This document shows, in pieces, positions 1-59,438 of a stretch of 59,438 nucleotides of DNA (position 1 is its first letter; every line of letters starts with the position of its first letter). The stretch spans positions 1-59,438 of the forward strand of contig VGYC01000020.1 in NCBI GenBank assembly GCA_016873095.1, written 5' to 3'. Both the position numbers and the translations under genes were made by a program. The notes beneath the pieces are model-generated. The model did not search any database and was not told the origin of the DNA. It saw only the letters and a list, made by a program, of their open reading frames with translations. The stretch comes from Planctomycetota bacterium. GTDB taxonomy: Bacteria; Planctomycetota; Planctomycetia; Gemmatales; Gemmataceae.

Positions 1-40
1 CCGCCCGCGCGTCCTCCTTGAGTCGCTCGATGTCCTCCAT
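1..40 (-). CDS. 5' end of an unidentified CDS leaving the window
   Basis: An ATG on the minus strand at position 40 opens a frame that runs off the left edge. Only 13 residues are visible (MEDIERLKEDARA). An in-frame TAG lies four codons upstream of the ATG, so the gene cannot start earlier in this frame. It lies about 83 bases downstream of the STAS gene on the same strand, so it could be co-transcribed with it. A partner-switching protein would fit there, but the visible part shows no domain. Confidence 0.4.
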   Translation of the reverse strand, partial: MEDIERLKEDARA

Positions 41-123
41 GCTGCCAGACTATCAAACCGATCACCGCGCAGCTGCGCCAGTTTCGAAGTCTCTGCAGAC
101 GCTCGCTGTCGCAGAATGGGCAA

Positions 124-441
124 CTACTCATCCACGCCAATCTGCTTGAAAAGTCGATTGCATTCCGGCGAAGGGGAAATGAGCTGGAACTGGCCCTGGT
201 CGAGCTTGCGCGCCATCCGTTGCAGGCACAGCAATGTGCCGAGAAAGGTGCTATCGAGGTAGCTGCAGTGACGGAGATCCACGCGAAACGGCGCGGACCC
301 ATCGGCCAGGCAACTCTCGCCGAGCCTTCGCAGCGGCACGCTCTGCTGCATTCGCCCCCAGCCGACGACTTGCACAGTCACGCCCTGCGAATCTTGCCGC
401 ACGCGAACCAGCCCACGCGGTGCGCTCATGACGGGCCTCAC
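124..441 (-). CDS. STAS-domain anti-sigma factor antagonist
   Basis: A 105-residue single-domain protein with the layout of SpoIIAA/RsbV-type STAS proteins. It has an N-terminal beta strand pair (VTVQVVGWGRM), then FRVDLRHCSYLDSTFLGTLL, which matches the conserved D-x-S loop plus helix where the regulatory serine sits, and a C-terminal strand-helix ending CNRLFKQIGVDE. Such proteins bind an anti-sigma factor kinase when unphosphorylated and are reset by a PP2C phosphatase. Here the usual D-S-S/T is DST, so serine or threonine could be the phosphorylated residue. No kinase or phosphatase is adjacent inside the window. An FHA-GAF-PP2C phosphatase sits at the far end, but a link is only conjecture. 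Confidence 0.8.
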   Translation of the reverse strand: MRPVMSAPRGLVRVRQDSQGVTVQVVGWGRMQQSVPLRRLGESCLADGSAPFRVDLRHCSYLDSTFLGTLLCLQRMARKLDQGQFQLISPSPECNRLFKQIGVDE

Positions 442-574
442 TTGTGAAGAGATGGCAAGCCTCTACCGCCATTGTAGTCCAAAACGCAAGAGAGTGACCC
501 CGCAATCGAATGGTTCCGCACGCCCTCCCGATTCATCAGGCCGATGCGAAAGATTCCGCACGACATGAGATCTT

Positions 575-1645
575 TTACTGCTTCTCGAAGCGTTCCAGCT
601 TGGCGCGGAATCCAGGCCGGTCGAGCACGTCGCGATTGACGACGTTGTCTGGCAGCTTGCCGCAAGCGACACGGAGCATGCCCTCGGCCATCGCCGCGCC
701 GGTGCCGCGCCACACATCCGTCGTCGAGCCGCACCAGTGCGGCGTGACGATGACGTTGTCGAGCGCGAGCAGCGGCTCGTCCGGCGGCGGCGGCTCGACC
801 TCGAAGACATCCAGACCGGCGCCGGCGATGCGTTTCGCACGCAGCGCGGCCACCAGGGCCGTTTGATCGACGATGGGGCCGCGTGCGACATTGACGAGAT
901 AGGCGGTCGGCTTCATCAGCCGCAGCTCGCGCTCGCCGAGCAGCCGGCGCGTCTGCTCCGTCAACCGGCAATGCAGGCTCACGAAGTCGGCCTCACGCAG
1001 CAACTCGTCGAGCGCGACAAGCCGAACGCCGAGCTTACCCGCCTCGGCCGGATCGGCGCTCGGCGAATAGGCCAGCACGCGCATGGCGAACGGTGCTACC
1101 AGGCGGACCAGTTCCCGGCCGCTGTGCCCCAGGCCGATGATGCCGAGCGTCCGTCCCTGAATCTCGTCGCCCATCACTTCCGCTTGCAGGTCCCAGCGGC
1201 CCTGACGCGTGATGCGCTCCTGCTGGGACAGCTTCTTCGCCAGCGCCAGCATGAACAAGAGCGCCGTCGACGCGGTGGGATGGTTGAGTGCCATGGGCGC
1301 GGTGAACAGCGCCACGTCGTTGTCGGTGCAGGCCTGCACGTCCACCTTGTCGTAACCCGCCCCGGACCGGCCGATCACGACCAGATCGCCGGCGCCCCGG
1401 GCAAATGTCGCACGCGTGACGCCGGGACGCAAGACAACAATGCCGTTCGCCCCCGCAATGTGCTCCGGTCCGAGTTGCAGCGAGTAGAACTTCGCCCAGT
1501 AGTCGGCATCGTCCTTGGCCGGGATTTGATCGGCAAGGAAATGATGTTGAATGAGCGGCCTGGTCAGCAATTGCGCGAGGCCGTCGCCATAGGCCGGCTT
1601 GCCGTCCGGTCCGAGAAAGTCACCCGTGATGGCCACCCGAAACAT
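575..1645 (-). CDS. D-isomer-specific 2-hydroxyacid dehydrogenase (NAD-binding)
   Basis: A cytosolic NAD(P)-dependent dehydrogenase of the SerA/phosphoglycerate dehydrogenase family, about 356 residues from the ATG at 1645. That ATG is preferred over the in-frame GTG at 1660 because GAGGGA lies 4-5 bases upstream of it. The Rossmann motif GLGHSG is at about residues 171-176. The catalytic triad is visible as Arg in NVARGPIVD, Glu in DVFEVEPP and His in VTPHW. There is no C-terminal ACT domain, so it is a short form and the substrate cannot be assigned. It lies 17 bases downstream of the CxxCH giant on the same strand and is probably co-transcribed with it. Confidence 0.88.
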   Translation of the reverse strand: MFRVAITGDFLGPDGKPAYGDGLAQLLTRPLIQHHFLADQIPAKDDADYWAKFYSLQLGPEHIAGANGIVVLRPGVTRATFARGAGDLVVIGRSGAGYDKVDVQACTDNDVALFTAPMALNHPTASTALLFMLALAKKLSQQERITRQGRWDLQAEVMGDEIQGRTLGIIGLGHSGRELVRLVAPFAMRVLAYSPSADPAEAGKLGVRLVALDELLREADFVSLHCRLTEQTRRLLGERELRLMKPTAYLVNVARGPIVDQTALVAALRAKRIAGAGLDVFEVEPPPPDEPLLALDNVIVTPHWCGSTTDVWRGTGAAMAEGMLRVACGKLPDNVVNRDVLDRPGFRAKLERFEKQ

Positions 1646-1662
1646 GAATCCCTCGAACACCG

Positions 1663-4600
1663 TCAGCGCTTCTGGCTGACCAGGAACGCGATCAGGTCCA
1701 CGAACTCATCCACGCTCAGCGGCCGTGCCAGGTCGTCCGGCATCGTACTCAAGGGCAGCGGTTGCTCGCTGTCGATGCTGCCGCGCGGCACGTCGTGCCT
1801 GTCCCCCTTGTTGTCGGCCAGGATGACCTTGCCGCTTTCCTCGCCGAGCTTGATACCCGTGAGCACCTTGCCGTTGCTGAGCGTGAGTAGCACGGTCTGG
1901 AAGCCGGGAGCGATGTGGCGGCTGGGCTCGAGGATGGACTCGACGATGTGCATGCGGCCGAAGCGCTGGCCGACGCCGGTCAGCTCCGGGCCGATGCGCT
2001 CGCCGGTTTCGCCGAGGCGATGGCACTTGAGACATTGCGACTTCTTGACATCGAGGAAGACGCCGCGGCCGCGCTCGGCGTTGCCGGGTCGCGCCATGGC
2101 CGCCGCGATCAGCTTCTCGTGCTCGGCCTTCGAGCTCTTGCGGCGAAAGCGTAGATGGAATTTCATGTCGCCGCCCGCACCGTCCAGTTCGACGACGATG
2201 CGATTCTCTCCCTTCTTCAGCCCGACATCGAAGCGCTCGCCATCCTGCTGATACGGCTCTTGCTGACGTTGATTGAAGACGGGGCGGCCATTGATCGAGA
2301 CGCGAAACGGCTGGCTGCTGCCGGCCAAGAACTGCACGTTCGCCGGCGGCGCCGATAGCGACACGTCGCCATAGAGCACGCGAATCTCGCCGGTCTTCGC
2401 CGCGGGCAACTGCAAGTGGAACTCCGGCCCCGCCCCCAGCATGATGGGAATCGCTTGCGGTTTCGCGCCTGACGACTGTTCCGGCGGCATGGGCGGGCTG
2501 ACATGCCAGCGCGCGATGATTCCGGTGGCCCCCTGGAGTTCGGCAAGCATGCGCTCTATGGCCGGCGCTTGCTTGGCCCAGCGGTCGAGCAGCGGGAACG
2601 ACAACGCCAGCACCTCGTTGGCTGGATTGCGTCGCGCGGCTTCGGCGGCCGCCTTGGCTTGGTTCGCATCACCGAGGTCGGCGAGATAGCGCAGCGCCGC
2701 GATGTGCGTGTCGACATGCGACAGTGCCGCGACGGCGGACTTCAGTGCGCGTCCATCCTTGAAACGCCGCAGCGCGTCGAGGCTAGCCGAACGAATAACT
2801 GGAACCGAGTCTTCCGCCAGCTTGGCGAGCGCTTCAGCAGTCGAGCGGACATCGAATGCGCCCGCCGCCCCGGCCGCCGCCCGGCGCACGGCGGCGTCCT
2901 TGTCTTGCAGCAAGCGCTGCAGTGTGTCGTTGGCCGGCCGATTGTCCTTGCCCGGGTTCAGCTCGACCAGCGCGTCGAGCGCTGCGGCGCGGACGGCGCC
3001 ATCGGCGCTGGCCAGGCGCTTCAAGAGCAAGCCGGCAGGCTGCAGCGTGGGACGCCGTCCCAGCAGGCGCAGGACATCGACCAGCACCGGCCCCTCTTCT
3101 ACTTTGCTTTCGAGTTGCAGGAGGCATTTCTCCGCGGCGCCATCCAGGCCGCTCGCGAGCAGTCGCAGGGCGCTCAAGCGGTCGGCCGCCGCAAAGCGCC
3201 GATTGCCGACGACGGCCTGCAACGCCGGGCGCGCCGCCAGCGGCGGATGATCGGCGAGCAGGGCCAGCACGGCGGCGATGTCGGGGGACTTGTCGTCCGC
3301 CAGCAGTTTTTCCAGTGTCGCCAGCCCGGGCGTGATCTTCTCGCACTTCATGCGCGCCAGCAGGAATGGCCGCAGGTTCGCATCGGCCAGCGCGGTGTCG
3401 AGCGTCTTGCCGATGGCGGCGGTTCGCTCCCAGGCCACGCTGTTCGCCGGCCGCGGGCCCGGCCGATAGCCCCAGTACTTGTACGGCCCCGGTTTCTGAT
3501 AGATGCGCGTGAGCGCATCCACATATTCCTTCCTTCGCGCGCGATCCGTGGCGCTGCTGATGCGAGAGATCAGGCCATCGACGATCGATGGAATTGCCTG
3601 ATCGGCAACAGCGCGCAGCGCGATGGCTCGCATTGGCTCTTTCGACGGCAAATCGAGTAGTTGCAGCACCGCCGGCCAGTTGCCCGAGCGCCGCAGGGTT
3701 TGCATCGCGCCATGCGCCAAGAACGGGTCGGGCTTCTTGACGTTTGTTTGCAGCCAATCCGCGGAATCCTTCCAGCGCATGCGGCCAAGGGCGACGACGA
3801 CCTCGCGGACCACGGTGGCATCCCTGTCCTTGGCGAGTGCCGCGAGCCGCGCCGCCGTTGCCGGCGATCCCGGTTCCGCGTCAAGCCGATGCTTGGTCAG
3901 GGCGGGATCCAGCAGATCAGCGAGAGCGCGGACGGCCTGGACCTGCACGCGCGGATTCGGGTCCTTGCCGGCGATTTCGAAGAGCGCTTCGGCAGCGGCT
4001 TTGCCGTCCAGCAGATGTGCCAGAATCCACACGGCATGGAGCCTACCGACATTGCCGAGCCGACCATTTGCCATTGCCGACTTGAGCCCGTCCAGGCCGC
4101 GCTTCTTCTGGTTCTGGATATACTCCTGCGCCGCGATTCTCTCATAGTGGCTTGCTGAATCCAGATAAGTGAAAGAGTCCGTGAAGGTAAAGTTCCGCGC
4201 GGCATGCGCCGGTTTGTTCTCCTTGCCATGCCGGATGCGGTAGATGCGGCCGCGGCCACGCCTGGGCCGTTGCCCGTCGGCCCAGTCGCTGACCAGCAGC
4301 GAGCCATCGTGATCGACAACAATATCGGTCGGCCGAAAGCCGTACGGGTCCTTCTCGGCGCCGGCGGCGAACTCGAATTCCTGGAGCGGCGCAAAGCCGC
4401 TACCCTGCTTCTTTGGCCGGCAGCGCGTCACCGAGCGGCCCCATTCGCAGAAGAACAGGTCGCCGCGATACTCCGGCGGAAACTGCCGTTCCAGGTAGCA
4501 GGCGCCGCCGGCCGACGAGCCGAGCCCGACATCGGCCAGCGGCGGCACGGCTTCGTCCGGCCTTTCGTAGTAGAGATACGGATAGCCGTGGTCTGCCCCG

Positions 4601-5367
4601 AAGAAGCTGTGGCAGATGCGGACCTTGTAATCGCCGCCGTCGTTCTCGTTGTCGCGGAGGAGGACGTTGAGATCGGCGTCCAGGGCCAGGTCGTAGGTGT
4701 TCCGCAGCCCGGTGGCGAAGACGTGCAGGTCGCTGCCGTCGCGCCGGCAGCGCAGGATGCCGCCGCCGACCAGCGTGAGACTGTCCCCTTCCGGGCGTTG
4801 CACAACGGCGCCGTGATCGCCGAGCGCGAGATAGAGCCAGCCATCGTGGCCGACGACCACGCCGTTGGCGCAGTGCAACCGCACCGGATTCTTCTCCGGC
4901 GGCAAGCCCAGTCCGGTGACAAGGTGCTTGCGCTTGCCCGCCTTGCCGTCGGCGAACGGGACCGCGGTGAGATGCGGCGCGTGCATCACGTAGAGTTGCC
5001 GGCCATCGAAGGCGAGCCCTTCGATCGAGTTGAAGCCATCAGCGACCACGGTGGCCTTGTCCGCGTAGCCGTCGGCGTTCGTGTCCTCGATGAGCCGAAC
5101 CTCGCTGCGGCGGACGATCTCGGTCCCCAGCCCGGTCATGTAATCGATGGCGACGAACAGCGTCCCTTGTCTCGGTCCGAGCGCGATCACCGAGGGATAC
5201 TCGATGAGCGGATCGCAGGCGAAAAGTATGGCTGTGAAGCCGGGCGGCACCTTGAGTGGCGGAAAACGCTTCTCGGTGTCGGGTCCGGTCTTGCTCGGCG
5301 GCTGGGCGGACAGGCCCGCCAATGCCGCCAGGAAAAAGAGCAGCATGATCGATTTTGGCGCGGTCAT
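1663..5367 (-). CDS. PVC-type heme-binding CxxCH protein: membrane-bound dehydrogenase-like propeller plus HEAT repeats
   Basis: A 1234-residue secreted protein. Residues 1-22 form a signal peptide (hydrophobic LLFFLAALAGLSA). Residues about 30-390 are a sorbosone-dehydrogenase-like beta-propeller with the PVC 'Piru_Ver' N-terminal signature (LKVPPGFTAILFACDP; NGVVVGHDGWLYLALGDHG). About 400-920 is a helical HEAT-repeat array. A carbohydrate-binding-like region follows, then a C-terminal c-type heme domain with CLKCH at about residues 1108-1112 and a distal RPLSVDEFVDLIAFL helix. This architecture is typical of Planctomycetes and Verrucomicrobia and is thought to act in periplasmic sugar oxidation. 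The substrate is unknown. The 2-hydroxyacid dehydrogenase follows after 17 bases. Confidence 0.9.
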   Translation of the reverse strand: MTAPKSIMLLFFLAALAGLSAQPPSKTGPDTEKRFPPLKVPPGFTAILFACDPLIEYPSVIALGPRQGTLFVAIDYMTGLGTEIVRRSEVRLIEDTNADGYADKATVVADGFNSIEGLAFDGRQLYVMHAPHLTAVPFADGKAGKRKHLVTGLGLPPEKNPVRLHCANGVVVGHDGWLYLALGDHGAVVQRPEGDSLTLVGGGILRCRRDGSDLHVFATGLRNTYDLALDADLNVLLRDNENDGGDYKVRICHSFFGADHGYPYLYYERPDEAVPPLADVGLGSSAGGACYLERQFPPEYRGDLFFCEWGRSVTRCRPKKQGSGFAPLQEFEFAAGAEKDPYGFRPTDIVVDHDGSLLVSDWADGQRPRRGRGRIYRIRHGKENKPAHAARNFTFTDSFTYLDSASHYERIAAQEYIQNQKKRGLDGLKSAMANGRLGNVGRLHAVWILAHLLDGKAAAEALFEIAGKDPNPRVQVQAVRALADLLDPALTKHRLDAEPGSPATAARLAALAKDRDATVVREVVVALGRMRWKDSADWLQTNVKKPDPFLAHGAMQTLRRSGNWPAVLQLLDLPSKEPMRAIALRAVADQAIPSIVDGLISRISSATDRARRKEYVDALTRIYQKPGPYKYWGYRPGPRPANSVAWERTAAIGKTLDTALADANLRPFLLARMKCEKITPGLATLEKLLADDKSPDIAAVLALLADHPPLAARPALQAVVGNRRFAAADRLSALRLLASGLDGAAEKCLLQLESKVEEGPVLVDVLRLLGRRPTLQPAGLLLKRLASADGAVRAAALDALVELNPGKDNRPANDTLQRLLQDKDAAVRRAAAGAAGAFDVRSTAEALAKLAEDSVPVIRSASLDALRRFKDGRALKSAVAALSHVDTHIAALRYLADLGDANQAKAAAEAARRNPANEVLALSFPLLDRWAKQAPAIERMLAELQGATGIIARWHVSPPMPPEQSSGAKPQAIPIMLGAGPEFHLQLPAAKTGEIRVLYGDVSLSAPPANVQFLAGSSQPFRVSINGRPVFNQRQQEPYQQDGERFDVGLKKGENRIVVELDGAGGDMKFHLRFRRKSSKAEHEKLIAAAMARPGNAERGRGVFLDVKKSQCLKCHRLGETGERIGPELTGVGQRFGRMHIVESILEPSRHIAPGFQTVLLTLSNGKVLTGIKLGEESGKVILADNKGDRHDVPRGSIDSEQPLPLSTMPDDLARPLSVDEFVDLIAFLVSQKR

Positions 5368-5423
5368 GTCGTCCTCACTAGATTCCTTGAGCCGCGAAAT
5401 TCATGGTGCCTGAGTCAAGTCTT

Positions 5424-5502
5424 GTAGCGGAACTCGTAAGAGTTCCGACAACCGGGGACACGTCGCCAACGCTTCATCGGAATTCTTGCGAATTCCGCTA
5501 CA
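5424..5502. repeat. REP-like inverted pair, family A (copy 1)
   Basis: Two copies of a short imperfect palindrome face each other. One is at 5424-5449 (GTAGCGGAACTCG then TAAGAGTTCCGAC). The other, in opposite orientation, is at 5478-5501 (CGGAATTCTTGCG then AATTCCGCTAC). They are separated by 28 bases. Each unit folds by itself (GGAAYTC/GARTTCC) and the pair can fold together. The same unit recurs at 46040-46064 and as another inverted pair at 53483-53553. The block lies between two same-strand genes, downstream of the gene ending at 5531 and upstream of the CxxCH giant. Confidence 0.8.
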
Positions 5503-5525
5503 ACGTCGTCGGGTCTGAGGCGGAG

Positions 5526-5546
5526 CCTCGCTAGCGCTTCGGGCTC
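5526..5546. repeat. Half copy of palindromic repeat family B forming a gene's 3' end
   Basis: The sequence CCTCGCTAGCGCTTCGGGCT matches one arm of the inverted repeats at 6171-6221 and 23979-24030. It supplies the last codons and the TAG stop of the gene at 5531-6280, so the protein ends EVSPKR. This suggests that insertion or capture of a repeat arm set the C terminus. Confidence 0.6.
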
Positions 5547-6280
5547 ACCTCAAGCAGCAGTTCATACGCGGGCTCGCCCTTGCTGCCGGGACGCAGGCGC
5601 AGGAGCAGGCCGTTTTCGTCGGCCCAGGCCGTGTATTCACTCTTGTTGCGCAGGTGGATGACGAAGCGATCAGCCATGCGTTTCTTGCCGTCCACTTCGA
5701 TGTTGTCCTTGCCGACGCGCTCGATGGTGAACGTCAAGCGCAGCCAGTCTTTGCTGGGATGCAGCCAGATTCCGGGGAACGACTGCTTGCCTACTTTCGT
5801 GCGGTCATAGCGTCGGCACATGAGGAACACGTCGGTCCAGTCCGGGGCGGAGGTGACGATCACACCGGCCGGCGGGACCTTCAGCTCGGACTTCTTGCCG
5901 TCGGCCAGCGTGATCGTGGCAAGGCTGGCGCCGGCGCGAAAACTGGCGACGAGTTTCTTTTCACGCGCTGCCTGCGTGACGTCGGCCGCTAGCAGTTGGT
6001 CGCGCACGTCATAACGCGCGGAGACGGTTAACGCTCCGGTAACGGAAACGATCGACCAGCCTTTGTCCTTGTCGTTGCGGGTCACGACGAAGTTGCATTC
6101 GTTGGTCTTGCCTTTGGCCGTCACGCGCAAGTAGCGATATTCGCCTGCACCAGCGCCGGGGTCCTGCACCAGCCCGACGCGTGAGCGAGGGTTCACGCCT
6201 CCCTCGCTCACGCGTCGGGCTTGTGCAACCGCGTCGCCGAAGTCGGCGAACAGCAACGCCACGGTCAGAACCACTGTCAT
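5531..6280 (-). CDS. Secreted hypothetical protein with repeat-derived N-terminal segment and C terminus
   Basis: A 249-residue protein starting at the ATG at 6280. It has an N-terminal signal peptide (TVVLTVALLFADFGDAVAQA). Straight after the likely cleavage site comes ARRVSEGGVNPRSRVGL, encoded by a perfect 21-bp inverted repeat (6171-6191/6201-6221). The rest is beta-rich with no recognised domain (VFLMCRRYDRTKVGKQSFPG, then GIWLHPSKDWLRLTFTIERV). The last residues come from another half repeat. It starts 10 bases downstream of the amidohydrolase stop and is probably in the same operon. The function is unknown. It is probably exported to the periplasm. Confidence 0.75.
   Translation of the reverse strand: MTVVLTVALLFADFGDAVAQARRVSEGGVNPRSRVGLVQDPGAGAGEYRYLRVTAKGKTNECNFVVTRNDKDKGWSIVSVTGALTVSARYDVRDQLLAADVTQAAREKKLVASFRAGASLATITLADGKKSELKVPPAGVIVTSAPDWTDVFLMCRRYDRTKVGKQSFPGIWLHPSKDWLRLTFTIERVGKDNIEVDGKKRMADRFVIHLRNKSEYTAWADENGLLLRLRPGSKGEPAYELLLEVSPKR
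6171..6221. repeat. Perfect 21-bp inverted repeat inside a coding sequence (family B)
   Basis: The arms at 6171-6191 and 6201-6221 are perfectly complementary (second arm CCCTCGCTCACGCGTCGGGC plus T) with a 9-base loop. The element is read in frame as ARRVSEGG...RSRVGL in the gene at 5531-6280, directly after the signal peptide. A degenerate intergenic copy is at 23979-24030 and a half copy at 5526-5546. Confidence 0.9.
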
Positions 6281-6290
6281 GACAGCTACC

Positions 6291-7238
6291 TCAAGCGAGT
6301 GCGTAGAACCTCACCGCGTTGTCGTGGAACAACCGGCGTTGCTCGGCAGCGGGGCGTTCGCGGACGATGGTCTTGAGGGCATCGACCCACTGGCGGAAGG
6401 TGGCCCGCAGCGTGCAGACCGGCCAGTCGCCGGCAAACATGACGCGCTCGGAACCGAAGGCGCGCAGAGTATGATTGATGATCGGGGCGAGATGGTCCGG
6501 CGTCCACTTCGGTCGTGCTTCCACCACGATGCCGGACACCTTGCAAACAGTGTTCTTGAAGCGGGCCAGCCGATCCATGTCGCGTTGCCACTGGGTGCGG
6601 TCCTTGGCGTAGAGCGGGCCGTTGCCGCAATGGTCGAGAATGAACCGCGTATCCGGACAAGCTTCCACGAGCTTGACGGCGTCGCCAAGGTCCGTCGGCC
6701 GCATGCACAGATCGAAGCACAGATTCAACTCGCCGAGGCGACGGACGCCGCGCACGAAATTCTCCGATAGGCAATAGCCCGGCTTGGTGGCCGGATTTTG
6801 CAAGACCTGGCGGACGCCCTTGAGATAGCGGTTGCCGCGGAAGCGCTGCAAGTACTTCGGGAAATCGTCGGCCCCGGGCCGGCCGCCGATGACCGCCGCG
6901 ACGAGCGGGGTCTTCCCTTGCCGGCAGATGTCCAGAACGTACTCTGCCTCGGCCACCAGCTGTTTCGGGCTGACATCCACCTCCATGTAAACGCCCTTGA
7001 CGACGTTGAGCCCGCGGATGGCAGCCTGATAGTCCTTCATGACGAAGCTGCGCGCCAGCGGCGAGTCCTTCTCGATCCACGGCAAGGTAAACCGTTTCAG
7101 GTCCCAGAGATGAACGTGTGTGTCGACGATGCGGAGTTGGCCCTTGTCGTTGTCGTCGGCAGCGCTCGCCTGGGCGAGAGCCGTCGTCGTTGCGGCAAGG
7201 CCGGCGATGAAGGTTCGTCGGGAAACTGGTGAATCCAT
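6291..7238 (-). CDS. Tat-exported amidohydrolase (amidohydrolase_2 / L-fuconolactonase-like)
   Basis: A 315-residue protein from the ATG at 7238, which has AGGAGCC upstream. A twin-arginine signal is present (SRRTFIAGLAATTTALAQASA). The mature part is a metal-dependent TIM-barrel hydrolase: IVDTHVHLWDL near the N terminus carries the HxH pair, FILDHCGN supplies a mid-barrel His, and MFAGDWPVC carries the late catalytic Asp. This matches the amidohydrolase 2 family (fuconolactonases, dicarboxylate lactonases). The likely role is hydrolysis of a sugar lactone or related ring in the periplasm. A small secreted protein follows 10 bases downstream and an MDR oxidoreductase lies upstream on the same strand. 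Confidence 0.87.
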   Translation of the reverse strand: MDSPVSRRTFIAGLAATTTALAQASAADDNDKGQLRIVDTHVHLWDLKRFTLPWIEKDSPLARSFVMKDYQAAIRGLNVVKGVYMEVDVSPKQLVAEAEYVLDICRQGKTPLVAAVIGGRPGADDFPKYLQRFRGNRYLKGVRQVLQNPATKPGYCLSENFVRGVRRLGELNLCFDLCMRPTDLGDAVKLVEACPDTRFILDHCGNGPLYAKDRTQWQRDMDRLARFKNTVCKVSGIVVEARPKWTPDHLAPIINHTLRAFGSERVMFAGDWPVCTLRATFRQWVDALKTIVRERPAAEQRRLFHDNAVRFYALA

Positions 7239-7327
7239 GATCAGGCTCCTTGTTTGGACAAGCTGCGGTTTGTCAACGTTTCGCGTGCGCATGGCGCCGC
7301 GCGAACGCAACACACGCAACACAAGAT

Positions 7328-8326
7328 CTATCCTAGCCGGATGAGCACCTTGCCGGGCCGGCCCGGCGTCTCGGCCAGGCGTGCCGCCGCGGCGATCTCC
7401 TCCATCGGGAACGATTGCCCGATGTCGGTGACCAGCACGCCGGCGCGCATCAGCTTCTTGATCTCCCGAAATAGCCTGAGCATCGTCGGGATGCCCTGCA
7501 TGCGCACCCATTCGGACAGCCAGAAGCCCTCGATGCGTTTCTGCCCTGAGATGAGCAGCCGCGTATCGACAGGCATGGGCTCGTTCGCCAGCGTGCCGTA
7601 AACGAGCATGCGGCCGCCGGTGCCGAGGCAGCGCAAGGCTGCCAGCGCGGTCTGCCCGCCGACGGCATCGATGGCATATCCCACGCCCTCGCCACCGGTC
7701 AGCGAGCGCACGCGCTCGTCGAGGTTCTCGTCGTTGGTGGCGACGGCGGCGTCGCCACCCAGCTTGAGCAGCATCTCGGCCTGCTCGCGGCGGCGAACGA
7801 CGTTGAGCGTGCGAAAGCCATGGTGCTTGCCGAGGCGGATGACCATCTTGCCCAGCTCGCTGGCGGCCGCGGTCTGCAGCAGCCAGCCGCCGCGCGGGAC
7901 TTTGAGCAACCAGCGCGTCATGATCAGCGCCGTCGCCGGATTGACGAAGAAGCAGGCGACCTGCTCATCGCGCAGATCGCTGGGAACCGGGACCAGCACG
8001 CGCGCCGGGACGATGACCTGCTGCTGCCAGTTGCCGCCGTTGCCGTTGAGGACGGCGACGCGCCGGCCGGGCTTCAAGCCGCGCAGCCATTTCAAGAATC
8101 CCGGCCCGGCCTTGTCGACGACGCCGACGCCCTCGAAGCCGGGCGTGGCCGGCAGGCGTGGCAGCTTGCCGTACATGCCGCGCACCGACAGCAGATCGGA
8201 CGGGTTGATGGGACTGGCGAGCATGCGCACGCGCACCTGGCCGGCGCCCGGTTCGGCGGCGGCCGCCTCGCCAACGCGCAGCACTTCGGCCGGTTCGCCA
8301 AAACGGTCGAAGACGATCGCCTTCAT
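7328..8326 (-). CDS. Zinc-independent MDR-family quinone/alcohol oxidoreductase
   Basis: A 332-residue medium-chain dehydrogenase/reductase. The start chosen is the ATG at 8326 (MKAIVFDRFG), which has AAGGA about 9 bases upstream; an in-frame ATG three codons earlier has poor spacing. The GroES-like half contains NPSDLLSVRGMYG and PATPGFEGVGVV. The nucleotide-binding half has LLQTAAASELGKMVIRLGKHHG, where GxGxxG is replaced by AAASELG, as in enoyl reductase-like (MECR) members. The zinc ligands of true alcohol dehydrogenases are absent. It probably reduces a quinone or 2-enoyl-type substrate with NADPH. It heads a same-strand group with the amidohydrolase after an 89-base gap. Confidence 0.85.
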   Translation of the reverse strand: MKAIVFDRFGEPAEVLRVGEAAAAEPGAGQVRVRMLASPINPSDLLSVRGMYGKLPRLPATPGFEGVGVVDKAGPGFLKWLRGLKPGRRVAVLNGNGGNWQQQVIVPARVLVPVPSDLRDEQVACFFVNPATALIMTRWLLKVPRGGWLLQTAAASELGKMVIRLGKHHGFRTLNVVRRREQAEMLLKLGGDAAVATNDENLDERVRSLTGGEGVGYAIDAVGGQTALAALRCLGTGGRMLVYGTLANEPMPVDTRLLISGQKRIEGFWLSEWVRMQGIPTMLRLFREIKKLMRAGVLVTDIGQSFPMEEIAAAARLAETPGRPGKVLIRLG

Positions 8327-8623
8327 GGCACGCATCCTTCAGTGCTTCTTAGCGTTTCGAGCCGGCGCGCGTGCCGGCGGGGATTACGGTGAGCGCTGGG
8401 CGGTGAGCCGTGCCCGCGGTCTTGTCGATGGCACTGGTAGCGGTCCGGCAGGCGTCTGGCACCGAACACGGCTTGCAGCTGACCAGCGCGGCGCCACCCT
8501 CGCAAAGCCAGGGAATTCCCGTCTGCGGTGGGCATTGTATGCGACGGTCGCGGAAATTCCGCCGCCATAACTCGTTGTCGTGCAAAAATCCCGGAAAATG
8601 CTGATTTTTCCGCGATATTTTCG
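8327..8623. other. Intergenic stretch between divergent genes
   Basis: About 300 bases between the oxidoreductase and the HU promoter. No ORF with protein-like composition is seen on either strand. It holds a short GC palindrome (GCCGGC-GCGCGT-GCCGGC near 8358) and, at its right end, an A/T-rich patch with GGAAAA...TTTTCC arms just upstream of the HU -35 box. That patch could be a protein-binding site in the HU promoter. Confidence 0.4.
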
Positions 8624-8652
8624 TTGACATTTGCCGCGCCGCCCTCTAACCT
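8624..8652 (+). promoter_or_regulatory. Sigma-70-type promoter of the HU gene
   Basis: TTGACA at 8624-8629 and TAACCT at 8647-8652 are separated by 17 bases. They lie 60 bases upstream of the HU start codon. An A/T-rich segment with the arms GGAAAA and TTTTCC lies immediately upstream (8591-8611) and could act as an UP-like element or an autoregulatory site. Confidence 0.6.
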
Positions 8653-8712
8653 GCCTTCTTGATGTTGGACATCATGGTCCTAACGACCGCACCATTTGGA
8701 GAGGGCTCTTAC

Positions 8713-9027
8713 ATGAACAAGATGAAGCCGGCGACCAAGTCAGCGATGTTTCAGACCCTGGCGGACAAGACGGAGCTATCGCGCAAGCAGATCGCCAGCG
8801 TCTTCGAGGCGCTGACCGACTACATCCACGACCAGCTTGGCAAGAAAGGCCCAGGCGTTGTGAACGTGGTCGGCTTGCTGAAGATCAAGAAGGTCGAGAA
8901 GAAGGCCACCCCGGCCCGTCCGGGCCGCAACCCCCAGACCGGCGAGACCATCATGATCGCCGCCAAGCCCAAGCGCACCGTCGTCAAGGCACTGGCTCTC
9001 AAGAGCCTCAAGGAAATGGTCAAGTAG
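8713..9027 (+). CDS. HU/IHF-family DNA-binding protein
   Basis: A 104-residue nucleoid protein. The start ATG at 8713 is preceded by GGAGAGG. It has the HU fold: a helical N terminus (MFQTLADKTELSRKQIASVF), then the beta arm region with the hallmark GRNPQTGETIMI containing the DNA-intercalating Pro, and a Lys-rich C-terminal helix (LKSLKEMVK). It is about 14 residues longer than E. coli HU because of the N-terminal MNKMKPATK and extra Lys/Ala residues around VEKKATPARP. The gene stands alone with its own promoter and a strong terminator, which fits an abundant DNA-architectural protein. Confidence 0.93.
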   Translation: MNKMKPATKSAMFQTLADKTELSRKQIASVFEALTDYIHDQLGKKGPGVVNVVGLLKIKKVEKKATPARPGRNPQTGETIMIAAKPKRTVVKALALKSLKEMVK

Positions 9028-9057
9028 TTTGCACAAGCAGATGCGGGCAACCAGGAT

Positions 9058-9100
9058 ACCAATCTCAAATTTACAAATGTAAATTTGAGATTGGTTTTTT
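9058..9100 (+). terminator. Rho-independent terminator of the HU gene
   Basis: A perfect 18-bp stem (9058-9075 ACCAATCTCAAATTTACA with 9078-9095) and a 2-base loop are followed by a T run ending at 9100. It sits 30 bases after the HU stop codon. Confidence 0.92.
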
Positions 9101-9116
9101 CATGTCCAGCGCTGAC

Positions 9117-9122
9117 TATAAT
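9117..9122 (+). promoter_or_regulatory. -10 box (TATAAT) upstream of the ThuA gene
   Basis: A perfect TATAAT lies 51 bases before the ATG at 9174. A matching -35 at 17 bases would fall in the terminator T run and is weak. The gene itself has GAGG at a good distance (GTGAGGTCCTCTCATG). Confidence 0.45.
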
Positions 9123-9173
9123 CAGTCTTCAGGTCGCTTCATCGTTGCCCCAAATTGGAAGTGAGGTCCTCTC

Positions 9174-10097
9174 ATGTCGCGTCGTTTCACCTGGTGCGCA
9201 CTCCTGCTTCTCCTGGGCCTTGCGTCGCGCGGCTGGCTCCTGGCTGACGATGCCAGGGAATCCAAGGAAAAGTTGCGCGTGCTCATCATCGATGGCCAGA
9301 ACAACCACGACTGGCGGGCGATGACGCCCTTCATGAAGAAGCTGTTCGAGAAGTCCGGCCGGTTCACCGTGGACGTGTCCACCAATGTTCGCAAGGGAGA
9401 CAAGTTGCCCGAGGGCTGGATGTCCGTGCCGTTTCCACCGGACCTGGAGAAGTACGACGTGCTGGTGAGCAACTACAACGGCGCCTCGTGGCCTGACAAG
9501 CTCAACAAACAGCTCGAGGAACGCCTGGAAACCGGCAAGATCGGCCTGGTCATCATCCATGCTGCCAACAATTCCTTCGGCGGCTGGAAGGAATACAACC
9601 GCATGATCGGCATGGGCTGGCGCGACAAGAACTACGGCGACCGGCTGTTGCTCGACGAATCCGGCAAGGCCGTGCGCATTCCCAAGGGGCAGGGGGACAG
9701 CACCGGGCATCGCGATACGCGGCCATTCCAGGTCGTCGTCCGCGACGGCGATCATCCCGTGACCAAGGGCATGCCGCGCGAATGGTTGCACGCGCGCGAC
9801 GAGCTGTACGACAACCTGCGCGGTCCGATCGAAAACGTCCACGTGCTGGCCACCGCTTACTCCAAGGGAACCAAGGTCCACGAGCCGATGATCTTCACCG
9901 TGTCCTTCGGCAAAGGCCGCGTCTTCCACACGCCGATGGGCCATTCGATGGGCGGCGACATCACGGCGCTGCGCTGTGTCGGCTTCATCACCACCATGTT
10001 GCGCGGCACCGAATGGGCTGCCACCGGCAAGGTCACGCTGCCCGTCCCGGAAAACTTCCCGGGGCCGGACAAGGCAAGCTCTGTCCCGACCAAGTGA
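9174..10097 (+). CDS. Secreted ThuA-domain protein
   Basis: A 307-residue protein with a signal peptide (TWCALLLLLGLASRGWLLA). The ThuA/glutamine-amidotransferase-like fold covers most of the chain: KLRVLIIDGQNNHDW at the first strand, GLVIIHAANNSFGGW, and the family block FQVVVRDGDHPVTKGMP followed by WLHARDELYDNL. The glutaminase Cys is absent, as in other ThuA proteins. These proteins are common in Planctomycetes, often near sugar-metabolism genes, and are linked to trehalose or related sugar use. The enzymatic role is not proven. It is flanked by its own -10 box and a terminator-like hairpin. Confidence 0.85.
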   Translation: MSRRFTWCALLLLLGLASRGWLLADDARESKEKLRVLIIDGQNNHDWRAMTPFMKKLFEKSGRFTVDVSTNVRKGDKLPEGWMSVPFPPDLEKYDVLVSNYNGASWPDKLNKQLEERLETGKIGLVIIHAANNSFGGWKEYNRMIGMGWRDKNYGDRLLLDESGKAVRIPKGQGDSTGHRDTRPFQVVVRDGDHPVTKGMPREWLHARDELYDNLRGPIENVHVLATAYSKGTKVHEPMIFTVSFGKGRVFHTPMGHSMGGDITALRCVGFITTMLRGTEWAATGKVTLPVPENFPGPDKASSVPTK

Positions 10098-10104
10098 TTT
10101 TTGG

Positions 10105-10145
10105 TTTTTGATTCTTGATCAAGATCGAAACTCAAGAATCAAAAA
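10105..10145. terminator. Bidirectional A/T-rich hairpin after the ThuA gene
   Basis: The arms at 10105-10118 (TTTTTGATTCTTGA) and 10132-10145 pair perfectly over 14 bases around a 13-base loop. The hairpin is 8 bases after the stop codon and has A and T tracts at its ends, so it could terminate in either direction. Confidence 0.6.
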
Positions 10146-10156
10146 TGGGAGTCGTG

Positions 10157-10669
10157 ATGGCCGTCGATCCAGCACTTGGTCCGCCGGACCTCGGCCTCGA
10201 GGAGGCGCAGCACGCCCTGGAAGAGCGCGTGCGGCGGCTGGAGGATGCGGTCGCATCGTTGCAGGAGCAGCAGGCGCGGTCGGCCGAGAACATCCGCACA
10301 GGTTTGCCGCCGCAGGTCAAGATCGGTGCTCCCCATGCTGATTTCGAGCGTGGCCCGGCCGAGTCGATCACGCGCGTCCGAAGTCCCTGGCTGCTGCACG
10401 AATTGCTGGCAGACCTGGCTGCCATCTGGCGGATGTTCTTCGACCACCGCTACCGCGTCGCCTGGTCCACCTGGCTGGCCGTCATCTGCATCGTGCCGTT
10501 GATTCTTACGTCGGGGTGGTGGTTCCTGCCGGCGCACATACCGGCCGTCGGCGAGATCCTTGAGAAAGTGATGGACTTCGTGCTCGCGTTTTTCCTCTAC
10601 AAGGCCCTGAGCCGCGAGGCCCGCCGTTACCGGGAGTTTTGCGAGCCGATTACCCCTGGACGATCATGA
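10157..10669 (+). CDS. Small coiled-coil membrane protein, unknown function
   Basis: A 170-residue protein. The ATG at 10157 is preferred because GGGAG lies 5 bases upstream; earlier in-frame starts fall inside the terminator hairpin. Residues about 15-45 form a charged coiled coil ([20 protein letters not shown]). The second half carries two hydrophobic segments: [19 protein letters not shown] and [14 protein letters not shown]. It ends overlapping the pdxJ start (ATGA), so the two genes are translationally coupled. A similar protein may accompany pdxJ in related genomes; the function is unknown. Confidence 0.75.
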
Positions 10670-11373
10670 TCCGACTCGGCGTCAACATCGATCACGTGGC
10701 GACAGTGCGGCAAGCCCGTCGTGCGTCCGAGCCGGACCCGGCGGCGGCCGCAGTGCTCGCGCTGCTCAGCGGCGCTGACGGCATCACCGTACACCTGCGC
10801 GAAGACCGCCGGCACATCCAGGAACGCGATGTCCGCCTCCTCCGCCAGGTCGTGACCAACCGGCTGAACCTGGAACTGGCGGCCGTCGATAGCATCGTTG
10901 CGCTGGCTTGCGAGATCAGGCCGGAAGAGGCCACGCTCGTCCCCGAGCGCCGCGAGGAATTGACGACCGAAGGCGGGCTGGATGTCGTCGTTCATCAAAA
11001 GATCGTCGCTGCCGCCATGAAGCGGTTGCTCGACGCCGGCATCGAGGTCTCGCTGTTTCTCGATCCGGACGACCGCCAGATCGAGATCGCCAAGGTGCTG
11101 GGCGCCCGCGCCGTCGAGATCCAGACCGCGCGTTACTCGGAAGCGCGCGGCAGCGAGCGCGTCAAGCAGCTCAATCTGCTGAAGGAAGCCGCCGACTTCG
11201 CCCGGCAGCGCGGCTTGCACGTTCACATGGGGCACGGCCTCAACTACGACAACGTCCACGACATCGTCCGCATCCCGGGCGTCGAGGAGTTGAACATCGG
11301 CCACAGCATCGTCTCGCGGGCCGTCCTCGTCGGCATGGAACGGGCCGTGCGCGAGATGAAAGCGCTACTCTGA
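10666..11373 (+). CDS. pdxJ: Pyridoxine 5'-phosphate synthase PdxJ
   Basis: A 235-residue cytosolic enzyme. It condenses 1-deoxyxylulose 5-phosphate with 3-amino-2-oxopropyl phosphate to give pyridoxine 5'-phosphate, the last ring-forming step of DXP-dependent vitamin B6 synthesis. Family blocks are clear: [16 protein letters not shown] at the start, [51 protein letters not shown] and [12 protein letters not shown] near the end. The length matches other PdxJ proteins (about 235-245). The ATG at 10666 overlaps the upstream stop codon. It converges on the PQQ-type gene with a 23-base gap. Confidence 0.97.
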
Positions 11374-11396
11374 TCCTGTTTCCGTATGTCTCTCGA

Positions 11397-12743
11397 CTAC
11401 TTCTCCGTGATGCAGTACAGGTAGCGCTCGCCGCGCAGGAACAATTCGCGGCCGGCGATGGCGGCCGAGGCGTTGACGCGGTCGTCGAGACGATTCACTG
11501 CCAGCATCTTCGGAACAGGGTCGCCGTGGCTCATGACCTGGGTGACGCCGTCGCGGCTGGTGACATAGACCCGACCAGCGGCGGCCACCGGAGAGGCGTA
11601 CACGTTGTCGATCGCCTCCAGGCGATAGGGGCCGCCCTGGTCGTCGCCGGTCTTGATGTCCAGTCGCGAGATGAGTCCCTGGTAGTGTTGCAGCGTGTAT
11701 AGCGAGTCGCCGTACAGCAGCGGCGACGGCACGTACGGGCAGCCGCGCCGCCGCGACCAGATGACCTGCTTGCTGCCGGTGATGTCGCCCCTGGCCCCAT
11801 CGAGGCGGATGGCCAGCAGGGCGCGCGTATCGTAGCTGCTGCCGGCGAAGACGACGCCGTTGGCAGCCACCGGCGAGGCCACGATGTTTGATGACAGCCC
11901 GCCGCATTCCCACACGACCGCGCCGGTCCTGAGGTCGTAGCCGCGCAATCGGTTCGTGCCGGGGACTATGACCTGCGGCTTGCCGGCGTGCTCGACGATG
12001 ATCGGCGTGGACCAGGACGTGTCCTCGGCCCGGGCAACGCGCCAGAGTTGCTTGCCCGTGCGCTTGTCCAGGGCGACGATGAACGACTGCTCCTCATGGT
12101 CCCAGTTGACGACAAGGGTATCGTCATGAAGCACCGGCGAGCTGCCCTCGCCGTGACCGTGCTTGGTGTGCATCTCGCCGAATTCCTTCTTCCAGAGCAG
12201 CTTGCCGTCCACGTCGAGACAGTAGAGCCCGCGCGAGCCGAAGAAGGCGAATACCCTTTGGCCGTCGGTTGCGGGGGACGCCGACGCCAGGCTGGCGGTC
12301 ACGTGGCCGGCCTCGTGCGGCAGGTCCTTGTGCACCGTCCGCTGCCAGAGGACCTTGCCGGACTTGCGATTGACGGCGCGGACGACATATTCGTGGCGAT
12401 GGGTCGTGGCGAAGTTATCGTGCGCTCCCGGCCGGCTGGGGACGCGCGGCTTCAGCGCCGCGCCGTAAGGAATCGCCGTCGTCAGCACGATGCGATCGTC
12501 CCGGACGATCGGCGTCGAATGCCCCTTGCCGGGCAACGCGACCTTCCAGCGAATGTTGTTGTTCTCGCTCCATTTGACGGGCGGATGGCCCCTGGGCGCG
12601 ACGCCGGTGCCGAGCGGGCCGCGCCATTGCGGCCAGTCGTCCAGGGCATCGCCGCCAGCGCGAGTGGCCGGGACTGACGCAAGCAAGCACGGCACGAGGA
12701 GTCCGTTGAGCAACGATCGCGTGCTACTCTGGCACAGGCTCAT
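11397..12743 (-). CDS. Secreted PQQ-binding-like beta-propeller (BamB/quinoprotein-like)
   Basis: A 448-residue protein from the ATG at 12743, which has AAGGAG upstream. A signal peptide (LNGLLVPCLLASVPATRA) is followed by the planctomycete block DWPQWRGPLGTGVAP and repeated PQQ-type blades, for example RAVNRKSGKVLWQRTV, LYCLDVDGKLLWKKEFG, VALDKRTGKQLWRVA and GYDLRTGAVVWEC. No catalytic dehydrogenase residues are evident, so it is more likely a scaffold or binding protein than an enzyme. The start overlaps the end of the cupin gene by 20 bases, so the two are co-transcribed. Confidence 0.86.
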   Translation of the reverse strand: MSLCQSSTRSLLNGLLVPCLLASVPATRAGGDALDDWPQWRGPLGTGVAPRGHPPVKWSENNNIRWKVALPGKGHSTPIVRDDRIVLTTAIPYGAALKPRVPSRPGAHDNFATTHRHEYVVRAVNRKSGKVLWQRTVHKDLPHEAGHVTASLASASPATDGQRVFAFFGSRGLYCLDVDGKLLWKKEFGEMHTKHGHGEGSSPVLHDDTLVVNWDHEEQSFIVALDKRTGKQLWRVARAEDTSWSTPIIVEHAGKPQVIVPGTNRLRGYDLRTGAVVWECGGLSSNIVASPVAANGVVFAGSSYDTRALLAIRLDGARGDITGSKQVIWSRRRGCPYVPSPLLYGDSLYTLQHYQGLISRLDIKTGDDQGGPYRLEAIDNVYASPVAAAGRVYVTSRDGVTQVMSHGDPVPKMLAVNRLDDRVNASAAIAGRELFLRGERYLYCITEK

Positions 12744-13140
12744 GACTCTTCTCCTTGAGACCGAATCCCGGCGGCGTCTGGCCCGCGAAATAGGTATCCC
12801 GATCCGGCCGGCAGCCGGGCGTGTGGATGTCGAGCATCTCCAGCGCCTCGTCATGTGTGATGAAACCATGGGTCGTGCCCGGTGGCAAGCGCAGAAAGTC
12901 GCCCGGTAACAGCTTGACGGGCGTGCCGTCGATGACGGCAACGCCGCTTCCCGCAAGGACGAAGTAAAACTCCTCGGCGATCTTGTGAAAGCTGACGTCG
13001 GTCGTTTGCCCCGGCTCAATTCGGACACGGTAGGCCGTGGCCAGTCCTTCCTCGGCCTCGTCCAGCAATGCCTCGATGTGATACGGGCCGAGGGCGCGGA
13101 CGCGAGATGAATCAGGAGTGCGACGGTGAATGAATCGCAT
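12724..13140 (-). CDS. Cupin_2-domain protein
   Basis: A 138-residue small beta-barrel protein with both cupin motifs. Motif 1 is around SFHKIAEEFYFVLAGSG (His and Glu metal ligands). Motif 2 is LLPGDFLRLPPGTTHGF (second His). Such proteins bind a metal and act as sugar-phosphate isomerases, dioxygenases or simple binding proteins; none can be chosen here. The 20-base overlap with the downstream beta-propeller gene suggests joint translation. Confidence 0.85.
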   Translation of the reverse strand: MRFIHRRTPDSSRVRALGPYHIEALLDEAEEGLATAYRVRIEPGQTTDVSFHKIAEEFYFVLAGSGVAVIDGTPVKLLPGDFLRLPPGTTHGFITHDEALEMLDIHTPGCRPDRDTYFAGQTPPGFGLKEKSHEPVPE

Positions 13141-13434
13141 CGGTATCTTGCTCTAATGAACCAATGAAAGGTGCTAGAAGTGCGCTGCCAATGCGGCCGC
13201 GCGTCCGCGGCCAGCCACATGTCCCCATTTCGGAGCCGCTATTTCCCGGCGACGCAGTGTGCTCGGCCTCGTTCGCGGCAGAGGCATTGAAGAATTTGCG
13301 CTACCCCGCTATGAAAAGCCACAGGCTGCCATCCAGCTCGGCGTAGAAATGGCCCGACCGCTCTTCCTGCCGCCATAGCTGTCCGGTTATTCTATGTCCA
13401 CTCAGTGGTAATCCCGTCAAGACAGGGCGCATTC

Positions 13435-13965
13435 ATGAGTTCCCACAAACGTCGTCGGCTCTGGGTAGATCCGGCGTTTCAGTTCCGCCTGCTGGTACGC
13501 ATGGCCGGCTACATTGTCCTGTACACGTTCATGGTCGTCCATGTCGAGTATCTGTTCGTGGCCATGGCAAGCGTGGCGGTGGCCGGCCCGGCCCAGCACC
13601 TCGGCGAACTGTACCTGGACTTTCTCGGACAGAAAAGACCCATGCTCATCACGGGCTTGCTGTTCACGCCCATCATTCTTTACGATCTGCTGAAGTTCTC
13701 GCACCGCATCGCTGGGCCCTTGTTTCGTTGCCGGCAGATCATGCTCGAGATGGTCCGTGGCAACGTGGTTCCCGAGTTCAAGCCGCGCAAGCGCGACTTC
13801 ATGCGTGAATTGTTTCAGGCCTTCAACTACCTCATCCGCGAATGGAATGCCCGCGTCGAGAAGAGCGGTCACCCTGAGGGCACCCACGACAACGCCGGTG
13901 ACGGCTCGACCGCGATTCAGGACGGCGGCGAGCTGAAACACCGGCCGAATCCGAACAGCACTTGA
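13435..13965 (+). CDS. Membrane protein with HAMP-like segment
   Basis: A 176-residue protein from the ATG at 13435. It has two hydrophobic helices (MAGYIVLYTFMVVHVEYLF and RPMLITGLLFTPIILYDLL). The second is followed by a HAMP-like linker (FSHRIAGPLFRCRQIMLEM, then GNVVPEFKPRKRDFMREL). This is the front end of a sensor or chemoreceptor without any output domain. The C-terminal 40 residues are polar and low in complexity. It could relay membrane state to a separate partner, but none is adjacent. It converges on the sugar isomerase-like gene with an 11-base gap. Confidence 0.75.
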   Translation: MSSHKRRRLWVDPAFQFRLLVRMAGYIVLYTFMVVHVEYLFVAMASVAVAGPAQHLGELYLDFLGQKRPMLITGLLFTPIILYDLLKFSHRIAGPLFRCRQIMLEMVRGNVVPEFKPRKRDFMRELFQAFNYLIREWNARVEKSGHPEGTHDNAGDGSTAIQDGGELKHRPNPNST

Positions 13966-13976
13966 TTCGACCGGGC

Positions 13977-14864
13977 TCAGGTCCGGCAAAGTTCCTGCCA
14001 CAGCATCTTGTAATAGCGCATCAGCCGTTCGCCGGTGGCCACGTCGGGCATTCCCTGAATCTCGGCGAGAGTGACGCGGTCGTAGCCGGTTTCGCGCAAG
14101 AGTCGGAACAGCTCGCGATACGGGTAGCCGCTGTGCAACTCGTTGATGTGACACGATCTGATCCAGGGGCGCAGCAGTTTGAAGTATTCCGAAACGGAGC
14201 CGTTGCGGACGTCGGTGGGGTTGGAGTTCCAGGTGACGCCGACGCGTGGATGGTTGGCGGCCTCCATGATCGTACGCATGTGCGGCGGATGAGCGGTGCC
14301 CCGGCCGTGCACCTCGACCCAGATCTCGACATTAACGTCGGCGGCGGCCCGGCCGCAGGTCGCCAACGCCTGGCCGATCTGCGCCAGCGTCCGTTCCGTC
14401 GGCACGTTGGCGGGCAAGTCGTTGGGACGCACCTTCACACCCTTGCCGCCGATGTCGGCTACCAGCTGGCAGAACGACCGGCAGGTGTCGATGTTGCGCT
14501 GCACGACCTGCTTGTCGGGCGAGTGAAACTCGCAGACGCTGCCACTGCCCCAGATCTCGACACCGGCGTCACGGCAGCGATTGCGCACATCGCGGCGCTG
14601 TTCCTTGTTGAGCGTCGGCTCGACGCCATGCTTGTGCGTGGTACGAAACTCGACTGCTGCCAGGCCGACATTGCGGCACACGCGCAGGACCGTTGGCAGA
14701 TCCCAGGCCGCGGCGATGTTATAGGTGACGATGCCCAGCCGGAAGCGTGGCTGCTGTCGCTGCTGCCGTTCCGGCGCCGGGTCATCAACCGCCAGGGCTG
14801 TCCCCGCGCCTGCCGCCAAGGCTCCCGTACCGCCCAGAAACCCGCGTCGGCTGATCTCAGACAT
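13977..14864 (-). CDS. Tat-exported sugar phosphate isomerase/epimerase-like protein (AP endonuclease 2 TIM barrel)
   Basis: A 295-residue protein. Three ATG codons in a row lie at 14870, 14867 and 14864; the last has the best spacing to GGAG. A twin-arginine signal is present (SRRGFLGGTGALAAGAG). The mature part is a xylose-isomerase-like TIM barrel: RLGIVTYNIAAAWDLP, GLAAVEFRTTHKHGVEP, VEIWVEVHGRG, VGVTWNSNPTD, SCHINELHSGYPY and VTLAEIQGMPD. The Glu, Asp and His residues on these strands are the usual metal ligands. It probably acts in the periplasm on a sugar or inositol-like compound; the substrate is unknown. Confidence 0.84.
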   Translation of the reverse strand: MSEISRRGFLGGTGALAAGAGTALAVDDPAPERQQRQQPRFRLGIVTYNIAAAWDLPTVLRVCRNVGLAAVEFRTTHKHGVEPTLNKEQRRDVRNRCRDAGVEIWGSGSVCEFHSPDKQVVQRNIDTCRSFCQLVADIGGKGVKVRPNDLPANVPTERTLAQIGQALATCGRAAADVNVEIWVEVHGRGTAHPPHMRTIMEAANHPRVGVTWNSNPTDVRNGSVSEYFKLLRPWIRSCHINELHSGYPYRELFRLLRETGYDRVTLAEIQGMPDVATGERLMRYYKMLWQELCRT

Positions 14865-15027
14865 CATCATTCTCCATTCGCATGATCTCGGCTCAATCTG
14901 CAGGCCCCATCCCATCTTCACGGAGTCAGCATCCTTTGGCAAGAAGCCTGGCGAGAAATGTCGGCCCTGGACGCGCCGCTCCTGGCGACCCGCCTCGGCG
15001 TGTGAAGGAATATAAATGGAAAATGAT

Positions 15028-15043
15028 GTGGCCAATATGCCAC
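15028..15043. terminator. Small hairpin downstream of the TPR/alpha-CTD gene
   Basis: GTGGC at 15028-15032 pairs with GCCAC at 15039-15043 around a 6-base loop, some 70 bases beyond the stop of the minus-strand TPR gene. The stem is short and a T run is not obvious, so this is a weak terminator candidate only. Confidence 0.25.
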
Positions 15044-15110
15044 GCCCGGAAGCAATCCAGGCGGCATGGCGTTAGTCGCCGAGTGAGGTTGACTGCTATT
15101 TGACAGCCTA

Positions 15111-16508
15111 TCAGTCGCCGCGCAGCGACAGGCCGAATTGCCGCAGCTTGTCGCGGACCTCGTTCAGGGAGGTCATGCCGAAGTTCTTGGATTCGAGGAG
15201 TTCGTCGGCGGTGCGCTGGATGAGTTCGCCGAGCGTGTTGATGCCCAGGCGATTCATGCACTTGCGGGCCCGGACGGACAGATTCAGGTCGGCGACCGGC
15301 TTGTTGAGGACGGCCTGCTCCTGATCGCTGAGCGGCTGCTGGCCGAAATAGCGGCGTTCGAGCTGCGCGCCTTCTTCCAGCGATTGACCCAGCCGAAGTC
15401 CCTTGCTGCCGAGGATTTCCTTGATCTCGGTCAGCGATGTTTCGCCGAAGTTCTTGCTGGCCAGGAGCTGCCCCTCGCCAATGCGTGTCAGGTCGCCGAG
15501 CGTGCGGATGTTCATCTTCTTGAGGCAATTGCGGCTGCGCACCGAAAGCTCGAAGTCGGTGACGGGGATTTCCATGACCTGGCTGAAGCGGCTGCTCGCC
15601 ATGTCCTGGTCGGGGCTGTAGTACATGGTGAGCGAGGCCTGGGAATCCTTGAGGAACAGGCGGGCCTGTTCGCGCGCCAGCGTCCGGGCCTTGAGGCGGT
15701 CCTTTTGCAGTTCCGGGTTGAGACCGGCTTCTTCCTCGGAGTTCAGCGTCAGGATGCGCTTGAAGCAGTCGACGGACTGTTCGTACTTGTCGTTGTCCTC
15801 ATAGAGGATGCCAAGGTTCATGAGCACCCCGGCGTGCAGAGGCGGATGGTTAAGGCAGCGCTCGTACAAGGCGATGGCCTCGTCGTCGTTGCCCGCCAGA
15901 TCGTTGGCGTGGCCAAGCTGAAAGAGCGCCCCGGTGTGTCCCGGGTCCAGTTCGACGGCACGTTCAAGATGGCGGACGGCCTGGGCACGGTTGCCTTCGG
16001 TCAAGTAGCAGCCTGCGAGCTGGAAGTGATACTCGGCGTTGTGACTGGCCTGGTCCTCGAGCTTGGCGAGGAGGGCGCGCGCTTGCGTGACATCCCCCTT
16101 GAGGCGGTTGATGCCGGCGCGCTGGAGCTGCACCTGGCTGGCGGTATAGCCGGACTTCTCCGCCTTCTCGAAAGCCTTCTGGGCCTCGTCGAGGTCTTGC
16201 CGTTCCATCAAAGCCTTGCCGAGGTAAAAGCTGGCGAGGGCGCCTTCCGCCTGGTGAAGGTGCTCGGCGGCTTCGCTCAGATGGCCGAGAAAGAACGAGG
16301 CGATGCCGAGCTTCAGGTGCCATTTCTTGACTGCCGGGCCGCTGGCGCCTTCCAGCTTCTTCTTGAGAAGCTCGGTGGCTTCCTTGAGCGAACGATTCTG
16401 TGTCTTGCCCTGGGCCAGTCCGTCGCGAAGTTTTTGCACGGTGCCGGCGTCGCAGTCCTCCCGCTCCACCAGCAACGCGCGAAGATCGATCAACATCTGC
16501 TCGGCCAT
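15111..16508 (-). CDS. TPR protein with two tandem RNA polymerase alpha-CTD domains
   Basis: A 465-residue cytosolic protein. About residues 20-290 are tetratricopeptide repeats (for example AEYHFQLAGCYLTEGNRAQA and HTGALFQLGHANDLAGNDDE). Residues about 312-373 and 404-463 each match the C-terminal domain of the RNA polymerase alpha subunit. Copy 1 reads DFELSVRSRNCLKKMNI and KNFGETSLTEIKEILGSKGL. Copy 2 reads DLNLSVRARKCMNRLGI and KNFGMTSLNEV. The residues used by E. coli alpha-CTD for UP-element DNA contact (Arg265, Asn294, Gly296, Ser299, Glu302) are kept in both; Asn268 is kept in copy 1 and is Lys in copy 2; Lys298 is Thr in both. This is not RpoA itself, because the alpha N-terminal domain is missing. 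A DNA- or polymerase-binding adaptor is inferred. Confidence 0.88.
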   Translation of the reverse strand: MAEQMLIDLRALLVEREDCDAGTVQKLRDGLAQGKTQNRSLKEATELLKKKLEGASGPAVKKWHLKLGIASFFLGHLSEAAEHLHQAEGALASFYLGKALMERQDLDEAQKAFEKAEKSGYTASQVQLQRAGINRLKGDVTQARALLAKLEDQASHNAEYHFQLAGCYLTEGNRAQAVRHLERAVELDPGHTGALFQLGHANDLAGNDDEAIALYERCLNHPPLHAGVLMNLGILYEDNDKYEQSVDCFKRILTLNSEEEAGLNPELQKDRLKARTLAREQARLFLKDSQASLTMYYSPDQDMASSRFSQVMEIPVTDFELSVRSRNCLKKMNIRTLGDLTRIGEGQLLASKNFGETSLTEIKEILGSKGLRLGQSLEEGAQLERRYFGQQPLSDQEQAVLNKPVADLNLSVRARKCMNRLGINTLGELIQRTADELLESKNFGMTSLNEVRDKLRQFGLSLRGD

Positions 16509-16606
16509 GCGTCATCCCCTGATTTGTGAGAAGGTATTAGTATAACGGGAAGACTTGCGTCTGCAAGGTGAGATGAAGGTAGGACGCAGGCAAGCGCCGG
16601 GCCGGA

Positions 16607-17686
16607 ATGTTGCTCATGCCGCCGACGGAAAAAAAACGGGACTTGCCCGCCTGCTATGCGATGGTCGTGCCCGGCCTCGAGGCGGTGGCCGGCGCGGAGA
16701 TCGCCGCCACGCTTGGCGGCGAAACCAGGCGCACGCAGCCGGGGCTGGTTGTGTTCCGCGCGCCGGCGGTGGATCGCTCGCTGCTGTCGCTGCGCACCAC
16801 CGAGGATGTGTTCCTGCTGGCCTGGGGCACGGATCAGCTCACGTATCGTGCCGTGGACCTGCACAGCATCACGCGCTGGACGGAGCGCGGGCCCGACTGG
16901 AAGCAACTCTTGCAAGTTCACCACGCCATCCGGCCCAAGCCGAAGGGCAAGCCGACCATGCGCCTGGTCGTGCAGATGGAAGGCAAGCACGCATACCGGC
17001 GGATCGACGCCCGCAAGGCACTGGCGCGCGGCCTCGTCGGCAAGCTGCCCGCAAGCTGGCAGCACGTCGAGGAGAACGCCGCCATCGAAATCTGGCTGAC
17101 GATCCATGGGGCCAGCGCGGTTTGCGGCGTTCGACTTTCGGACCGGACGATGCGGCACCGAGCTTACAAAGAGGCACACGTGGCTGCCTCGCTGCGGCCC
17201 ACCGTGGCGGCGGCCATGGTCCGGCTGGCCGACGTGCAGCCCGGCCAAACCGTGCTCGACCCGATGTGCGGCGCAGGGACGATCCTTGCCGAGGTTCATG
17301 CCCTGGGTCGGCGCTGCCGGCTTTTGGGCGGCGACGAGGATGCCGCCGCGCTGCGAGCCGCCAACGTCAACCTGCACTTCGACCAGGCCAAGCTGCAGTT
17401 GTGGGATGCGCGGCGCTTGCCGCTCGAGGATGCCACCGTGGATCGCGTGATCAGCAACCTACCGTTCGGCAAGCAGCTCAGCCGGCCCGAGTTGATCGGT
17501 CCGCTGTATCTTCGTCTGCTGCCCGAATTTCAGCGCGTGTTGAAAAAGCCTGGCCGCGCCGTGCTCCTCGCCGCCGACGCGCTGGCCATGCAGGACGCCG
17601 CTGGCCTCGTCGGCTGGAAGAGCGCAAGCCGCGTCTCCGTGCGGATTCTCGGACAGAAGGCGACGATCTACGTGTATGGCGTTTGA
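16607..17686 (+). CDS. THUMP-domain class I SAM-dependent RNA methyltransferase (Trm14/THUMPD-like)
   Basis: A 359-residue enzyme. The N-terminal half is a THUMP-type RNA-binding module (CYAMVVPGLEAVAGAEIAA, then TMRLVVQMEGKHAYRRIDAR). The C-terminal half is a Rossmann methyltransferase: LDPMCGAGTILAE at about residue 217 binds SAM and VISNLPFGKQ at about residue 281 is the NPPY-like catalytic loop. NLPFG in place of NPPY is the form seen in archaeal and eukaryotic Trm14/TrmN enzymes, which make N2-methylguanosine in tRNA. The target RNA is inferred from the family. A second in-frame ATG at 16616 could be the real start. The next gene begins 63 bases downstream. Confidence 0.88.
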   Translation: MLLMPPTEKKRDLPACYAMVVPGLEAVAGAEIAATLGGETRRTQPGLVVFRAPAVDRSLLSLRTTEDVFLLAWGTDQLTYRAVDLHSITRWTERGPDWKQLLQVHHAIRPKPKGKPTMRLVVQMEGKHAYRRIDARKALARGLVGKLPASWQHVEENAAIEIWLTIHGASAVCGVRLSDRTMRHRAYKEAHVAASLRPTVAAAMVRLADVQPGQTVLDPMCGAGTILAEVHALGRRCRLLGGDEDAAALRAANVNLHFDQAKLQLWDARRLPLEDATVDRVISNLPFGKQLSRPELIGPLYLRLLPEFQRVLKKPGRAVLLAADALAMQDAAGLVGWKSASRVSVRILGQKATIYVYGV

Positions 17687-17749
17687 CCAGAGCCCGGCGC
17701 CTGAGCGCGATCGGAAACACACCCGCTGGCTCGACGCGGAGACTTCTCG

Positions 17750-18619
17750 ATGCCGCCGGCGAATGACCGCAGCGTTTGCCTGGGAATCTTTGTGCTGGGG
17801 CAACTGCTGTTGCTGGTGATGAGTAATGCGACAAGCGTCTTGCATGATCTGCATGCGCATCTCTCGCGGACGGCAGGTGGCGAAGCTGAGAGGCTCGCGC
17901 CTGGCTGGACCGGGAAAGAAGGGCACGCCTGGCAGGCGTCGCAAGCGCTGGCCGCGCTCGGCAATCGCTGGGGCGAACTGACCGGGCAGACACAAGGCTG
18001 GTCGCTGTTCGCGCCAGGCGTGAGCGCGGAGTGCGTGTTTCCGGCCGTGCGGCTGCTCAGGGACGTGCCGGCCGATTCCGCCGCCGCCATTGCCGGCCGC
18101 CTGTTGCCGCTCGCCGCGGATGATCCGCTAGCGACGCTGACGCTGTATCAGATTGGACGTGGCGGCGACGAGCCGATGATGCCGGCGGCGGCCGAAGACT
18201 GGCTCTCCGACAACGAGCCGCGCGATATCGACGCGTTCTTCCGTATCGGCGACTTCCGTCTCCGTCGCTTCGAAGGAGCGCTGGCCCTGGTCTTGACGGA
18301 GTCGCCGGACGAGTCTCCCGAGAGCCGTGCCAGCCGCTGGCGTGGCGAGATCGCGAAATTCGTGAGCAGTCACTCGGCGAATATCCACGCCTATTTGCGC
18401 TGGCGTAGCGCACAGCTTCCCGGCGGTACCGACGCCCGGCAAGTCATCCTGCTGATGCGCCGTTTCCACATCACCGAGCCGGAGGAGCCGTCACTGTGGC
18501 AGGGCCCCTTCGTGATGCCCGTGGCTCGATGGCAACCGCGCGCCAGCTGGTCGGCTGACTACGGCCAGGTGGAGATGTTCAATCCCGTCACCAGGCGCTT
18601 CGAGGGAGTGCTGAAGTGA
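17750..18619 (+). CDS. Single-pass membrane protein partner of the HTTM protein
   Basis: A 289-residue protein with GGAG before the ATG at 17750. One N-terminal transmembrane segment (CLGIFVLGQLLLLVMSNATS) is followed by an extracytoplasmic domain containing TGQTQGWSLFAPGVS. That W-x-LFAP block is a pattern I associate with proteins encoded beside HTTM genes, such as DUF5819-like proteins. The end overlaps the HTTM gene start by four bases, so the two are translationally coupled and probably work together at the membrane. No catalytic motif is recognised. Confidence 0.72.
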   Translation: MPPANDRSVCLGIFVLGQLLLLVMSNATSVLHDLHAHLSRTAGGEAERLAPGWTGKEGHAWQASQALAALGNRWGELTGQTQGWSLFAPGVSAECVFPAVRLLRDVPADSAAAIAGRLLPLAADDPLATLTLYQIGRGGDEPMMPAAAEDWLSDNEPRDIDAFFRIGDFRLRRFEGALALVLTESPDESPESRASRWRGEIAKFVSSHSANIHAYLRWRSAQLPGGTDARQVILLMRRFHITEPEEPSLWQGPFVMPVARWQPRASWSADYGQVEMFNPVTRRFEGVLK

Positions 18620-19953
18620 CGAGCCCGGAACAATCAGGGACCGTCGTCGGAGCGCAACCCTGGCTCCCCTGGCCGTTGAGCACCTCGGCATGGTGGACCC
18701 GGCCCGTCCACGCGCAACGCCTGGCGGCGCTGCGCATCGGTCTGGCCGCTTGTCTGTTGCTGGACATCCTGTTCTCTTACTTGCCGCGACTCCACGATCT
18801 GTTCGGTCCGGACAGCCTGGGCACGCTGGAACTGAGCGCCTGGTGGGCCGACGCGCCGCGCTGGTCGTGGTCCATCTTCCGCGGCTTCGATCATCCGCTG
18901 ATCTCGTTGCTGGCAATGTGCATCTGGGTGTGCACGACGGTGCTGATCGGCATTGCTTGTTGCGTGCAACCGGACGACAGCGACAGGAACTGCATACGCC
19001 TCGCGTGCTTCGCGTGGACCGGCGCCGGCTCGGTTTACTTGCTTGGGCTGTGGGGGAGAGAGTTCACTGCTGGACGGACGCTGGCGGGATGGCTCGCGCC
19101 GCTGGCAGGGATGGCGCTTGCCGTCCTGTTCGCGATCCTGGACATGGCGTGTCGCCGGCGGCGGCCGCCGGCGTATCTTGTCGGCAGCGTCGCCGTCGCG
19201 GCACTGTGGGTAGGAACGGGCGTCTGGCTTGCGGTCGATAATCGTCTGGCACCGGCCGGCTGGGTCGCGGACCTGCTCTTCGTGCCCTGGGGCAAGCAGC
19301 CGGCAGCGCTAACCGTCGCTCTCGTCATCTGGGCAGTCGCAGCCGCATGCTTGCTCATCGGCTTCTGGACGCGCACGGCCGCGGTCATGGCCTGGGTGCT
19401 CTCGACGTCGTTCGCCAACATCAACCCGGAAATCGACAACGCCGGCGACACGGTCCGTGGCATCGTGCTCTTCTACTTGATGCTCACGCCCTGCGGCGCG
19501 GTCTGGTCGCTCGACCGTCTTCTGAGCCGGCGCCGGGGACAGCATCCGGGTCCCATCTGGATCGCACCGTGGGCGCTGCGGTTGCTGTTCATCCAGATGA
19601 TCCTCATCTATTTCTGCAACGGCATCTACAAGCTGAGCGGCGCCGACTGGCACAGCGGCGATAGCCTGCACTACGTGCTCGCCGACGTGACGCTGTCGCG
19701 CTTCTCCGCCGGCCAGTGTGCGTTGCCGGCATGGCTCTTGCGCGGCATGACCTGGGCCGTGCTGGTCTGGGAAGTTGGCTTTCCGGTGTGGATGCTGGCC
19801 CGGCACACGCGCATCGCCGCGCTCACCTTTGGTGTGGCTTTTCACCTCGGCATCCTGGCGACGATGGAACTCGGCAGCTTCGTGCCGTACATGCTGACCT
19901 TGTACCTGCCGCTGATTCCGTGGCGTCCCTGCCGGCGAGATGACCAGCTGTGA
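18616..19953 (+). CDS. HTTM-domain membrane protein (vitamin K-dependent carboxylase-like fold)
   Basis: A 445-residue polytopic protein starting at GTG 18616 inside the stop of the preceding gene. It has many membrane helices (for example RLAALRIGLAACLLLDILF and LLFIQMILIYFCNGIYKL) and the HTTM hallmarks: NPEIDNAGDTVRGIVLFYL, FCNGIYKLSGADWHSGDSLH and FHLGILATMELGSFVPYM near the end. HTTM is the membrane module of gamma-glutamyl carboxylase; bacterial stand-alone members have unknown substrates. The gene converges on the next one across a nested hairpin repeat. Confidence 0.85.
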   Translation: MTSPEQSGTVVGAQPWLPWPLSTSAWWTRPVHAQRLAALRIGLAACLLLDILFSYLPRLHDLFGPDSLGTLELSAWWADAPRWSWSIFRGFDHPLISLLAMCIWVCTTVLIGIACCVQPDDSDRNCIRLACFAWTGAGSVYLLGLWGREFTAGRTLAGWLAPLAGMALAVLFAILDMACRRRRPPAYLVGSVAVAALWVGTGVWLAVDNRLAPAGWVADLLFVPWGKQPAALTVALVIWAVAAACLLIGFWTRTAAVMAWVLSTSFANINPEIDNAGDTVRGIVLFYLMLTPCGAVWSLDRLLSRRRGQHPGPIWIAPWALRLLFIQMILIYFCNGIYKLSGADWHSGDSLHYVLADVTLSRFSAGQCALPAWLLRGMTWAVLVWEVGFPVWMLARHTRIAALTFGVAFHLGILATMELGSFVPYMLTLYLPLIPWRPCRRDDQL

Positions 19954-19975
19954 AAAGACCAGAGCGTGTGCGCAA

Positions 19976-20046
19976 CGTGGGGCAGGTCGCCGACCTGCCA
20001 TTGCCGCTGATGGCAGGTTGGCAACCGGTTGGCAACCTGCCCCACG
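19976..20046. repeat. Nested palindromic element between convergent genes (family C)
   Basis: The outer arms CGTGGGGCAGGT (19976-19987) and ACCTGCCCCACG (20035-20046) are perfectly complementary. Inside lie two further hairpins: GCAGGT-CGCCG-ACCTGC, and one formed by GCAGGTTGGCAACC with GGTTGGCAACCTGC. The whole element separates the convergent genes ending at 19953 and 20070 and could act as a bidirectional terminator. Confidence 0.8.
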
Positions 20047-20069
20047 AGGCACGCGCCGAGCGCGGACTT

Positions 20070-21233
20070 TCAGCCGGAGGGTCCAGAAAGCGGTTCGGCA
20101 TGGCTGGGCGCGGCGCGGCGGGACACCACGACGGCCGTCAGTTGGGCGATCACAAAACCCACGGGCAGGGCCAGAATGCTCAACAAAATGACTGCGAGCA
20201 TGGCAAGGGCTTGCCCGTAACCATAGTGACTCGCCTGTCCACTGGGCAACAACCAGTCAGGGCCGAATACGGCGAGCAGCCCTGCTCCCAAAGCGGCCAA
20301 ACCCCACGCTAAACCCAGACCGAGCGAAGTCGGCCAAGCGTGTCGGTTGCGTTGGCCCGAAAAAGCCGTGGTTGGGGAGACGATCCGTCGGCCTGCCGCC
20401 CGGCCGCCCCTCAGGCACATCACGATCCCCCCAAGCCCCACCACGCCGAGAAACGCCAAGCTGGCATAGGAAAGCGGCCAGTAGACCCACGGTTCCGGCG
20501 CCTGTGCCGTCAGCACAATGGCGTCGGCGGGCAGGTCGGCAAAGCTCCCCTTGAGCGTGTCGGCCTCACGGATGAGCGCGGGCGTGCAGGCTACCTCCCA
20601 GTTCTCGGGCAGGTGAAGGGTGACGTCCAGGCCACCGAAACTGGACCAGGCCCGCGCCGGGGCCAGCACGTAAGCGAATTGGCGGTACACCGTGGGATGG
20701 CCGCGGCGGTTGATGGATGCCTCCGCTGCGTAGCGGACCTTCAAATCGTGCCGGCCGGGCGGGACGACGACCGTGAACGCCATGGGTGTCACGTCGCGAG
20801 GCCGATGCTGCAGGTATGGTAGCCCGCTCGCGCCGCGGAGTCCCGGCGTTTGCGCGGGAGCATGCCAGCTCGCGGGCGTTTTCGTGTCTCTTGCGGGCGC
20901 ACAGGCTATTGGTCGGTCCCCCAGCCACACTTGAAAACCCGCAATGTTCGCTGACCCCGACGCGAAGAGGAGGTCGAGCTTCTTTTCCGGCCCGGGATTG
21001 TGCAGGTGATAAACGGCCTCGACCAGTGCCAGGCCATTCGTCGCCAGGGGCCGCAGATCGATGATGAGCGTCTCACTCCTGATGTCCACTCCCACCATGC
21101 CGACTGGTTCAGCCACGACCTGGCCGCCAGACGAGGGAGGCCCGACATTGGCCTGCACCACGGCCGGGATCATGAACAGGAATAGAGCCGCGCACGCGCG
21201 GAACGAATGTCGCAAGTATGCTGCAGCTAACAT
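20070..21233 (-). CDS. Secreted/membrane hypothetical protein
   Basis: A 387-residue protein from the ATG at 21233. A signal peptide (FRACAALFLFMIPAVVQA) is followed by NVGPPSSGGQVVAEPVGMVG and a beta-rich extracytoplasmic region (VDIRSETLIIDLRPL, AVYHLHNPGPEKKLDLLFAS). Three hydrophobic helices follow in the C-terminal third (YASLAFLGVVGLGGIVMCL, GLGLAWGLAALGAGLLAVFG, ALAMLAVILLSILALPVGFV). The layout resembles DUF4424-like secreted proteins, but I cannot confirm membership. The protein is probably anchored in a membrane with its folded domain outside. It stands alone, convergent with the HTTM pair. Confidence 0.7.
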   Translation of the reverse strand: MLAAAYLRHSFRACAALFLFMIPAVVQANVGPPSSGGQVVAEPVGMVGVDIRSETLIIDLRPLATNGLALVEAVYHLHNPGPEKKLDLLFASGSANIAGFQVWLGDRPIACAPARDTKTPASWHAPAQTPGLRGASGLPYLQHRPRDVTPMAFTVVVPPGRHDLKVRYAAEASINRRGHPTVYRQFAYVLAPARAWSSFGGLDVTLHLPENWEVACTPALIREADTLKGSFADLPADAIVLTAQAPEPWVYWPLSYASLAFLGVVGLGGIVMCLRGGRAAGRRIVSPTTAFSGQRNRHAWPTSLGLGLAWGLAALGAGLLAVFGPDWLLPSGQASHYGYGQALAMLAVILLSILALPVGFVIAQLTAVVVSRRAAPSHAEPLSGPSG

Positions 21234-21547
21234 TGGATGCTGGGATAGATTCCTGTTGGACTGAAAACCGTGATCTCCAGTCACTTGGCCCGCGTCACCG
21301 GCTTTGTGGAGTGTATCGGCGCGGCGTGGTGGCTGACAAGCATTTTTTCACTGCAGTCGGCTTGGAGCTTCACGGCCAGGCGGCAGAGCCGGTCGGCTTC
21401 ATGGTGTGACTCTCGCAAAACTGGGCCGGGAACTCGCGCGGAATCTGTAACAGAATGAAAAATAATGGCTTGCGACGATGGGTTACCGGCCACATGGGGG
21501 TGGGTCGTTTGGCCGGCAACTCAACCCAGCATCCTATTGCGGGCGGG

Positions 21548-23908
21548 TTACTTCGCCACGACTTTCTCGCCTTCCACCACGTCGGCAGCGTGGGCCAGCT
21601 CGATAATCTCGTCGGTGCTCGCCGGATCGACGGCGCGGCAGCTGGCGGTGAGCTGCTCGGCGATGTCGCGCAGGTCAGCTTGCCAGTCCTGCAGGGTGAT
21701 GTCGGCGGGGCAAGCCTCGGCGAACTCGCCACACAGCAGGATGAGCCGCAGACAATGGCGGAAGATGATGCCCTCCTGCTTCACCAGGTCGCGAGCCGAG
21801 ACGTATTGGTTGAAGTTGCCACCGTAGCGCAGCAATTCGCCCGCCGCCCAGACGGCATGCGTGTTCACGTCGTCCACTTCTGGATATTGCGCGTCGAAGA
21901 GCAGCCGCAGCTTCTCGGCCAGGAACGGCGGATGCTCCCACGCTTCGTCAAATGATGAGCCATCGTCGTCGTCTTCTTCGCCCTCGCCAGGGGTGGGTCG
22001 AGCGATCATCAGGCCGCGGCGAATCAAGTCCTCGTCCAGCCGGTTTCGCGCCAGCGGTCCGGGCGGCAGGTATTCCTCGAACGGCACGCGCACCTGCCGC
22101 CACAGCGAGCGCGGCACTTCCAGCACGCTCTCCAGCGCTTGCAGACGCTCGTCGCGATTGGCGATGCCGAGATGATCGAGCAGAAACGCGCCATAAAGCG
22201 GATGGATGCCGCGGAAGACCAGCAGCTTGGATAGCTCGGCGGCGGGATGTGCCAGCTCGGCGGAGTATGCGGCCACGGGAGGGCGAGGCTCCTGCCGAGC
22301 CGATTGGGAAGGGATCTTGGTTTGCGGCTCGGCGGGAGCCTCGCCCTCCCGTGCCTCCAGCGCCATCAATTCTTTCGGCGGCTCCGGTTCCAGCCGTACG
22401 AAGCCGCCGCGGGCGAGGGTGAGCAGCATGCGGTCGAGGTGCTTCTCGCCGGCCTTGATGCGTGGCTCGTCCATCAGCCGCTTGCGCAGCACGGCCCTCA
22501 CCCGCGACACCTCCGGCGAGATTGACAGCAGATACGCCAGGAGCCGCCAGGGGATGTTGCCCTTGCTGTAAAGCTTGCCCGGCGGAGCGGCTTGCAGTTG
22601 CTTGAAGTTGCTCTCGCTCCAGTAAAGGCGATTGTCGTTGCGCGTCGGCCGTTTCTTCTTGAGCGCCTTCTTCTGCTTCAACAGGCCGGGGTCGCCGGTC
22701 TTCTCCGGGATGGCGTCGTACTTCTCCTTCCAGCGGAGCAGCTTGACATCGTCCTCGTGAGCGACGGCGATGACGTAGCCCTTGTCGTCGTACTGCGGCC
22801 GGCCTGCCCGGCCGAAGATCTGCTGGGCCGTGCTGGCGTCCACCAGCTTCTGCTTGCCGAACGGCCCCTTCACCAGCGACGTCAGCAACACGGACCGCGC
22901 CGGCAGGTTGATGCCGGAGGCCAGGGTCTCCGTGCAGATGACAACGGCCAGCAGCTTGCGCGTGAACAGGTCCTCGACCACGCGACGATACTTGGGAAGC
23001 AAGCCCGCATGATGCACGCCCACGCCCCGGTGCAGCATCTGCTTCATCTTCGGGCCGACGCCTTGTGTCCAGTCGAGGCGGTTGATCTCGGCGTGTAGCG
23101 CCACCTTCTGCTGCTCGCTCACCAGCGGCAAGCCCTTGAGCTGCTCGGCGATGCTCCAGCACTCGTCGCGGTTGAAGCAGAAAACCAGCGCCGGCATCTT
23201 GCGATGGACAGCGTCTCCCTTGGCCATCGACACGAGCTCCTCGTTGAGAAGCTGATCGCCCACCCATTCATAGGTAAGCGGAATCTTGCGTTCCTTGCCT
23301 TCCACCAATTGCACCTTCCGGCCATGACAGCGCTCCAGCCAGTTCATGAACTCGAGCGCGTTGCCAACCGTGGCGGACAGCAGCAACAGCCGGACGTGCG
23401 GCGGCAGCAAGCTCAACGACAGCTCCCAGACGATGCCGCGCTCCGGATCGGCGAAGCTGTGGAATTCGTCCATGACGACGCTGTTCACCTGGCTGAAGTC
23501 AAACGCCTCGCGGTGCAGCAGGCGATTGAGCAGGATCTCGGCGACGACGGCCAGGATGCGTGCGTCGGGATTGACGCGGCGATTGCCGGTGACCAGGCCG
23601 ACATCCTCCGCCTTGAAGCCCCAGCGGATGGCGCTGGCCTGCATCTCCTGAAACTTCTGCTCGGTGAGGGCGATGAGCGGCGTCGTGTAATACGCCATCT
23701 TGCCCGCGTGCAAGGCCTCGAAGAGGGCGGCCTGGGCGATCAGCGTCTTGCCCGTCCCCGTCGGCGTGCACACCAGGACACCCTGGTCGGAGGTGAACCA
23801 GGTGAGCAGGGCTTCTTCCTGAACCGGGTAGGGGGTGTACGGAATCTGCTCGAGGTATTTCTCCGCCAGATCATCGCGCGAGATGGGTGGGGATTCTGTT
23901 CCAGCCAT
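21548..23908 (-). CDS. Ski2-like DEAD/DEAH-box helicase with an in-frame palindromic repeat
   Basis: A 786-residue helicase from the ATG at 23908, preceded by AGGAC; an in-frame GTG six codons earlier is less likely. Motif I CTPTGTGKT is at residues 47-55 and motif II is DEFH (VVMDEFHSF). Motif III is LLLSATVGN. The second RecA domain has HHAGLLPKYRRVVEDLF, ETLASGINLPAR and QIFGRAGRPQYD, which are Ski2/Mtr4/Hel308-type. The C-terminal third is helical and lineage-specific. Residues about 519-545 (REGEAPAEP...RQEPRPPV) come from a 28-bp inverted repeat inside the gene and are probably a surface linker. RNA or DNA unwinding is the family role. Confidence 0.88.
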   Translation of the reverse strand: MAGTESPPISRDDLAEKYLEQIPYTPYPVQEEALLTWFTSDQGVLVCTPTGTGKTLIAQAALFEALHAGKMAYYTTPLIALTEQKFQEMQASAIRWGFKAEDVGLVTGNRRVNPDARILAVVAEILLNRLLHREAFDFSQVNSVVMDEFHSFADPERGIVWELSLSLLPPHVRLLLLSATVGNALEFMNWLERCHGRKVQLVEGKERKIPLTYEWVGDQLLNEELVSMAKGDAVHRKMPALVFCFNRDECWSIAEQLKGLPLVSEQQKVALHAEINRLDWTQGVGPKMKQMLHRGVGVHHAGLLPKYRRVVEDLFTRKLLAVVICTETLASGINLPARSVLLTSLVKGPFGKQKLVDASTAQQIFGRAGRPQYDDKGYVIAVAHEDDVKLLRWKEKYDAIPEKTGDPGLLKQKKALKKKRPTRNDNRLYWSESNFKQLQAAPPGKLYSKGNIPWRLLAYLLSISPEVSRVRAVLRKRLMDEPRIKAGEKHLDRMLLTLARGGFVRLEPEPPKELMALEAREGEAPAEPQTKIPSQSARQEPRPPVAAYSAELAHPAAELSKLLVFRGIHPLYGAFLLDHLGIANRDERLQALESVLEVPRSLWRQVRVPFEEYLPPGPLARNRLDEDLIRRGLMIARPTPGEGEEDDDDGSSFDEAWEHPPFLAEKLRLLFDAQYPEVDDVNTHAVWAAGELLRYGGNFNQYVSARDLVKQEGIIFRHCLRLILLCGEFAEACPADITLQDWQADLRDIAEQLTASCRAVDPASTDEIIELAHAADVVEGEKVVAK
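22275..22352. repeat. 28-bp inverted repeat inside the helicase gene (family D)
   Basis: The arms at 22275-22302 (ACGGGAGGGCGAGGCTCC, then TGCCGAGCCG) and 22325-22352 are complementary at 27 of 28 positions with a 22-base spacer. The element is read in frame through the helicase as GEAPAEP on one arm and RQEPRPPV on the other. No stop codon or frameshift results. Confidence 0.9.
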
Positions 23909-23978
23909 GATTGCGTCCTGCGGCACGTTGTATGGAATCGGGGCGACGAAGACTGTAGCCGCACGTCTGGAACGGTCA

Positions 23979-24030
23979 GAACCCGAAGCGTGAGCACGGG
24001 TACTGCTTCCCTCGCTAACGCCTCGGGCTC
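23979..24030. repeat. Intergenic copy of palindromic repeat family B
   Basis: Arms at 23979-24000 (GAACCCGAAGCGTGAGC...) and 24009-24030 (CCCTCGCTAACGCCTCGGGC plus TC) form an imperfect inverted repeat. It lies between accC and the helicase gene. The arm sequence matches the perfect repeat at 6171-6221 and the half copy at 5526-5546. Confidence 0.7.
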
Positions 24031-24038
24031 TGTTAACT

Positions 24039-25385
<1,347 letters not shown>

Positions 25386-25425
25386 ATCAATCCGTGGTAA
25401 TCAATCCGTGGTAATCAACCTGTGG
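25386..25425. repeat. Tandem 14-bp repeats between accB and accC
   Basis: ATCAATCCGTGGTA occurs twice without change (25386-25399 and 25400-25413), followed by a degenerate third copy ATCAACCTGTGG (25414-25425). The third copy contains the accB stop codon. On the coding strand each copy carries the same ACCACGGAT, the only weak Shine-Dalgarno-like sequence in front of accC. Confidence 0.9.
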
Positions 25426-25918
25426 GATCCACCCGGAAGAGAACCTGGTTGTACTCGACGGCTTGCTGATTCTCGACCAGGATCTCGGCGATGGTGCCGG
25501 AGCAGTCGGCGTTGATCTCGTTGAAGATCTTCATTGCCTCGATCAGGCACACGACCGTGGAGGGCGCAACCTTGGCGCCGACCTTGACGAACGGTGGGGC
25601 ATCCGGACTGGCCGACGAATAATAGGTTCCCGGAGTCGGACTCTTGATTTCGATGAGCTTCTTGCCGGACGCAGGCTGTGACGGGGCGGTTTCGGACCTG
25701 GCTGGGCTGGCCGGCGTTACCGGATTGACAGTCGGCACGGCCGGGGCGGCCGGCGCTGGCATGGCCACCACGCCGCCCAGCGTGCGCCGCAGACGGATAC
25801 GTTGCGTGCCGTCACGCAGGTCGATCTCGCCCAATTCATGCTGGCTCATGAGAGCGACCAGCGCCCTCACCGTCCGAACATCAAATGGTCCGGGCGCCTT
25901 GTTGGCTTCGTCCGCCAC
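25415..25918 (-). CDS. accB: Biotin carboxyl carrier protein of acetyl-CoA carboxylase
   Basis: A 167-residue carrier protein. The GTG at 25918 is the likely start because AGGAGG lies 7 bases upstream; earlier in-frame starts have no such site. Residues 13-45 form the N-terminal helix-strand unit typical of AccB (DVRTVRALVALMSQHELGEI). A Pro/Ala-rich linker spans about 52-84. The biotinyl domain follows (VKVGAKVAPSTVVCLIEAMK, then IFNEINADCSG), with Lys130 in EAMK as the biotin attachment site. It acts with AccC encoded just downstream. Confidence 0.96.
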   Translation of the reverse strand: MADEANKAPGPFDVRTVRALVALMSQHELGEIDLRDGTQRIRLRRTLGGVVAMPAPAAPAVPTVNPVTPASPARSETAPSQPASGKKLIEIKSPTPGTYYSSASPDAPPFVKVGAKVAPSTVVCLIEAMKIFNEINADCSGTIAEILVENQQAVEYNQVLFRVDPTG

Positions 25919-26061
25919 CTTGCCCTCCTGTGATCTGTTAGGCAGGTCGTTGATAGGTGTTTGAGATACAGGCAAGTGCTGGGTTCGTCAACTCGGCGAG
26001 CCGGCAGCCACAGCGGGCCCGACAGCCCGCATGATGCCGGGCCGCACGCCTGGAATGCCTC

Positions 26062-26664
26062 CTACGATTCGTTCCGCAGATTGACGATTTCAACACGCAG
26101 ACGCGCTCGCTGCACAATCTCCGCGAAGAAGGCATCGACGAGACCGCGCCCGGCCGCTTTCTTCCAGTCGATTCCCGGGTCGATGGTCACGGACTTGAGC
26201 AGTACCAGTCGTTGCGCCGACAGCCGCTCGGCTACACGGGCAGACAGCGAATCGCTGGTGGTATCCCAGGAGTGTGGTAGATGGCCATCGTGCTGCTCGT
26301 CATCGAAGGCGAAATCGTACATGTCAACGATGGGAACCAGACGACAGCCTTGGGCTGCTTCGAGGTGTGGCATGTCAGGTCTGCTCAGGTGCTGAATCAC
26401 TTGCGACTGCGGCAGCACACCGGCCAGGAAATGGGCATTGAGGGTCAAGGCACGCAGCGCCAGCCAGTGGGCTCTCGTCTCGCCAAGGTGATGCCGCCGA
26501 TCCCAGTCGCGCACGCAGTCGGCCGTGGGGCCGCCGCCGGGGACGAGAAAGACACGCGCAGCACCTTGTCGCGACAGCCAGGCTTGCAGGCGCTGGCCCA
26601 AGTCCGGCAGGTCAAACAGACTGCCGCCGACCTTGACGACGATGATCTCATGCGCGTCATTCAT
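26062..26664 (-). CDS. Amino acid kinase family protein (MfnE-like), C1-cofactor pathway
   Basis: A 200-residue protein from the ATG at 26664. The amino-acid-kinase fold is shown by IIVVKVGGSLFDLPDLGQRL at the start and VFLVPGGGPTADCVRDW for the phosphate-binding loop. Toward the end are VLLKSVTIDPGIDWKKAAGR and GLVDAFFAEIV. The family phosphorylates carboxyl, phosphate or alcohol groups. This short version resembles the kinase encoded in tetrahydromethanopterin/methanofuran gene clusters of methylotrophs and archaea (MfnE type). The start overlaps the upstream gene, a probable H4MPT-pathway protein, by 8 bases, which supports that role. The precise substrate is inferred. Confidence 0.72.
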   Translation of the reverse strand: MNDAHEIIVVKVGGSLFDLPDLGQRLQAWLSRQGAARVFLVPGGGPTADCVRDWDRRHHLGETRAHWLALRALTLNAHFLAGVLPQSQVIQHLSRPDMPHLEAAQGCRLVPIVDMYDFAFDDEQHDGHLPHSWDTTSDSLSARVAERLSAQRLVLLKSVTIDPGIDWKKAAGRGLVDAFFAEIVQRARLRVEIVNLRNES

Positions 26665-27640
26665 CGGCCAGCACCGCCACTGCATAGGCGCATGCCGCGC
26701 GTGAGATTTCCGCACCCAGTTGCTCGTTCAGCGACACGATCGTGTCGCCGCTGAAGCAGTTTTGCCGTGCCAGAACGAGCCGACCCAGGAACTCGCCTTC
26801 GCCGGCGAGGACCGCCGTCGTCGGCAGCGCTGGGAGCGACCGGGACACGTGTTCGAATGCCATCGACAGCTGGTAGACCTGGCGCTGCCGCACGCGATCG
26901 ACAAGCCTGTCGATCTCTTGTCGAGGGATGGTCTCGGCGTCGCCGCACAGCATGCGGGCCAGGCGTGCGCGAGCCGCGCTGCGCGTGGCGGGGCGTCCGT
27001 CCGCACTGTGCCGGTCATCCGGGTTCTCCGGCAGCATCTCCAGCAGCAGGTATACGTCCTGCGTTGTCGCGAAAAGCTCCGCCGCCACCCCAGTTCCAAG
27101 GATCGCGCACAATGGCGTGCGCCGCACTCCCGTGTAGATCAGTTCCAGGCCACGCAAACGATCCGCGTCGGCGAGGGCGCGCGGGACCGGCCGGCCGTCA
27201 TGGAGCGGCACCAGGTCGGTCGTCGTCGAGCCGATGTCCAGCAACAGCCCACAGCCGCCGGGCACGAACCGGCAGGCGAACCGAGCGAGTGCCATCCAGT
27301 TAGCCGAAGCGACCGCCAGTGGATCGCGCCGGGCGGCGTCCAGTGCCAGGAAACCACGCTGACTCCAGACGCAAATGTTCGCATGATCCGCAAGGTCGGC
27401 GACGCTTCGCAGGATTGACAGGACTCCCTGCCGGCGACTCTCGAAGCAGTCGCACAGCTCGCCGGTCATGGTGACGGCCAGGCGGTCGAACGCCGGCATG
27501 TCGGCCAGCAGGTCCCGCAAGGCAATTCCCAGGCGTTCCGGATGCCGCCAGAGCTCAAAAGGCCGGCTGCAGGCTGTGCGCGAGACGTGAGCGGCTTTCA
27601 GGTTGGCGCCGCCGATATCGAGGCCGAGGGTGTGGGACAA
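26657..27640 (-). CDS. Hydantoinase/oxoprolinase-like protein of the H4MPT-linked C1-transfer pathway
   Basis: A 327-residue protein of the ASKHA/hydantoinase A fold. It starts at TTG 27640 with GAGG 8 bases upstream. SHTLGLDIGGANLKAAHV gives the phosphate-1 motif and LLLDIGSTTTDLVPL the phosphate-2 motif; LDIGSTTTDL is typical of the family annotated as a probable H4MPT-linked C1 transfer protein (TIGR03123). VLAGEGEFLGRLVL lies near the end. Such genes occur in methylotrophs, archaea and Planctomycetes that carry tetrahydromethanopterin-dependent formaldehyde oxidation. It is translationally coupled to the kinase. The reaction is not established. Confidence 0.75.
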   Translation of the reverse strand: MSHTLGLDIGGANLKAAHVSRTACSRPFELWRHPERLGIALRDLLADMPAFDRLAVTMTGELCDCFESRRQGVLSILRSVADLADHANICVWSQRGFLALDAARRDPLAVASANWMALARFACRFVPGGCGLLLDIGSTTTDLVPLHDGRPVPRALADADRLRGLELIYTGVRRTPLCAILGTGVAAELFATTQDVYLLLEMLPENPDDRHSADGRPATRSAARARLARMLCGDAETIPRQEIDRLVDRVRQRQVYQLSMAFEHVSRSLPALPTTAVLAGEGEFLGRLVLARQNCFSGDTIVSLNEQLGAEISRAACAYAVAVLADE

Positions 27641-28009
27641 TCGATTACCTCACTTCGCAAGTGCCCGTCCAGGTCCCGCCAGGCGGCGTTATCGGGAACA
27701 TCGGGAATCATAGCCGTGGTTGCCCACGTGTGCCACGGTGGAGTATTTGCCGGACAGGGAGAGGCTTGCCAGCTTCACGCCTTCGCGGCACTTCTCCAGT
27801 TCCTGAAAGCGGAAGCCCTTTCGAAATTGGGGGAACCGTGCGGTATTTTCGTTTTCGCCGGTCCGCTTCCCGCGCCGGTTCGCGAATTGCCGTGCACGAA
27901 TGCCGATCTCTATTCCTGGAGACTTGGACCCACGTGAGGTCGGGCTTTCGGGCCTGCCGTCCGCTCGGAAGCCTGACCTTTTTCTACTTTCATCGAACGG
28001 AGCATTCCC
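27641..28009. other. Long intergenic stretch with no clear gene
   Basis: No ORF here has convincing composition or homology. Several overlapping frames are open on both strands only because GC is high. This is the region between the divergent H4MPT-pathway pair and glnS, so both promoters should lie in it or in the next 360 bases, but no strong -35/-10 pair is visible. Confidence 0.4.
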
Positions 28010-28189
28010 TTGCACTACTTCACCGAGGCCGTGACGCGGCGTGGTCATGTCGTCGATACCTCCACGAACGCTTCCCTTGTTCGCCACGAGCGCTTGCCGT
28101 CACTCGAAGGCGACCTGTTCGAGAACGCCGGCGAATCGCAAACGCCACGCTGGGAATACCTGTGGATTGACAGGGGCGGTGAAGGCTGA
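28010..28189 (+). CDS. Possible small protein of 59 residues
   Basis: A TTG start at 28010, preceded by ACGGAG at 7-base spacing, opens a 59-residue frame ending in TGA at 28187-28189. The product begins MHYFTEAVTRRGHVVDTSTN and ends RWEYLWIDRGGEG. Third codon positions are strongly G/C, like real genes in this window, and the composition is protein-like. No family is recognised. It lies 180 bases upstream of glnS on the same strand. It could be a genuine small gene or a fragment of a larger one. Confidence 0.35.
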   Translation: MHYFTEAVTRRGHVVDTSTNASLVRHERLPSLEGDLFENAGESQTPRWEYLWIDRGGEG

Positions 28190-28222
28190 AAACGGGCTGC
28201 CAGCCTGGCCAGCCGGGAGTAC

Positions 28223-28259
28223 AAGCGACCGGACTGGCCACGCTCTTTTCCGGTCGCTT
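28223..28259 (+). promoter_or_regulatory. 11-bp inverted repeat in the glnS leader region
   Basis: AAGCGACCGGA (28223-28233) pairs with TCCGGTCGCTT (28249-28259) around a 15-base loop, about 110 bases before the glnS start. There is no T run after it, so it could be an operator, a leader hairpin or a terminator for the small upstream frame. A shorter pair, CCTCTGA (28331-28337) and TCAGAGG (28357-28363), encloses the glnS ribosome-binding sequence. Confidence 0.4.
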
Positions 28260-28369
28260 ACCGCTCCGGGCTTGCCCTGGTCCCGCGTCACGTCTGACTT
28301 GTTTAACGGGCCAGAATTCGCGACACTATACCTCTGAGGACGTGCCGCCCACGACATCAGAGGACCGTC

Positions 28370-30082
28370 ATGACGCAACCCAGCACTCCGGAAACGCCCT
28401 CTCTCAACTTCATCCAGGAAATCATGGCCGCCGACCGCGACGCCAACAAGTGGTCCGGCCGGGTCAACACGCGCTTCCCGCCGGAGCCCAACGGCTACCT
28501 GCACATCGGCCATGCCAAGTCGATCTGCATCAACTTCGGCCTCGCCAGGGAGTTCGGCGGCGTCTGCAACCTGCGCTTCGACGACACCAACCCGACCAAG
28601 GAGGATGTCGAGTACGTCGATTCCATCATGCACGATGTCCGCTGGCTCGGCTTCGACTGGGACGACCGGCTCTACTACGCGTCCGATTACTTCGAACAGC
28701 TCTACCAGTGGGCGGTCCAGCTCATCAACAAGGGCAAGGCATACGTCTGCGACCTGACCGGCGACGAGGTCCGCGAGCATCGCGGCACGCTGACCGCGCC
28801 GGGCAAGAACAGTCCGTTCCGCGACCGCAGCGTCGCCGAGAACCTCGACCTGTTCGCGCGCATGAAGGCCGGCGAGTTTCCCGACGGCAGCAGGACGTTA
28901 CGGGCCAAGATCGACATGGCGCAGCCGAATCTCAACATGCGCGATCCGGTGATGTACCGCATCCTCAAGGCGGAGCATCATCGCACCGGCAACAAGTGGT
29001 GCATCTACGCCACCTACGACTGGGCCCACGGACAGTCCGACTCCATCGAACGCATCACGCACTCGATCTGCACGCTGGAGTTCGAGAACCATCGGCCGCT
29101 GTACGACTGGTATCTCGACGAGCTGGACCTGTTCCATCCGCAGCAGATCGAGTTCGCCCGGCTCAACCTCACCTACACGGTGATGAGCAAGCGCCGTTTA
29201 CTGGAACTGGTCACCGGCAACCATGTCCGCGGCTGGGACGATCCGCGCATGCCCACCCTGGCCGGCATGCGGCGGCGCGGCTATCCGCCGGAGGCCATCC
29301 GCAACTTCTGCACGAAGATCGGCGTCTCCAAGACCGACAGCATGATCGAGATGTCCGTGCTGGAAGGCGCTGTCCGCGACGATCTCAACAAGAAGGCCCC
29401 GCGCGTCCTCGGCGTGCTCCGGCCGCTCAAGGTCGTCATCGACAACTATCCCGAAGGCCAGGTCGATGAGCTGGAGGCGATCAACAATCCCGAGGACGAA
29501 TCGATGGGAACGCGCAAGCTGCCGTTCGCGCGCGAGCTGTACATCGAGCGCGACGACTTCCGCGAGGACCCCCCCAAGGGCTACTATCGCCTGTCGCCCG
29601 GCAAGGAGGTCCGCCTCCGCTACGCTTACTTCGTCACTTGCAAGAGCGTGGTCAAGGACCCGAAGACGGGCGAGGTGACGGAGCTGCACTGCACCTACGA
29701 CCCGGCCACGCGCGGCGGCGCTGCTCCCGATGGCCGCAAGGTCCAGGGAACCATCCACTGGGTCTCCGCCGGACACGCCATCGACGCCGAGGTCCGCCTC
29801 TACGATTATCTCTTCCGCATCCCCGATCTTGCCGAGGTGCCGCCCGGCGAGGATTACAAGAGCTACATCAACCCGGAATCGCTGGTCGTGCTGCAAGGCT
29901 GCAAGCTGGAACCCGGCCTGGCCAAGGCCGAACCCGGCAGCCGCTTCCAGTTTGAGCGGCAAGGCTACTTCTGCGTCGATCCCGTCGATTCGAAGCCCGG
30001 GACGCCGGTGTTCAACCGCACCGTGTCGCTCAAGGACAGCTGGGCGAAGATCGAGAAGGGGCAGAAGAAGAAGGGCGGATGA
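28370..30082 (+). CDS. glnS: Glutaminyl-tRNA synthetase
   Basis: A 570-residue class Ic aminoacyl-tRNA synthetase that charges tRNA-Gln with glutamine. The signature [20 protein letters not shown] holds HIGH at residues 45-48, and VMSKRRL at about 271-277 is the KMSKS-type loop. [17 protein letters not shown] and the anticodon-binding beta-barrels follow. The length is close to E. coli GlnS (554). The distinguishing blocks are those of GlnS and not of GltX, so this organism probably does not rely solely on the GatCAB route for Gln-tRNA. AGAGGA lies upstream of the ATG. Confidence 0.96.
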
Positions 30083-30192
30083 CCCACATCGTCAGGCGGA
30101 TTCATCGGCTCATGCGCATCGACAAGTCCCAGGCGCTGGGCGATGGCGGGGATGGCAGGCCGGCGCGTGTGGTGCGCGAGATCCTGGCGTGA
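30079..30192 (+). CDS. Very short frame overlapping the glnS stop
   Basis: An ATG overlapping the glnS TGA (ATGA) opens a 37-residue frame, [20 protein letters not shown] followed by [17 protein letters not shown]. The last residues resemble the GRPI...RAIREILA tail of the two DUF1501 proteins in this window, so it may be a decayed tail of such a gene. It may also be chance. Confidence 0.2.
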
Positions 30193-30258
30193 CGGCGAGA
30201 CATGGGGCTGGCTCAGCTGAATTGCTGCGCTGGCGCGGTTAGCTGATAGAATCGAACT

Positions 30259-30488
30259 ATGGCGGCTAACGACGAAAGCCGGATCGTCTTGCACTGGCGA
30301 ACCAACTCTATCGCGAGTTTCATACGCAGTGCTTCTGGCATTGCCCGCGCGATCTGGTGATTACCGATGACCTGGTGCCCATTGTTGTCAAGGGACTCCG
30401 CGCGCACGGCGGCCGGCGCGGCTTCTTGTTGGCGGGACGACTGCGCGCCCTGGACCTTGCCGTGGAAGAGTCAGGATCATGCCCTTGA
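30259..30488 (+). pseudogene. Frameshifted antitoxin-like partner of the AbiEii gene
   Basis: The ATG at 30259 gives MAANDES, then the frame is lost. One base further on the other frame continues as PDRLALANQLYREFHTQCFW, HCPRDLVITDDLVPIVVKGL and RAHGGRRGFLLAGRLRALDL, ending at TGA 30486-30488. Restoring one base near 30278 joins MAANDE to PDRLALANQ. The end overlaps the nucleotidyltransferase start by 10 bases, as in translationally coupled toxin-antitoxin pairs. TAGAAT at 30246-30251 sits so close to the ATG that the transcript could be leaderless. The antitoxin role is inferred from position. Confidence 0.6.
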
Positions 30489-31263
30489 CAGACTTTCAAC
30501 GACAAGTTGCTCGTCTCCTGGCAGGGAACCGCAACCCGGAAAGCTATGTCGCGGGCAGAGCGGTCACCAATCGTGCTGAAAACGGATTCCGCTATTCTGA
30601 AGATCTGGACGTTTTTCATGATTTGTCGGCCAGCGTCGTCGCGGCGGCGGAGGCTGACGCGCAAGCACTGACGCGCGCGGGCATGACCGTGAACTGGACC
30701 TTGCGCGGTGATGGCATCTTCAAGGCCACCGTGACGCGCGGCGCCGATGCTGTCCGGCTTGACTGGACAACGGACTCCGCCTTTCGCTTCTTTCCCGTTC
30801 AGCCGGATGACGATTTCGGGTACTGCCTTCATCCGGCAGACCTGGCCACCAACAAGATCCTGGCACTGGCGGGGCGCACGGAGATTCGCGACTTCTTGGA
30901 CACGATGTTGCTGAACCAGACCTACCTGAGCCTGGGTGCCATCATCTGGGCAGCCTGTGGCAAGGATCCGGGCTATACGCCATGCTGCTGGACCAGGCCA
31001 ACCAGCACTCGCGCTTCCAGGAAAGCGACCTGCAAGCGGAGAGGCTTGCCAGGCAAGTCGATCTCAAGGACCTCAAGCATCAATGGCTGGTTGCCCGCGA
31101 CCAGGCCGAACGCCTGTTCATCCAGCTTCCGGAGCTGGAACTGGGATGCCTCTATCTGGACAATGAGCAGAAGCCCGTCACACCGGAGCCAGCATCGTCT
31201 CAGTTCGCAAGCCTGACGCGCCATTTCGGCAGTGTGCGCGGAGCGTGGCCCAGGTTTTCCTGA
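30479..31263 (+). pseudogene. Frameshifted AbiEii/AbiGii-type nucleotidyltransferase toxin
   Basis: The first frame (30479 to about 30980) encodes an AbiEii-type nucleotidyltransferase. ESYVAGRAVTNRAENGFRYS is followed by EDLDVF, where the family has a GG-x-A loop, then R-S-x-D-L-D. It also has RLDWTTDSAFRFFPV, LHPADLATNKILALAGR and GAIIWAACGKDPGYTP. At about 30980 the protein-like sequence jumps to another frame: MLLDQANQHSRFQESDLQAE, LKHQWLVARDQAERLF, ELELGCLYLDNEQKPVTPEP and HFGSVRGAWP, ending at 31263. A missing base after ACGCC would explain it. In the first frame the product would be 245 residues with a scrambled tail. Either the gene is decaying or the assembly has an error. Confidence 0.8.
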
Positions 31264-31574
31264 TGCTCGGACATTTCCTGAAAGGAACTTGCTCGAACTA
31301 TTCGTTTTGATGTTAATGCGGCAGGGAGGACAGTGCAAGCATCAAATGTAACTGAGTGCCTTACCCCCGGCAACGAAACCGGCTTTTCGCCACGACACGC
31401 AAGGCTTGTCCAGGAGCTAATATACGGCGATCGCCTTCGATGCGGATTCGTTGCCGGGGTGCTGTGACGGGGGTGGCAACACAACGAAAATCGAAAGCCG
31501 TGGCGATACCAGTCATCGCAGGTACAATTGTCTCGGAAACTGACACAGGGCAAACGTCAATCTGGAGGTTTCGT
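31264..31574. other. Intergenic stretch with a widely spaced inverted repeat
   Basis: No gene is seen. The 13-bp arms CCCCGGCAACGAA (31365-31377) and TTCGTTGCCGGGG (31447-31459) are perfect complements 69 bases apart. They could be the ends of a small 95-bp mobile element or an operator pair. A GGAGG site at 31564-31568 serves the next gene. Confidence 0.6.
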
Positions 31575-32861
31575 ATGATCACGCGACGAACAGCCCTTGG
31601 CTCGCTCGGCGCCGTCGGCGCCGGCATGACCTTCCTGCCGGCAGCCAGCCGTGCCGACACTCGGCCGGCGAACGGGAAACGGCGCCGCCTGGCCATCGTC
31701 ACCACCGAGTGGCGTTACCGGTCGCATGCCTGGCACATGGGCGAGCGCTTCCTGGTGGGCTATCCGATCAACGGCCGCTGGCATCGGCCGCCGCTCGACG
31801 TGGTATCGGCCTATGTCGATCAGTTCCCCAAGAACGACCTGAGCCGCAAGCGCGCCGCCGAGTTCGGCTTCAAGATTCATCCCACGATCGCGGAGGCGCT
31901 GCGGTGCGGCGGCGACAAGCTGGCTGTCGATGCCGTGCTCATCATCGGCGAGCACGGCAACTACCCGCGCAACAAGCTCGGGCAAAAGCAGTATCCACGC
32001 TACGAGTTCTTCCAGCAGGTCGCCAAGGTCTTTCAGAAGGAGGGCCGTTCGCTGCCCATCTTCAACGACAAGCATCTGTCGTGGCGCTGGGAACATGCAC
32101 GCGAGATGGTGGACACGGCGAGGAAGTTGAAGATTCCGTTTCTTGCCGGCTCGTCGCTGCCGGTGACGTGGCGGATGCCGGCCTTCGACATGCCGTATGG
32201 TGCGGAGGTACAGGAGATCGTCTGTGTCGCCATGGGCGGCATCGATAGCTACGATTTCCACGCGCTGGAGACCATCCAGTGCCTGGCCGAACGGCGGCGC
32301 GGCGGCGAGACCGGCGTGGCCTGGCTGCAAGCCCTGCGCGGCGATGCTGTCTGGAAGGCGATGGACACCGGTTCCTTCGCGGCCGGTGGCTGGTCGCCGC
32401 GCCTCTTCGAGGCCTGCCTGTGCCGGTCGCAGACACTCGCGCAGCCGGAGAGCTTCAGCCATCGGCACCCCACGCCCAGGCAAATGCGCGACTGGGTCAA
32501 GCAGCCGGTCGCCTATCGGTTCGAGTACAGCGACGGCCTGAAGGCGACGATGCTGCTCCTGAACGGCCTGGTCGGTGACTTCACGGTCGCAGCTCAGTTG
32601 TCAAAGCAAGACGAGCCGCTGTCGACGCTCTTTTACCTGCCGCCAACGCCGAACGTCACCTACTCGGCGGCGCTGATGTCGAAGGCAGAAGAAACGTTTC
32701 TCACCGGCCGGCCGCCGTATCCGGTCGAGCGGACGCTGCTGACCACGGGCCTGGTTGCCGCAGGCATGCAATCGCTCGCCGAGGGTCAGAAACAGTTGCG
32801 CACGCCGCACCTTGCGGTCCGCTATCAGGCGCCGCGCGAGCCGACGTTCGCGCGCACTTGA
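31575..32861 (+). CDS. Tat-exported hypothetical protein
   Basis: A 428-residue protein from the ATG at 31575, which has GGAGG 6 bases upstream. A twin-arginine signal is clear (ITRRTALGSLGAVGAGMTFL). The mature part starts RRRLAIVTTEWRYRSHAWHM and has an alpha/beta layout with AVDAVLIIGEHGNYPRNKLG, LPIFNDKHLSWRW and IPFLAGSSLPVTWRMP, which recalls the nucleotide-binding half of oxidoreductase-like proteins without a typical GxGxxG. I recognise this as a conserved planctomycete/acidobacterial secreted family without assigned function. It has no obvious operon partner; the kinase gene follows 113 bases later. Confidence 0.75.
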   Translation: MITRRTALGSLGAVGAGMTFLPAASRADTRPANGKRRRLAIVTTEWRYRSHAWHMGERFLVGYPINGRWHRPPLDVVSAYVDQFPKNDLSRKRAAEFGFKIHPTIAEALRCGGDKLAVDAVLIIGEHGNYPRNKLGQKQYPRYEFFQQVAKVFQKEGRSLPIFNDKHLSWRWEHAREMVDTARKLKIPFLAGSSLPVTWRMPAFDMPYGAEVQEIVCVAMGGIDSYDFHALETIQCLAERRRGGETGVAWLQALRGDAVWKAMDTGSFAAGGWSPRLFEACLCRSQTLAQPESFSHRHPTPRQMRDWVKQPVAYRFEYSDGLKATMLLLNGLVGDFTVAAQLSKQDEPLSTLFYLPPTPNVTYSAALMSKAEETFLTGRPPYPVERTLLTTGLVAAGMQSLAEGQKQLRTPHLAVRYQAPREPTFART

Positions 32862-32974
32862 CCGGCAATCAGCCGCCCCGGTTCGGGCATACTTGCGAAT
32901 CAGTTGTCGCGAGGTCAGATTCCCGTGTGTCCCGCGTAGCGATCTGCCGGTCGATCGCCCCTGGTCGCCGACTC

Positions 32975-35900
32975 ATGATTCCAGCTTCCGAAAACGATCA
33001 GCCCACGGTCTCCGAGTCTGGACAGGCTGAGGACGCGGCGGCCCGCCGCGACACCGGGCAGCTGACGGCCGCACTGCCGGAGGCCAATCCTGCAACGGCC
33101 GATGCCGACGCAACCCTGGTATCTGCACCAGCAACGGCCGGCACGGGCCACGAGACGTCCATCCCTGGTTATGCCATCATCGACGAGCTGGGTCGCGGCG
33201 GCATGAGCGTCGTCTACCGGGCACGGCAGCTGAGCCTCAATCGTCTCGTCGCCCTCAAGATGATTCTCGCCGGCGTCCATTCCGGACCGAAAGAACGGCA
33301 ACGCTTTCGCACCGAGGCGGAGGCCATCGCCAAGCTGCAGCATCCATGCGTGGTCCAGATCTACGAGGTTGCCGAGCACGATGGCCAGCCTTTCTTCGCC
33401 CTTGAGCTGGTGGACGGCGGCAGCCTGCAAGGCTACATCGACCGCGGGCCGGTGTCGGTCGAGGAGTCGGCTCAGCTCATCGCGAAGCTCGCACGCGCGA
33501 TGCAGGTCGCGCACCAGCACGGCATCGTGCATCGCGACCTCAAGCCGGCCAACATCCTCCTGGCCAGTGCCGGGCATGCGGATGAAGCACGCTCGGGAGA
33601 TGACGCTGCACAGCCCACGGACGGCGTGCGCCCCTCGCTGGCTGCGATGATACCGAAGGTCACCGATTTCGGGCTGGCGAAGATGCTCGATCAGGGCGTC
33701 GGCCAGACCAATACGGGTGCGGTACTGGGCACACCGAGTTACATGGCCCCGGAGCAGGCGGCGGGACGAATCAAGGAGATCGGGCCCTGGACGGACATCT
33801 ACGCGCTCGGCGCCATCCTGTATGAGCTTCTGACGAGTCGTCCCCCATTCGGCGGCGATTCCACGCTGATGGAGATCTTGCACAAGGTACGGACCGAGGA
33901 TCCGGTCTCGCCGGTTCGACTGCGTGCCCGGATTCCACGCGACCTGGAGACGATTTGCCTGAAGTGCCTGCACAAGGACCCGCGCAAGCGCTACAAGACA
34001 GCCGAGGCGCTGGCCGACGACCTGCGCCGTTTTCAACGCGGCGAGCCGATCCAGGCCAGGCCCATCTCGGCCGTCGAGCGCTCCTGGAAATGGCTGAAAC
34101 GCCATCCGACATTATCGGCCATGCTGTCCGTCTGCGTGATCGCCGTCGCCGCCCTTCTCTATGCCGGCATCCGCCATCATGCCAACCTCGACAGTGCGTT
34201 TCGCGAGCTGGAAAAGTCGCAGGAGCAGACACGCCTGGAGAGTGTGCGCGCCCAGAGTGAGGTCACGCGCCTCAAGGTAGCCAAGGGCATGTACCTGGCC
34301 AACAACGATAACCTCCTCGAGGCGATCCCCTGGCTCGTGGACGCGCTGATGCTGGACGGCGACAATGCCGACGCCGAGCCGATGCATCGCCGCCGCATCG
34401 GCTTCGTGCTGCAGCACTGTCCGAAGCCCCTGCAAGTCTGGTTTCACGACGATCGCGTCTTCTCCGCCGAGTACAGTCTCGACGGCAAGCACACCGTCAC
34501 CGCCAGCCAGGATGCGACGGCCCGCATGTTCGATGCGCTCAGCGGTGCCACGATCGGCCCGCCCCTCAGGCATGGCGGTCCGGTCCAGCACGCATCGTAC
34601 AGTCCGGATGGACGCCATGTTGCCACCGCCAGCGACGACGGCCGCGCCCGCATCTGGGAGGCGAAGTCGGGCAAGCTCGTGAGCGACGCGCTGCGGCACG
34701 ATGGTCCGGTGTGCCGCGTCGTGTTCAGCCGCGACGGCAAGCTGATCGGCACCGGCAGCGCCGACGGTACGGCGCGTGTCTGGCGCATGCCGGCCGGCCA
34801 GCCGGTGGGCAAGCCGTTGCGTCATCCCGGGCCGGTCAAGCGGCTGGAGTTCACGCCGGACGGCCTGCTCATCGTTGCCGGCTCGATGGACGGCACGGTG
34901 CAGTGCTGGGACGTGAACAGCAGCAAGCCACTCTGGTCCAGCGCAGCGCGTCACGACAAGGGCATCACGCAGGTGCGCGTCGATCGCGACGGTCACACGG
35001 TGCTGACATCCAGCCTGGACGGCACAGCGCGCGTGTGGGAAACGACCACCGGCAAGCCATTGTCGCCGCCATTACGACACGCCGGCCAGGTTCTGTGGGC
35101 CTCACTCAGCCCGGATGGCAAGCGCGTCGTCACCGCGTCGGACGACAACTCGGCGCGGATCTGGGATGCGGTCAGCGGCAACCAGGTCGCGGACCCGATG
35201 TTCCACAAGAGCGACGTGACATTTGCCGTCTTCAGTCATGACGGCCACAGGGTGGCCACCGCCAGCGACGACAACATGGTGCGCCTGTGGGATGCCAGGA
35301 CCGGCAGGTCCATCGGCTCCAGCATCAAGCACAACGGCACCGTGCAATCGTTGCAGTTCAGTCCGGACGACCGGCACCTGCTGACGAGCAGCACCGACGG
35401 CACGGCCCGCGTGTGGCTGCCGTCGCCGGAGTCCGGCGCGGCAGCGTCGTTCCAGCACAGGGCCGCCGTCGTCCAGGCAGCTTTCAACAGCAAGGGCGAT
35501 CTCCTGTTGACCGCGAGCCTGGACGGGTCAGCGCGTCTCTGGGATCTGTCCGGCAAGGAACTCGGCAAGCCAATGACGCACGCCGGCGCCGTCAACCACG
35601 CGCGCTTCAGTCCGGACGGCCGCTTGCTTGTCACGGCGGGCAGTGACGGACTTGCCGCCGTCTGGGAAACTTCGAGTGCAAGCAAGCTATTCGATCTGAA
35701 GCATGTCGGTCCGGTGCTGGACGCGGCATTCAGTCCGGATGGCAAGCTCATCGCCACCTGCGGCCCTGATCGCTCTGCAAGGCTGTGGAACGTCGGCAAT
35801 GGCAAGCTCGCGGCGACAATGAAGCATGACGCGCTGGTGACGCGGGTTGTCTTCTCTCCCAGCGATCCGCTGCTCGCCACCGCCAGCACAGACGGCAGCG

Positions 35901-36574
35901 CCCGCTTATGGCGCTTGCCCGACGGCCAGCCCGCCGCGATGTTCAAGCATGACGAAGCAATCCGTAGCCTGGCCTTCAGCATGAACGGCCAGCGTCTCGC
36001 CACCGCCAGCAATGACCGCACCGCGCGCGTGTGGGATATTGCCAGCCACAAACCGGTCGCGCCCGGGTTGCCCCATGCTTCGGTGTTGACGTCCGTCGGC
36101 TTCAGTCCCGACGGGACCACGCTGGCCACCGGCAGCGATGACAACACGGTGCGCCTCTGGGACGTTTCGACCGGCAAGCCGCTGTCGGCCCCGCTCGAGC
36201 ACGTTGGTTCGGTGACGAGCCTGGACTTCAGCCCGGACGGCCGTCTCTTGCTCACCGGCTCGATCAGCAATCATGCCACCGTCTGGGACGTGGCTCGCGG
36301 CGAGCGCGTGCTGCCCAACCTGCAGCATGGCCGAACGGTGCTCGACGTGTTCTTTCATCCCGACGGCAAGCGCTTCGTCGTCGCCTGCGCCGACGGCAGC
36401 GCCCGCTTGTGGGACATGCCGAGCGCCGCGGAGTCTGTGAACCGTCTGCGGCTCATCACGCCGGCGCTGAGCGGCAGCCGCTTCGATGACAGCGGCGTCG
36501 TCGTTCCCTTGCAAATGAACGAGTTCCGCGACATCTGGCGCGAGTATCAGGCAATCCAGAAGAATGGTCGGTGA
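32975..36574 (+). CDS. Membrane Ser/Thr protein kinase with 16 WD40 repeats
   Basis: A 1199-residue protein from the ATG at 32975. Residues about 65-350 are an Hanks-type kinase: G-loop LGRGGMSVV (72-80), catalytic Lys95 in LVALKM, HRDLKPAN at about 186-193, DFG at about 231 and TPSYMAPEQAAG. A transmembrane helix lies at about 376-398 (TLSAMLSVCVIAVAALLYAG). Residues 490 to the end hold 16 WD40 units of the form FSPDGRLLLTxSxDGTARxW, enough for two seven- or eight-bladed propellers. The kinase is cytoplasmic and the propellers face the periplasm if the helix spans once. It converges on the zinc-ribbon gene with a 14-base gap. Confidence 0.93.
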   Translation: MIPASENDQPTVSESGQAEDAAARRDTGQLTAALPEANPATADADATLVSAPATAGTGHETSIPGYAIIDELGRGGMSVVYRARQLSLNRLVALKMILAGVHSGPKERQRFRTEAEAIAKLQHPCVVQIYEVAEHDGQPFFALELVDGGSLQGYIDRGPVSVEESAQLIAKLARAMQVAHQHGIVHRDLKPANILLASAGHADEARSGDDAAQPTDGVRPSLAAMIPKVTDFGLAKMLDQGVGQTNTGAVLGTPSYMAPEQAAGRIKEIGPWTDIYALGAILYELLTSRPPFGGDSTLMEILHKVRTEDPVSPVRLRARIPRDLETICLKCLHKDPRKRYKTAEALADDLRRFQRGEPIQARPISAVERSWKWLKRHPTLSAMLSVCVIAVAALLYAGIRHHANLDSAFRELEKSQEQTRLESVRAQSEVTRLKVAKGMYLANNDNLLEAIPWLVDALMLDGDNADAEPMHRRRIGFVLQHCPKPLQVWFHDDRVFSAEYSLDGKHTVTASQDATARMFDALSGATIGPPLRHGGPVQHASYSPDGRHVATASDDGRARIWEAKSGKLVSDALRHDGPVCRVVFSRDGKLIGTGSADGTARVWRMPAGQPVGKPLRHPGPVKRLEFTPDGLLIVAGSMDGTVQCWDVNSSKPLWSSAARHDKGITQVRVDRDGHTVLTSSLDGTARVWETTTGKPLSPPLRHAGQVLWASLSPDGKRVVTASDDNSARIWDAVSGNQVADPMFHKSDVTFAVFSHDGHRVATASDDNMVRLWDARTGRSIGSSIKHNGTVQSLQFSPDDRHLLTSSTDGTARVWLPSPESGAAASFQHRAAVVQAAFNSKGDLLLTASLDGSARLWDLSGKELGKPMTHAGAVNHARFSPDGRLLVTAGSDGLAAVWETSSASKLFDLKHVGPVLDAAFSPDGKLIATCGPDRSARLWNVGNGKLAATMKHDALVTRVVFSPSDPLLATASTDGSARLWRLPDGQPAAMFKHDEAIRSLAFSMNGQRLATASNDRTARVWDIASHKPVAPGLPHASVLTSVGFSPDGTTLATGSDDNTVRLWDVSTGKPLSAPLEHVGSVTSLDFSPDGRLLLTGSISNHATVWDVARGERVLPNLQHGRTVLDVFFHPDGKRFVVACADGSARLWDMPSAAESVNRLRLITPALSGSRFDDSGVVVPLQMNEFRDIWREYQAIQKNGR

Positions 36575-36588
36575 TGGCCGGGCGGTCC

Positions 36589-38382
36589 TCAGTTGCCCAG
36601 CGCTATGCCCGTGAGGAGCATGGCCCTGATTCGCAGGTCCTGCGTCGTTTCGAGGATGTCGCGGACGTCGCCGCCGTGGCCATGGTGCGCGTTGTGGCGT
36701 GCCCAGATTTCCCAGGCTAGGGCGTGGGCGAGGGAATTCTTGTCCTTGACCTCCTCGGGGATGGCCGCGTCGGCAGCGGCGCCGTCAAGCTTTGCCAGGC
36801 GTGCCCGCACGATCTCCAATTCGCCCCAGCTCTTCAGCTCGGCGGCGCGCTTGTCGTCGCCGCCGCGCGGTTTCAGCCAGTCGCGGGCCGTCTCCAGCTG
36901 TCCGGAGCGGGCATAGGCCTTGACAAGCTGATAGCGCGACCAGGGGGGCAGCGCGGCGCCCTTCATTTCCTCGTTCATGATCTGGGCGGCGGGGCCGATA
37001 AACATCGCTGCCTTGGCGGCTTCGCCGCCGTTGGGGTTGTCCTGCAGCAACTCGGCGACGCCGAGGGTCGCAAGCAGTCGGCCTTCCGTCGGGCCGGCAA
37101 TCGTCGCGATGTTCCTGGCGCCGTCGATATCGCCCTTGCGCGCCTTGCCCTCGGCGTAGCCGCAACGCGTGATCACATCGATCTCCGCCCCCGCTTCGGG
37201 CAGCGGAAACTGCTTGGCAACCTCCGCCGCCTTGCCCTGCTCCAGCAAGATTGCGATGAGCTGGGCTTGCAGCAGCGACCGGCCGCCGTCGAGCGGGATG
37301 AGCCTCCGGACAAGTGTGTCCGCCAGCGCCCCTTGCCCCTGGGCAAAAAGCCGGGTCACCAAAGCGCGCAGGCCGATGATGCGTGCCTCGTCGGCGTGAA
37401 TACGCCCCAGGACCACGCCCAGGTCTTTCTCTACGAGGTCGCTCCACTTGACCCGTTCCTTGGCGATGGCGTCGCGCTCGTTGCCGCCCAGTTCCAGCAT
37501 GGACAGAGCCAGCTCGACGAGCGACAGGTCCACCTCGGGCGAAATCCTGTTCGGGTCTGCGGACAGCTTGCTGTAGGCGGCGCGGAAGAGCGTGCGCGCC
37601 TTGCTCGCCTCGCTCTTGCGCGCGTGGATCTCGCCGGCCCTGCGCAAGACTTCAGCCGTGATGTCGTCAGGGAGCTTGTCCTTGCTCTTGCTCTCGACCA
37701 TTTCCATCACTTGCTCGAGGCTGTCCTTCTGCGCGACCTCGCGTTGCTGGCGGTTGATGAGGCAGCCGGCAAACCACACGACGCCGCCCAGTGCCGCGGC
37801 AATGGCGGCGCGGCGGATCCAGCCGAGCACGCCGACCGGCTCCGCCTCTTCTTCCGGAATGGCGTCGGCCTCGGTCAGGGCCTCCATGCTGACGCGCTTG
37901 ACCGTGCCGGCATCCCAGGTGCCCTCGGGCGCGGGCGGCTTCTGCGCCGCCAGGGCCACCGACGGACCTTCCTGCACCGTCCGCCAGTCCTTGGGCTTGT
38001 CCTCCTTGGGATTGGGCACGCGGATGATGCGCTTGCACTCCGGGCATGGCGACTTCTTGCCGGCCAGGTCCAGCGGCAGCTTCAACTGGGCATCGCAGAA
38101 ATCGCATGTGAAATCGATGGTCCCGCTGGGCTTGGGGGCGGCCTTCGCTTCCTCGGCCTTCTTCTTGTTGTCCTCCTCCGCGAGCGCGGCGGCGGCGAGC
38201 GCTTCCACCTCCTCGGGCCGAAGCTGCGGCGCTGGCGGTGCCGCTGCCGGCTGGGTCGCCGGTTGCGCCGCCGGGACGATGACAGGCTTCTTGCACGCTG
38301 GACAGGCCACGCGCTTGCCGCCCAGGTGGTCCTTGACCACCAGGCCCTTCTGACAGCTTGTGCACTTGAAGCGAATCGGCAT
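36589..38382 (-). CDS. Membrane protein with two zinc ribbons and a helical repeat domain
   Basis: A 597-residue protein from the ATG at 38382. Two Cys4 ribbons open it: CTSCQKGLVVKDHLGGKR with VACPACKKPV, then CDFCDAQLKLPLDLAGKK with SPCPECKRIIRVP. A Pro/Ala- and Glu/Lys-rich linker separates them. One transmembrane helix (AIAAALGGVVWFAGCLINRQ) follows at about residues 190-210. The rest is helical and TPR/HEAT-like. The ribbons should lie in the cytoplasm. The N-terminal module is shared with the gene at 40419, and such ribbons are common in large planctomycete membrane proteins. The function is unknown. Confidence 0.78.
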   Translation of the reverse strand: MPIRFKCTSCQKGLVVKDHLGGKRVACPACKKPVIVPAAQPATQPAAAPPAPQLRPEEVEALAAAALAEEDNKKKAEEAKAAPKPSGTIDFTCDFCDAQLKLPLDLAGKKSPCPECKRIIRVPNPKEDKPKDWRTVQEGPSVALAAQKPPAPEGTWDAGTVKRVSMEALTEADAIPEEEAEPVGVLGWIRRAAIAAALGGVVWFAGCLINRQQREVAQKDSLEQVMEMVESKSKDKLPDDITAEVLRRAGEIHARKSEASKARTLFRAAYSKLSADPNRISPEVDLSLVELALSMLELGGNERDAIAKERVKWSDLVEKDLGVVLGRIHADEARIIGLRALVTRLFAQGQGALADTLVRRLIPLDGGRSLLQAQLIAILLEQGKAAEVAKQFPLPEAGAEIDVITRCGYAEGKARKGDIDGARNIATIAGPTEGRLLATLGVAELLQDNPNGGEAAKAAMFIGPAAQIMNEEMKGAALPPWSRYQLVKAYARSGQLETARDWLKPRGGDDKRAAELKSWGELEIVRARLAKLDGAAADAAIPEEVKDKNSLAHALAWEIWARHNAHHGHGGDVRDILETTQDLRIRAMLLTGIALGN

Positions 38383-38559
38383 TTGCAGTGTGTCCGGTGC
38401 TCGTCGGTTTCGGGTCCCCGCCTGCGGTTTCGCGCGCTGCGTCACAAGCCGAATCGTTGCGACTTCGACGCCCAAGTGACATTGTAATGCATGCCAGAAA
38501 ACTTGAATAGTTGCTGCAGTGGTCGCCACATTCGGATCTGTGAAGTCGCACGGAAAGCG

Positions 38560-38952
38560 CTATGGATCTCTGGCGCGGCGCTTCGCCTCTTTGCAATACT
38601 GCCGGGCCAACCCACCCAAGTCCATCGAATCGCGAAAGCAGCCTGCAGCAATCGTGACTTTGCCCTTGCGATTAAGCACTTCCTCAGAAAGATGCTCAAG
38701 CATCGAACTCTTCATTAGCCGCAGGGTCATGAGCGCGTAAGCCACAACCAGTTGCTGGGGTGCGGTCAGGAGAGCCACGAGGGCATCATGGAACTGGGGA
38801 TACTCACGGGCAATTTGCTCTGCGACCAAAAGAGCTTCTGGAAGTTGAGCCGACCGCGTCGGGGTAGTGTGCAGAACTTGCGCCCTCTCCCAAAGGCGGA
38901 CGGCACGATCCAGAACGGCTTCTTCGTCAACCACGAAACACCATGACGTCAA
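38560..38952 (-). CDS. Small hypothetical protein
   Basis: A 130-residue helical protein that may start at TTG 38952 (MTSWCFVVDEEAVLDRAVRL). It contains LPEALLVAEQIAREYPQFHD, ALVALLTAPQQLVVAYALMTL and a charged C-terminal QYCKEAKRRARDP. Base composition is less GC-rich than its neighbours. No family is recognised. It lies in the gap between the zinc-ribbon gene and ispG on the same strand; the start codon and the lack of a clear ribosome binding site leave some doubt. Confidence 0.5.
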   Translation of the reverse strand: MTSWCFVVDEEAVLDRAVRLWERAQVLHTTPTRSAQLPEALLVAEQIAREYPQFHDALVALLTAPQQLVVAYALMTLRLMKSSMLEHLSEEVLNRKGKVTIAAGCFRDSMDLGGLARQYCKEAKRRARDP

Positions 38953-38993
38953 CGATTGACTGGCATCGTGCGCGAAACCGCAAGCGGATAAGG

Positions 38994-40181
38994 CTATCCC
39001 TGCAAGACTGGCAATCTTAGCCTGCCGTCCTCGGCTTCCTCTGCCGCGGCCTTTCGGCCCTGGCTGATCGTCGGCGTGCCCACCTTCAACGTGCCCTTGG
39101 CCGCCTCTTCTTTTTCCCAGGCATCGACCTCTTCCACGAGGGCATCGACCATCTCGTGCTCGAGGACGTTGCGGATGATCTCGCCACGCTTGAAGATGAC
39201 ACCCTTGCCCTTGCCGGCGGCGATGCCGAGGTCGGCTTCGCGGGCCTCGCCGGGACCATTGACGATGCAGCCCAGCACGCTGATCTTCACAGCCGTCTTG
39301 CGCTTTCCCAGCCGCGACGTCAGCTCATCCATGATCTTGACCAGGTCGATCTCCAGCCGGCCGCAGGTCGGGCAGGCGATCAGCTCCGGCTTGCGGACGC
39401 GGCGCTGCGTGGCTTGCAGGATGTCGAACGCCGCCTGGATCTCGACTTCCTTCGGCGCCAGCAGGCTGACGCGGATGGTGTCGCCGATGCCGTCGAGCAG
39501 GATCGGCGCCAGCCCAGCCGCCGACTTGGTGATCGCGTAGGGCGGCTGACCCGCCTCGGTGATGCCGATGTGCGTCGGGTAATCCGCCTGCTTGGCGTAG
39601 AGGCGATAGGCCTCGATGGCGGTGATGATGTCGCTGGACTTCAGTGACACGATGATGTCGCGGTAGCCTTCGCTCTCGGCGATCTCGAGGTAGCGGAGGG
39701 CGCTCTCCACCATGGCCGGCGGGCAGGGAAAGCCGTGCTTTTCGACCAGTTCGCGTTCGAGGCTGCCGGCGTTGACGCCGATGCGCATGGGGATGCCCTT
39801 GTCGCGGGCCTTGCGGATGACCTGGCGATAGCGGTCGTAGCCGCCGATGTTGCCGGGATTGATGCGGATCTTGTCCACGGGATGGTCGAGCGCCGCCAGG
39901 GCCATCTTGTAGTCGAAGTGGATGTCGCAGATGAGCGGCACGTGCATGCGCTTCTTGATCTCGGAGAGCACGGCGGCGTCCTTGGCCTTGGGCACGGTGA
40001 CGCGGATGATCTCGCAGCCGGCCTCCTCCATGCGCGCGATCTCGGCCAGCGTGGCCTCCAGGTCGAAGGTATCGGTCGTGGTCATCGACTGCACCCAGAT
40101 CGGGTTGTCGCCGCCAACGACCTTGTCGCCGACCGGAACCTCGCGCGTCTTGTGTCGCTGGAAATGATGCTTGTAGGCCAT
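38994..40181 (-). CDS. ispG: 4-hydroxy-3-methylbut-2-enyl diphosphate synthase (IspG/GcpE)
   Basis: A 395-residue iron-sulfur enzyme of the MEP isoprenoid pathway. It converts methylerythritol cyclodiphosphate to HMBPP. The TIM-barrel half starts with PVGDKVVGGDNPIWVQSMTT and includes ADIHFDYK-like CDIHFDYKMALAAL, INPGNIGG and RIGVNAGSLE. The 4Fe-4S ligands are in ACPTCGR (about residues 269 and 272) and VLGCIVNGPGEA (about 305, followed by the Glu ligand). It is the compact bacterial form without the plant insertion. GGAG lies 5 bases before the ATG. The C-terminal 30 residues are longer than in E. coli IspG and charged. Confidence 0.96.
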   Translation of the reverse strand: MAYKHHFQRHKTREVPVGDKVVGGDNPIWVQSMTTTDTFDLEATLAEIARMEEAGCEIIRVTVPKAKDAAVLSEIKKRMHVPLICDIHFDYKMALAALDHPVDKIRINPGNIGGYDRYRQVIRKARDKGIPMRIGVNAGSLERELVEKHGFPCPPAMVESALRYLEIAESEGYRDIIVSLKSSDIITAIEAYRLYAKQADYPTHIGITEAGQPPYAITKSAAGLAPILLDGIGDTIRVSLLAPKEVEIQAAFDILQATQRRVRKPELIACPTCGRLEIDLVKIMDELTSRLGKRKTAVKISVLGCIVNGPGEAREADLGIAAGKGKGVIFKRGEIIRNVLEHEMVDALVEEVDAWEKEEAAKGTLKVGTPTISQGRKAAAEEAEDGRLRLPVLQG

Positions 40182-40418
40182 CGGAACTCCGAAAACAGTG
40201 TTCAGTTTTCAGTGTTCAGTTTTCAGCAATGCCATAACCGAACGCGAAAACTCTCTGGTCCTAGTTTCTTGTTTTCGCTGCGCCGCGTCAAGGCGGACAG
40301 GAATCGCCAGCTCGTGTGGTTCGTGTATCGTTGACCATGGCACACTAACCGTTAGAATGAGCCACAATTCACACCTGAATGCGTCCCGAACCGGCGGGAC
40401 AGACTCGGGAGTGTTGCG

Positions 40419-42098
40419 ATGGCAGAATCCATTCGTTGCAGCTGTCCCCGTTGTGCAACTCGCTTGACTGTCAAACAAGCTGGAACGGCGGGCAAACGAA
40501 TCAAATGCCCCAAGTGCCTCAAGCCATTCGTGATTGAAGAGATGGCGGATGAAGACGAAGAAACCGATCGCACCGCTCGCCGGTCGCTGCCCCGAGATCA
40601 TGACGAAGTCGAGCGTGAGAGCCCCAAGAAACGCAGGATGCGCCGGGATGACGACGATCCAGACGATGGCTACGGTCTGGAAACCGAGGAGGCGCCGAAA
40701 GAGGTAGCGCCCAGGATCCGGACCAAGGTGCGAAAGAAGGCTCGTCGCGAAGAGGACGTGCCGGTGCGGCTGCCCTGGCGATTGCTCAGCGGCGTAGTCG
40801 GTGCGGCATTTGGAGCGCTGGGAGGATTCTTGGGCTTGCTGGTCGGCGATTTGAGAGGCGATGTCCTGGGGTTCGCTATTGGTGGGGCGGTGGCGGGAGC
40901 TATTCTTGGTGGGCCGCTAGGAGTCGTTTATGGTCTTTCCAAGGGCAAAACTGGGGCGGCACTGCTGACAGGTCCATTGGTTGGCTTGTTCGTGGTTGGG
41001 CTGGCCGGAGCTGGAATCGGCGCCCTCGCCAAGGAAAAAGGCGGCTTTTCTTCCTCCGTCTGGTTGATCGCTTGGCCGGTCATCGGCACGATGTTCGGCA
41101 TTTTCCTTGAAGTCATTTTCGATGAACCACCTCAGTACCGTATGCGCGCGATCAACGAAGAAGACGACCGACCGGCTTCGGGCAAGCAAGGCCGCCGATC
41201 CAGAAAAAAAGGGCGAGTGATTGGCCTGGCGCCCTTGCTGATTCTGGGCCCGCCGATGGTCGTTTCTCTCGTCCTGTCCCCGTTATTCCCGTGGGCGGCC
41301 ATGACGGCAGTGTCTACGGGACTCTGGGCCGGCATCTTGGGGTTTGTGATGTCCTATCGCCTGTTCAAGAAGAAGGGCCTCGATGACGAAATGGACGACG
41401 CCATGCACGATCGAAGCTTCCTGGAGACTTTTGGCATTGCCGCCGTCATTGGAGGCATCGTCGCCGAGCGCGCCCATCGGGGGAACAATCCGGCGCCGGC
41501 GCCGGCAGTCGTTCAGCAGCCAAACCCGGGACCTGGAGTTGTCGAGCAGCCCACGCCACAACCTGGTCAACGCCCCGAAGACAATGCGCCGGCGGTACCG
41601 CGGCTCACCGGTGACCGGCAAATCGACGTATTGCTCGCCCAGCTTGGTGACGAAAAACAACCGATCAACCGCATGGCGGCGGCCAACACATTCGGTCGCA
41701 TGCAGCCCAACGAACACCGCGCCGTCGTCGCAGAGAAGTTGGCCGAGGTTGTGGTAGGCGCCAATGAATTCGGTCGCGGCGAGGCCGCCCGGGCCCTCAT
41801 CATTTGGGCCACTCCCAAGCAGATTCCTACATTGATCCGTGGCCTGCGCAACGCCGGCGTCCGCAACGCCATGGGCAAGTCGCTGCGGACGGTGGGCTCG
41901 GCAGCCGAAAACGACGTGCTGCAACTCCTTGGCGACCAGGATATCGGCATCCGCCGTGAAGCCGTCGAGATTCTCAAGGACATCGGCACACGACAGAGCC
42001 TGCCCGCTCTGCAAGACCTGATCGATCGCAATGACTTTTTTACCCGGCAGCCTGCTCGCGAAGCCATCGCCGCCATCCAGGCCCGGGCTGGAACATGA
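40419..42098 (+). CDS. Zinc-ribbon, glycine-rich membrane and HEAT-repeat protein
   Basis: A 559-residue protein from the ATG at 40419 with GGGAG upstream. Residues 7-35 form a Cys4 zinc ribbon (CSCPRCATRLTV... KCPKCLKPFVI). A highly charged linker (about 40-115) follows. Residues about 117-340 hold several glycine-rich membrane helices (GVVGAAFGALGGFLGLLVG, GFAIGGAVAGAILGGPLGVV). A Pro/Gln linker leads to HEAT-like repeats near the end (RQIDVLLAQLGDEKQPINRM, DQDIGIRREAVEILKDIG). The function is unknown; the ribbon is shared with the gene at 36589. Confidence 0.75.
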   Translation: MAESIRCSCPRCATRLTVKQAGTAGKRIKCPKCLKPFVIEEMADEDEETDRTARRSLPRDHDEVERESPKKRRMRRDDDDPDDGYGLETEEAPKEVAPRIRTKVRKKARREEDVPVRLPWRLLSGVVGAAFGALGGFLGLLVGDLRGDVLGFAIGGAVAGAILGGPLGVVYGLSKGKTGAALLTGPLVGLFVVGLAGAGIGALAKEKGGFSSSVWLIAWPVIGTMFGIFLEVIFDEPPQYRMRAINEEDDRPASGKQGRRSRKKGRVIGLAPLLILGPPMVVSLVLSPLFPWAAMTAVSTGLWAGILGFVMSYRLFKKKGLDDEMDDAMHDRSFLETFGIAAVIGGIVAERAHRGNNPAPAPAVVQQPNPGPGVVEQPTPQPGQRPEDNAPAVPRLTGDRQIDVLLAQLGDEKQPINRMAAANTFGRMQPNEHRAVVAEKLAEVVVGANEFGRGEAARALIIWATPKQIPTLIRGLRNAGVRNAMGKSLRTVGSAAENDVLQLLGDQDIGIRREAVEILKDIGTRQSLPALQDLIDRNDFFTRQPAREAIAAIQARAGT

Positions 42099-42135
42099 TG
42101 CTTGACTCAGCTTTCACCCCAACCACCGCTGCTTG

Positions 42136-43557
42136 ATGCACAATCCGACATCCACCACCCGCGGACAATGGCTGGCACTGACGGCGGCGCTCCTGGGCTG
42201 GATGTTCGACGGCTTCGAGATGGGGCTGTTCCCCGTCGTAGCCCGGCGGGCCATTCGCGACCTGCTCGGCAACGTCGGTGAAGACGAGGTCGGCAAGTGG
42301 ATGGGGCTGGCCACGGCCTGCTTCCTGGTCGGGGCCGCCTCCGGCGGCGTGCTGTTCGGCTGGCTCGGCGACCGTCTGGGCCGGGTGCGGGCCATGACGC
42401 TCAGCGTGGTCATGTACTCGCTGTTCACCGGGCTGTGTGCCTTCGCCCAGTCGCCTGCCCAGGTGGCGGCCCTGCGCTTCATCTCGGCACTGGGCATGGG
42501 GGGCGAATGGGCTCTGGGCGTGGCCCTGGTGATGGAGATCTGGCCGGACAAGTCACGCGCCTTCCTGGCCGGGTTGATCGGCGCGGCGGCCAACGTCGGC
42601 TTCCTACTCGTGTTTGCAATGGGAGGGTTGCTCGCCGGCATGCACTGGCGCTGGCAGATCGGCATGGGCGCCGTCCCCGCGCTGCTGGCATTCTTCATCC
42701 GCATTTTCGTGCCCGAGTCGCAGCGCTGGCAAGAGGAGAGCCGGCAAGGCCGAGCATCGCACTGGAACCCGCGCGACCTGGGAGGCGTGGGCGTAGGCGT
42801 CGTAGGCGTCTTGTGCCTCATCTTCTTGTGGGCCACCGAGATGGAATTGTGGCTGCGCATCGTCGGCTCGGTGCTGGTGCTGACCGTCTCCACGCTGGGC
42901 TTTCTGTTTCCGGTCTTTCGCTACCTGCAACGCATGCGCGACAGCGGCTTTCTCGGCGTGGGCTTGAGCAAGCCGATTGGCAGGATGCTTCTGGGCGCTG
43001 GCCTGAGCGGCATCCCGCTCATGGTGACGTGGGCCTCGACACAATGGGGGCCGCTCTGGGCCGAGCAGCTGGCCGGCAGCGCCGTGCCGCGCGCCAACGC
43101 CTATACCGGCATGGTCGGCTCTGTTGGCGCCGTTATCGGCACGCTGATCGGCGCCTACCTCGGCAATGCCCTCGGCCGACGGATCACCTATTTCCTGCTG
43201 TGCATCGCCGCCCTCGGCTCCTCCTGGCTTTTCTTCAAGGGCAACGAGATCTTCGACGGGATGTTCCTGGCGTCCTTCCTGCTCGTGGGCGTGACGACGG
43301 CGGCCTTCTACGGCTGGCTGCCGCTGTACCTGCCGGAACTGTTCGCGTCCGGCATGCGGGCAACGGGCCAGGGCTTCAGCTACAACTTTGGCCGCATTCT
43401 CGCCGCCGTCGGCGCCCTGCAAACCGGCTATCTGATGCAGGACGTCTTCGATAGCAGCTACCCGCTGGCCTGCTCGACCATGAGCCTCGTTTACATCGCC
43501 GGCATGGCGCTCATCTGGCTGGCGCCGGAGACCAAGGGACAACCGCTACCGGAGTAG
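42136..43557 (+). CDS. MFS transporter, metabolite:H+ symporter type
   Basis: A 473-residue inner-membrane transporter from the ATG at 42136. Twelve hydrophobic helices can be drawn. The first contains GWMFDGFEMGLFPVVARRA with the D-x-x-E motif of the sialate/aromatic-acid H+ symporters. The MFS loop motif is LFGWLGDRLGRVRAM between helices 2 and 3, and GGEWALGVALVMEIWP lies in helix 4. The C-terminal half includes GWLPLYLPELFASGMRATGQ. The substrate is not predictable; a monocarboxylate or sugar acid is typical. It converges on the HEPN gene with a 10-base gap. Confidence 0.88.
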   Translation: MHNPTSTTRGQWLALTAALLGWMFDGFEMGLFPVVARRAIRDLLGNVGEDEVGKWMGLATACFLVGAASGGVLFGWLGDRLGRVRAMTLSVVMYSLFTGLCAFAQSPAQVAALRFISALGMGGEWALGVALVMEIWPDKSRAFLAGLIGAAANVGFLLVFAMGGLLAGMHWRWQIGMGAVPALLAFFIRIFVPESQRWQEESRQGRASHWNPRDLGGVGVGVVGVLCLIFLWATEMELWLRIVGSVLVLTVSTLGFLFPVFRYLQRMRDSGFLGVGLSKPIGRMLLGAGLSGIPLMVTWASTQWGPLWAEQLAGSAVPRANAYTGMVGSVGAVIGTLIGAYLGNALGRRITYFLLCIAALGSSWLFFKGNEIFDGMFLASFLLVGVTTAAFYGWLPLYLPELFASGMRATGQGFSYNFGRILAAVGALQTGYLMQDVFDSSYPLACSTMSLVYIAGMALIWLAPETKGQPLPE

Positions 43558-43567
43558 CCGACGCCGC

Positions 43568-43954
43568 TCACGTCACGCGCAGTCCGAGTCGCTGCCGGGT
43601 CTCGACGCGCGCCCGCTCGGCAAGCCGGATGGCAGTCTTGGCCTTGCGGGCGTTGGCGTGGAAACCGGGGTAACGGTATTCGACGGCAAAGCGCGACAGG
43701 GCCCGAAGTCCAGGACGCACCTTCGTCAAAGTCGCGTCGCACGGTAGCAGCAGCTTGAGCAAGTCGTCGAGTTCGTGGATTCTTGGGACAGGCAATCCCC
43801 ATTCTTGCAGCAGGGCCTTGAAGAACTTCTCGACCGCTTGCTGACAGTGAAAGCAAACTTCATCGTGAAACGGCGGGTGAATGGTTGACAGTTTTTTGGC
43901 GGCGCGCAGATCGCTTTCGGCTTTGCGAATCCATGGTCGCGTTAGCTTTTTCAT
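43568..43954 (-). CDS. HEPN-domain protein, partner of an MNT nucleotidyltransferase
   Basis: A 128-residue all-helical protein. KAESDLRAAKKL starts the family, then CFHCQQAVEKFFKALLQEWG is the classical HEPN (PF05168) helix, RIHELDDLLKLL follows, and SRFAVEYRYPGF near the end carries the conserved Arg and RYP block. Such proteins pair with minimal nucleotidyltransferases to form HEPN/MNT toxin-antitoxin modules in which HEPN can be an RNase and MNT neutralises it by AMPylation. The upstream MNT gene overlaps it by 95 bases. Activity is inferred. Confidence 0.85.
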   Translation of the reverse strand: MKKLTRPWIRKAESDLRAAKKLSTIHPPFHDEVCFHCQQAVEKFFKALLQEWGLPVPRIHELDDLLKLLLPCDATLTKVRPGLRALSRFAVEYRYPGFHANARKAKTAIRLAERARVETRQRLGLRVT

Positions 43955-44309
43955 GCAGCACCTTACCGTTTGCAACAATCTCACGCAAGAACCAATCACC
44001 CTCAGCCAACCGCCATTGCAGATTTTTCGGCGCGCGCACGATCAGGTCGACGGGGAATGAACAATCGATCTTGGTCAGAATCCGCACCGCCTGGTCGAGC
44101 TCGTCGCGGGCCGGCATGACGACGAGAATGTCGACGTCGCTATCCTTGTGCGGCTTGCCGTTAGCGTAGGATCCGAACAGGATGATGCGTTCGGGCTGGA
44201 AGCGCTCGGCGATCTGCCGTGCAAAATCTTTAATGACGGCGCGCGGCACCAGCTTGCCGTATTGCCAGCGAAACCCGGACGACGCTCGCGCTTGTTTCTT
44301 GCCCGCCAT
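43860..44309 (-). CDS. Minimal nucleotidyltransferase (MNT) of a HEPN/MNT pair
   Basis: A 149-residue protein. The nucleotidyltransferase signature GSYANGKPHKDSDVDILVVM holds the G-S and D-x-D residues for metal and nucleotide binding, and PVDLIVRAPKNLQWRL follows. The domain is complete by FLREIVANGKVLHEKA; the last 29 residues (TMDSQSRKRSARRQ...) lie over the HEPN gene start in another frame, an unusually long 95-base overlap. In a normal module the two genes overlap by a few bases, so the original stop codon may have been lost. Confidence 0.85.
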   Translation of the reverse strand: MAGKKQARASSGFRWQYGKLVPRAVIKDFARQIAERFQPERIILFGSYANGKPHKDSDVDILVVMPARDELDQAVRILTKIDCSFPVDLIVRAPKNLQWRLAEGDWFLREIVANGKVLHEKANATMDSQSRKRSARRQKTVNHSPAVSR

Positions 44310-44444
44310 GCCTCCATGCTACGCGACCGCTGCGCAGCGGACAACAGCAGGGTCCCGACCGGAACGCGGCGGGCGGCCGCCGGCGGCTTGTCCCGAGCGG
44401 CCGTTGCCGCGCTGATCTGATACGCTTTCTAGAGCGAGGCCAGC

Positions 44445-44759
44445 ATGAAACAGCTCACCATTGTCGTCAAGCCTTTTCGAGCCGAAGCGGTGCTGAAGGT
44501 GATTGCCGACCTGAAGGTGACGGCCTGCGTCGTCCGCGAGGCCAAGGGCTACAGCAGACAGAAGGGCTATCTGGACCGGTACGCCGGCAGCGAGTACAGC
44601 CTGGCTTTCCTGCCCAAGGTTGAGATCAGCGCGTGGGTGAGCCCCGAACGCGCCGACGAAGTGGCCGAGCACATCGTCCGCGCTGCCCGCACCGGCCGCA
44701 TCGGCGACGGCAAGGTGTTCATCGTGAACGCCGCCTGGCCAGGTGTCCTGGAGTTCTGA
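44445..44759 (+). CDS. P-II family nitrogen-regulator-like protein
   Basis: A 104-residue protein of the GlnB/GlnK fold. The N terminus KQLTIVVKPFRAEAVLKVIA, T-loop AGSEYSLAFLPKVEI with the Tyr corresponding to the uridylylated Tyr51, and the second signature RTGRIGDGKVFIVN are all present. After that the chain ends with AAWPGVLEF, where typical P-II proteins continue with VRIRTGE-type residues that complete the nucleotide site. No ammonium transporter or glutamine synthetase gene is adjacent. It may be a divergent signalling P-II or a P-II-like protein for another small molecule. Confidence 0.82.
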   Translation: MKQLTIVVKPFRAEAVLKVIADLKVTACVVREAKGYSRQKGYLDRYAGSEYSLAFLPKVEISAWVSPERADEVAEHIVRAARTGRIGDGKVFIVNAAWPGVLEF

Positions 44760-44794
44760 CGCTGTGTCACTTGCATGGATCCTGGAGAGAACGC

Positions 44795-45091
44795 ATGAGC
44801 GCGCGTGGCAATCGACGGCACTTTGGCAAGCAGGTGGCGTGTCTGGCGGCAGGGGCGTTGGCCGGCGAGACCGGCAGTGCAGCCGCGGCACAGCCGAAGC
44901 CGGACGCGCGGAGCGCTGCACTGCAGGCGCTGACGGACCTCGTCCGCTCCCGCCATGGCGCCCATCTGAGCGAGGAACAGCTGCAACACGTCCGGCGGAA
45001 GATCGCCGGCAGTCTCCTCATGGCCGATGCCCTGAAACGCACGCGCCTGGACAACGGCGATGAACCCGACTTCGTCTTTCAGGCGGAATGA
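44795..45091 (+). CDS. Small Tat-type protein, possible subunit of a larger enzyme
   Basis: A 98-residue protein from the ATG at 44795, preceded by GGAGAG. It starts with a twin-arginine-like signal (GNRRHFGKQVACLAAGALAG). The mature part contains LQALTDLVRSRHGAHLSEEQ, LQHVRRKIAGSLLMADALKR and ends NGDEPDFVFQAE. I recall similar short proteins preceding larger oxidoreductase or amidase genes in Planctomycetes, but here the next frame on this strand (ATG at 45088 overlapping the stop) ends after 26 codons. A lost downstream partner is possible. The function is unknown. Confidence 0.65.
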   Translation: MSARGNRRHFGKQVACLAAGALAGETGSAAAAQPKPDARSAALQALTDLVRSRHGAHLSEEQLQHVRRKIAGSLLMADALKRTRLDNGDEPDFVFQAE

Positions 45092-45139
45092 CCATGCTGC
45101 TCACTCGCCTGCCGGCAACGTTTCGCGAGGGGCAGGGTC

Positions 45140-45973
45140 CTAATCCTTCGCGCTCACCTCGCGAATGAATGCCCGCGCTTCGGCGATCACATAGTCAGTG
45201 ATGCCCATGTGTCCCTTGTCGGTGGAATGAAGAAACTTGTGCTGGGCCTCGGCCTTCTTGAGGGCGGCAACCATGTCGAAGGCTTGCTTCACCGGGACGG
45301 ACCTGTCATTGTCCGCGTGGATGATGAGCAGCGGCTTGCTCTTTGCCGTGACGTGATTGATCGGCGAAGCCAGCTTGCGCGCCACCGCCAGGTCGGTCCC
45401 GGGCGGGGCCCAGAGCTTGCCCCAGTCGAGCGTGGGCAACTCGTAGCAGGCGGCCACGCTGATGGCGGCGCGGAACGTGTGCGGCTGATCCTTCCAGCCG
45501 CCGGTCCGCGGGTACGGGCCGTCGCCCAGCGTCGCTGCCAGCGACACCAGATGCCCGCCCGCCGACTGGCCGATCAAGAATATCCGCTTCGTGTCGATGC
45601 GATACTGTCTGGCGTGCGCATGTAGCCAGCGCAGGGCACAGAGCATGTCCTGGTAGCAAGCCGGCGCGGGCGTGCAACCGGCGAGGCGGTAATCGATGGA
45701 CATGGCGAAGAAGCCGACCTGCGCCCAGGGCGCGACCTTGATGGTGCTGGCGTCGAGGCGATGCCCGCCGACCCAGCGGCCGCCGTGCACTGCAAGAACT
45801 GCCGGGAACGGTCCATCCCCTTCCGGATAGGCGATGTCCGCCAGCAAGCCCGCGCCATGCACGTTGCCGTAGACGACATCGTTCTTGACGACAATCTTGC
45901 GATCATCGCCGCCGACAGAAAGGGCCGCTGGCGCCATCCACGCAAGCGCAATCCACATGGACAGGTTCCTCAT
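45140..45973 (-). CDS. Secreted alpha/beta hydrolase (esterase/lipase, BD-FAE type)
   Basis: A 277-residue protein from the ATG at 45973, preferred because AAGGAG lies 7 bases upstream; the ATG two codons earlier is too close. The signal peptide is NLSMWIALAWMAPAALSVGG. The hydrolase has AVLAVHGGRWVGG (oxyanion loop), MSIDYRLAG, the nucleophile elbow LIGQSAGGHLVSLAATLGDG, LLIIHADNDRSVP (Asp) and KGHMGITDYVI (His), so Ser, Asp and His are complete. It probably cleaves acetyl or other esters from polysaccharide or aromatic substrates outside the cytoplasm. The next gene on the strand ends 95 bases upstream. Confidence 0.9.
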   Translation of the reverse strand: MRNLSMWIALAWMAPAALSVGGDDRKIVVKNDVVYGNVHGAGLLADIAYPEGDGPFPAVLAVHGGRWVGGHRLDASTIKVAPWAQVGFFAMSIDYRLAGCTPAPACYQDMLCALRWLHAHARQYRIDTKRIFLIGQSAGGHLVSLAATLGDGPYPRTGGWKDQPHTFRAAISVAACYELPTLDWGKLWAPPGTDLAVARKLASPINHVTAKSKPLLIIHADNDRSVPVKQAFDMVAALKKAEAQHKFLHSTDKGHMGITDYVIAEARAFIREVSAKD

Positions 45974-46039
45974 GTTCATTCTCCTTGACTGGCCTGCTCA
46001 AGCCGGGTTCCTGGAGATGATACGAGGCCGGCCACGACG

Positions 46040-46064
46040 GTAACAGAATTCGCAAGAATTCCGA
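46040..46064. repeat. REP-like unit, family A (single copy)
   Basis: GTAACAGAATTCG followed by CAAGAATTCCGAC matches the unit found at 5424-5449 and 53483-53509, with one change (GTAGCGG to GTAACAG). It lies 4 bases before the stop of the DUF1549/DUF1553 gene. Confidence 0.7.
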
Positions 46065-46068
46065 CGCG

Positions 46069-47823
46069 TCAATGATTCAGGATGAATTCGTTGCTGTTGA
46101 GGATGGCCCAGAACAGGTCCTGATAAAAGGCGGAGACGAAGGCCGACGGGTCCCGGATCTTGGTCTGCGACAGCACGACGGACCGGCGGTCCTGGATCTT
46201 GTCCAGCTCGTCGCGTGTGGGCGGGCGATTGAGCGCCGCCAGGAAGAGATCGCTGATGGCCTCACGGATCGCCAGCCGCGAGTGAGCCCGGTTCTTCAGC
46301 ACGGTCGCCACGGTGCCGTGCTTCTTGTCGGTGATGGCTTCGTCGATTTCCTTGCCGTGCATCAGCAGCAGCGCCTGCACGACCGTGCCGCTGAAGCTGC
46401 GCTCGTTGCCCTCGTCGTCGCCGAAATTGTCGATGAGCTTGTCCAGCCACTCCTCGCTCAGCTTGGCCTTGCGATCCTCGACCTGTCCAGCCCTGGCCTG
46501 GGTCGCGATCATGAGCGACTCGAAAAGCTGCTCGGGCGACATGGGCTTGAGCAGCATGCGTGCGAAGTATGCCTCGTCCTCCGGCTTGTCGTTGCTCGGG
46601 TTGGCGATGCTGGACAGGTGGTAGGGCCGGCTATTGCAGATCCAGCGGATCAATTCCTTCGGGTTGTGTCCGTACCTGTGGGCCCAGTCACCGGCCAGCC
46701 GATCCAGTAGAACCGGATGGGACAGCGGGTTATGCTCACCGAAGTCGTCCACGGCATCCTTGCTGAAGCCGCGTCCGAAGAAGTGTGCCCACATGCGGTT
46801 GACATGAGCCCTGGCGAAATCCGGACTGCGCGTGATCCGGTCGGCCAGGGCCTGACGGCGCGTCTGGCCGGGCTTGCGGACCATCTTGCGGCCGTCGAGA
46901 AACGTCGGATCGATATACAGCAACACACCGCTGCGGCGCTCGTACGGGACGAGCGAGCGCGGATTGAGGTTGGCGTTGTCGCGGATTTCATGCTGGCGCG
47001 CGGCAAGATTGTTTTGCCGGGTCACGCCCGGCCGCCCCTGCGGCGCTTCCACCTGCCGCAAGAAGGCGTTCAAGCCCCAGAACTGGTGCTGGCCCATCTC
47101 CTCGTTGAACGGATGGTCGTGACATTGCACGCACTGCGTGCGAATGCCGAGGAACAGGCGCGTGACCCGCGAGGTCAGGGGCACCATGTCGTAACCTTCA
47201 CCATCGACGCTGCTCTCCTTGACGAGTTCGCCGAGGTGCGCCAGCGTGAAATTGACCGCGCCGTTCTCGTTGGTTCGGCCCGTCGCCGTCAAGATCTCCG
47301 CCACGATGCGATCCCAGGCGGGAACATGGTCCTTGCTCTCCGTCAGCTTGTCCTCCAGCCAGACGCGCATCTGATCCTGATGGAGCTTGTCGGCCCCCCG
47401 GCGCGTGAGCAGCAGGATGGTCCAGTGATTGGCCCAGTAGGTGGCGTACTCAGGCATGGCCAGCAAGCGTTCGATGAGGCGCGAGCGCCGTTCACGCGCC
47501 GGATCCTTCAGGTATTGCTCGATCTCCGGAACGGTGGCGATGCGGCCGATGATGTCCAGCGTTGCCCGCCGGATGAACTCATGATCGCTGCAGCGCTGTG
47601 ACGGCTCGATCTTGTTCTCTTGCCAGGCTTTCGCGATGGCGTCATTGATAAGGGCGACCTGTTCGGCGCCGACGCCGTCCGCCAGGATATCGGCCGGCGG
47701 CGGCTCCTGCGTGGGAGCCTTGGTTTGTGCCGGCAAGTTGTGACCTGCATGAAGCAGGAGGAAAGAGAAGCAGGCCAGAATTGCCAGTGGCCGCGCATGC
47801 CTGCCCAACCGTGACGCTTTCAT
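46069..47823 (-). CDS. DUF1549/DUF1553 domain-containing secreted protein
   Basis: A 584-residue protein from the ATG at 47823 with AGGAGA 8 bases upstream. A signal peptide is present (LAILACFSFLLLHAGHNLPA). DUF1549 spans about residues 50-260 (FIRRATLDIIGRIATVPEIE and the heme-type motif TQCVQCHDHPFNEEM). DUF1553 spans about 300-570 (RAHVNRMWAHFFGRGF, LIRWICNSRPYHLSS, AINRPPT-like AALNRPPTRDEL). These proteins are strongly expanded in Planctomycetes and are usually paired with a DUF1501 gene; here the two DUF1501 genes lie 6 kb or more away on the same strand. The role is probably in surface carbohydrate breakdown, unproven. Confidence 0.93.
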   Translation of the reverse strand: MKASRLGRHARPLAILACFSFLLLHAGHNLPAQTKAPTQEPPPADILADGVGAEQVALINDAIAKAWQENKIEPSQRCSDHEFIRRATLDIIGRIATVPEIEQYLKDPARERRSRLIERLLAMPEYATYWANHWTILLLTRRGADKLHQDQMRVWLEDKLTESKDHVPAWDRIVAEILTATGRTNENGAVNFTLAHLGELVKESSVDGEGYDMVPLTSRVTRLFLGIRTQCVQCHDHPFNEEMGQHQFWGLNAFLRQVEAPQGRPGVTRQNNLAARQHEIRDNANLNPRSLVPYERRSGVLLYIDPTFLDGRKMVRKPGQTRRQALADRITRSPDFARAHVNRMWAHFFGRGFSKDAVDDFGEHNPLSHPVLLDRLAGDWAHRYGHNPKELIRWICNSRPYHLSSIANPSNDKPEDEAYFARMLLKPMSPEQLFESLMIATQARAGQVEDRKAKLSEEWLDKLIDNFGDDEGNERSFSGTVVQALLLMHGKEIDEAITDKKHGTVATVLKNRAHSRLAIREAISDLFLAALNRPPTRDELDKIQDRRSVVLSQTKIRDPSAFVSAFYQDLFWAILNSNEFILNH

Positions 47824-47890
47824 CGCACGATCTCCTGGGAGGCACCGCAGTCGCTTTTATAGCCGCCGGCTGGGCGGAAGGAAAGCACGG

Positions 47891-50125
47891 CTAGCGGACC
47901 GTCAACGTGTAGTTTCCCGTGGCCCGTGCAGCATAGCTGGTGACGATGATTCGGTACCAGCCGTCTTCCTGGCACGGGAAGACGATGCGGGCGTTGAGCC
48001 GGCCACCGCTGTCGTCGTCCTGGCGGAGTTGCCGGCCGCGGGCATCTTCCAGCCGGAGATAGTTGTCCCACGGAGATTGCAGGTCGATGGTGTACGTCTG
48101 GCCTTTCTTCATGCGATAGGTATGGACGACCTGGTAGTGCTGCGTGCGAACACGGTCGAACGGATCGCCGGCGGTCAGGACGCCTTGCACCTTGAATTCC
48201 TTGCGGTCGGCATCGGCGCGGATCTGCTCACGGGCAGCGGCGGCGATGGCCCGCACGTTGCCGTCGTCATCTTTCTCGGCCCTGGCCAGCGCGTCGAGGG
48301 CGGCCTTGGCGTCCGGGCCGATGTTGCCCAGGGCACGAGCGGCCACCATCCGCGCCCGCGGCGACTTGTCCTCGAGGGCCTTGACCAGTTCCTCGACTGC
48401 GTCCTTGGCCGGTGGACCGACCATCGCCAGCATTTGCAGGAACGTCTGCCGCAGCGCCGGCGCTTCCTCCTTCCTGAGCAGGCCGATGACCTCGCCGACG
48501 GAATCGGGGCCGACCTGGTAAACGATCTGGGCGGCCTGGTCATGCAGATTCGTGTGCTTGCCGCGCAGCACTTTCAGCATGGCCGGCAACAGCGTCTTGC
48601 CGTCGGCGCCGACGGCGCGCAGCGTGCTGAGGGCCTGCGTGCGGACGCTGCCGTCGGCATCGTCCAGAGCGTCGATCAGGGCTGGTGTCGCCTGGCTTGC
48701 TTTCACGCCGTAGCGGCTGATGTTCTGGGCTGCCTGCAAGCGCACGCTGGCAATCTCATTCTTCAGCCCGGCCACAAAGATCGGCAGTACGACGTCGGCC
48801 TGCAAGCCGCGCGAGGACAGAGCATGGGCCGCCTGCATCTTGAGCGCTTCATCTTTTGCTTTCAATCCTTCCACCAGGATCGGTTCCGCCAAAGCTAGCT
48901 CCATGCCCAGCGCGGTCATGAGGCTGGCGGTGTTGATGCGCACCCTGGCATCCGGATTGGCGAGTGCCTTCTTGAGCCCGGGAGCCGGATCGACGCCAAG
49001 ATTGCGTAGCGTGTAGAACGCCTGCTGGCGCACTTGCGGATCGATGTCGGTCAGCAGCGCGCTGACATATGGCTCGGCCTGCTTGGCGGCCGGGCCCAGG
49101 TTCTGGATCGATGACAGAGCGTTACGACGCACCTGGAAGTCCTTGTCCCTGGTGGCGAACCCCAGGCCGATGGCCACCATCTTGTCGTTGACGGGGATGG
49201 TGCCGAGCATGAGCGCCGCCGACCGCCGGACATCGACGTGCGTATTGCCGAGCAGATCGACCAGAGCCGGGACAGCGGTCGCGCCCATGAGTTGCAAGCC
49301 GCGCAAGGCGACCGCGCGGACCTTCTCGTCATCGTCGCCTGCGGCCGTCTGCAAGGCAGGCAGCGCCGGCGCGCCGATGGCCGACAACGCCTGCGCGGCG
49401 ATTTGGGCCGTGGCGTTGTCATCGCGAAGAAGTTGCTTCAACTCCGGAATGGCTGCCCTGGCGTCGCCGCCGATTTGACCCAGGGTCTGGATCGCCCGAT
49501 GACGAGCGGCGACGTTCTTGGTGTCAATGGCCAGGATGAGGTCGGCGACGGCCGGCTTGCCGAGTCGCGCCAGGGCGGCGCCGGCGGCCTGGCGCACGTC
49601 AACATTGTCATCCGCCAGGATGCCGACCAGCGTGCCGACGACTTCGCCGGGATCCGGATCGATGCGACCCAGAGCGTAGGCGGCCTTGCGCCGCACTCCC
49701 GGAGATTCATCTTTCAGGGCGGCGATCACAAGTTTGGCGGCGCTCTTGGCCGGCGGGCCGACAAACGCCAGCCCCCAGACGGCGTAGAAGCGCTGGTCGA
49801 CGTCCTTGGACTCGAGCGCCTTGCTCAGCGGCTTGACCGCTGCTGCGCCGATCTTGCCGGCGGTCATCGCCGCCTGCAGACGCACATCTTCATTCTTGGT
49901 CGCCAGCGTGCCCACGACGGCCACTGCCGCATCGGCCGCCTTGACGCCCAGCGCTTCCAGGTCTTGCAGTGCCTTCAGCTTTTCCTTCTCGCCCTTGTCG
50001 AGGTCGGCGATCAGGTCCTGAACGGAACGTGTCCCTGCTTGCGCCTGGAGCTTGCCGGCCTGGAACAGCCAGGCAAGGAGCAAGGTGGCAACGAGCAAGG
50101 TGGAGAGCATCAGCGTCCGAAACAT
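47891..50125 (-). CDS. Secreted HEAT-repeat protein with C-terminal PPC domain
   Basis: A 744-residue protein. The ATG at 50125 has AAGGA 10 bases upstream; a much longer open frame exists upstream but overlaps the sulfotransferase gene. The signal peptide is LMLSTLLVATLLLAWLFQAG. Around 14-16 HEAT units follow, for example DESPGVRRKAAYALGRIDPD, DNVDVRQAAGAALARLGKPA and DKSPRARMVAARALGNIGPD. The last 90 residues form a bacterial pre-peptidase C-terminal (PPC) beta-sandwich (YTIDLQSPWDNYLRLEDARG, YRIIVTSYAARATGNYTLTV). It is probably a cell-surface or periplasmic scaffold. Confidence 0.86.
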   Translation of the reverse strand: MFRTLMLSTLLVATLLLAWLFQAGKLQAQAGTRSVQDLIADLDKGEKEKLKALQDLEALGVKAADAAVAVVGTLATKNEDVRLQAAMTAGKIGAAAVKPLSKALESKDVDQRFYAVWGLAFVGPPAKSAAKLVIAALKDESPGVRRKAAYALGRIDPDPGEVVGTLVGILADDNVDVRQAAGAALARLGKPAVADLILAIDTKNVAARHRAIQTLGQIGGDARAAIPELKQLLRDDNATAQIAAQALSAIGAPALPALQTAAGDDDEKVRAVALRGLQLMGATAVPALVDLLGNTHVDVRRSAALMLGTIPVNDKMVAIGLGFATRDKDFQVRRNALSSIQNLGPAAKQAEPYVSALLTDIDPQVRQQAFYTLRNLGVDPAPGLKKALANPDARVRINTASLMTALGMELALAEPILVEGLKAKDEALKMQAAHALSSRGLQADVVLPIFVAGLKNEIASVRLQAAQNISRYGVKASQATPALIDALDDADGSVRTQALSTLRAVGADGKTLLPAMLKVLRGKHTNLHDQAAQIVYQVGPDSVGEVIGLLRKEEAPALRQTFLQMLAMVGPPAKDAVEELVKALEDKSPRARMVAARALGNIGPDAKAALDALARAEKDDDGNVRAIAAAAREQIRADADRKEFKVQGVLTAGDPFDRVRTQHYQVVHTYRMKKGQTYTIDLQSPWDNYLRLEDARGRQLRQDDDSGGRLNARIVFPCQEDGWYRIIVTSYAARATGNYTLTVR

Positions 50126-50237
50126 GATCTGGTTCCTTCGAATAATGATGGTGCGCGGACTTGCATCTCTTCCAAGACGAGTTATAGGCGGAATTGGTTT
50201 GGCGGAGAAGGCCACGGGGGCGACGGAACCGCGGGTG

Positions 50238-51425
50238 TTAACCGGCTGCGCCGGCAGCCGCTCCGTACCCGTAGCGCTCGATGACCTTTCCCCAGCGGCG
50301 TGTGATGAGCTGCCGCTGCTCCGGCGTGAGCTGGTAGCGATTGGTTTCGTAGCCCTTGATCGTGGACAGGTATTTCTCGAGGCGTGGCAGATAGTCGTCG
50401 AAGCCGCCCAGGTTGAGATGCTCGTAGAGCCGGCGCAACTCGTTGACGGGGTCGCGGACCAGGTCCTCGTAGCGCAGTTCGTAGAGGCGCGACGGCTCGA
50501 CCAGGTTGCGCGTCGCTTCCAGCCTGTCATACATGTGCGTGAACGTGGACAGCACCTGCTCTTCCAGGCCGGCATTGGTCGGCTTCTGCAAGCCGTGCGT
50601 GCGATACAGCGTCTTCCAGAGATTGACCGTGGACGGATAGACCACGTAGGGATCGCGGACGATGTGGACGAATAGCGCTCCCGGAAACAGATCCTTGAGC
50701 GTCTTGATGCGGCAGGTGTGCGGCGGCGACTTCAGAACGAGTCGCGTCTCCGGCTTGCGAAACGTGATCTGCTGCAGCAGTTCCTTGAACGTCTTCTTCC
50801 AGCTGCGCAAGGCCGGCGCCGACACGTTCTCCAGATCGTAGAACTCCTGGCATTGCGGAGGGCGATTGGGGAAGGCAACGGTCAGGTACGGCGATGGCTG
50901 GCCGAGCATGCACAGGGCGAACTCCTCTTCCTGCGGCCTGTCGAAGCCGGCCTTCATGTTGTCCATCGGCCGTTGCGCCGGCACCAGGAACCAGAAAAGC
51001 TTCGACAGCACCGGCTCCGAGATCACGAAGTGATTGGGCGCCAGACACTCATACGTCGTCGGATAGGCGTGTCGCTCGTCCTGGCTCAGGAACTCGTGGA
51101 GAAGCGTGGTCCCGGTCCGCCAGTGACCGATGATGAACAGCGGCGGGTGCTTGATGACGGTCTTGCGGATACGCCGACCGTACATCGCCTCCTGCAGGAA
51201 GCGTCCGATGGTGTGCCAGAAGCTGATGTATGTGATGCACAAGGCGATGGGGATGCACGACCAGTGTACGGCGAAGCGATTGCGGAAGAGCAGCTTCATC
51301 CAGGCGAAGAAATCGCAACCCTCCCAGATGCGCGGCGCCCATTCGCGCTTCTTGGCCGGCGCTTTCTCGGCCGGCTTGCCCGGAGCAACTGGCGGCGTTT
51401 GCTTTTCCGCAGTGGCAGCTAGCAT
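50238..51425 (-). CDS. Sulfotransferase family protein
   Basis: A 395-residue protein from the ATG at 51425. After a Lys/Ala-rich N terminus and a possible membrane-associated helix (FAVHWSCIPIALCITYISFW), the sulfotransferase fold has both PAPS motifs: PPLFIIGHWRTGTTLLHEFL for the 5'-phosphosulfate loop and ALFVHIVRDPYVVYPSTVNL for the 3'-phosphate motif. RLVLKSPPHTCRIKTLKDLF and LYELRYEDLVRDPVNELRRL complete it. This is the large planctomycete/proteobacterial sulfotransferase form. It transfers sulfate from PAPS to an alcohol or amine on a lipid or carbohydrate; the acceptor is unknown. Confidence 0.9.
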   Translation of the reverse strand: MLAATAEKQTPPVAPGKPAEKAPAKKREWAPRIWEGCDFFAWMKLLFRNRFAVHWSCIPIALCITYISFWHTIGRFLQEAMYGRRIRKTVIKHPPLFIIGHWRTGTTLLHEFLSQDERHAYPTTYECLAPNHFVISEPVLSKLFWFLVPAQRPMDNMKAGFDRPQEEEFALCMLGQPSPYLTVAFPNRPPQCQEFYDLENVSAPALRSWKKTFKELLQQITFRKPETRLVLKSPPHTCRIKTLKDLFPGALFVHIVRDPYVVYPSTVNLWKTLYRTHGLQKPTNAGLEEQVLSTFTHMYDRLEATRNLVEPSRLYELRYEDLVRDPVNELRRLYEHLNLGGFDDYLPRLEKYLSTIKGYETNRYQLTPEQRQLITRRWGKVIERYGYGAAAGAAG

Positions 51426-51688
51426 TCCATTTACCCTGGAGCCGCGCACGAAGTAAGCGGCACTGGTGTCCTTGGTCGAGGCAACACGCGTGCCGCTGAC
51501 TTCGTGCGCGGCATCCGCGTGCTCGCTTCCCCGGAACCTACCATTTTGCGGCGGTATTCCTGGGGTTTCAAGGGCTCGCACGGCCGGCGAACGTTGTCCC
51601 GGCAGCAAATCCGTCATGGCGGCCTGCTTTTCCGGTCAAATCGCGACAATCGGCCGCCAATCCCGTGCCGGCGACGACTCGAGAGGGG

Positions 51689-51694
51689 TATAAT
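51689..51694 (+). promoter_or_regulatory. -10 box of the initiator tRNA gene
   Basis: A perfect TATAAT lies 65 bases upstream of the mature tRNA 5' end. No good -35 is seen at 17 bases (TGCCGG). Confidence 0.6.
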
Positions 51695-51700
51695 ACACCA

Positions 51701-51751
51701 GAGGGCCGCCCTTCTATGGCCGTGCTCCCAAGTCATTCCGGGGCGGCCCTC
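51701..51751 (+). promoter_or_regulatory. Leader hairpin between promoter and tRNA-fMet
   Basis: GAGGGCCGCCC (51701-51711) pairs perfectly with GGGCGGCCCTC (51741-51751) around a 29-base loop. It starts 6 bases after the -10 box and ends 7 bases before the tRNA, so it would be in the 5' leader removed by RNase P. Confidence 0.65.
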
Positions 51752-51758
51752 CAACAGG

Positions 51759-51830
51759 CGCGGCGTGGAGCAGTGGTAGCTCGCCAGGCTCATAACCTGG
51801 AGGCCGTGGGTTCGAATCCCACCGCCGCAA
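51759..51830 (+). tRNA. Initiator tRNA-fMet (CAT)
   Basis: A 72-base cloverleaf. The acceptor stem pairs CGCGGCG (51759-51765) with CGCCGCA (51823-51829), leaving the C1-A72 mismatch that marks bacterial initiator tRNA and allows formylation. The D arm GAGC..GCTC, anticodon arm CCAGG-CTCATAA-CCTGG with anticodon CAT, and T arm GTGGG-TTCGAAT-CCCAC are complete. The anticodon stem has G30-C40 and G31-C39 but A29-T41 in place of the usual third G-C pair. CCA is not encoded. It lies between divergent sulfotransferase and PIG-L genes. Confidence 0.97.
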
Positions 51831-51850
51831 TTTCTCCCACCCCCACCTTC

Positions 51851-52675
51851 TTATTCCCCGCCAAGCAGGAATAGCCGTTTGCGCGCGGCGTCGTCGAGCG
51901 GACCACCGTATTCGCAGGCCTCGAAGGCTTCGGCGTACGCGACTTTCTGGCCGTGCTCGCGTCCGTAATCGGCGATGAGCATATCACGATAGCGGTCTGC
52001 ACGTTTCTGCAAACGCGCGCGTACCTGCCGGCCGAGCCAGGTCTTGCGCTCGGCCTCGCCGGCAGGGACCTCGGACTCGTTGCCCTGGTTATAGGGCAGC
52101 CACTCGTAGAACTGCGATGTGTGGCAATGCAGCATGTCCACGATCTTGTCGAGCACTTGGTCCAAGTCGATGACGACGGCGGGCTGAAAGGGATACGGCT
52201 TCTGAAAATCGTCCGGCAGATAGGCAATGACCGGGTCGCGGTTCAGGTGCGGCACCTCGGGCGCCACGGCCGGCACCGTCACCATGTACGCCGCATCCTG
52301 GACAAGCTGGCTGGCGTAGCGGTGGTCGGGATGATAGTCGTTGGGCCGATGCGTCAACACCAGATCAGGGCGAAAGGAGCGAATCAGCCGGATGAGCAGG
52401 CGGCGATTGTCGAGTGTGGGCTGTAGCTCGCCGTCGTGGATGTCGCAGACCTCGTAGGAGGCGCCGATGACGGCGCCGGCAGCCAGTGCCTCCAGCTTTC
52501 GCCGCCGCGCCAGCGCTTCTCCCGGCTGGCTGTGATGCCCGGCGTCGCCGTTCGTGAGGCTGACCATGTGCACGACGTGGCCGGCCATGCGGTAAAGCGC
52601 TGCCAGCCCGCCGGCCGCGTAATCCGCATCGTCGGGATGGGCGCCGATGATCAGCAGTCGCAACGGCTCGGACAT
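51851..52675 (-). CDS. PIG-L family deacetylase
   Basis: A 274-residue zinc hydrolase of the LmbE/BshB type. The zinc site is given by IIGAHPDDADYAAGG near the N terminus (His, Asp, Asp) and RPNDYHPDHRYASQLVQDA for the second His. It removes N-acetyl groups from sugars such as GlcNAc conjugates; in other bacteria relatives act in bacillithiol or mycothiol synthesis. No other gene of those pathways is nearby. It is followed upstream on the strand by an SDR gene 33 bases away, so the two may be co-transcribed. Confidence 0.92.
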   Translation of the reverse strand: MSEPLRLLIIGAHPDDADYAAGGLAALYRMAGHVVHMVSLTNGDAGHHSQPGEALARRRKLEALAAGAVIGASYEVCDIHDGELQPTLDNRRLLIRLIRSFRPDLVLTHRPNDYHPDHRYASQLVQDAAYMVTVPAVAPEVPHLNRDPVIAYLPDDFQKPYPFQPAVVIDLDQVLDKIVDMLHCHTSQFYEWLPYNQGNESEVPAGEAERKTWLGRQVRARLQKRADRYRDMLIADYGREHGQKVAYAEAFEACEYGGPLDDAARKRLFLLGGE

Positions 52676-52708
52676 GAAGGATCATTGTAGGGCCGGCGTC
52701 TGCCCTGG

Positions 52709-53473
52709 CTAACCGCCCGCCGCGCGCAAGCAGAAGCCGCCGTCCACCAGCAACGCCGCCCCGGTGATGTAGTCGGCGTCGGCGGAGCAGAGGAAGGCGG
52801 CGGCCTTGCCGATGTCCTGGGGCGTGCCCAGCCGGCCCCACGGCAGCTTCGGGCCCTCCTTTCGGATGGCGTCGTCGCCGAAGGTTGCGTGCTCACCAGG
52901 CGTGTCGATCCAGCCGGGCTCGATGACATTGACGTTGATGCGGTGCGGCAACAGCTCGGCGGCGATCGTGAACGCCATGTGGTTCAGCCCGCTCTTGCCG
53001 GCGTTGTAGGCGACGCTCTGGACATAAGGGATGCGGGCATGGACGCTGGAGATGAAGACGATCTTGCCGCCGCCGCCGCGTTCGACCATGTGCCGGGCCA
53101 CGAGCTGGGCCATGTGAAAGCCGCCGAAGAGCGTCCCGTGCAGCACGCGCTCAAAGGTCTCCGGATCGTAGTCGAGAAGCGGCGCTCGCCGGGAAAAGGC
53201 GGGATTGCTGATGAAGATGTCGATGCGGCCCAGTTCCGCGACGGCGCGAGCGACGGTGTTCTCGCATGATGGCCTGGCGAAAACGTCGCCGTCGATCAGC
53301 GCCGCCGACCGGCCCAGCGCGCGAATCTCGGCCACGGTCGCCTCGGCCTGCGGCGTGCGCTCGCGGTCATTGACGGCGACATCGGCGCCGGCCCTGGCCA
53401 ACTCCAGCGCGCAGCCGCGGCCGATGCCGCGCGCGGCGCCCGTCACCAGTGCTTTCTTGCCGGCTAGCTTCAT
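52709..53473 (-). CDS. Short-chain dehydrogenase/reductase
   Basis: A 254-residue classical SDR from the ATG at 53473 (GAGG upstream). The NAD(P) motif TGAARGIG is at residues 11-18. The catalytic Ser is in IVFISSVHARIPY and the Tyr-Lys pair in SVAYNAGKSGLNHM. GKAAAFLCSADADYITGAAL and LLVDGGF form the typical C terminus. The N-A-G loop is degenerate (ISNPAFSRR, where NNAG is usual), a small oddity. It oxidises or reduces a sugar or alcohol; glucose 1-dehydrogenase and 3-oxoacyl reductase relatives are equally possible. Confidence 0.92.
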   Translation of the reverse strand: MKLAGKKALVTGAARGIGRGCALELARAGADVAVNDRERTPQAEATVAEIRALGRSAALIDGDVFARPSCENTVARAVAELGRIDIFISNPAFSRRAPLLDYDPETFERVLHGTLFGGFHMAQLVARHMVERGGGGKIVFISSVHARIPYVQSVAYNAGKSGLNHMAFTIAAELLPHRINVNVIEPGWIDTPGEHATFGDDAIRKEGPKLPWGRLGTPQDIGKAAAFLCSADADYITGAALLVDGGFCLRAAGG

Positions 53474-53482
53474 GACAGCCTC

Positions 53483-53553
53483 GTAGCGGAATTCGCAAGA
53501 ACGCCGACAAAACGTCCGCCGTCCGCCGCCGGAACTCTTGCGAGTTCCGCTAC
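53483..53553. repeat. REP-like inverted pair, family A (copy 3)
   Basis: A forward unit at 53483-53509 (GTAGCGGAATTCG then CAAGAACGCCGACA) faces a reversed unit at 53530-53553 (CGGAACTCTTGCG then AGTTCCGCTAC). The spacer is 20 bases. The arrangement matches the pair at 5424-5502. It lies between the NIPSNAP and SDR genes. Confidence 0.85.
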
Positions 53554-53560
53554 AGTGCCT

Positions 53561-53893
53561 TCACTTCGCCGGCGAATAGTCCGTCGGGTTCAGAAACACA
53601 GACTCGATCCGCGCGACGATGGGACCGTCTTTCTCGGAATCGGCCTTGGCCTTTTGCCAGACGGGATCGTTGCGAAACGCATCCCAGCTCCTGTCGGCGG
53701 CGGCCCGGTCCGGATAGGCCAGGATGTAGACCAGCCGATCCTCGGGTGCATCCGCCGGCGTCCAGAAGCCGACGAGCGTCATGCCGTGCTTCGCGAACAG
53801 CTTGCAGGTGTGGTCGCGGAAGCGGGTATGCATGGCCGGCATCCGGCCGGGGCAAGCGTAATAGGTCCTCATCTCGAAGATGCGCTGACTCAA
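53561..53893 (-). CDS. NIPSNAP family protein
   Basis: A 110-residue dimeric alpha/beta-barrel protein. It starts at TTG 53893 with AGGAGG 5 bases upstream; no ATG fits better except one seven codons later. The family pattern is IFEMRTYYACPGRMPAMHTR, LFAKHGMTLVGFWTPADAPE, DRLVYILAYPDRAAADRSWD and AFRNDPVWQKAKADSEKDG. These small proteins have no proven bacterial role. It lies downstream of a DUF1501 gene on the same strand, separated by a nested inverted repeat. Confidence 0.87.
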   Translation of the reverse strand: MSQRIFEMRTYYACPGRMPAMHTRFRDHTCKLFAKHGMTLVGFWTPADAPEDRLVYILAYPDRAAADRSWDAFRNDPVWQKAKADSEKDGPIVARIESVFLNPTDYSPAK

Positions 53894-53923
53894 TGGGGCC
53901 TCCTCAAAAGTAGCCGAGCAGAA

Positions 53924-54020
53924 GACAAGCGTGACACAAGCACGCTTGGCGGTTTCGCGCAAGTGCTCGCGTGCGATCGAGCGTTTGAAACCGCCAAGCG
54001 AGCTTCCAAGGACGCTTGTC
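53924..54020. repeat. Nested inverted repeat between DUF1501 and NIPSNAP genes (family E)
   Basis: Inner arms CGCTTGGCGGTTTC (53943-53956) and GAAACCGCCAAGCG (53987-54000) are perfect 14-bp complements. Outer arms GACAAGCGT (53924-53932) and ACGCTTGTC (54012-54020) extend the symmetry. The 97-bp element fills most of the space between two same-strand genes. Confidence 0.85.
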
Positions 54021-54032
54021 CGCGCCACACGC

Positions 54033-55454
54033 TCACGCCAGGATCTCGCGGACAATCTCGCCATGCACATCGGTGAGCCGCATGTCGCGGCCGCCGAAGC
54101 GGAAGGTGAGGCGAGTGTGATCAACGCCGAGCAGGTGCAGCATGGTGGCGTGCAGGTCGTGGATCTCGACGCGGTGCTGCACGACCTTGTAGCCCCACTC
54201 GTCGGTCTCGCCGTGGGCCATGCCGCCCTTGACGCCGCCGCCGGCCATCCAGATCGTGAAGCCGAACGGATTGTGGTCGCGGCCATCGGAACCCTGGGCG
54301 AACGGCGTCCGGCCGAACTCGCCGGCGAAGACGACGAGCGTCGTCTCCAGCAGTCCGCGCGACTTCAAGTCACGCAGCAAAGCTGCGATGGGCTGGTCCA
54401 CGGCGCGGGCGTTATTCTCGTGGCCGACGCGCAGGCCGCTGTGCTGGTCCCAGCGGTCGCCGGGCACGCGCGGACACGTCAGTTCGACGAAGCGGGCGCC
54501 GCGCTCGATGAGCCGGCGCGCGATGAGGCACTGGGCGGCGAAGGTGCGCGTGTGCTCGTAGCCGGCATCCAGGCCGTAGAGCCGGCGCGTGGCCTGGCTC
54601 TCGCCGCGCGTCTCCATCAGTTCCGGGACGGCCGTTTGCATGCGATACGCCGTCTCGTAGTTGGCGATGGCGGATTCGATCTCGTCGGCATTGCCGGTGC
54701 GGGCCAGCATGCCGCGATCGAGTTGCCTCAGCAGATCGAGCTTGCCGCGCTGCAGTTCGTCGGAGGCCTCGCGCCGGCGGATGTTGGCGACCGGCGGATC
54801 GGCGGGCCGGAAGACGGAACCCTGATACGCCGCCGGCAGGAAGCCGCTGTTGAAGTTGTCCAGCCCGCCGGGCGGAATCAGCCCGCCGTTGAGGACGATG
54901 AAGCCGGGCAGGTTGCGATTCTCGCTGCCCAGGCCGTAGCTGAACCACGCCCCCATGCTCGGCCGGCCTTGTACGCCCGTCCCCGTGTGCAGAAAATAGT
55001 TGGCACTCGTGTGCTCCGGAAACTTCGAGACCATCGAGCGGACCATGCACAGGTCGTCGGCGCAGCCGGCCAGGTGCGGAAACAGGTCGCTGATCCAGAG
55101 GCCTGATTGGCCGCATTGCCGGAAGCGCCACGGCGACGCCATGACCCGGCCGATGCTGTTGAACTGCGTCGGCTCCACCCGAAAGACCGCATGCGGATCC
55201 TGCCCATGATAGCGTGCCAGCAAGGGCTTGTAATCGAAGGTGTCCACCTGCGACGGCCCGCCGTCCATGTACAGAAAGATCACATTGCGGGCCCGCGGTG
55301 GATGATGCAGCGTGCGCAAGTGCGCTCCCGCCGCTGGCTGGCTCGGCGCATCCTCCGCCATGAGCGCGGCCAGGGCAACCATGCCGAAGCCATTGGCGCA
55401 TGACAGGAGCATGTCGCGGCGCGTGAGAGGCGTGATGAAGCGGCGGCAGTGCAT
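54033..55454 (-). CDS. DUF1501 domain-containing Tat-type protein
   Basis: A 473-residue protein from the ATG at 55454. The N terminus has a twin-arginine motif (TRRDMLLSCANGFGMVALAA). The alkaline-phosphatase-like DUF1501 fold shows ARNVIFLYMDGGPSQVDTFD, MVRSMVSKFPEHTSANYFLH, VELTCPRVPGDRWDQHSG, LVVFAGEFGRTPFAQGSDGR and DHNPFGFTIWMAGGGVKGGM. The conserved Asp, His and Glu positions suggest a metal site of sulfatase/phosphatase type. Planctomycetes hold dozens of copies, usually beside DUF1549/DUF1553 genes. The substrate is unknown. Confidence 0.93.
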   Translation of the reverse strand: MHCRRFITPLTRRDMLLSCANGFGMVALAALMAEDAPSQPAAGAHLRTLHHPPRARNVIFLYMDGGPSQVDTFDYKPLLARYHGQDPHAVFRVEPTQFNSIGRVMASPWRFRQCGQSGLWISDLFPHLAGCADDLCMVRSMVSKFPEHTSANYFLHTGTGVQGRPSMGAWFSYGLGSENRNLPGFIVLNGGLIPPGGLDNFNSGFLPAAYQGSVFRPADPPVANIRRREASDELQRGKLDLLRQLDRGMLARTGNADEIESAIANYETAYRMQTAVPELMETRGESQATRRLYGLDAGYEHTRTFAAQCLIARRLIERGARFVELTCPRVPGDRWDQHSGLRVGHENNARAVDQPIAALLRDLKSRGLLETTLVVFAGEFGRTPFAQGSDGRDHNPFGFTIWMAGGGVKGGMAHGETDEWGYKVVQHRVEIHDLHATMLHLLGVDHTRLTFRFGGRDMRLTDVHGEIVREILA

Positions 55455-55611
55455 TTGGATTGTCCGGGGTCAGCTAGTCCCTGTTGAGTATAGCAAAAGC
55501 GCGCTGTTCAGTGGGCCGCCCTAGCGAGACATGGCGGGCATCGAGGCGTAAACCCCACGCCACTGCTAGCGGGCACGACACGGCGGGCTTACGCCGCGCC
55601 GCTCGCCAGCC

Positions 55612-57054
55612 TCAGGCCAGTATCTCGCGAATCGCCCTTCCGCCGTGGGCCACCGGGATTGGCCGGCCGGAGCGGTCGCTGATGGGCATCTCCGGGTCGA
55701 TGCCGAGGCATTCGTAGATGGTGGCGCAGATGTCGCTGGTGCTGACGGGGCGGTCCTTGACGTAAGCGGCCTGGGCGTCGGACTCGCCGTAGACGGTGCC
55801 GCCGCGGATGCCGCCGCCGGCGAAGAACATGGAGTAGCAGTAGGTCCAGTGGTCGCGGCCGCCGCTGCCGTTGATGCGCGGCGTGCGGCCCATCTCGCTC
55901 ATCACCACCACCAGCGTCTCGTCCAGCAGGCCGCGGTCGTGGAGGTCGCCGAGGAGGGCTGTGTAGGTCTTGTCGAAGTTGGGCAGGTTGTTGTCGCGGA
56001 GGATGTGGAAGTTGCGCGTGTGCGTGTCCCAGCAATCGTAATCGATCTGGATGCGGTCCCAGAACAGGTCCCAGGTGACATTGACGAAACGTACGCCCGA
56101 TTCGACCAGCCGGCGAGCGATCATCGTGCAGTTGCCGAACAGCGATCGGCCATAGCGATCGCGCAAACGGGGATCCTCGCGTTCCAGACTGAACGCCTCG
56201 CGCGCCCGGCTCGAGGTCAGCAGATCGAAGGCGCGGCGTTGCGTGCGGCTGTAGTCGCCGAGGTTCGGCTGCGCTTCCATGCGGCGAACCTGCTCATCGA
56301 TCTGACCGACGAGCGTGCGGCGGTTGTTGAGGCGGTCCACCGTCAGGCCGTCGCGCAGGACACTGTGCGGCAGCGTCGGCTCGCCGAGCGGCAACTGCGG
56401 ATAGCCGGGCCGCGGCGCTGCCGTCACGCTGGCGTCGCGATGCGGTTGACACTCGGTTGTCAGTGCATCGTAGCGATGGCCGAAGAAGCCGCCGTACGGC
56501 CCCGGCCGGCGGATGGCCTGGCCCCAGCCCAGGTAGCACGGCATGTAGACGTAATCGGGTAGCTCGCGCTCCTCGCGGCGCAGCCATTCGCAAACCGAAC
56601 CCATGCTCGGCGGAAAATTCTCGCTGGTCGAGGTGTTGTTGTTGAGGAGAAACTCCGAGCCGGTGTAGCACGGGACCGTGTTGTGGCAGCCGGCGCGGTG
56701 GTTGAGCGAGCGGACCAGGGCGATGCGGTCCATCCAGCGCGACATGAGCGGCAGATGCTCGCAAACCTGGATGCCTGGGACATTGGTGGCGATGGGCTGA
56801 AACTCGCCGCGCGTCTCGGATGGTCCGTCCGGTTTGAGATCGACCATGTCCTGCGTGGCTGCCCCGCCGAGCAGGAACAGCATGATGACGCTCTTGGCCC
56901 GGCGGGAGCGCACGGGCTGCCGCTGCGCTTCCTCGATGGCCAGCAGACGGGGAAGGTTCATGCCGCCCAGGAGGGACAGGCCGCCCGCCGTCAATGCTTC
57001 ACGCCGCGTCAAGCCGTCGCAACAACGGCGCCTGGTTCCCAGCATGGTGATCAT
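55612..57054 (-). CDS. Second DUF1501 domain-containing protein
   Basis: A 480-residue protein from the ATG at 57054, with GGGAGGAAG upstream. The N terminus GLTRREALTAGGLSLLGGMN is Tat-like. DUF1501 blocks are SVIMLFLLGGAATQDMVDLK, LVRSLNHRAGCHNTVPCYTG, VRFVNVTWDLFWDRIQIDYD, VVVMSEMGRTPRINGSGGRD and HWTYCYSMFFAGGGIRGGTV. It diverges from the first DUF1501 protein (different spacing, DWDTH-like CWDTHTRN). It sits next to the FHA-GAF-PP2C gene in divergent orientation. No DUF1549/1553 partner is adjacent. Confidence 0.93.
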   Translation of the reverse strand: MITMLGTRRRCCDGLTRREALTAGGLSLLGGMNLPRLLAIEEAQRQPVRSRRAKSVIMLFLLGGAATQDMVDLKPDGPSETRGEFQPIATNVPGIQVCEHLPLMSRWMDRIALVRSLNHRAGCHNTVPCYTGSEFLLNNNTSTSENFPPSMGSVCEWLRREERELPDYVYMPCYLGWGQAIRRPGPYGGFFGHRYDALTTECQPHRDASVTAAPRPGYPQLPLGEPTLPHSVLRDGLTVDRLNNRRTLVGQIDEQVRRMEAQPNLGDYSRTQRRAFDLLTSSRAREAFSLEREDPRLRDRYGRSLFGNCTMIARRLVESGVRFVNVTWDLFWDRIQIDYDCWDTHTRNFHILRDNNLPNFDKTYTALLGDLHDRGLLDETLVVVMSEMGRTPRINGSGGRDHWTYCYSMFFAGGGIRGGTVYGESDAQAAYVKDRPVSTSDICATIYECLGIDPEMPISDRSGRPIPVAHGGRAIREILA

Positions 57055-57310
57055 GAAATCTTCCTCCCGGGGAGAGGGCGATGATGCGGGTGGGTAAATG
57101 GAGCCTACGCGAAAACGATGGGAGATGCAACGAGAATTTCCGGCCTGAATGGCTGGCGACCGGACGCGCCCGGATACCGGAGTGAGGCATCTGCAGAACA
57201 AGAATAACTTGAAACTTCAGGGCAGCCTGTTACGATGGGGAGATTCCATACCTCTCCGAGAAATGACCGAAGGCTGGCACCGTTGGTGAACCCACAGGCA
57301 GACGCGCGTC

Positions 57311-58933
57311 ATGAGCTATCTGGAGATCGTGGATGGTCAGGGTCGGCGGCGACAGGTGGACCTGAATCGTCCTCGACTGCTGATCGGTCGGGAACCCACC
57401 TGCGACATTCATCTGCCGCATCCCGGCGTGTCAAGAAGGCACGCCCAGCTTCAACTCACCGACCAGGGCCGCTGGCTGCTCCAGGACCTGCGCAGCCGTA
57501 ACCACGTCTACGTCGATAATCGACCGGTCCAGCAAATCATCCTCGACGCCCGCAAGCCGTTCCGCATCGCTGAATACTGGCTGGCCCTGCATGATGAGAC
57601 CCCCTGGCCAACGCGTGGAGCGATCGAGGAAATCCTCGAAGACACGGCAGACACCGGCCTACGCCAGGAAGACGGCTGGCTGGAACAGCTGCACGCGCTG
57701 CAAAAAGACCTGGCCGTGCTGGAGGACCCCCATCTGGTGCTGGATCGGCTGGCCCGTGAGTTTCGCCGCGTCTTGCAGCCCAAGCTGGTCGCCATCGGTT
57801 TGGCCAAGCTCGATGGCTACACCTGGGAAGTCATCCTCGCCGATGACCAGCAAACAAGCCTGAAGTCGCATTTGGAGGATGCCGACCAGAAGGTGGCCGA
57901 GGACCACAGTAGCTTCCATAGCTGGGTGGTGGGGGAGAAGACGACGAGCGAGAAGACGACGAGCGAGAAGCCGCCCTTCGACAAGCAGCCGGCAGAAACA
58001 CCGACGCCGATGCCGCCAACGTGCTTGCTGTTCCCGATGAAGGGCCGGACCGGCATCATCGGCCACGTCTACGTGATGCGGCCTGGATTCGCCCCGTTGC
58101 CGCGCGCGCTGCGTACCTTTCTCGGCATGGTCACCACGCACGCCGGCTTGATGTGGGACAACCTTCAACTCGGCGTACTGCGCCAGGCCCAAATCGAATT
58201 TGAGAAAGAATTGCACGCGGCCCGGCAGATTCAGATAGACCTGTTCCCGCATACTTTCGAGGTCGATCCACGGCTCGATGCATACGCCGTGAATCTGCCA
58301 AGCGCCCGCGTCAGCGGCGACTACTACGACCTCATCCGCATCAGCCCCGACACCGTGGCCTTCGTGATTGCTGACGCCATGGGCCACGGCATGCCGGCTG
58401 CACTGCTGATGGCTGCCGTCCGCGCTGCTCTGCGCATGGGGCTGTCTCTCGGCTTGCCATGGGCAGCGATCTTCCAGGGGCTCGACGATCTCATACACCA
58501 GGCACGCGGCGACACCTTTGTCACAGGCATGATCGGCATGCTTGACCTGCACACGCGCGACTTGCAACTGGTGTCCGCAGGCCATCCGCTGCCCTCCATT
58601 CTCGTGGACGGCAAACCGGTGCCGATTCCGGACCAGTGCCTCACTCGCCCCTGGGGACTGGACATCGAGAGCTACTGGGAAGTGAGCCGATTGCCATTAA
58701 AGGGGAAGCAGTTCTCGATCCTGTGCTACACCGACGGCATCACGGATGCGGCAGCCCGCTCTCAGCGCACCTTTGGCGCCCAGCGCATTGCCACCTATCA
58801 CCAGCAGAACTTCCACGACTCGGCCGAGGATCTCTGCCAGGGTCTGCTCACCGAAGTCGCCGTGCAGCCCGGTGCCGCGCTGGGCGACGACCAGACCGTG
58901 CTCGTCCTGTGTGGCGCTGGAAAAAGATCGTAG
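57311..58933 (+). CDS. FHA-GAF-like-PP2C (SpoIIE) phosphatase
   Basis: A 540-residue signalling protein from the ATG at 57311. The FHA domain (about 1-95) has LLIGREPTCDIHLPHPGVSR and RHAQLQL, the phosphothreonine-binding Gly-Arg and Ser-x-x-His residues. A GAF-like region follows (about 125-290), interrupted by a low-complexity insert with EKTTSEKTTSEK. The SpoIIE-type PP2C domain has VSGDYYDLIRI, VADAMGHGMPAAL-like FVIADAMGHGMPAALLMAAV, YTDGITDAAARSQ and LGDDQTVLVL, with the metal-binding Asp residues. Such phosphatases reset STAS anti-anti-sigma factors, or act on kinase targets bound by FHA. Confidence 0.93.
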   Translation: MSYLEIVDGQGRRRQVDLNRPRLLIGREPTCDIHLPHPGVSRRHAQLQLTDQGRWLLQDLRSRNHVYVDNRPVQQIILDARKPFRIAEYWLALHDETPWPTRGAIEEILEDTADTGLRQEDGWLEQLHALQKDLAVLEDPHLVLDRLAREFRRVLQPKLVAIGLAKLDGYTWEVILADDQQTSLKSHLEDADQKVAEDHSSFHSWVVGEKTTSEKTTSEKPPFDKQPAETPTPMPPTCLLFPMKGRTGIIGHVYVMRPGFAPLPRALRTFLGMVTTHAGLMWDNLQLGVLRQAQIEFEKELHAARQIQIDLFPHTFEVDPRLDAYAVNLPSARVSGDYYDLIRISPDTVAFVIADAMGHGMPAALLMAAVRAALRMGLSLGLPWAAIFQGLDDLIHQARGDTFVTGMIGMLDLHTRDLQLVSAGHPLPSILVDGKPVPIPDQCLTRPWGLDIESYWEVSRLPLKGKQFSILCYTDGITDAAARSQRTFGAQRIATYHQQNFHDSAEDLCQGLLTEVAVQPGAALGDDQTVLVLCGAGKRS

Positions 58934-59220
58934 GCCAAGGGGCCTGCTTGCTCCTTTGTGGCACGCTGTGCCGTTCGGGCATCATTCCCAACCCATCGAC
59001 AGGCATTTGTCATCACAGTGATGACGATTTGAGCCGGATGTACGCCGGTTGCGCGAGTCGGCCCACTCAACATCATTCGTCTCAACTTTAAATAGGTGAA
59101 TGACTTGCGATCTTCGATCGGTCGCGATGTGGCAATCACGGCACGAGGCTTGCGACCTGTTTGTCTCAAAAACGAATTCTCAGGTGAACGAGTTCTCGAG
59201 CTACGCACCAAAGTATTGGT
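58934..59220. other. Intergenic stretch next to the transposase fragment
   Basis: About 290 bases with no convincing gene. It is richer in A/T than its surroundings after 59030, which would fit the outer part of an insertion sequence, but no terminal inverted repeat can be defined because the other end lies outside the window. Confidence 0.4.
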
Positions 59221-59438
59221 TCACGGCGCGGGCAATAGAGATATTGCCCTTTGTTGATTGTGGTGGGCTTGGACTGCCTCGACAAGCCAGTCGAAGACGT
59301 TGCAGGATTGGCGGCGGCAGGTTTCGATGACAGTCAGCAGTCGCTCGACGAACTGACTGCCGGACGCTGATTGCGTGCCGAACGAGAGCTTCCGCCAGAT
59401 GACCGCGTGCCGCAGCGCTTGCTCGGCGGCATTGTTGG
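59221..59438 (-). mobile_element. 3' end of an IS66-type transposase gene
   Basis: The minus-strand frame entering from the right edge reads NNAAEQALRHAVIWRKLSFG, TQSASGSQFVERLLTVIETC, RRQSCNVFDWLVEAVQAHHN and ends LLPAP at TGA 59221-59223. This is the highly conserved C-terminal block of IS66 transposases (A-x-RALRHAVIWRK, GTQSxxGS). The catalytic DDE part lies outside the window, so intactness cannot be judged. Confidence 0.85.

Follow-up and report, generated by a model that had tools for sequence, protein, structure and literature searches.

A probable REP/REPIN-type palindrome in frame within a planctomycete gene, and its likely TnpA_Y1 transposase

A palindromic repeat lies in frame within a protein-coding gene of a planctomycete of the family Gemmataceae, and a second arm of the same repeat family provides the last codons and the stop of that gene. 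The repeat is present in many copies, is spread across planctomycetes, and is associated with transposase genes in related genomes. The frame across it is open, and nothing alike is found in four homologues of the host protein. Very probably, it is a non-autonomous mobile element of the REP/REPIN type, mobilised by an arm-flanked TnpA_Y1 protein and translated where it falls in frame. The original prediction had left the identity of the repeat unstated; most likely, it is a REP/REPIN of an HUH/Y1 transposase. The window referred to below is the whole stretch of DNA that was analysed, namely the 59,438 nucleotides of contig VGYC01000020.1 (assembly GCA_016873095.1).

The palindrome occupies positions 6171-6221 and is assigned to neither strand. 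Its two 21-bp arms (6171-6191 and 6201-6221) match each other perfectly as reverse complements, carry the feet ACCAG and ACAAG, and are separated by a 9-bp loop (6192-6200). In the fold, the outer pairs TGCAC...GTGCA lengthen this hairpin to 6165-6227, giving 63 paired bp with one mismatch, and the DNA strand 6162-6230 has a folding energy of -36.8 kcal/mol (z -11.1). The host gene (5531-6280, minus strand) codes for 249 residues. These comprise a signal-peptide-like start recognised by eye, the 17 residues encoded by the element directly after it (ARRVSEGGVNPRSRVGL, residues 21-37), a conserved domain, and a C-terminal SPKR coded by a REP. This REP is the single arm CCTCGCTAGCGCTTCGGGCT at 5526-5545 (plus strand, core GAAGCGCTAGCGAGG, foot GTGAG), a member of a second subfamily; on the minus strand, this copy reads SPKR followed by the TAG stop. 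Taken alone, the stretch folds unremarkably (z 0.12). A degenerate inverted arm pair with CAGA feet, also unstranded, is found at 23980-24029, with arms at 23980-23999 (3 mismatches) and 24010-24029 and a fold z of -2.9. It sits in the gap between two called minus-strand genes, 21548-23926 and 24039-25385, about 10 bp from the 3' end of the second. With no more than 3 mismatches allowed, the window holds three matches to the 20-base arm, where 0.02 would be expected. All three features (the perfect in-frame inverted repeat after a signal-peptide-like start, the arm supplying last codons and stop, and the degenerate copy between two genes) had been announced by the original prediction. Sequence and translation confirm them, with slightly different boundaries for the arm (previously 5526-5546) and for the degenerate copy (previously 23979-24030). 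The host product matches DUF6134 at 21.2 bits, under the 27.9 cut-off. Just downstream of the gene, another inverted repeat is present at 5422-5503 (TTGTAGCGGAACTCGTAAGAGTTCCGA / TCGGAATTCTTGCGAATTCCGCTACAA, 89% complementary, with 28 nt between); it contains GTAG, and possibly represents a GTAG-tagged REP family.

Four homologues of the window protein were found in a search of 58 other genomes. As judged by eye, all four have an N-terminal hydrophobic stretch, followed by about 7-17 residues and then by a conserved YLR; in the window protein, this interval holds the 17 REPIN-coded residues and 12 more. Insert-like sequence is absent from all of them, and the alignment has no single clean gap at the insertion site. 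At the C terminus, the homologues run on for 10-15 unrelated residues past a shared LxLE/LxLA motif, and the window protein has VSPKR there. This is the pattern that would be left by a REPIN inserted at one end and a REP at the other. The comparison agrees with the original prediction: neither a lack of further genomic copies nor the same protein sequence encoded by unrelated DNA was found. The relatives include no genome of the same genus, so an empty insertion site was not seen. The insert is probably translated and tolerated by the host protein. It could be argued that the element escapes translation, with a true protein start farther downstream and a frame that is open through the element only by accident. 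A GTG codon at residue 38, just past the element, could indeed serve as the start of a shorter product that lacks the signal peptide, and many REPs at ORF 5' ends are reported to fall outside the true gene (PMC3733652). Such a start would, however, cost the protein the signal-peptide-like segment that lies upstream of the element and shares its frame, and a hydrophobic segment ahead of YLR is present (again by eye) in the four homologues as well. An untranslated element is unlikely, and a REPIN read as part of the protein is the interpretation followed here.

In the source genome (G000; 8.36 Mb, 548 contigs), the arm has 68 matches at 3 mismatches or fewer, against 2 for a reversed-pattern control, which substantiates the earlier claim that a genomic repeat family contributes twice to one protein. 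Its copies fall into two subfamilies. Those of subfamily A (typical arm CAGAGCCCGACGCGTNAGCGAGGG) form inverted pairs with a spacing of 1-12 nt, and those of subfamily B (typical arm CTGAGCCCGAAGCGCTAGCGAGGGC) are single or paired about 47-59 nt apart. By core type, the 6171 element belongs to A and the 5526 arm to B. The consensus arm of A folds at -7.5 kcal/mol (z -3.7) and that of B at -4.5 kcal/mol (z only -0.9). A short imperfect hairpin unit found both singly and in inverted pairs is a trait of REPs and REPINs. A CnGA foot (CnGA plus A or G, before CCC) is present in 55 of the 74 arms in the stretches taken from this genome, mostly as CAGAG, CTGAG or CGGAG; the copies in the window gene are without it, having GTGAG at 5526 and ACCAG/ACAAG at 6171. 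The original prediction had also called two contributions to a single protein unusual, and this part does not stand. Random placement would give this genome about 0.2 close pairs (700 bp or less), with a P of 0.18 for one or more, another planctomycete protein (locus L205) has two in-frame copies, and PMC3733652 describes double REP insertions. The double contribution is therefore real without being exceptional.

When 45 elements of the source genome were classified, 34 proved to be intergenic, 7 lay within an ORF, 3 overlapped a 3' end and 1 a 5' end; the count and sorting that the original prediction had proposed turned up further copies, most of them between genes. Among 134 elements in loci from named genomes, the corresponding numbers are 122, 8, 3 and 1, and in the loci of one relative (G035) all 35 elements are intergenic. 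Altogether, 191 of the 214 elements are intergenic and 15 are inside an ORF, in sequence that is only 13-21% non-coding. Since the coding density of the loci is 79-87%, the copies must be strongly kept out of genes. For this classification, genes were called with our own codon-score script rather than a published caller, and duplicates and elements within 150 nt of a locus end were omitted. Gaps between genes also differ by orientation, with elements in 54 convergent versus 24 divergent ones (p 9e-4). The strong intergenic bias and this excess at converging 3' ends are what would be expected of RNA hairpins beneficial to the host, selected at gene 3' ends as transcript-end or mRNA stability signals, with mobility merely a matter of history. 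The stop codons supplied by some arms fit such a role, as does a palindrome maintained by matching changes in both arms: among 120 distinct named elements, the variable positions of the two arms agree far above shuffled pairing, to about 10 nt outside the core, in a shuffling that keeps relatedness in. Copying of the element as a unit would give matching arms equally well, however, and a host function sits poorly with the patchy presence of the repeat (105 of 297 genomes), with copies inside ORFs, with single arms, and with arms beside transposase genes. We find it quite improbable that such hairpins explain the family, and retain a mobile REP/REPIN that selection has left mostly between genes.

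The copies inside genes deserve closer attention. The 7 in-ORF cases of the source genome include two single arms (L045 and L059), and one of those in the named loci (L168) is uncertain, since repeating the gene calling gave a different ORF there. In-frame arms use several reading frames, yielding ARRVSEG, SPTRERV, NPKRERG, TRSVSEG, PEALARG and others. The clearest case is a protein kinase of the source genome, whose Pfam kinase domain holds the element, with HRDIKPANLLL on one side and VKILDMGLA on the other; against PknB, a 17-residue gap opens at the element in two pieces, of 11 and 6. An acyl-CoA carboxylase (L188) was considered as a clean insertion and set aside. With 54 residues, its linker is longer than in any of 24 homologues (35-49; 25 proteins in all), and because this linker varies naturally the case argues only weakly for insertion. 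In the same variable linker, a carboxyltransferase homologue (L329) has RHPLPDGRGS, a peptide that is presumably repeat-coded.

The exact core arm is found in 105 of 297 genomes sampled from the class, in up to 405 copies, whereas the control gives at most 1 per genome and strand. At 1 mismatch or fewer, the arm is present in 17 of 41 relatives, the richest of which (G014) has 222 arms. A pattern scan of named genomes gave at least 119 stretches, the first 80 of which were used in checking for short imperfect hairpins, single and in inverted pairs. Among the matches listed, 117 have planctomycete titles, with genera that we take to belong to the planctomycetes, and 2 (loci L197 and L203) come from a single Acidobacteria-titled MAG (QHZP), and may reflect real spread or mis-binning. 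The repeat family and its wide spread seem to be little described: in literature titles and abstract openings, outside subscription journals, no description of the repeat inside planctomycete genes was found.

A candidate nuclease emerged from the PF01797 (Y1_Tnp) genes. Those of the source genome were rejected as mobiliser, with no arm at 3 mismatches or fewer at any of 5 loci. Those of six arm-rich relatives were also set aside as a group, with arms at just 1 of 30 loci; this one, in G035, led to the TnpA family used below. The G035 gene lies between three arms, and its protein scores above the Pfam Y1_Tnp cut-off; its matches to the IS200 and REP-transposase models of NCBIfam fall short of theirs. 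A Y1 gene flanked by the same repeats is a REP/REPIN trait, seen here in relatives and not in the source genome. Relatives of the G035 protein exist in 147 of the 297 genomes of the class (E≤0.001). When 30 genomes were each represented by their best TnpA locus, 21 of these loci had arms within about 1.5 kb (92 arms versus 0 for the reversed control), and nine were arm-free at 2 mismatches or fewer. In a second set, 30 TnpA-like loci drawn from the 41 relatives and including distant members, 7 have arms at this threshold and 23 do not (25 arms versus 0 for the control). G014 is one of these 7, and exact arms adjoin its TnpA gene (L297). Over the 297 genomes, 74 have both arms and TnpA, 31 arms only, 73 TnpA only (of the 147 with TnpA, these are without an exact arm) and 119 neither, giving a p of 8e-8 with E-value exponents rounded and relatedness uncorrected. 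In alignment A1, which holds 28 of the 30 proteins (L277 and L283, with short open frames, are omitted), N94 and H95 are nearly invariant, and H97, W132, Y153 and Q158 are invariant. The class 3 TnpA_Y1 motifs NHVH, W[TA] and Y----Q appear in this alignment, as compared with the published motif rather than with its authors' profile. The feet beside the TnpA genes are TCAGAG in G013 and GTAG in G035, and beside most TnpA genes of the first 30-locus set they differ from CnGA (TAG, ACAAG, TAAC). This association points to a TnpA_Y1 nuclease as the enzyme that would mobilise the arms. Two of the loci have features of their own. At L273 (1477-2007), provided that the GTG start has been chosen correctly, the TnpA frame opens with VSPKRKRG, the in-frame reading of one of its own flanking arms, and at L283 (1390-2335) arm pairs that alternate between arm variants are arrayed next to the TnpA gene.

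The source genome itself has only distant TnpA relatives, with profile E-values of 2.3e-8 and 5.1e-8, and no arm at 3 mismatches or fewer is present at its 5 Y1 loci or at its best profile match (L313), six loci in all. Its copies probably date from an earlier active phase, as no transposase flanked by arms was found in the assembly. One of its Y1_Tnp genes (locus L036) has a different short palindrome, CACGGCTGGCGCCGTGGGCT, at 1912 (plus strand) and 2058 (minus strand), on one flank (1912-2077); this gene and its palindrome are perhaps a second REP-transposase pair. The source genome is one of 16 genomes, among the 56 with at least 20 exact arms, that have no TnpA at E≤1e-10. A profile search of 12 of these 16 returned no match at all in 9, including G159, a genome in one contig that is 100% complete and has 54 exact arms. 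Either the nuclease was lost after a burst of copying, or something else can move the arms.

These arm-rich genomes without a TnpA_Y1 match, together with perfect inverted arms around a short spacer, could be taken to indicate the MITE of a classical double-strand (DDE) transposon, in which the terminal inverted repeats are the arms and the IS transposase that moved them has been lost. A search for a gene-sized element bounded by arms in G159 came up empty among the listed positions: the listed arms are single or paired at a start-to-start distance of 26-34 bp (316 bp in one case), and since distances of 0.4-5 kb do not occur between any two of them, no gene is enclosed. Terminal repeats of this kind are also hard to reconcile with arms that are found alone or paired, the pairs having the spacers of 1-12 or about 47-59 nt seen in the source genome, and with HUH/Y1 genes flanked by arms. 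A DDE-type MITE is very improbable, and the TnpA_Y1-mobilised REP/REPIN remains the reading that we adopt.

On this reading, each arm, made of a foot and CCCGAMGCGYNAGCGAGGG, would fold into a small imperfect hairpin, and an inverted pair of arms into a long one. An HUH single-strand nuclease of the TnpA_Y1 family, near class 3 by motif, would cut, copy and paste the arms, probably on single-stranded DNA. Selection would then leave most copies between genes. Copies that land in tolerant linkers without breaking the frame could survive and be translated, and those at gene 3' ends could supply a stop. In the window gene, a REPIN would have entered behind the signal peptide, its arms and loop providing 17 residues, and a REP would have replaced the last residues with SPKR and a stop.

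Mobile repeats of this kind are already known. What the analysis adds is the definition of the arm, the likely nuclease, the presence of the repeat in 105 of the 297 genomes of the class, and the cases read inside proteins. A broader view is conceivable, though less likely than not: a single REP family with a near-fixed core of 17-19 nt may have been retained by, or exchanged among, many families of the class, and perhaps an acidobacterium, seeding peptides of 17-30 residues and stop codons. Some planctomycete proteins would then be partly built from one mobile palindrome, which can persist even where the genome has no identifiable nuclease. The question raised is how one core has endured across so many lineages, such genomes included. 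The palindrome is now linked to a little-studied group of HUH nucleases, whose DNA substrate becomes definable, and proteins with natural in-frame insertions should help in studying where protein folds accept added peptides.

Among known systems, class 3 TnpA_Y1 proteins are described mainly from Planctomycetes, Acidobacteria and Proteobacteria, with flanking structures that have a CnGA foot and can reach high copy number, reportedly about 600 in Solibacter (PMC6006769). The present family resembles them in its NHVH motif, W followed by T, and Y----Q, in the multicopy hairpins adjoining the gene, and in its planctomycete hosts. The CnGA foot is shared in part, by 55 of the 74 arms from the source genome but not by the two copies in the window gene. 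The family differs in that Q is mostly preceded by A or G, where the published motif has E, and in that the feet at most TnpA genes of the first 30-locus set are TAG, ACAAG or TAAC, unlike the CnGA of the “atypical secondary structures”. The account of class 3 hairpins drawn from PMC6006769 gives neither an arm sequence nor gene insertion. The in-frame palindromes of Rickettsia (RPE), as described in PMC3733652, also lie within host ORFs and can be doubly inserted, and no dedicated host transposase is reported for them there. By that description they are set apart by their host and tag (CGTC for RPE-4 and RPE-6), and by the cognate transposase that the present repeat has in relatives. With the REP/REPIN-RAYT systems of the GTAG superfamily (PMC3733652; PMC3116915), the repeat shares short imperfect hairpins, inverted pairs, high copy number, a mostly intergenic location, arms flanking a Y1 gene, and some copies in frame. 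It is unlike them in the source genome, where the GTAG/GTGG foot is not seen, and in its transposase, which is of another class by motif. Several REP families are known in the planctomycete R. baltica (PMC3733652), and given the GTAG foot in G035, the present family may be identical to or overlap with one of them. In other bacteria, in-frame REPs of 20-30 residues, stops supplied by REPs, and double insertions in one gene have all been described (PMC3733652).
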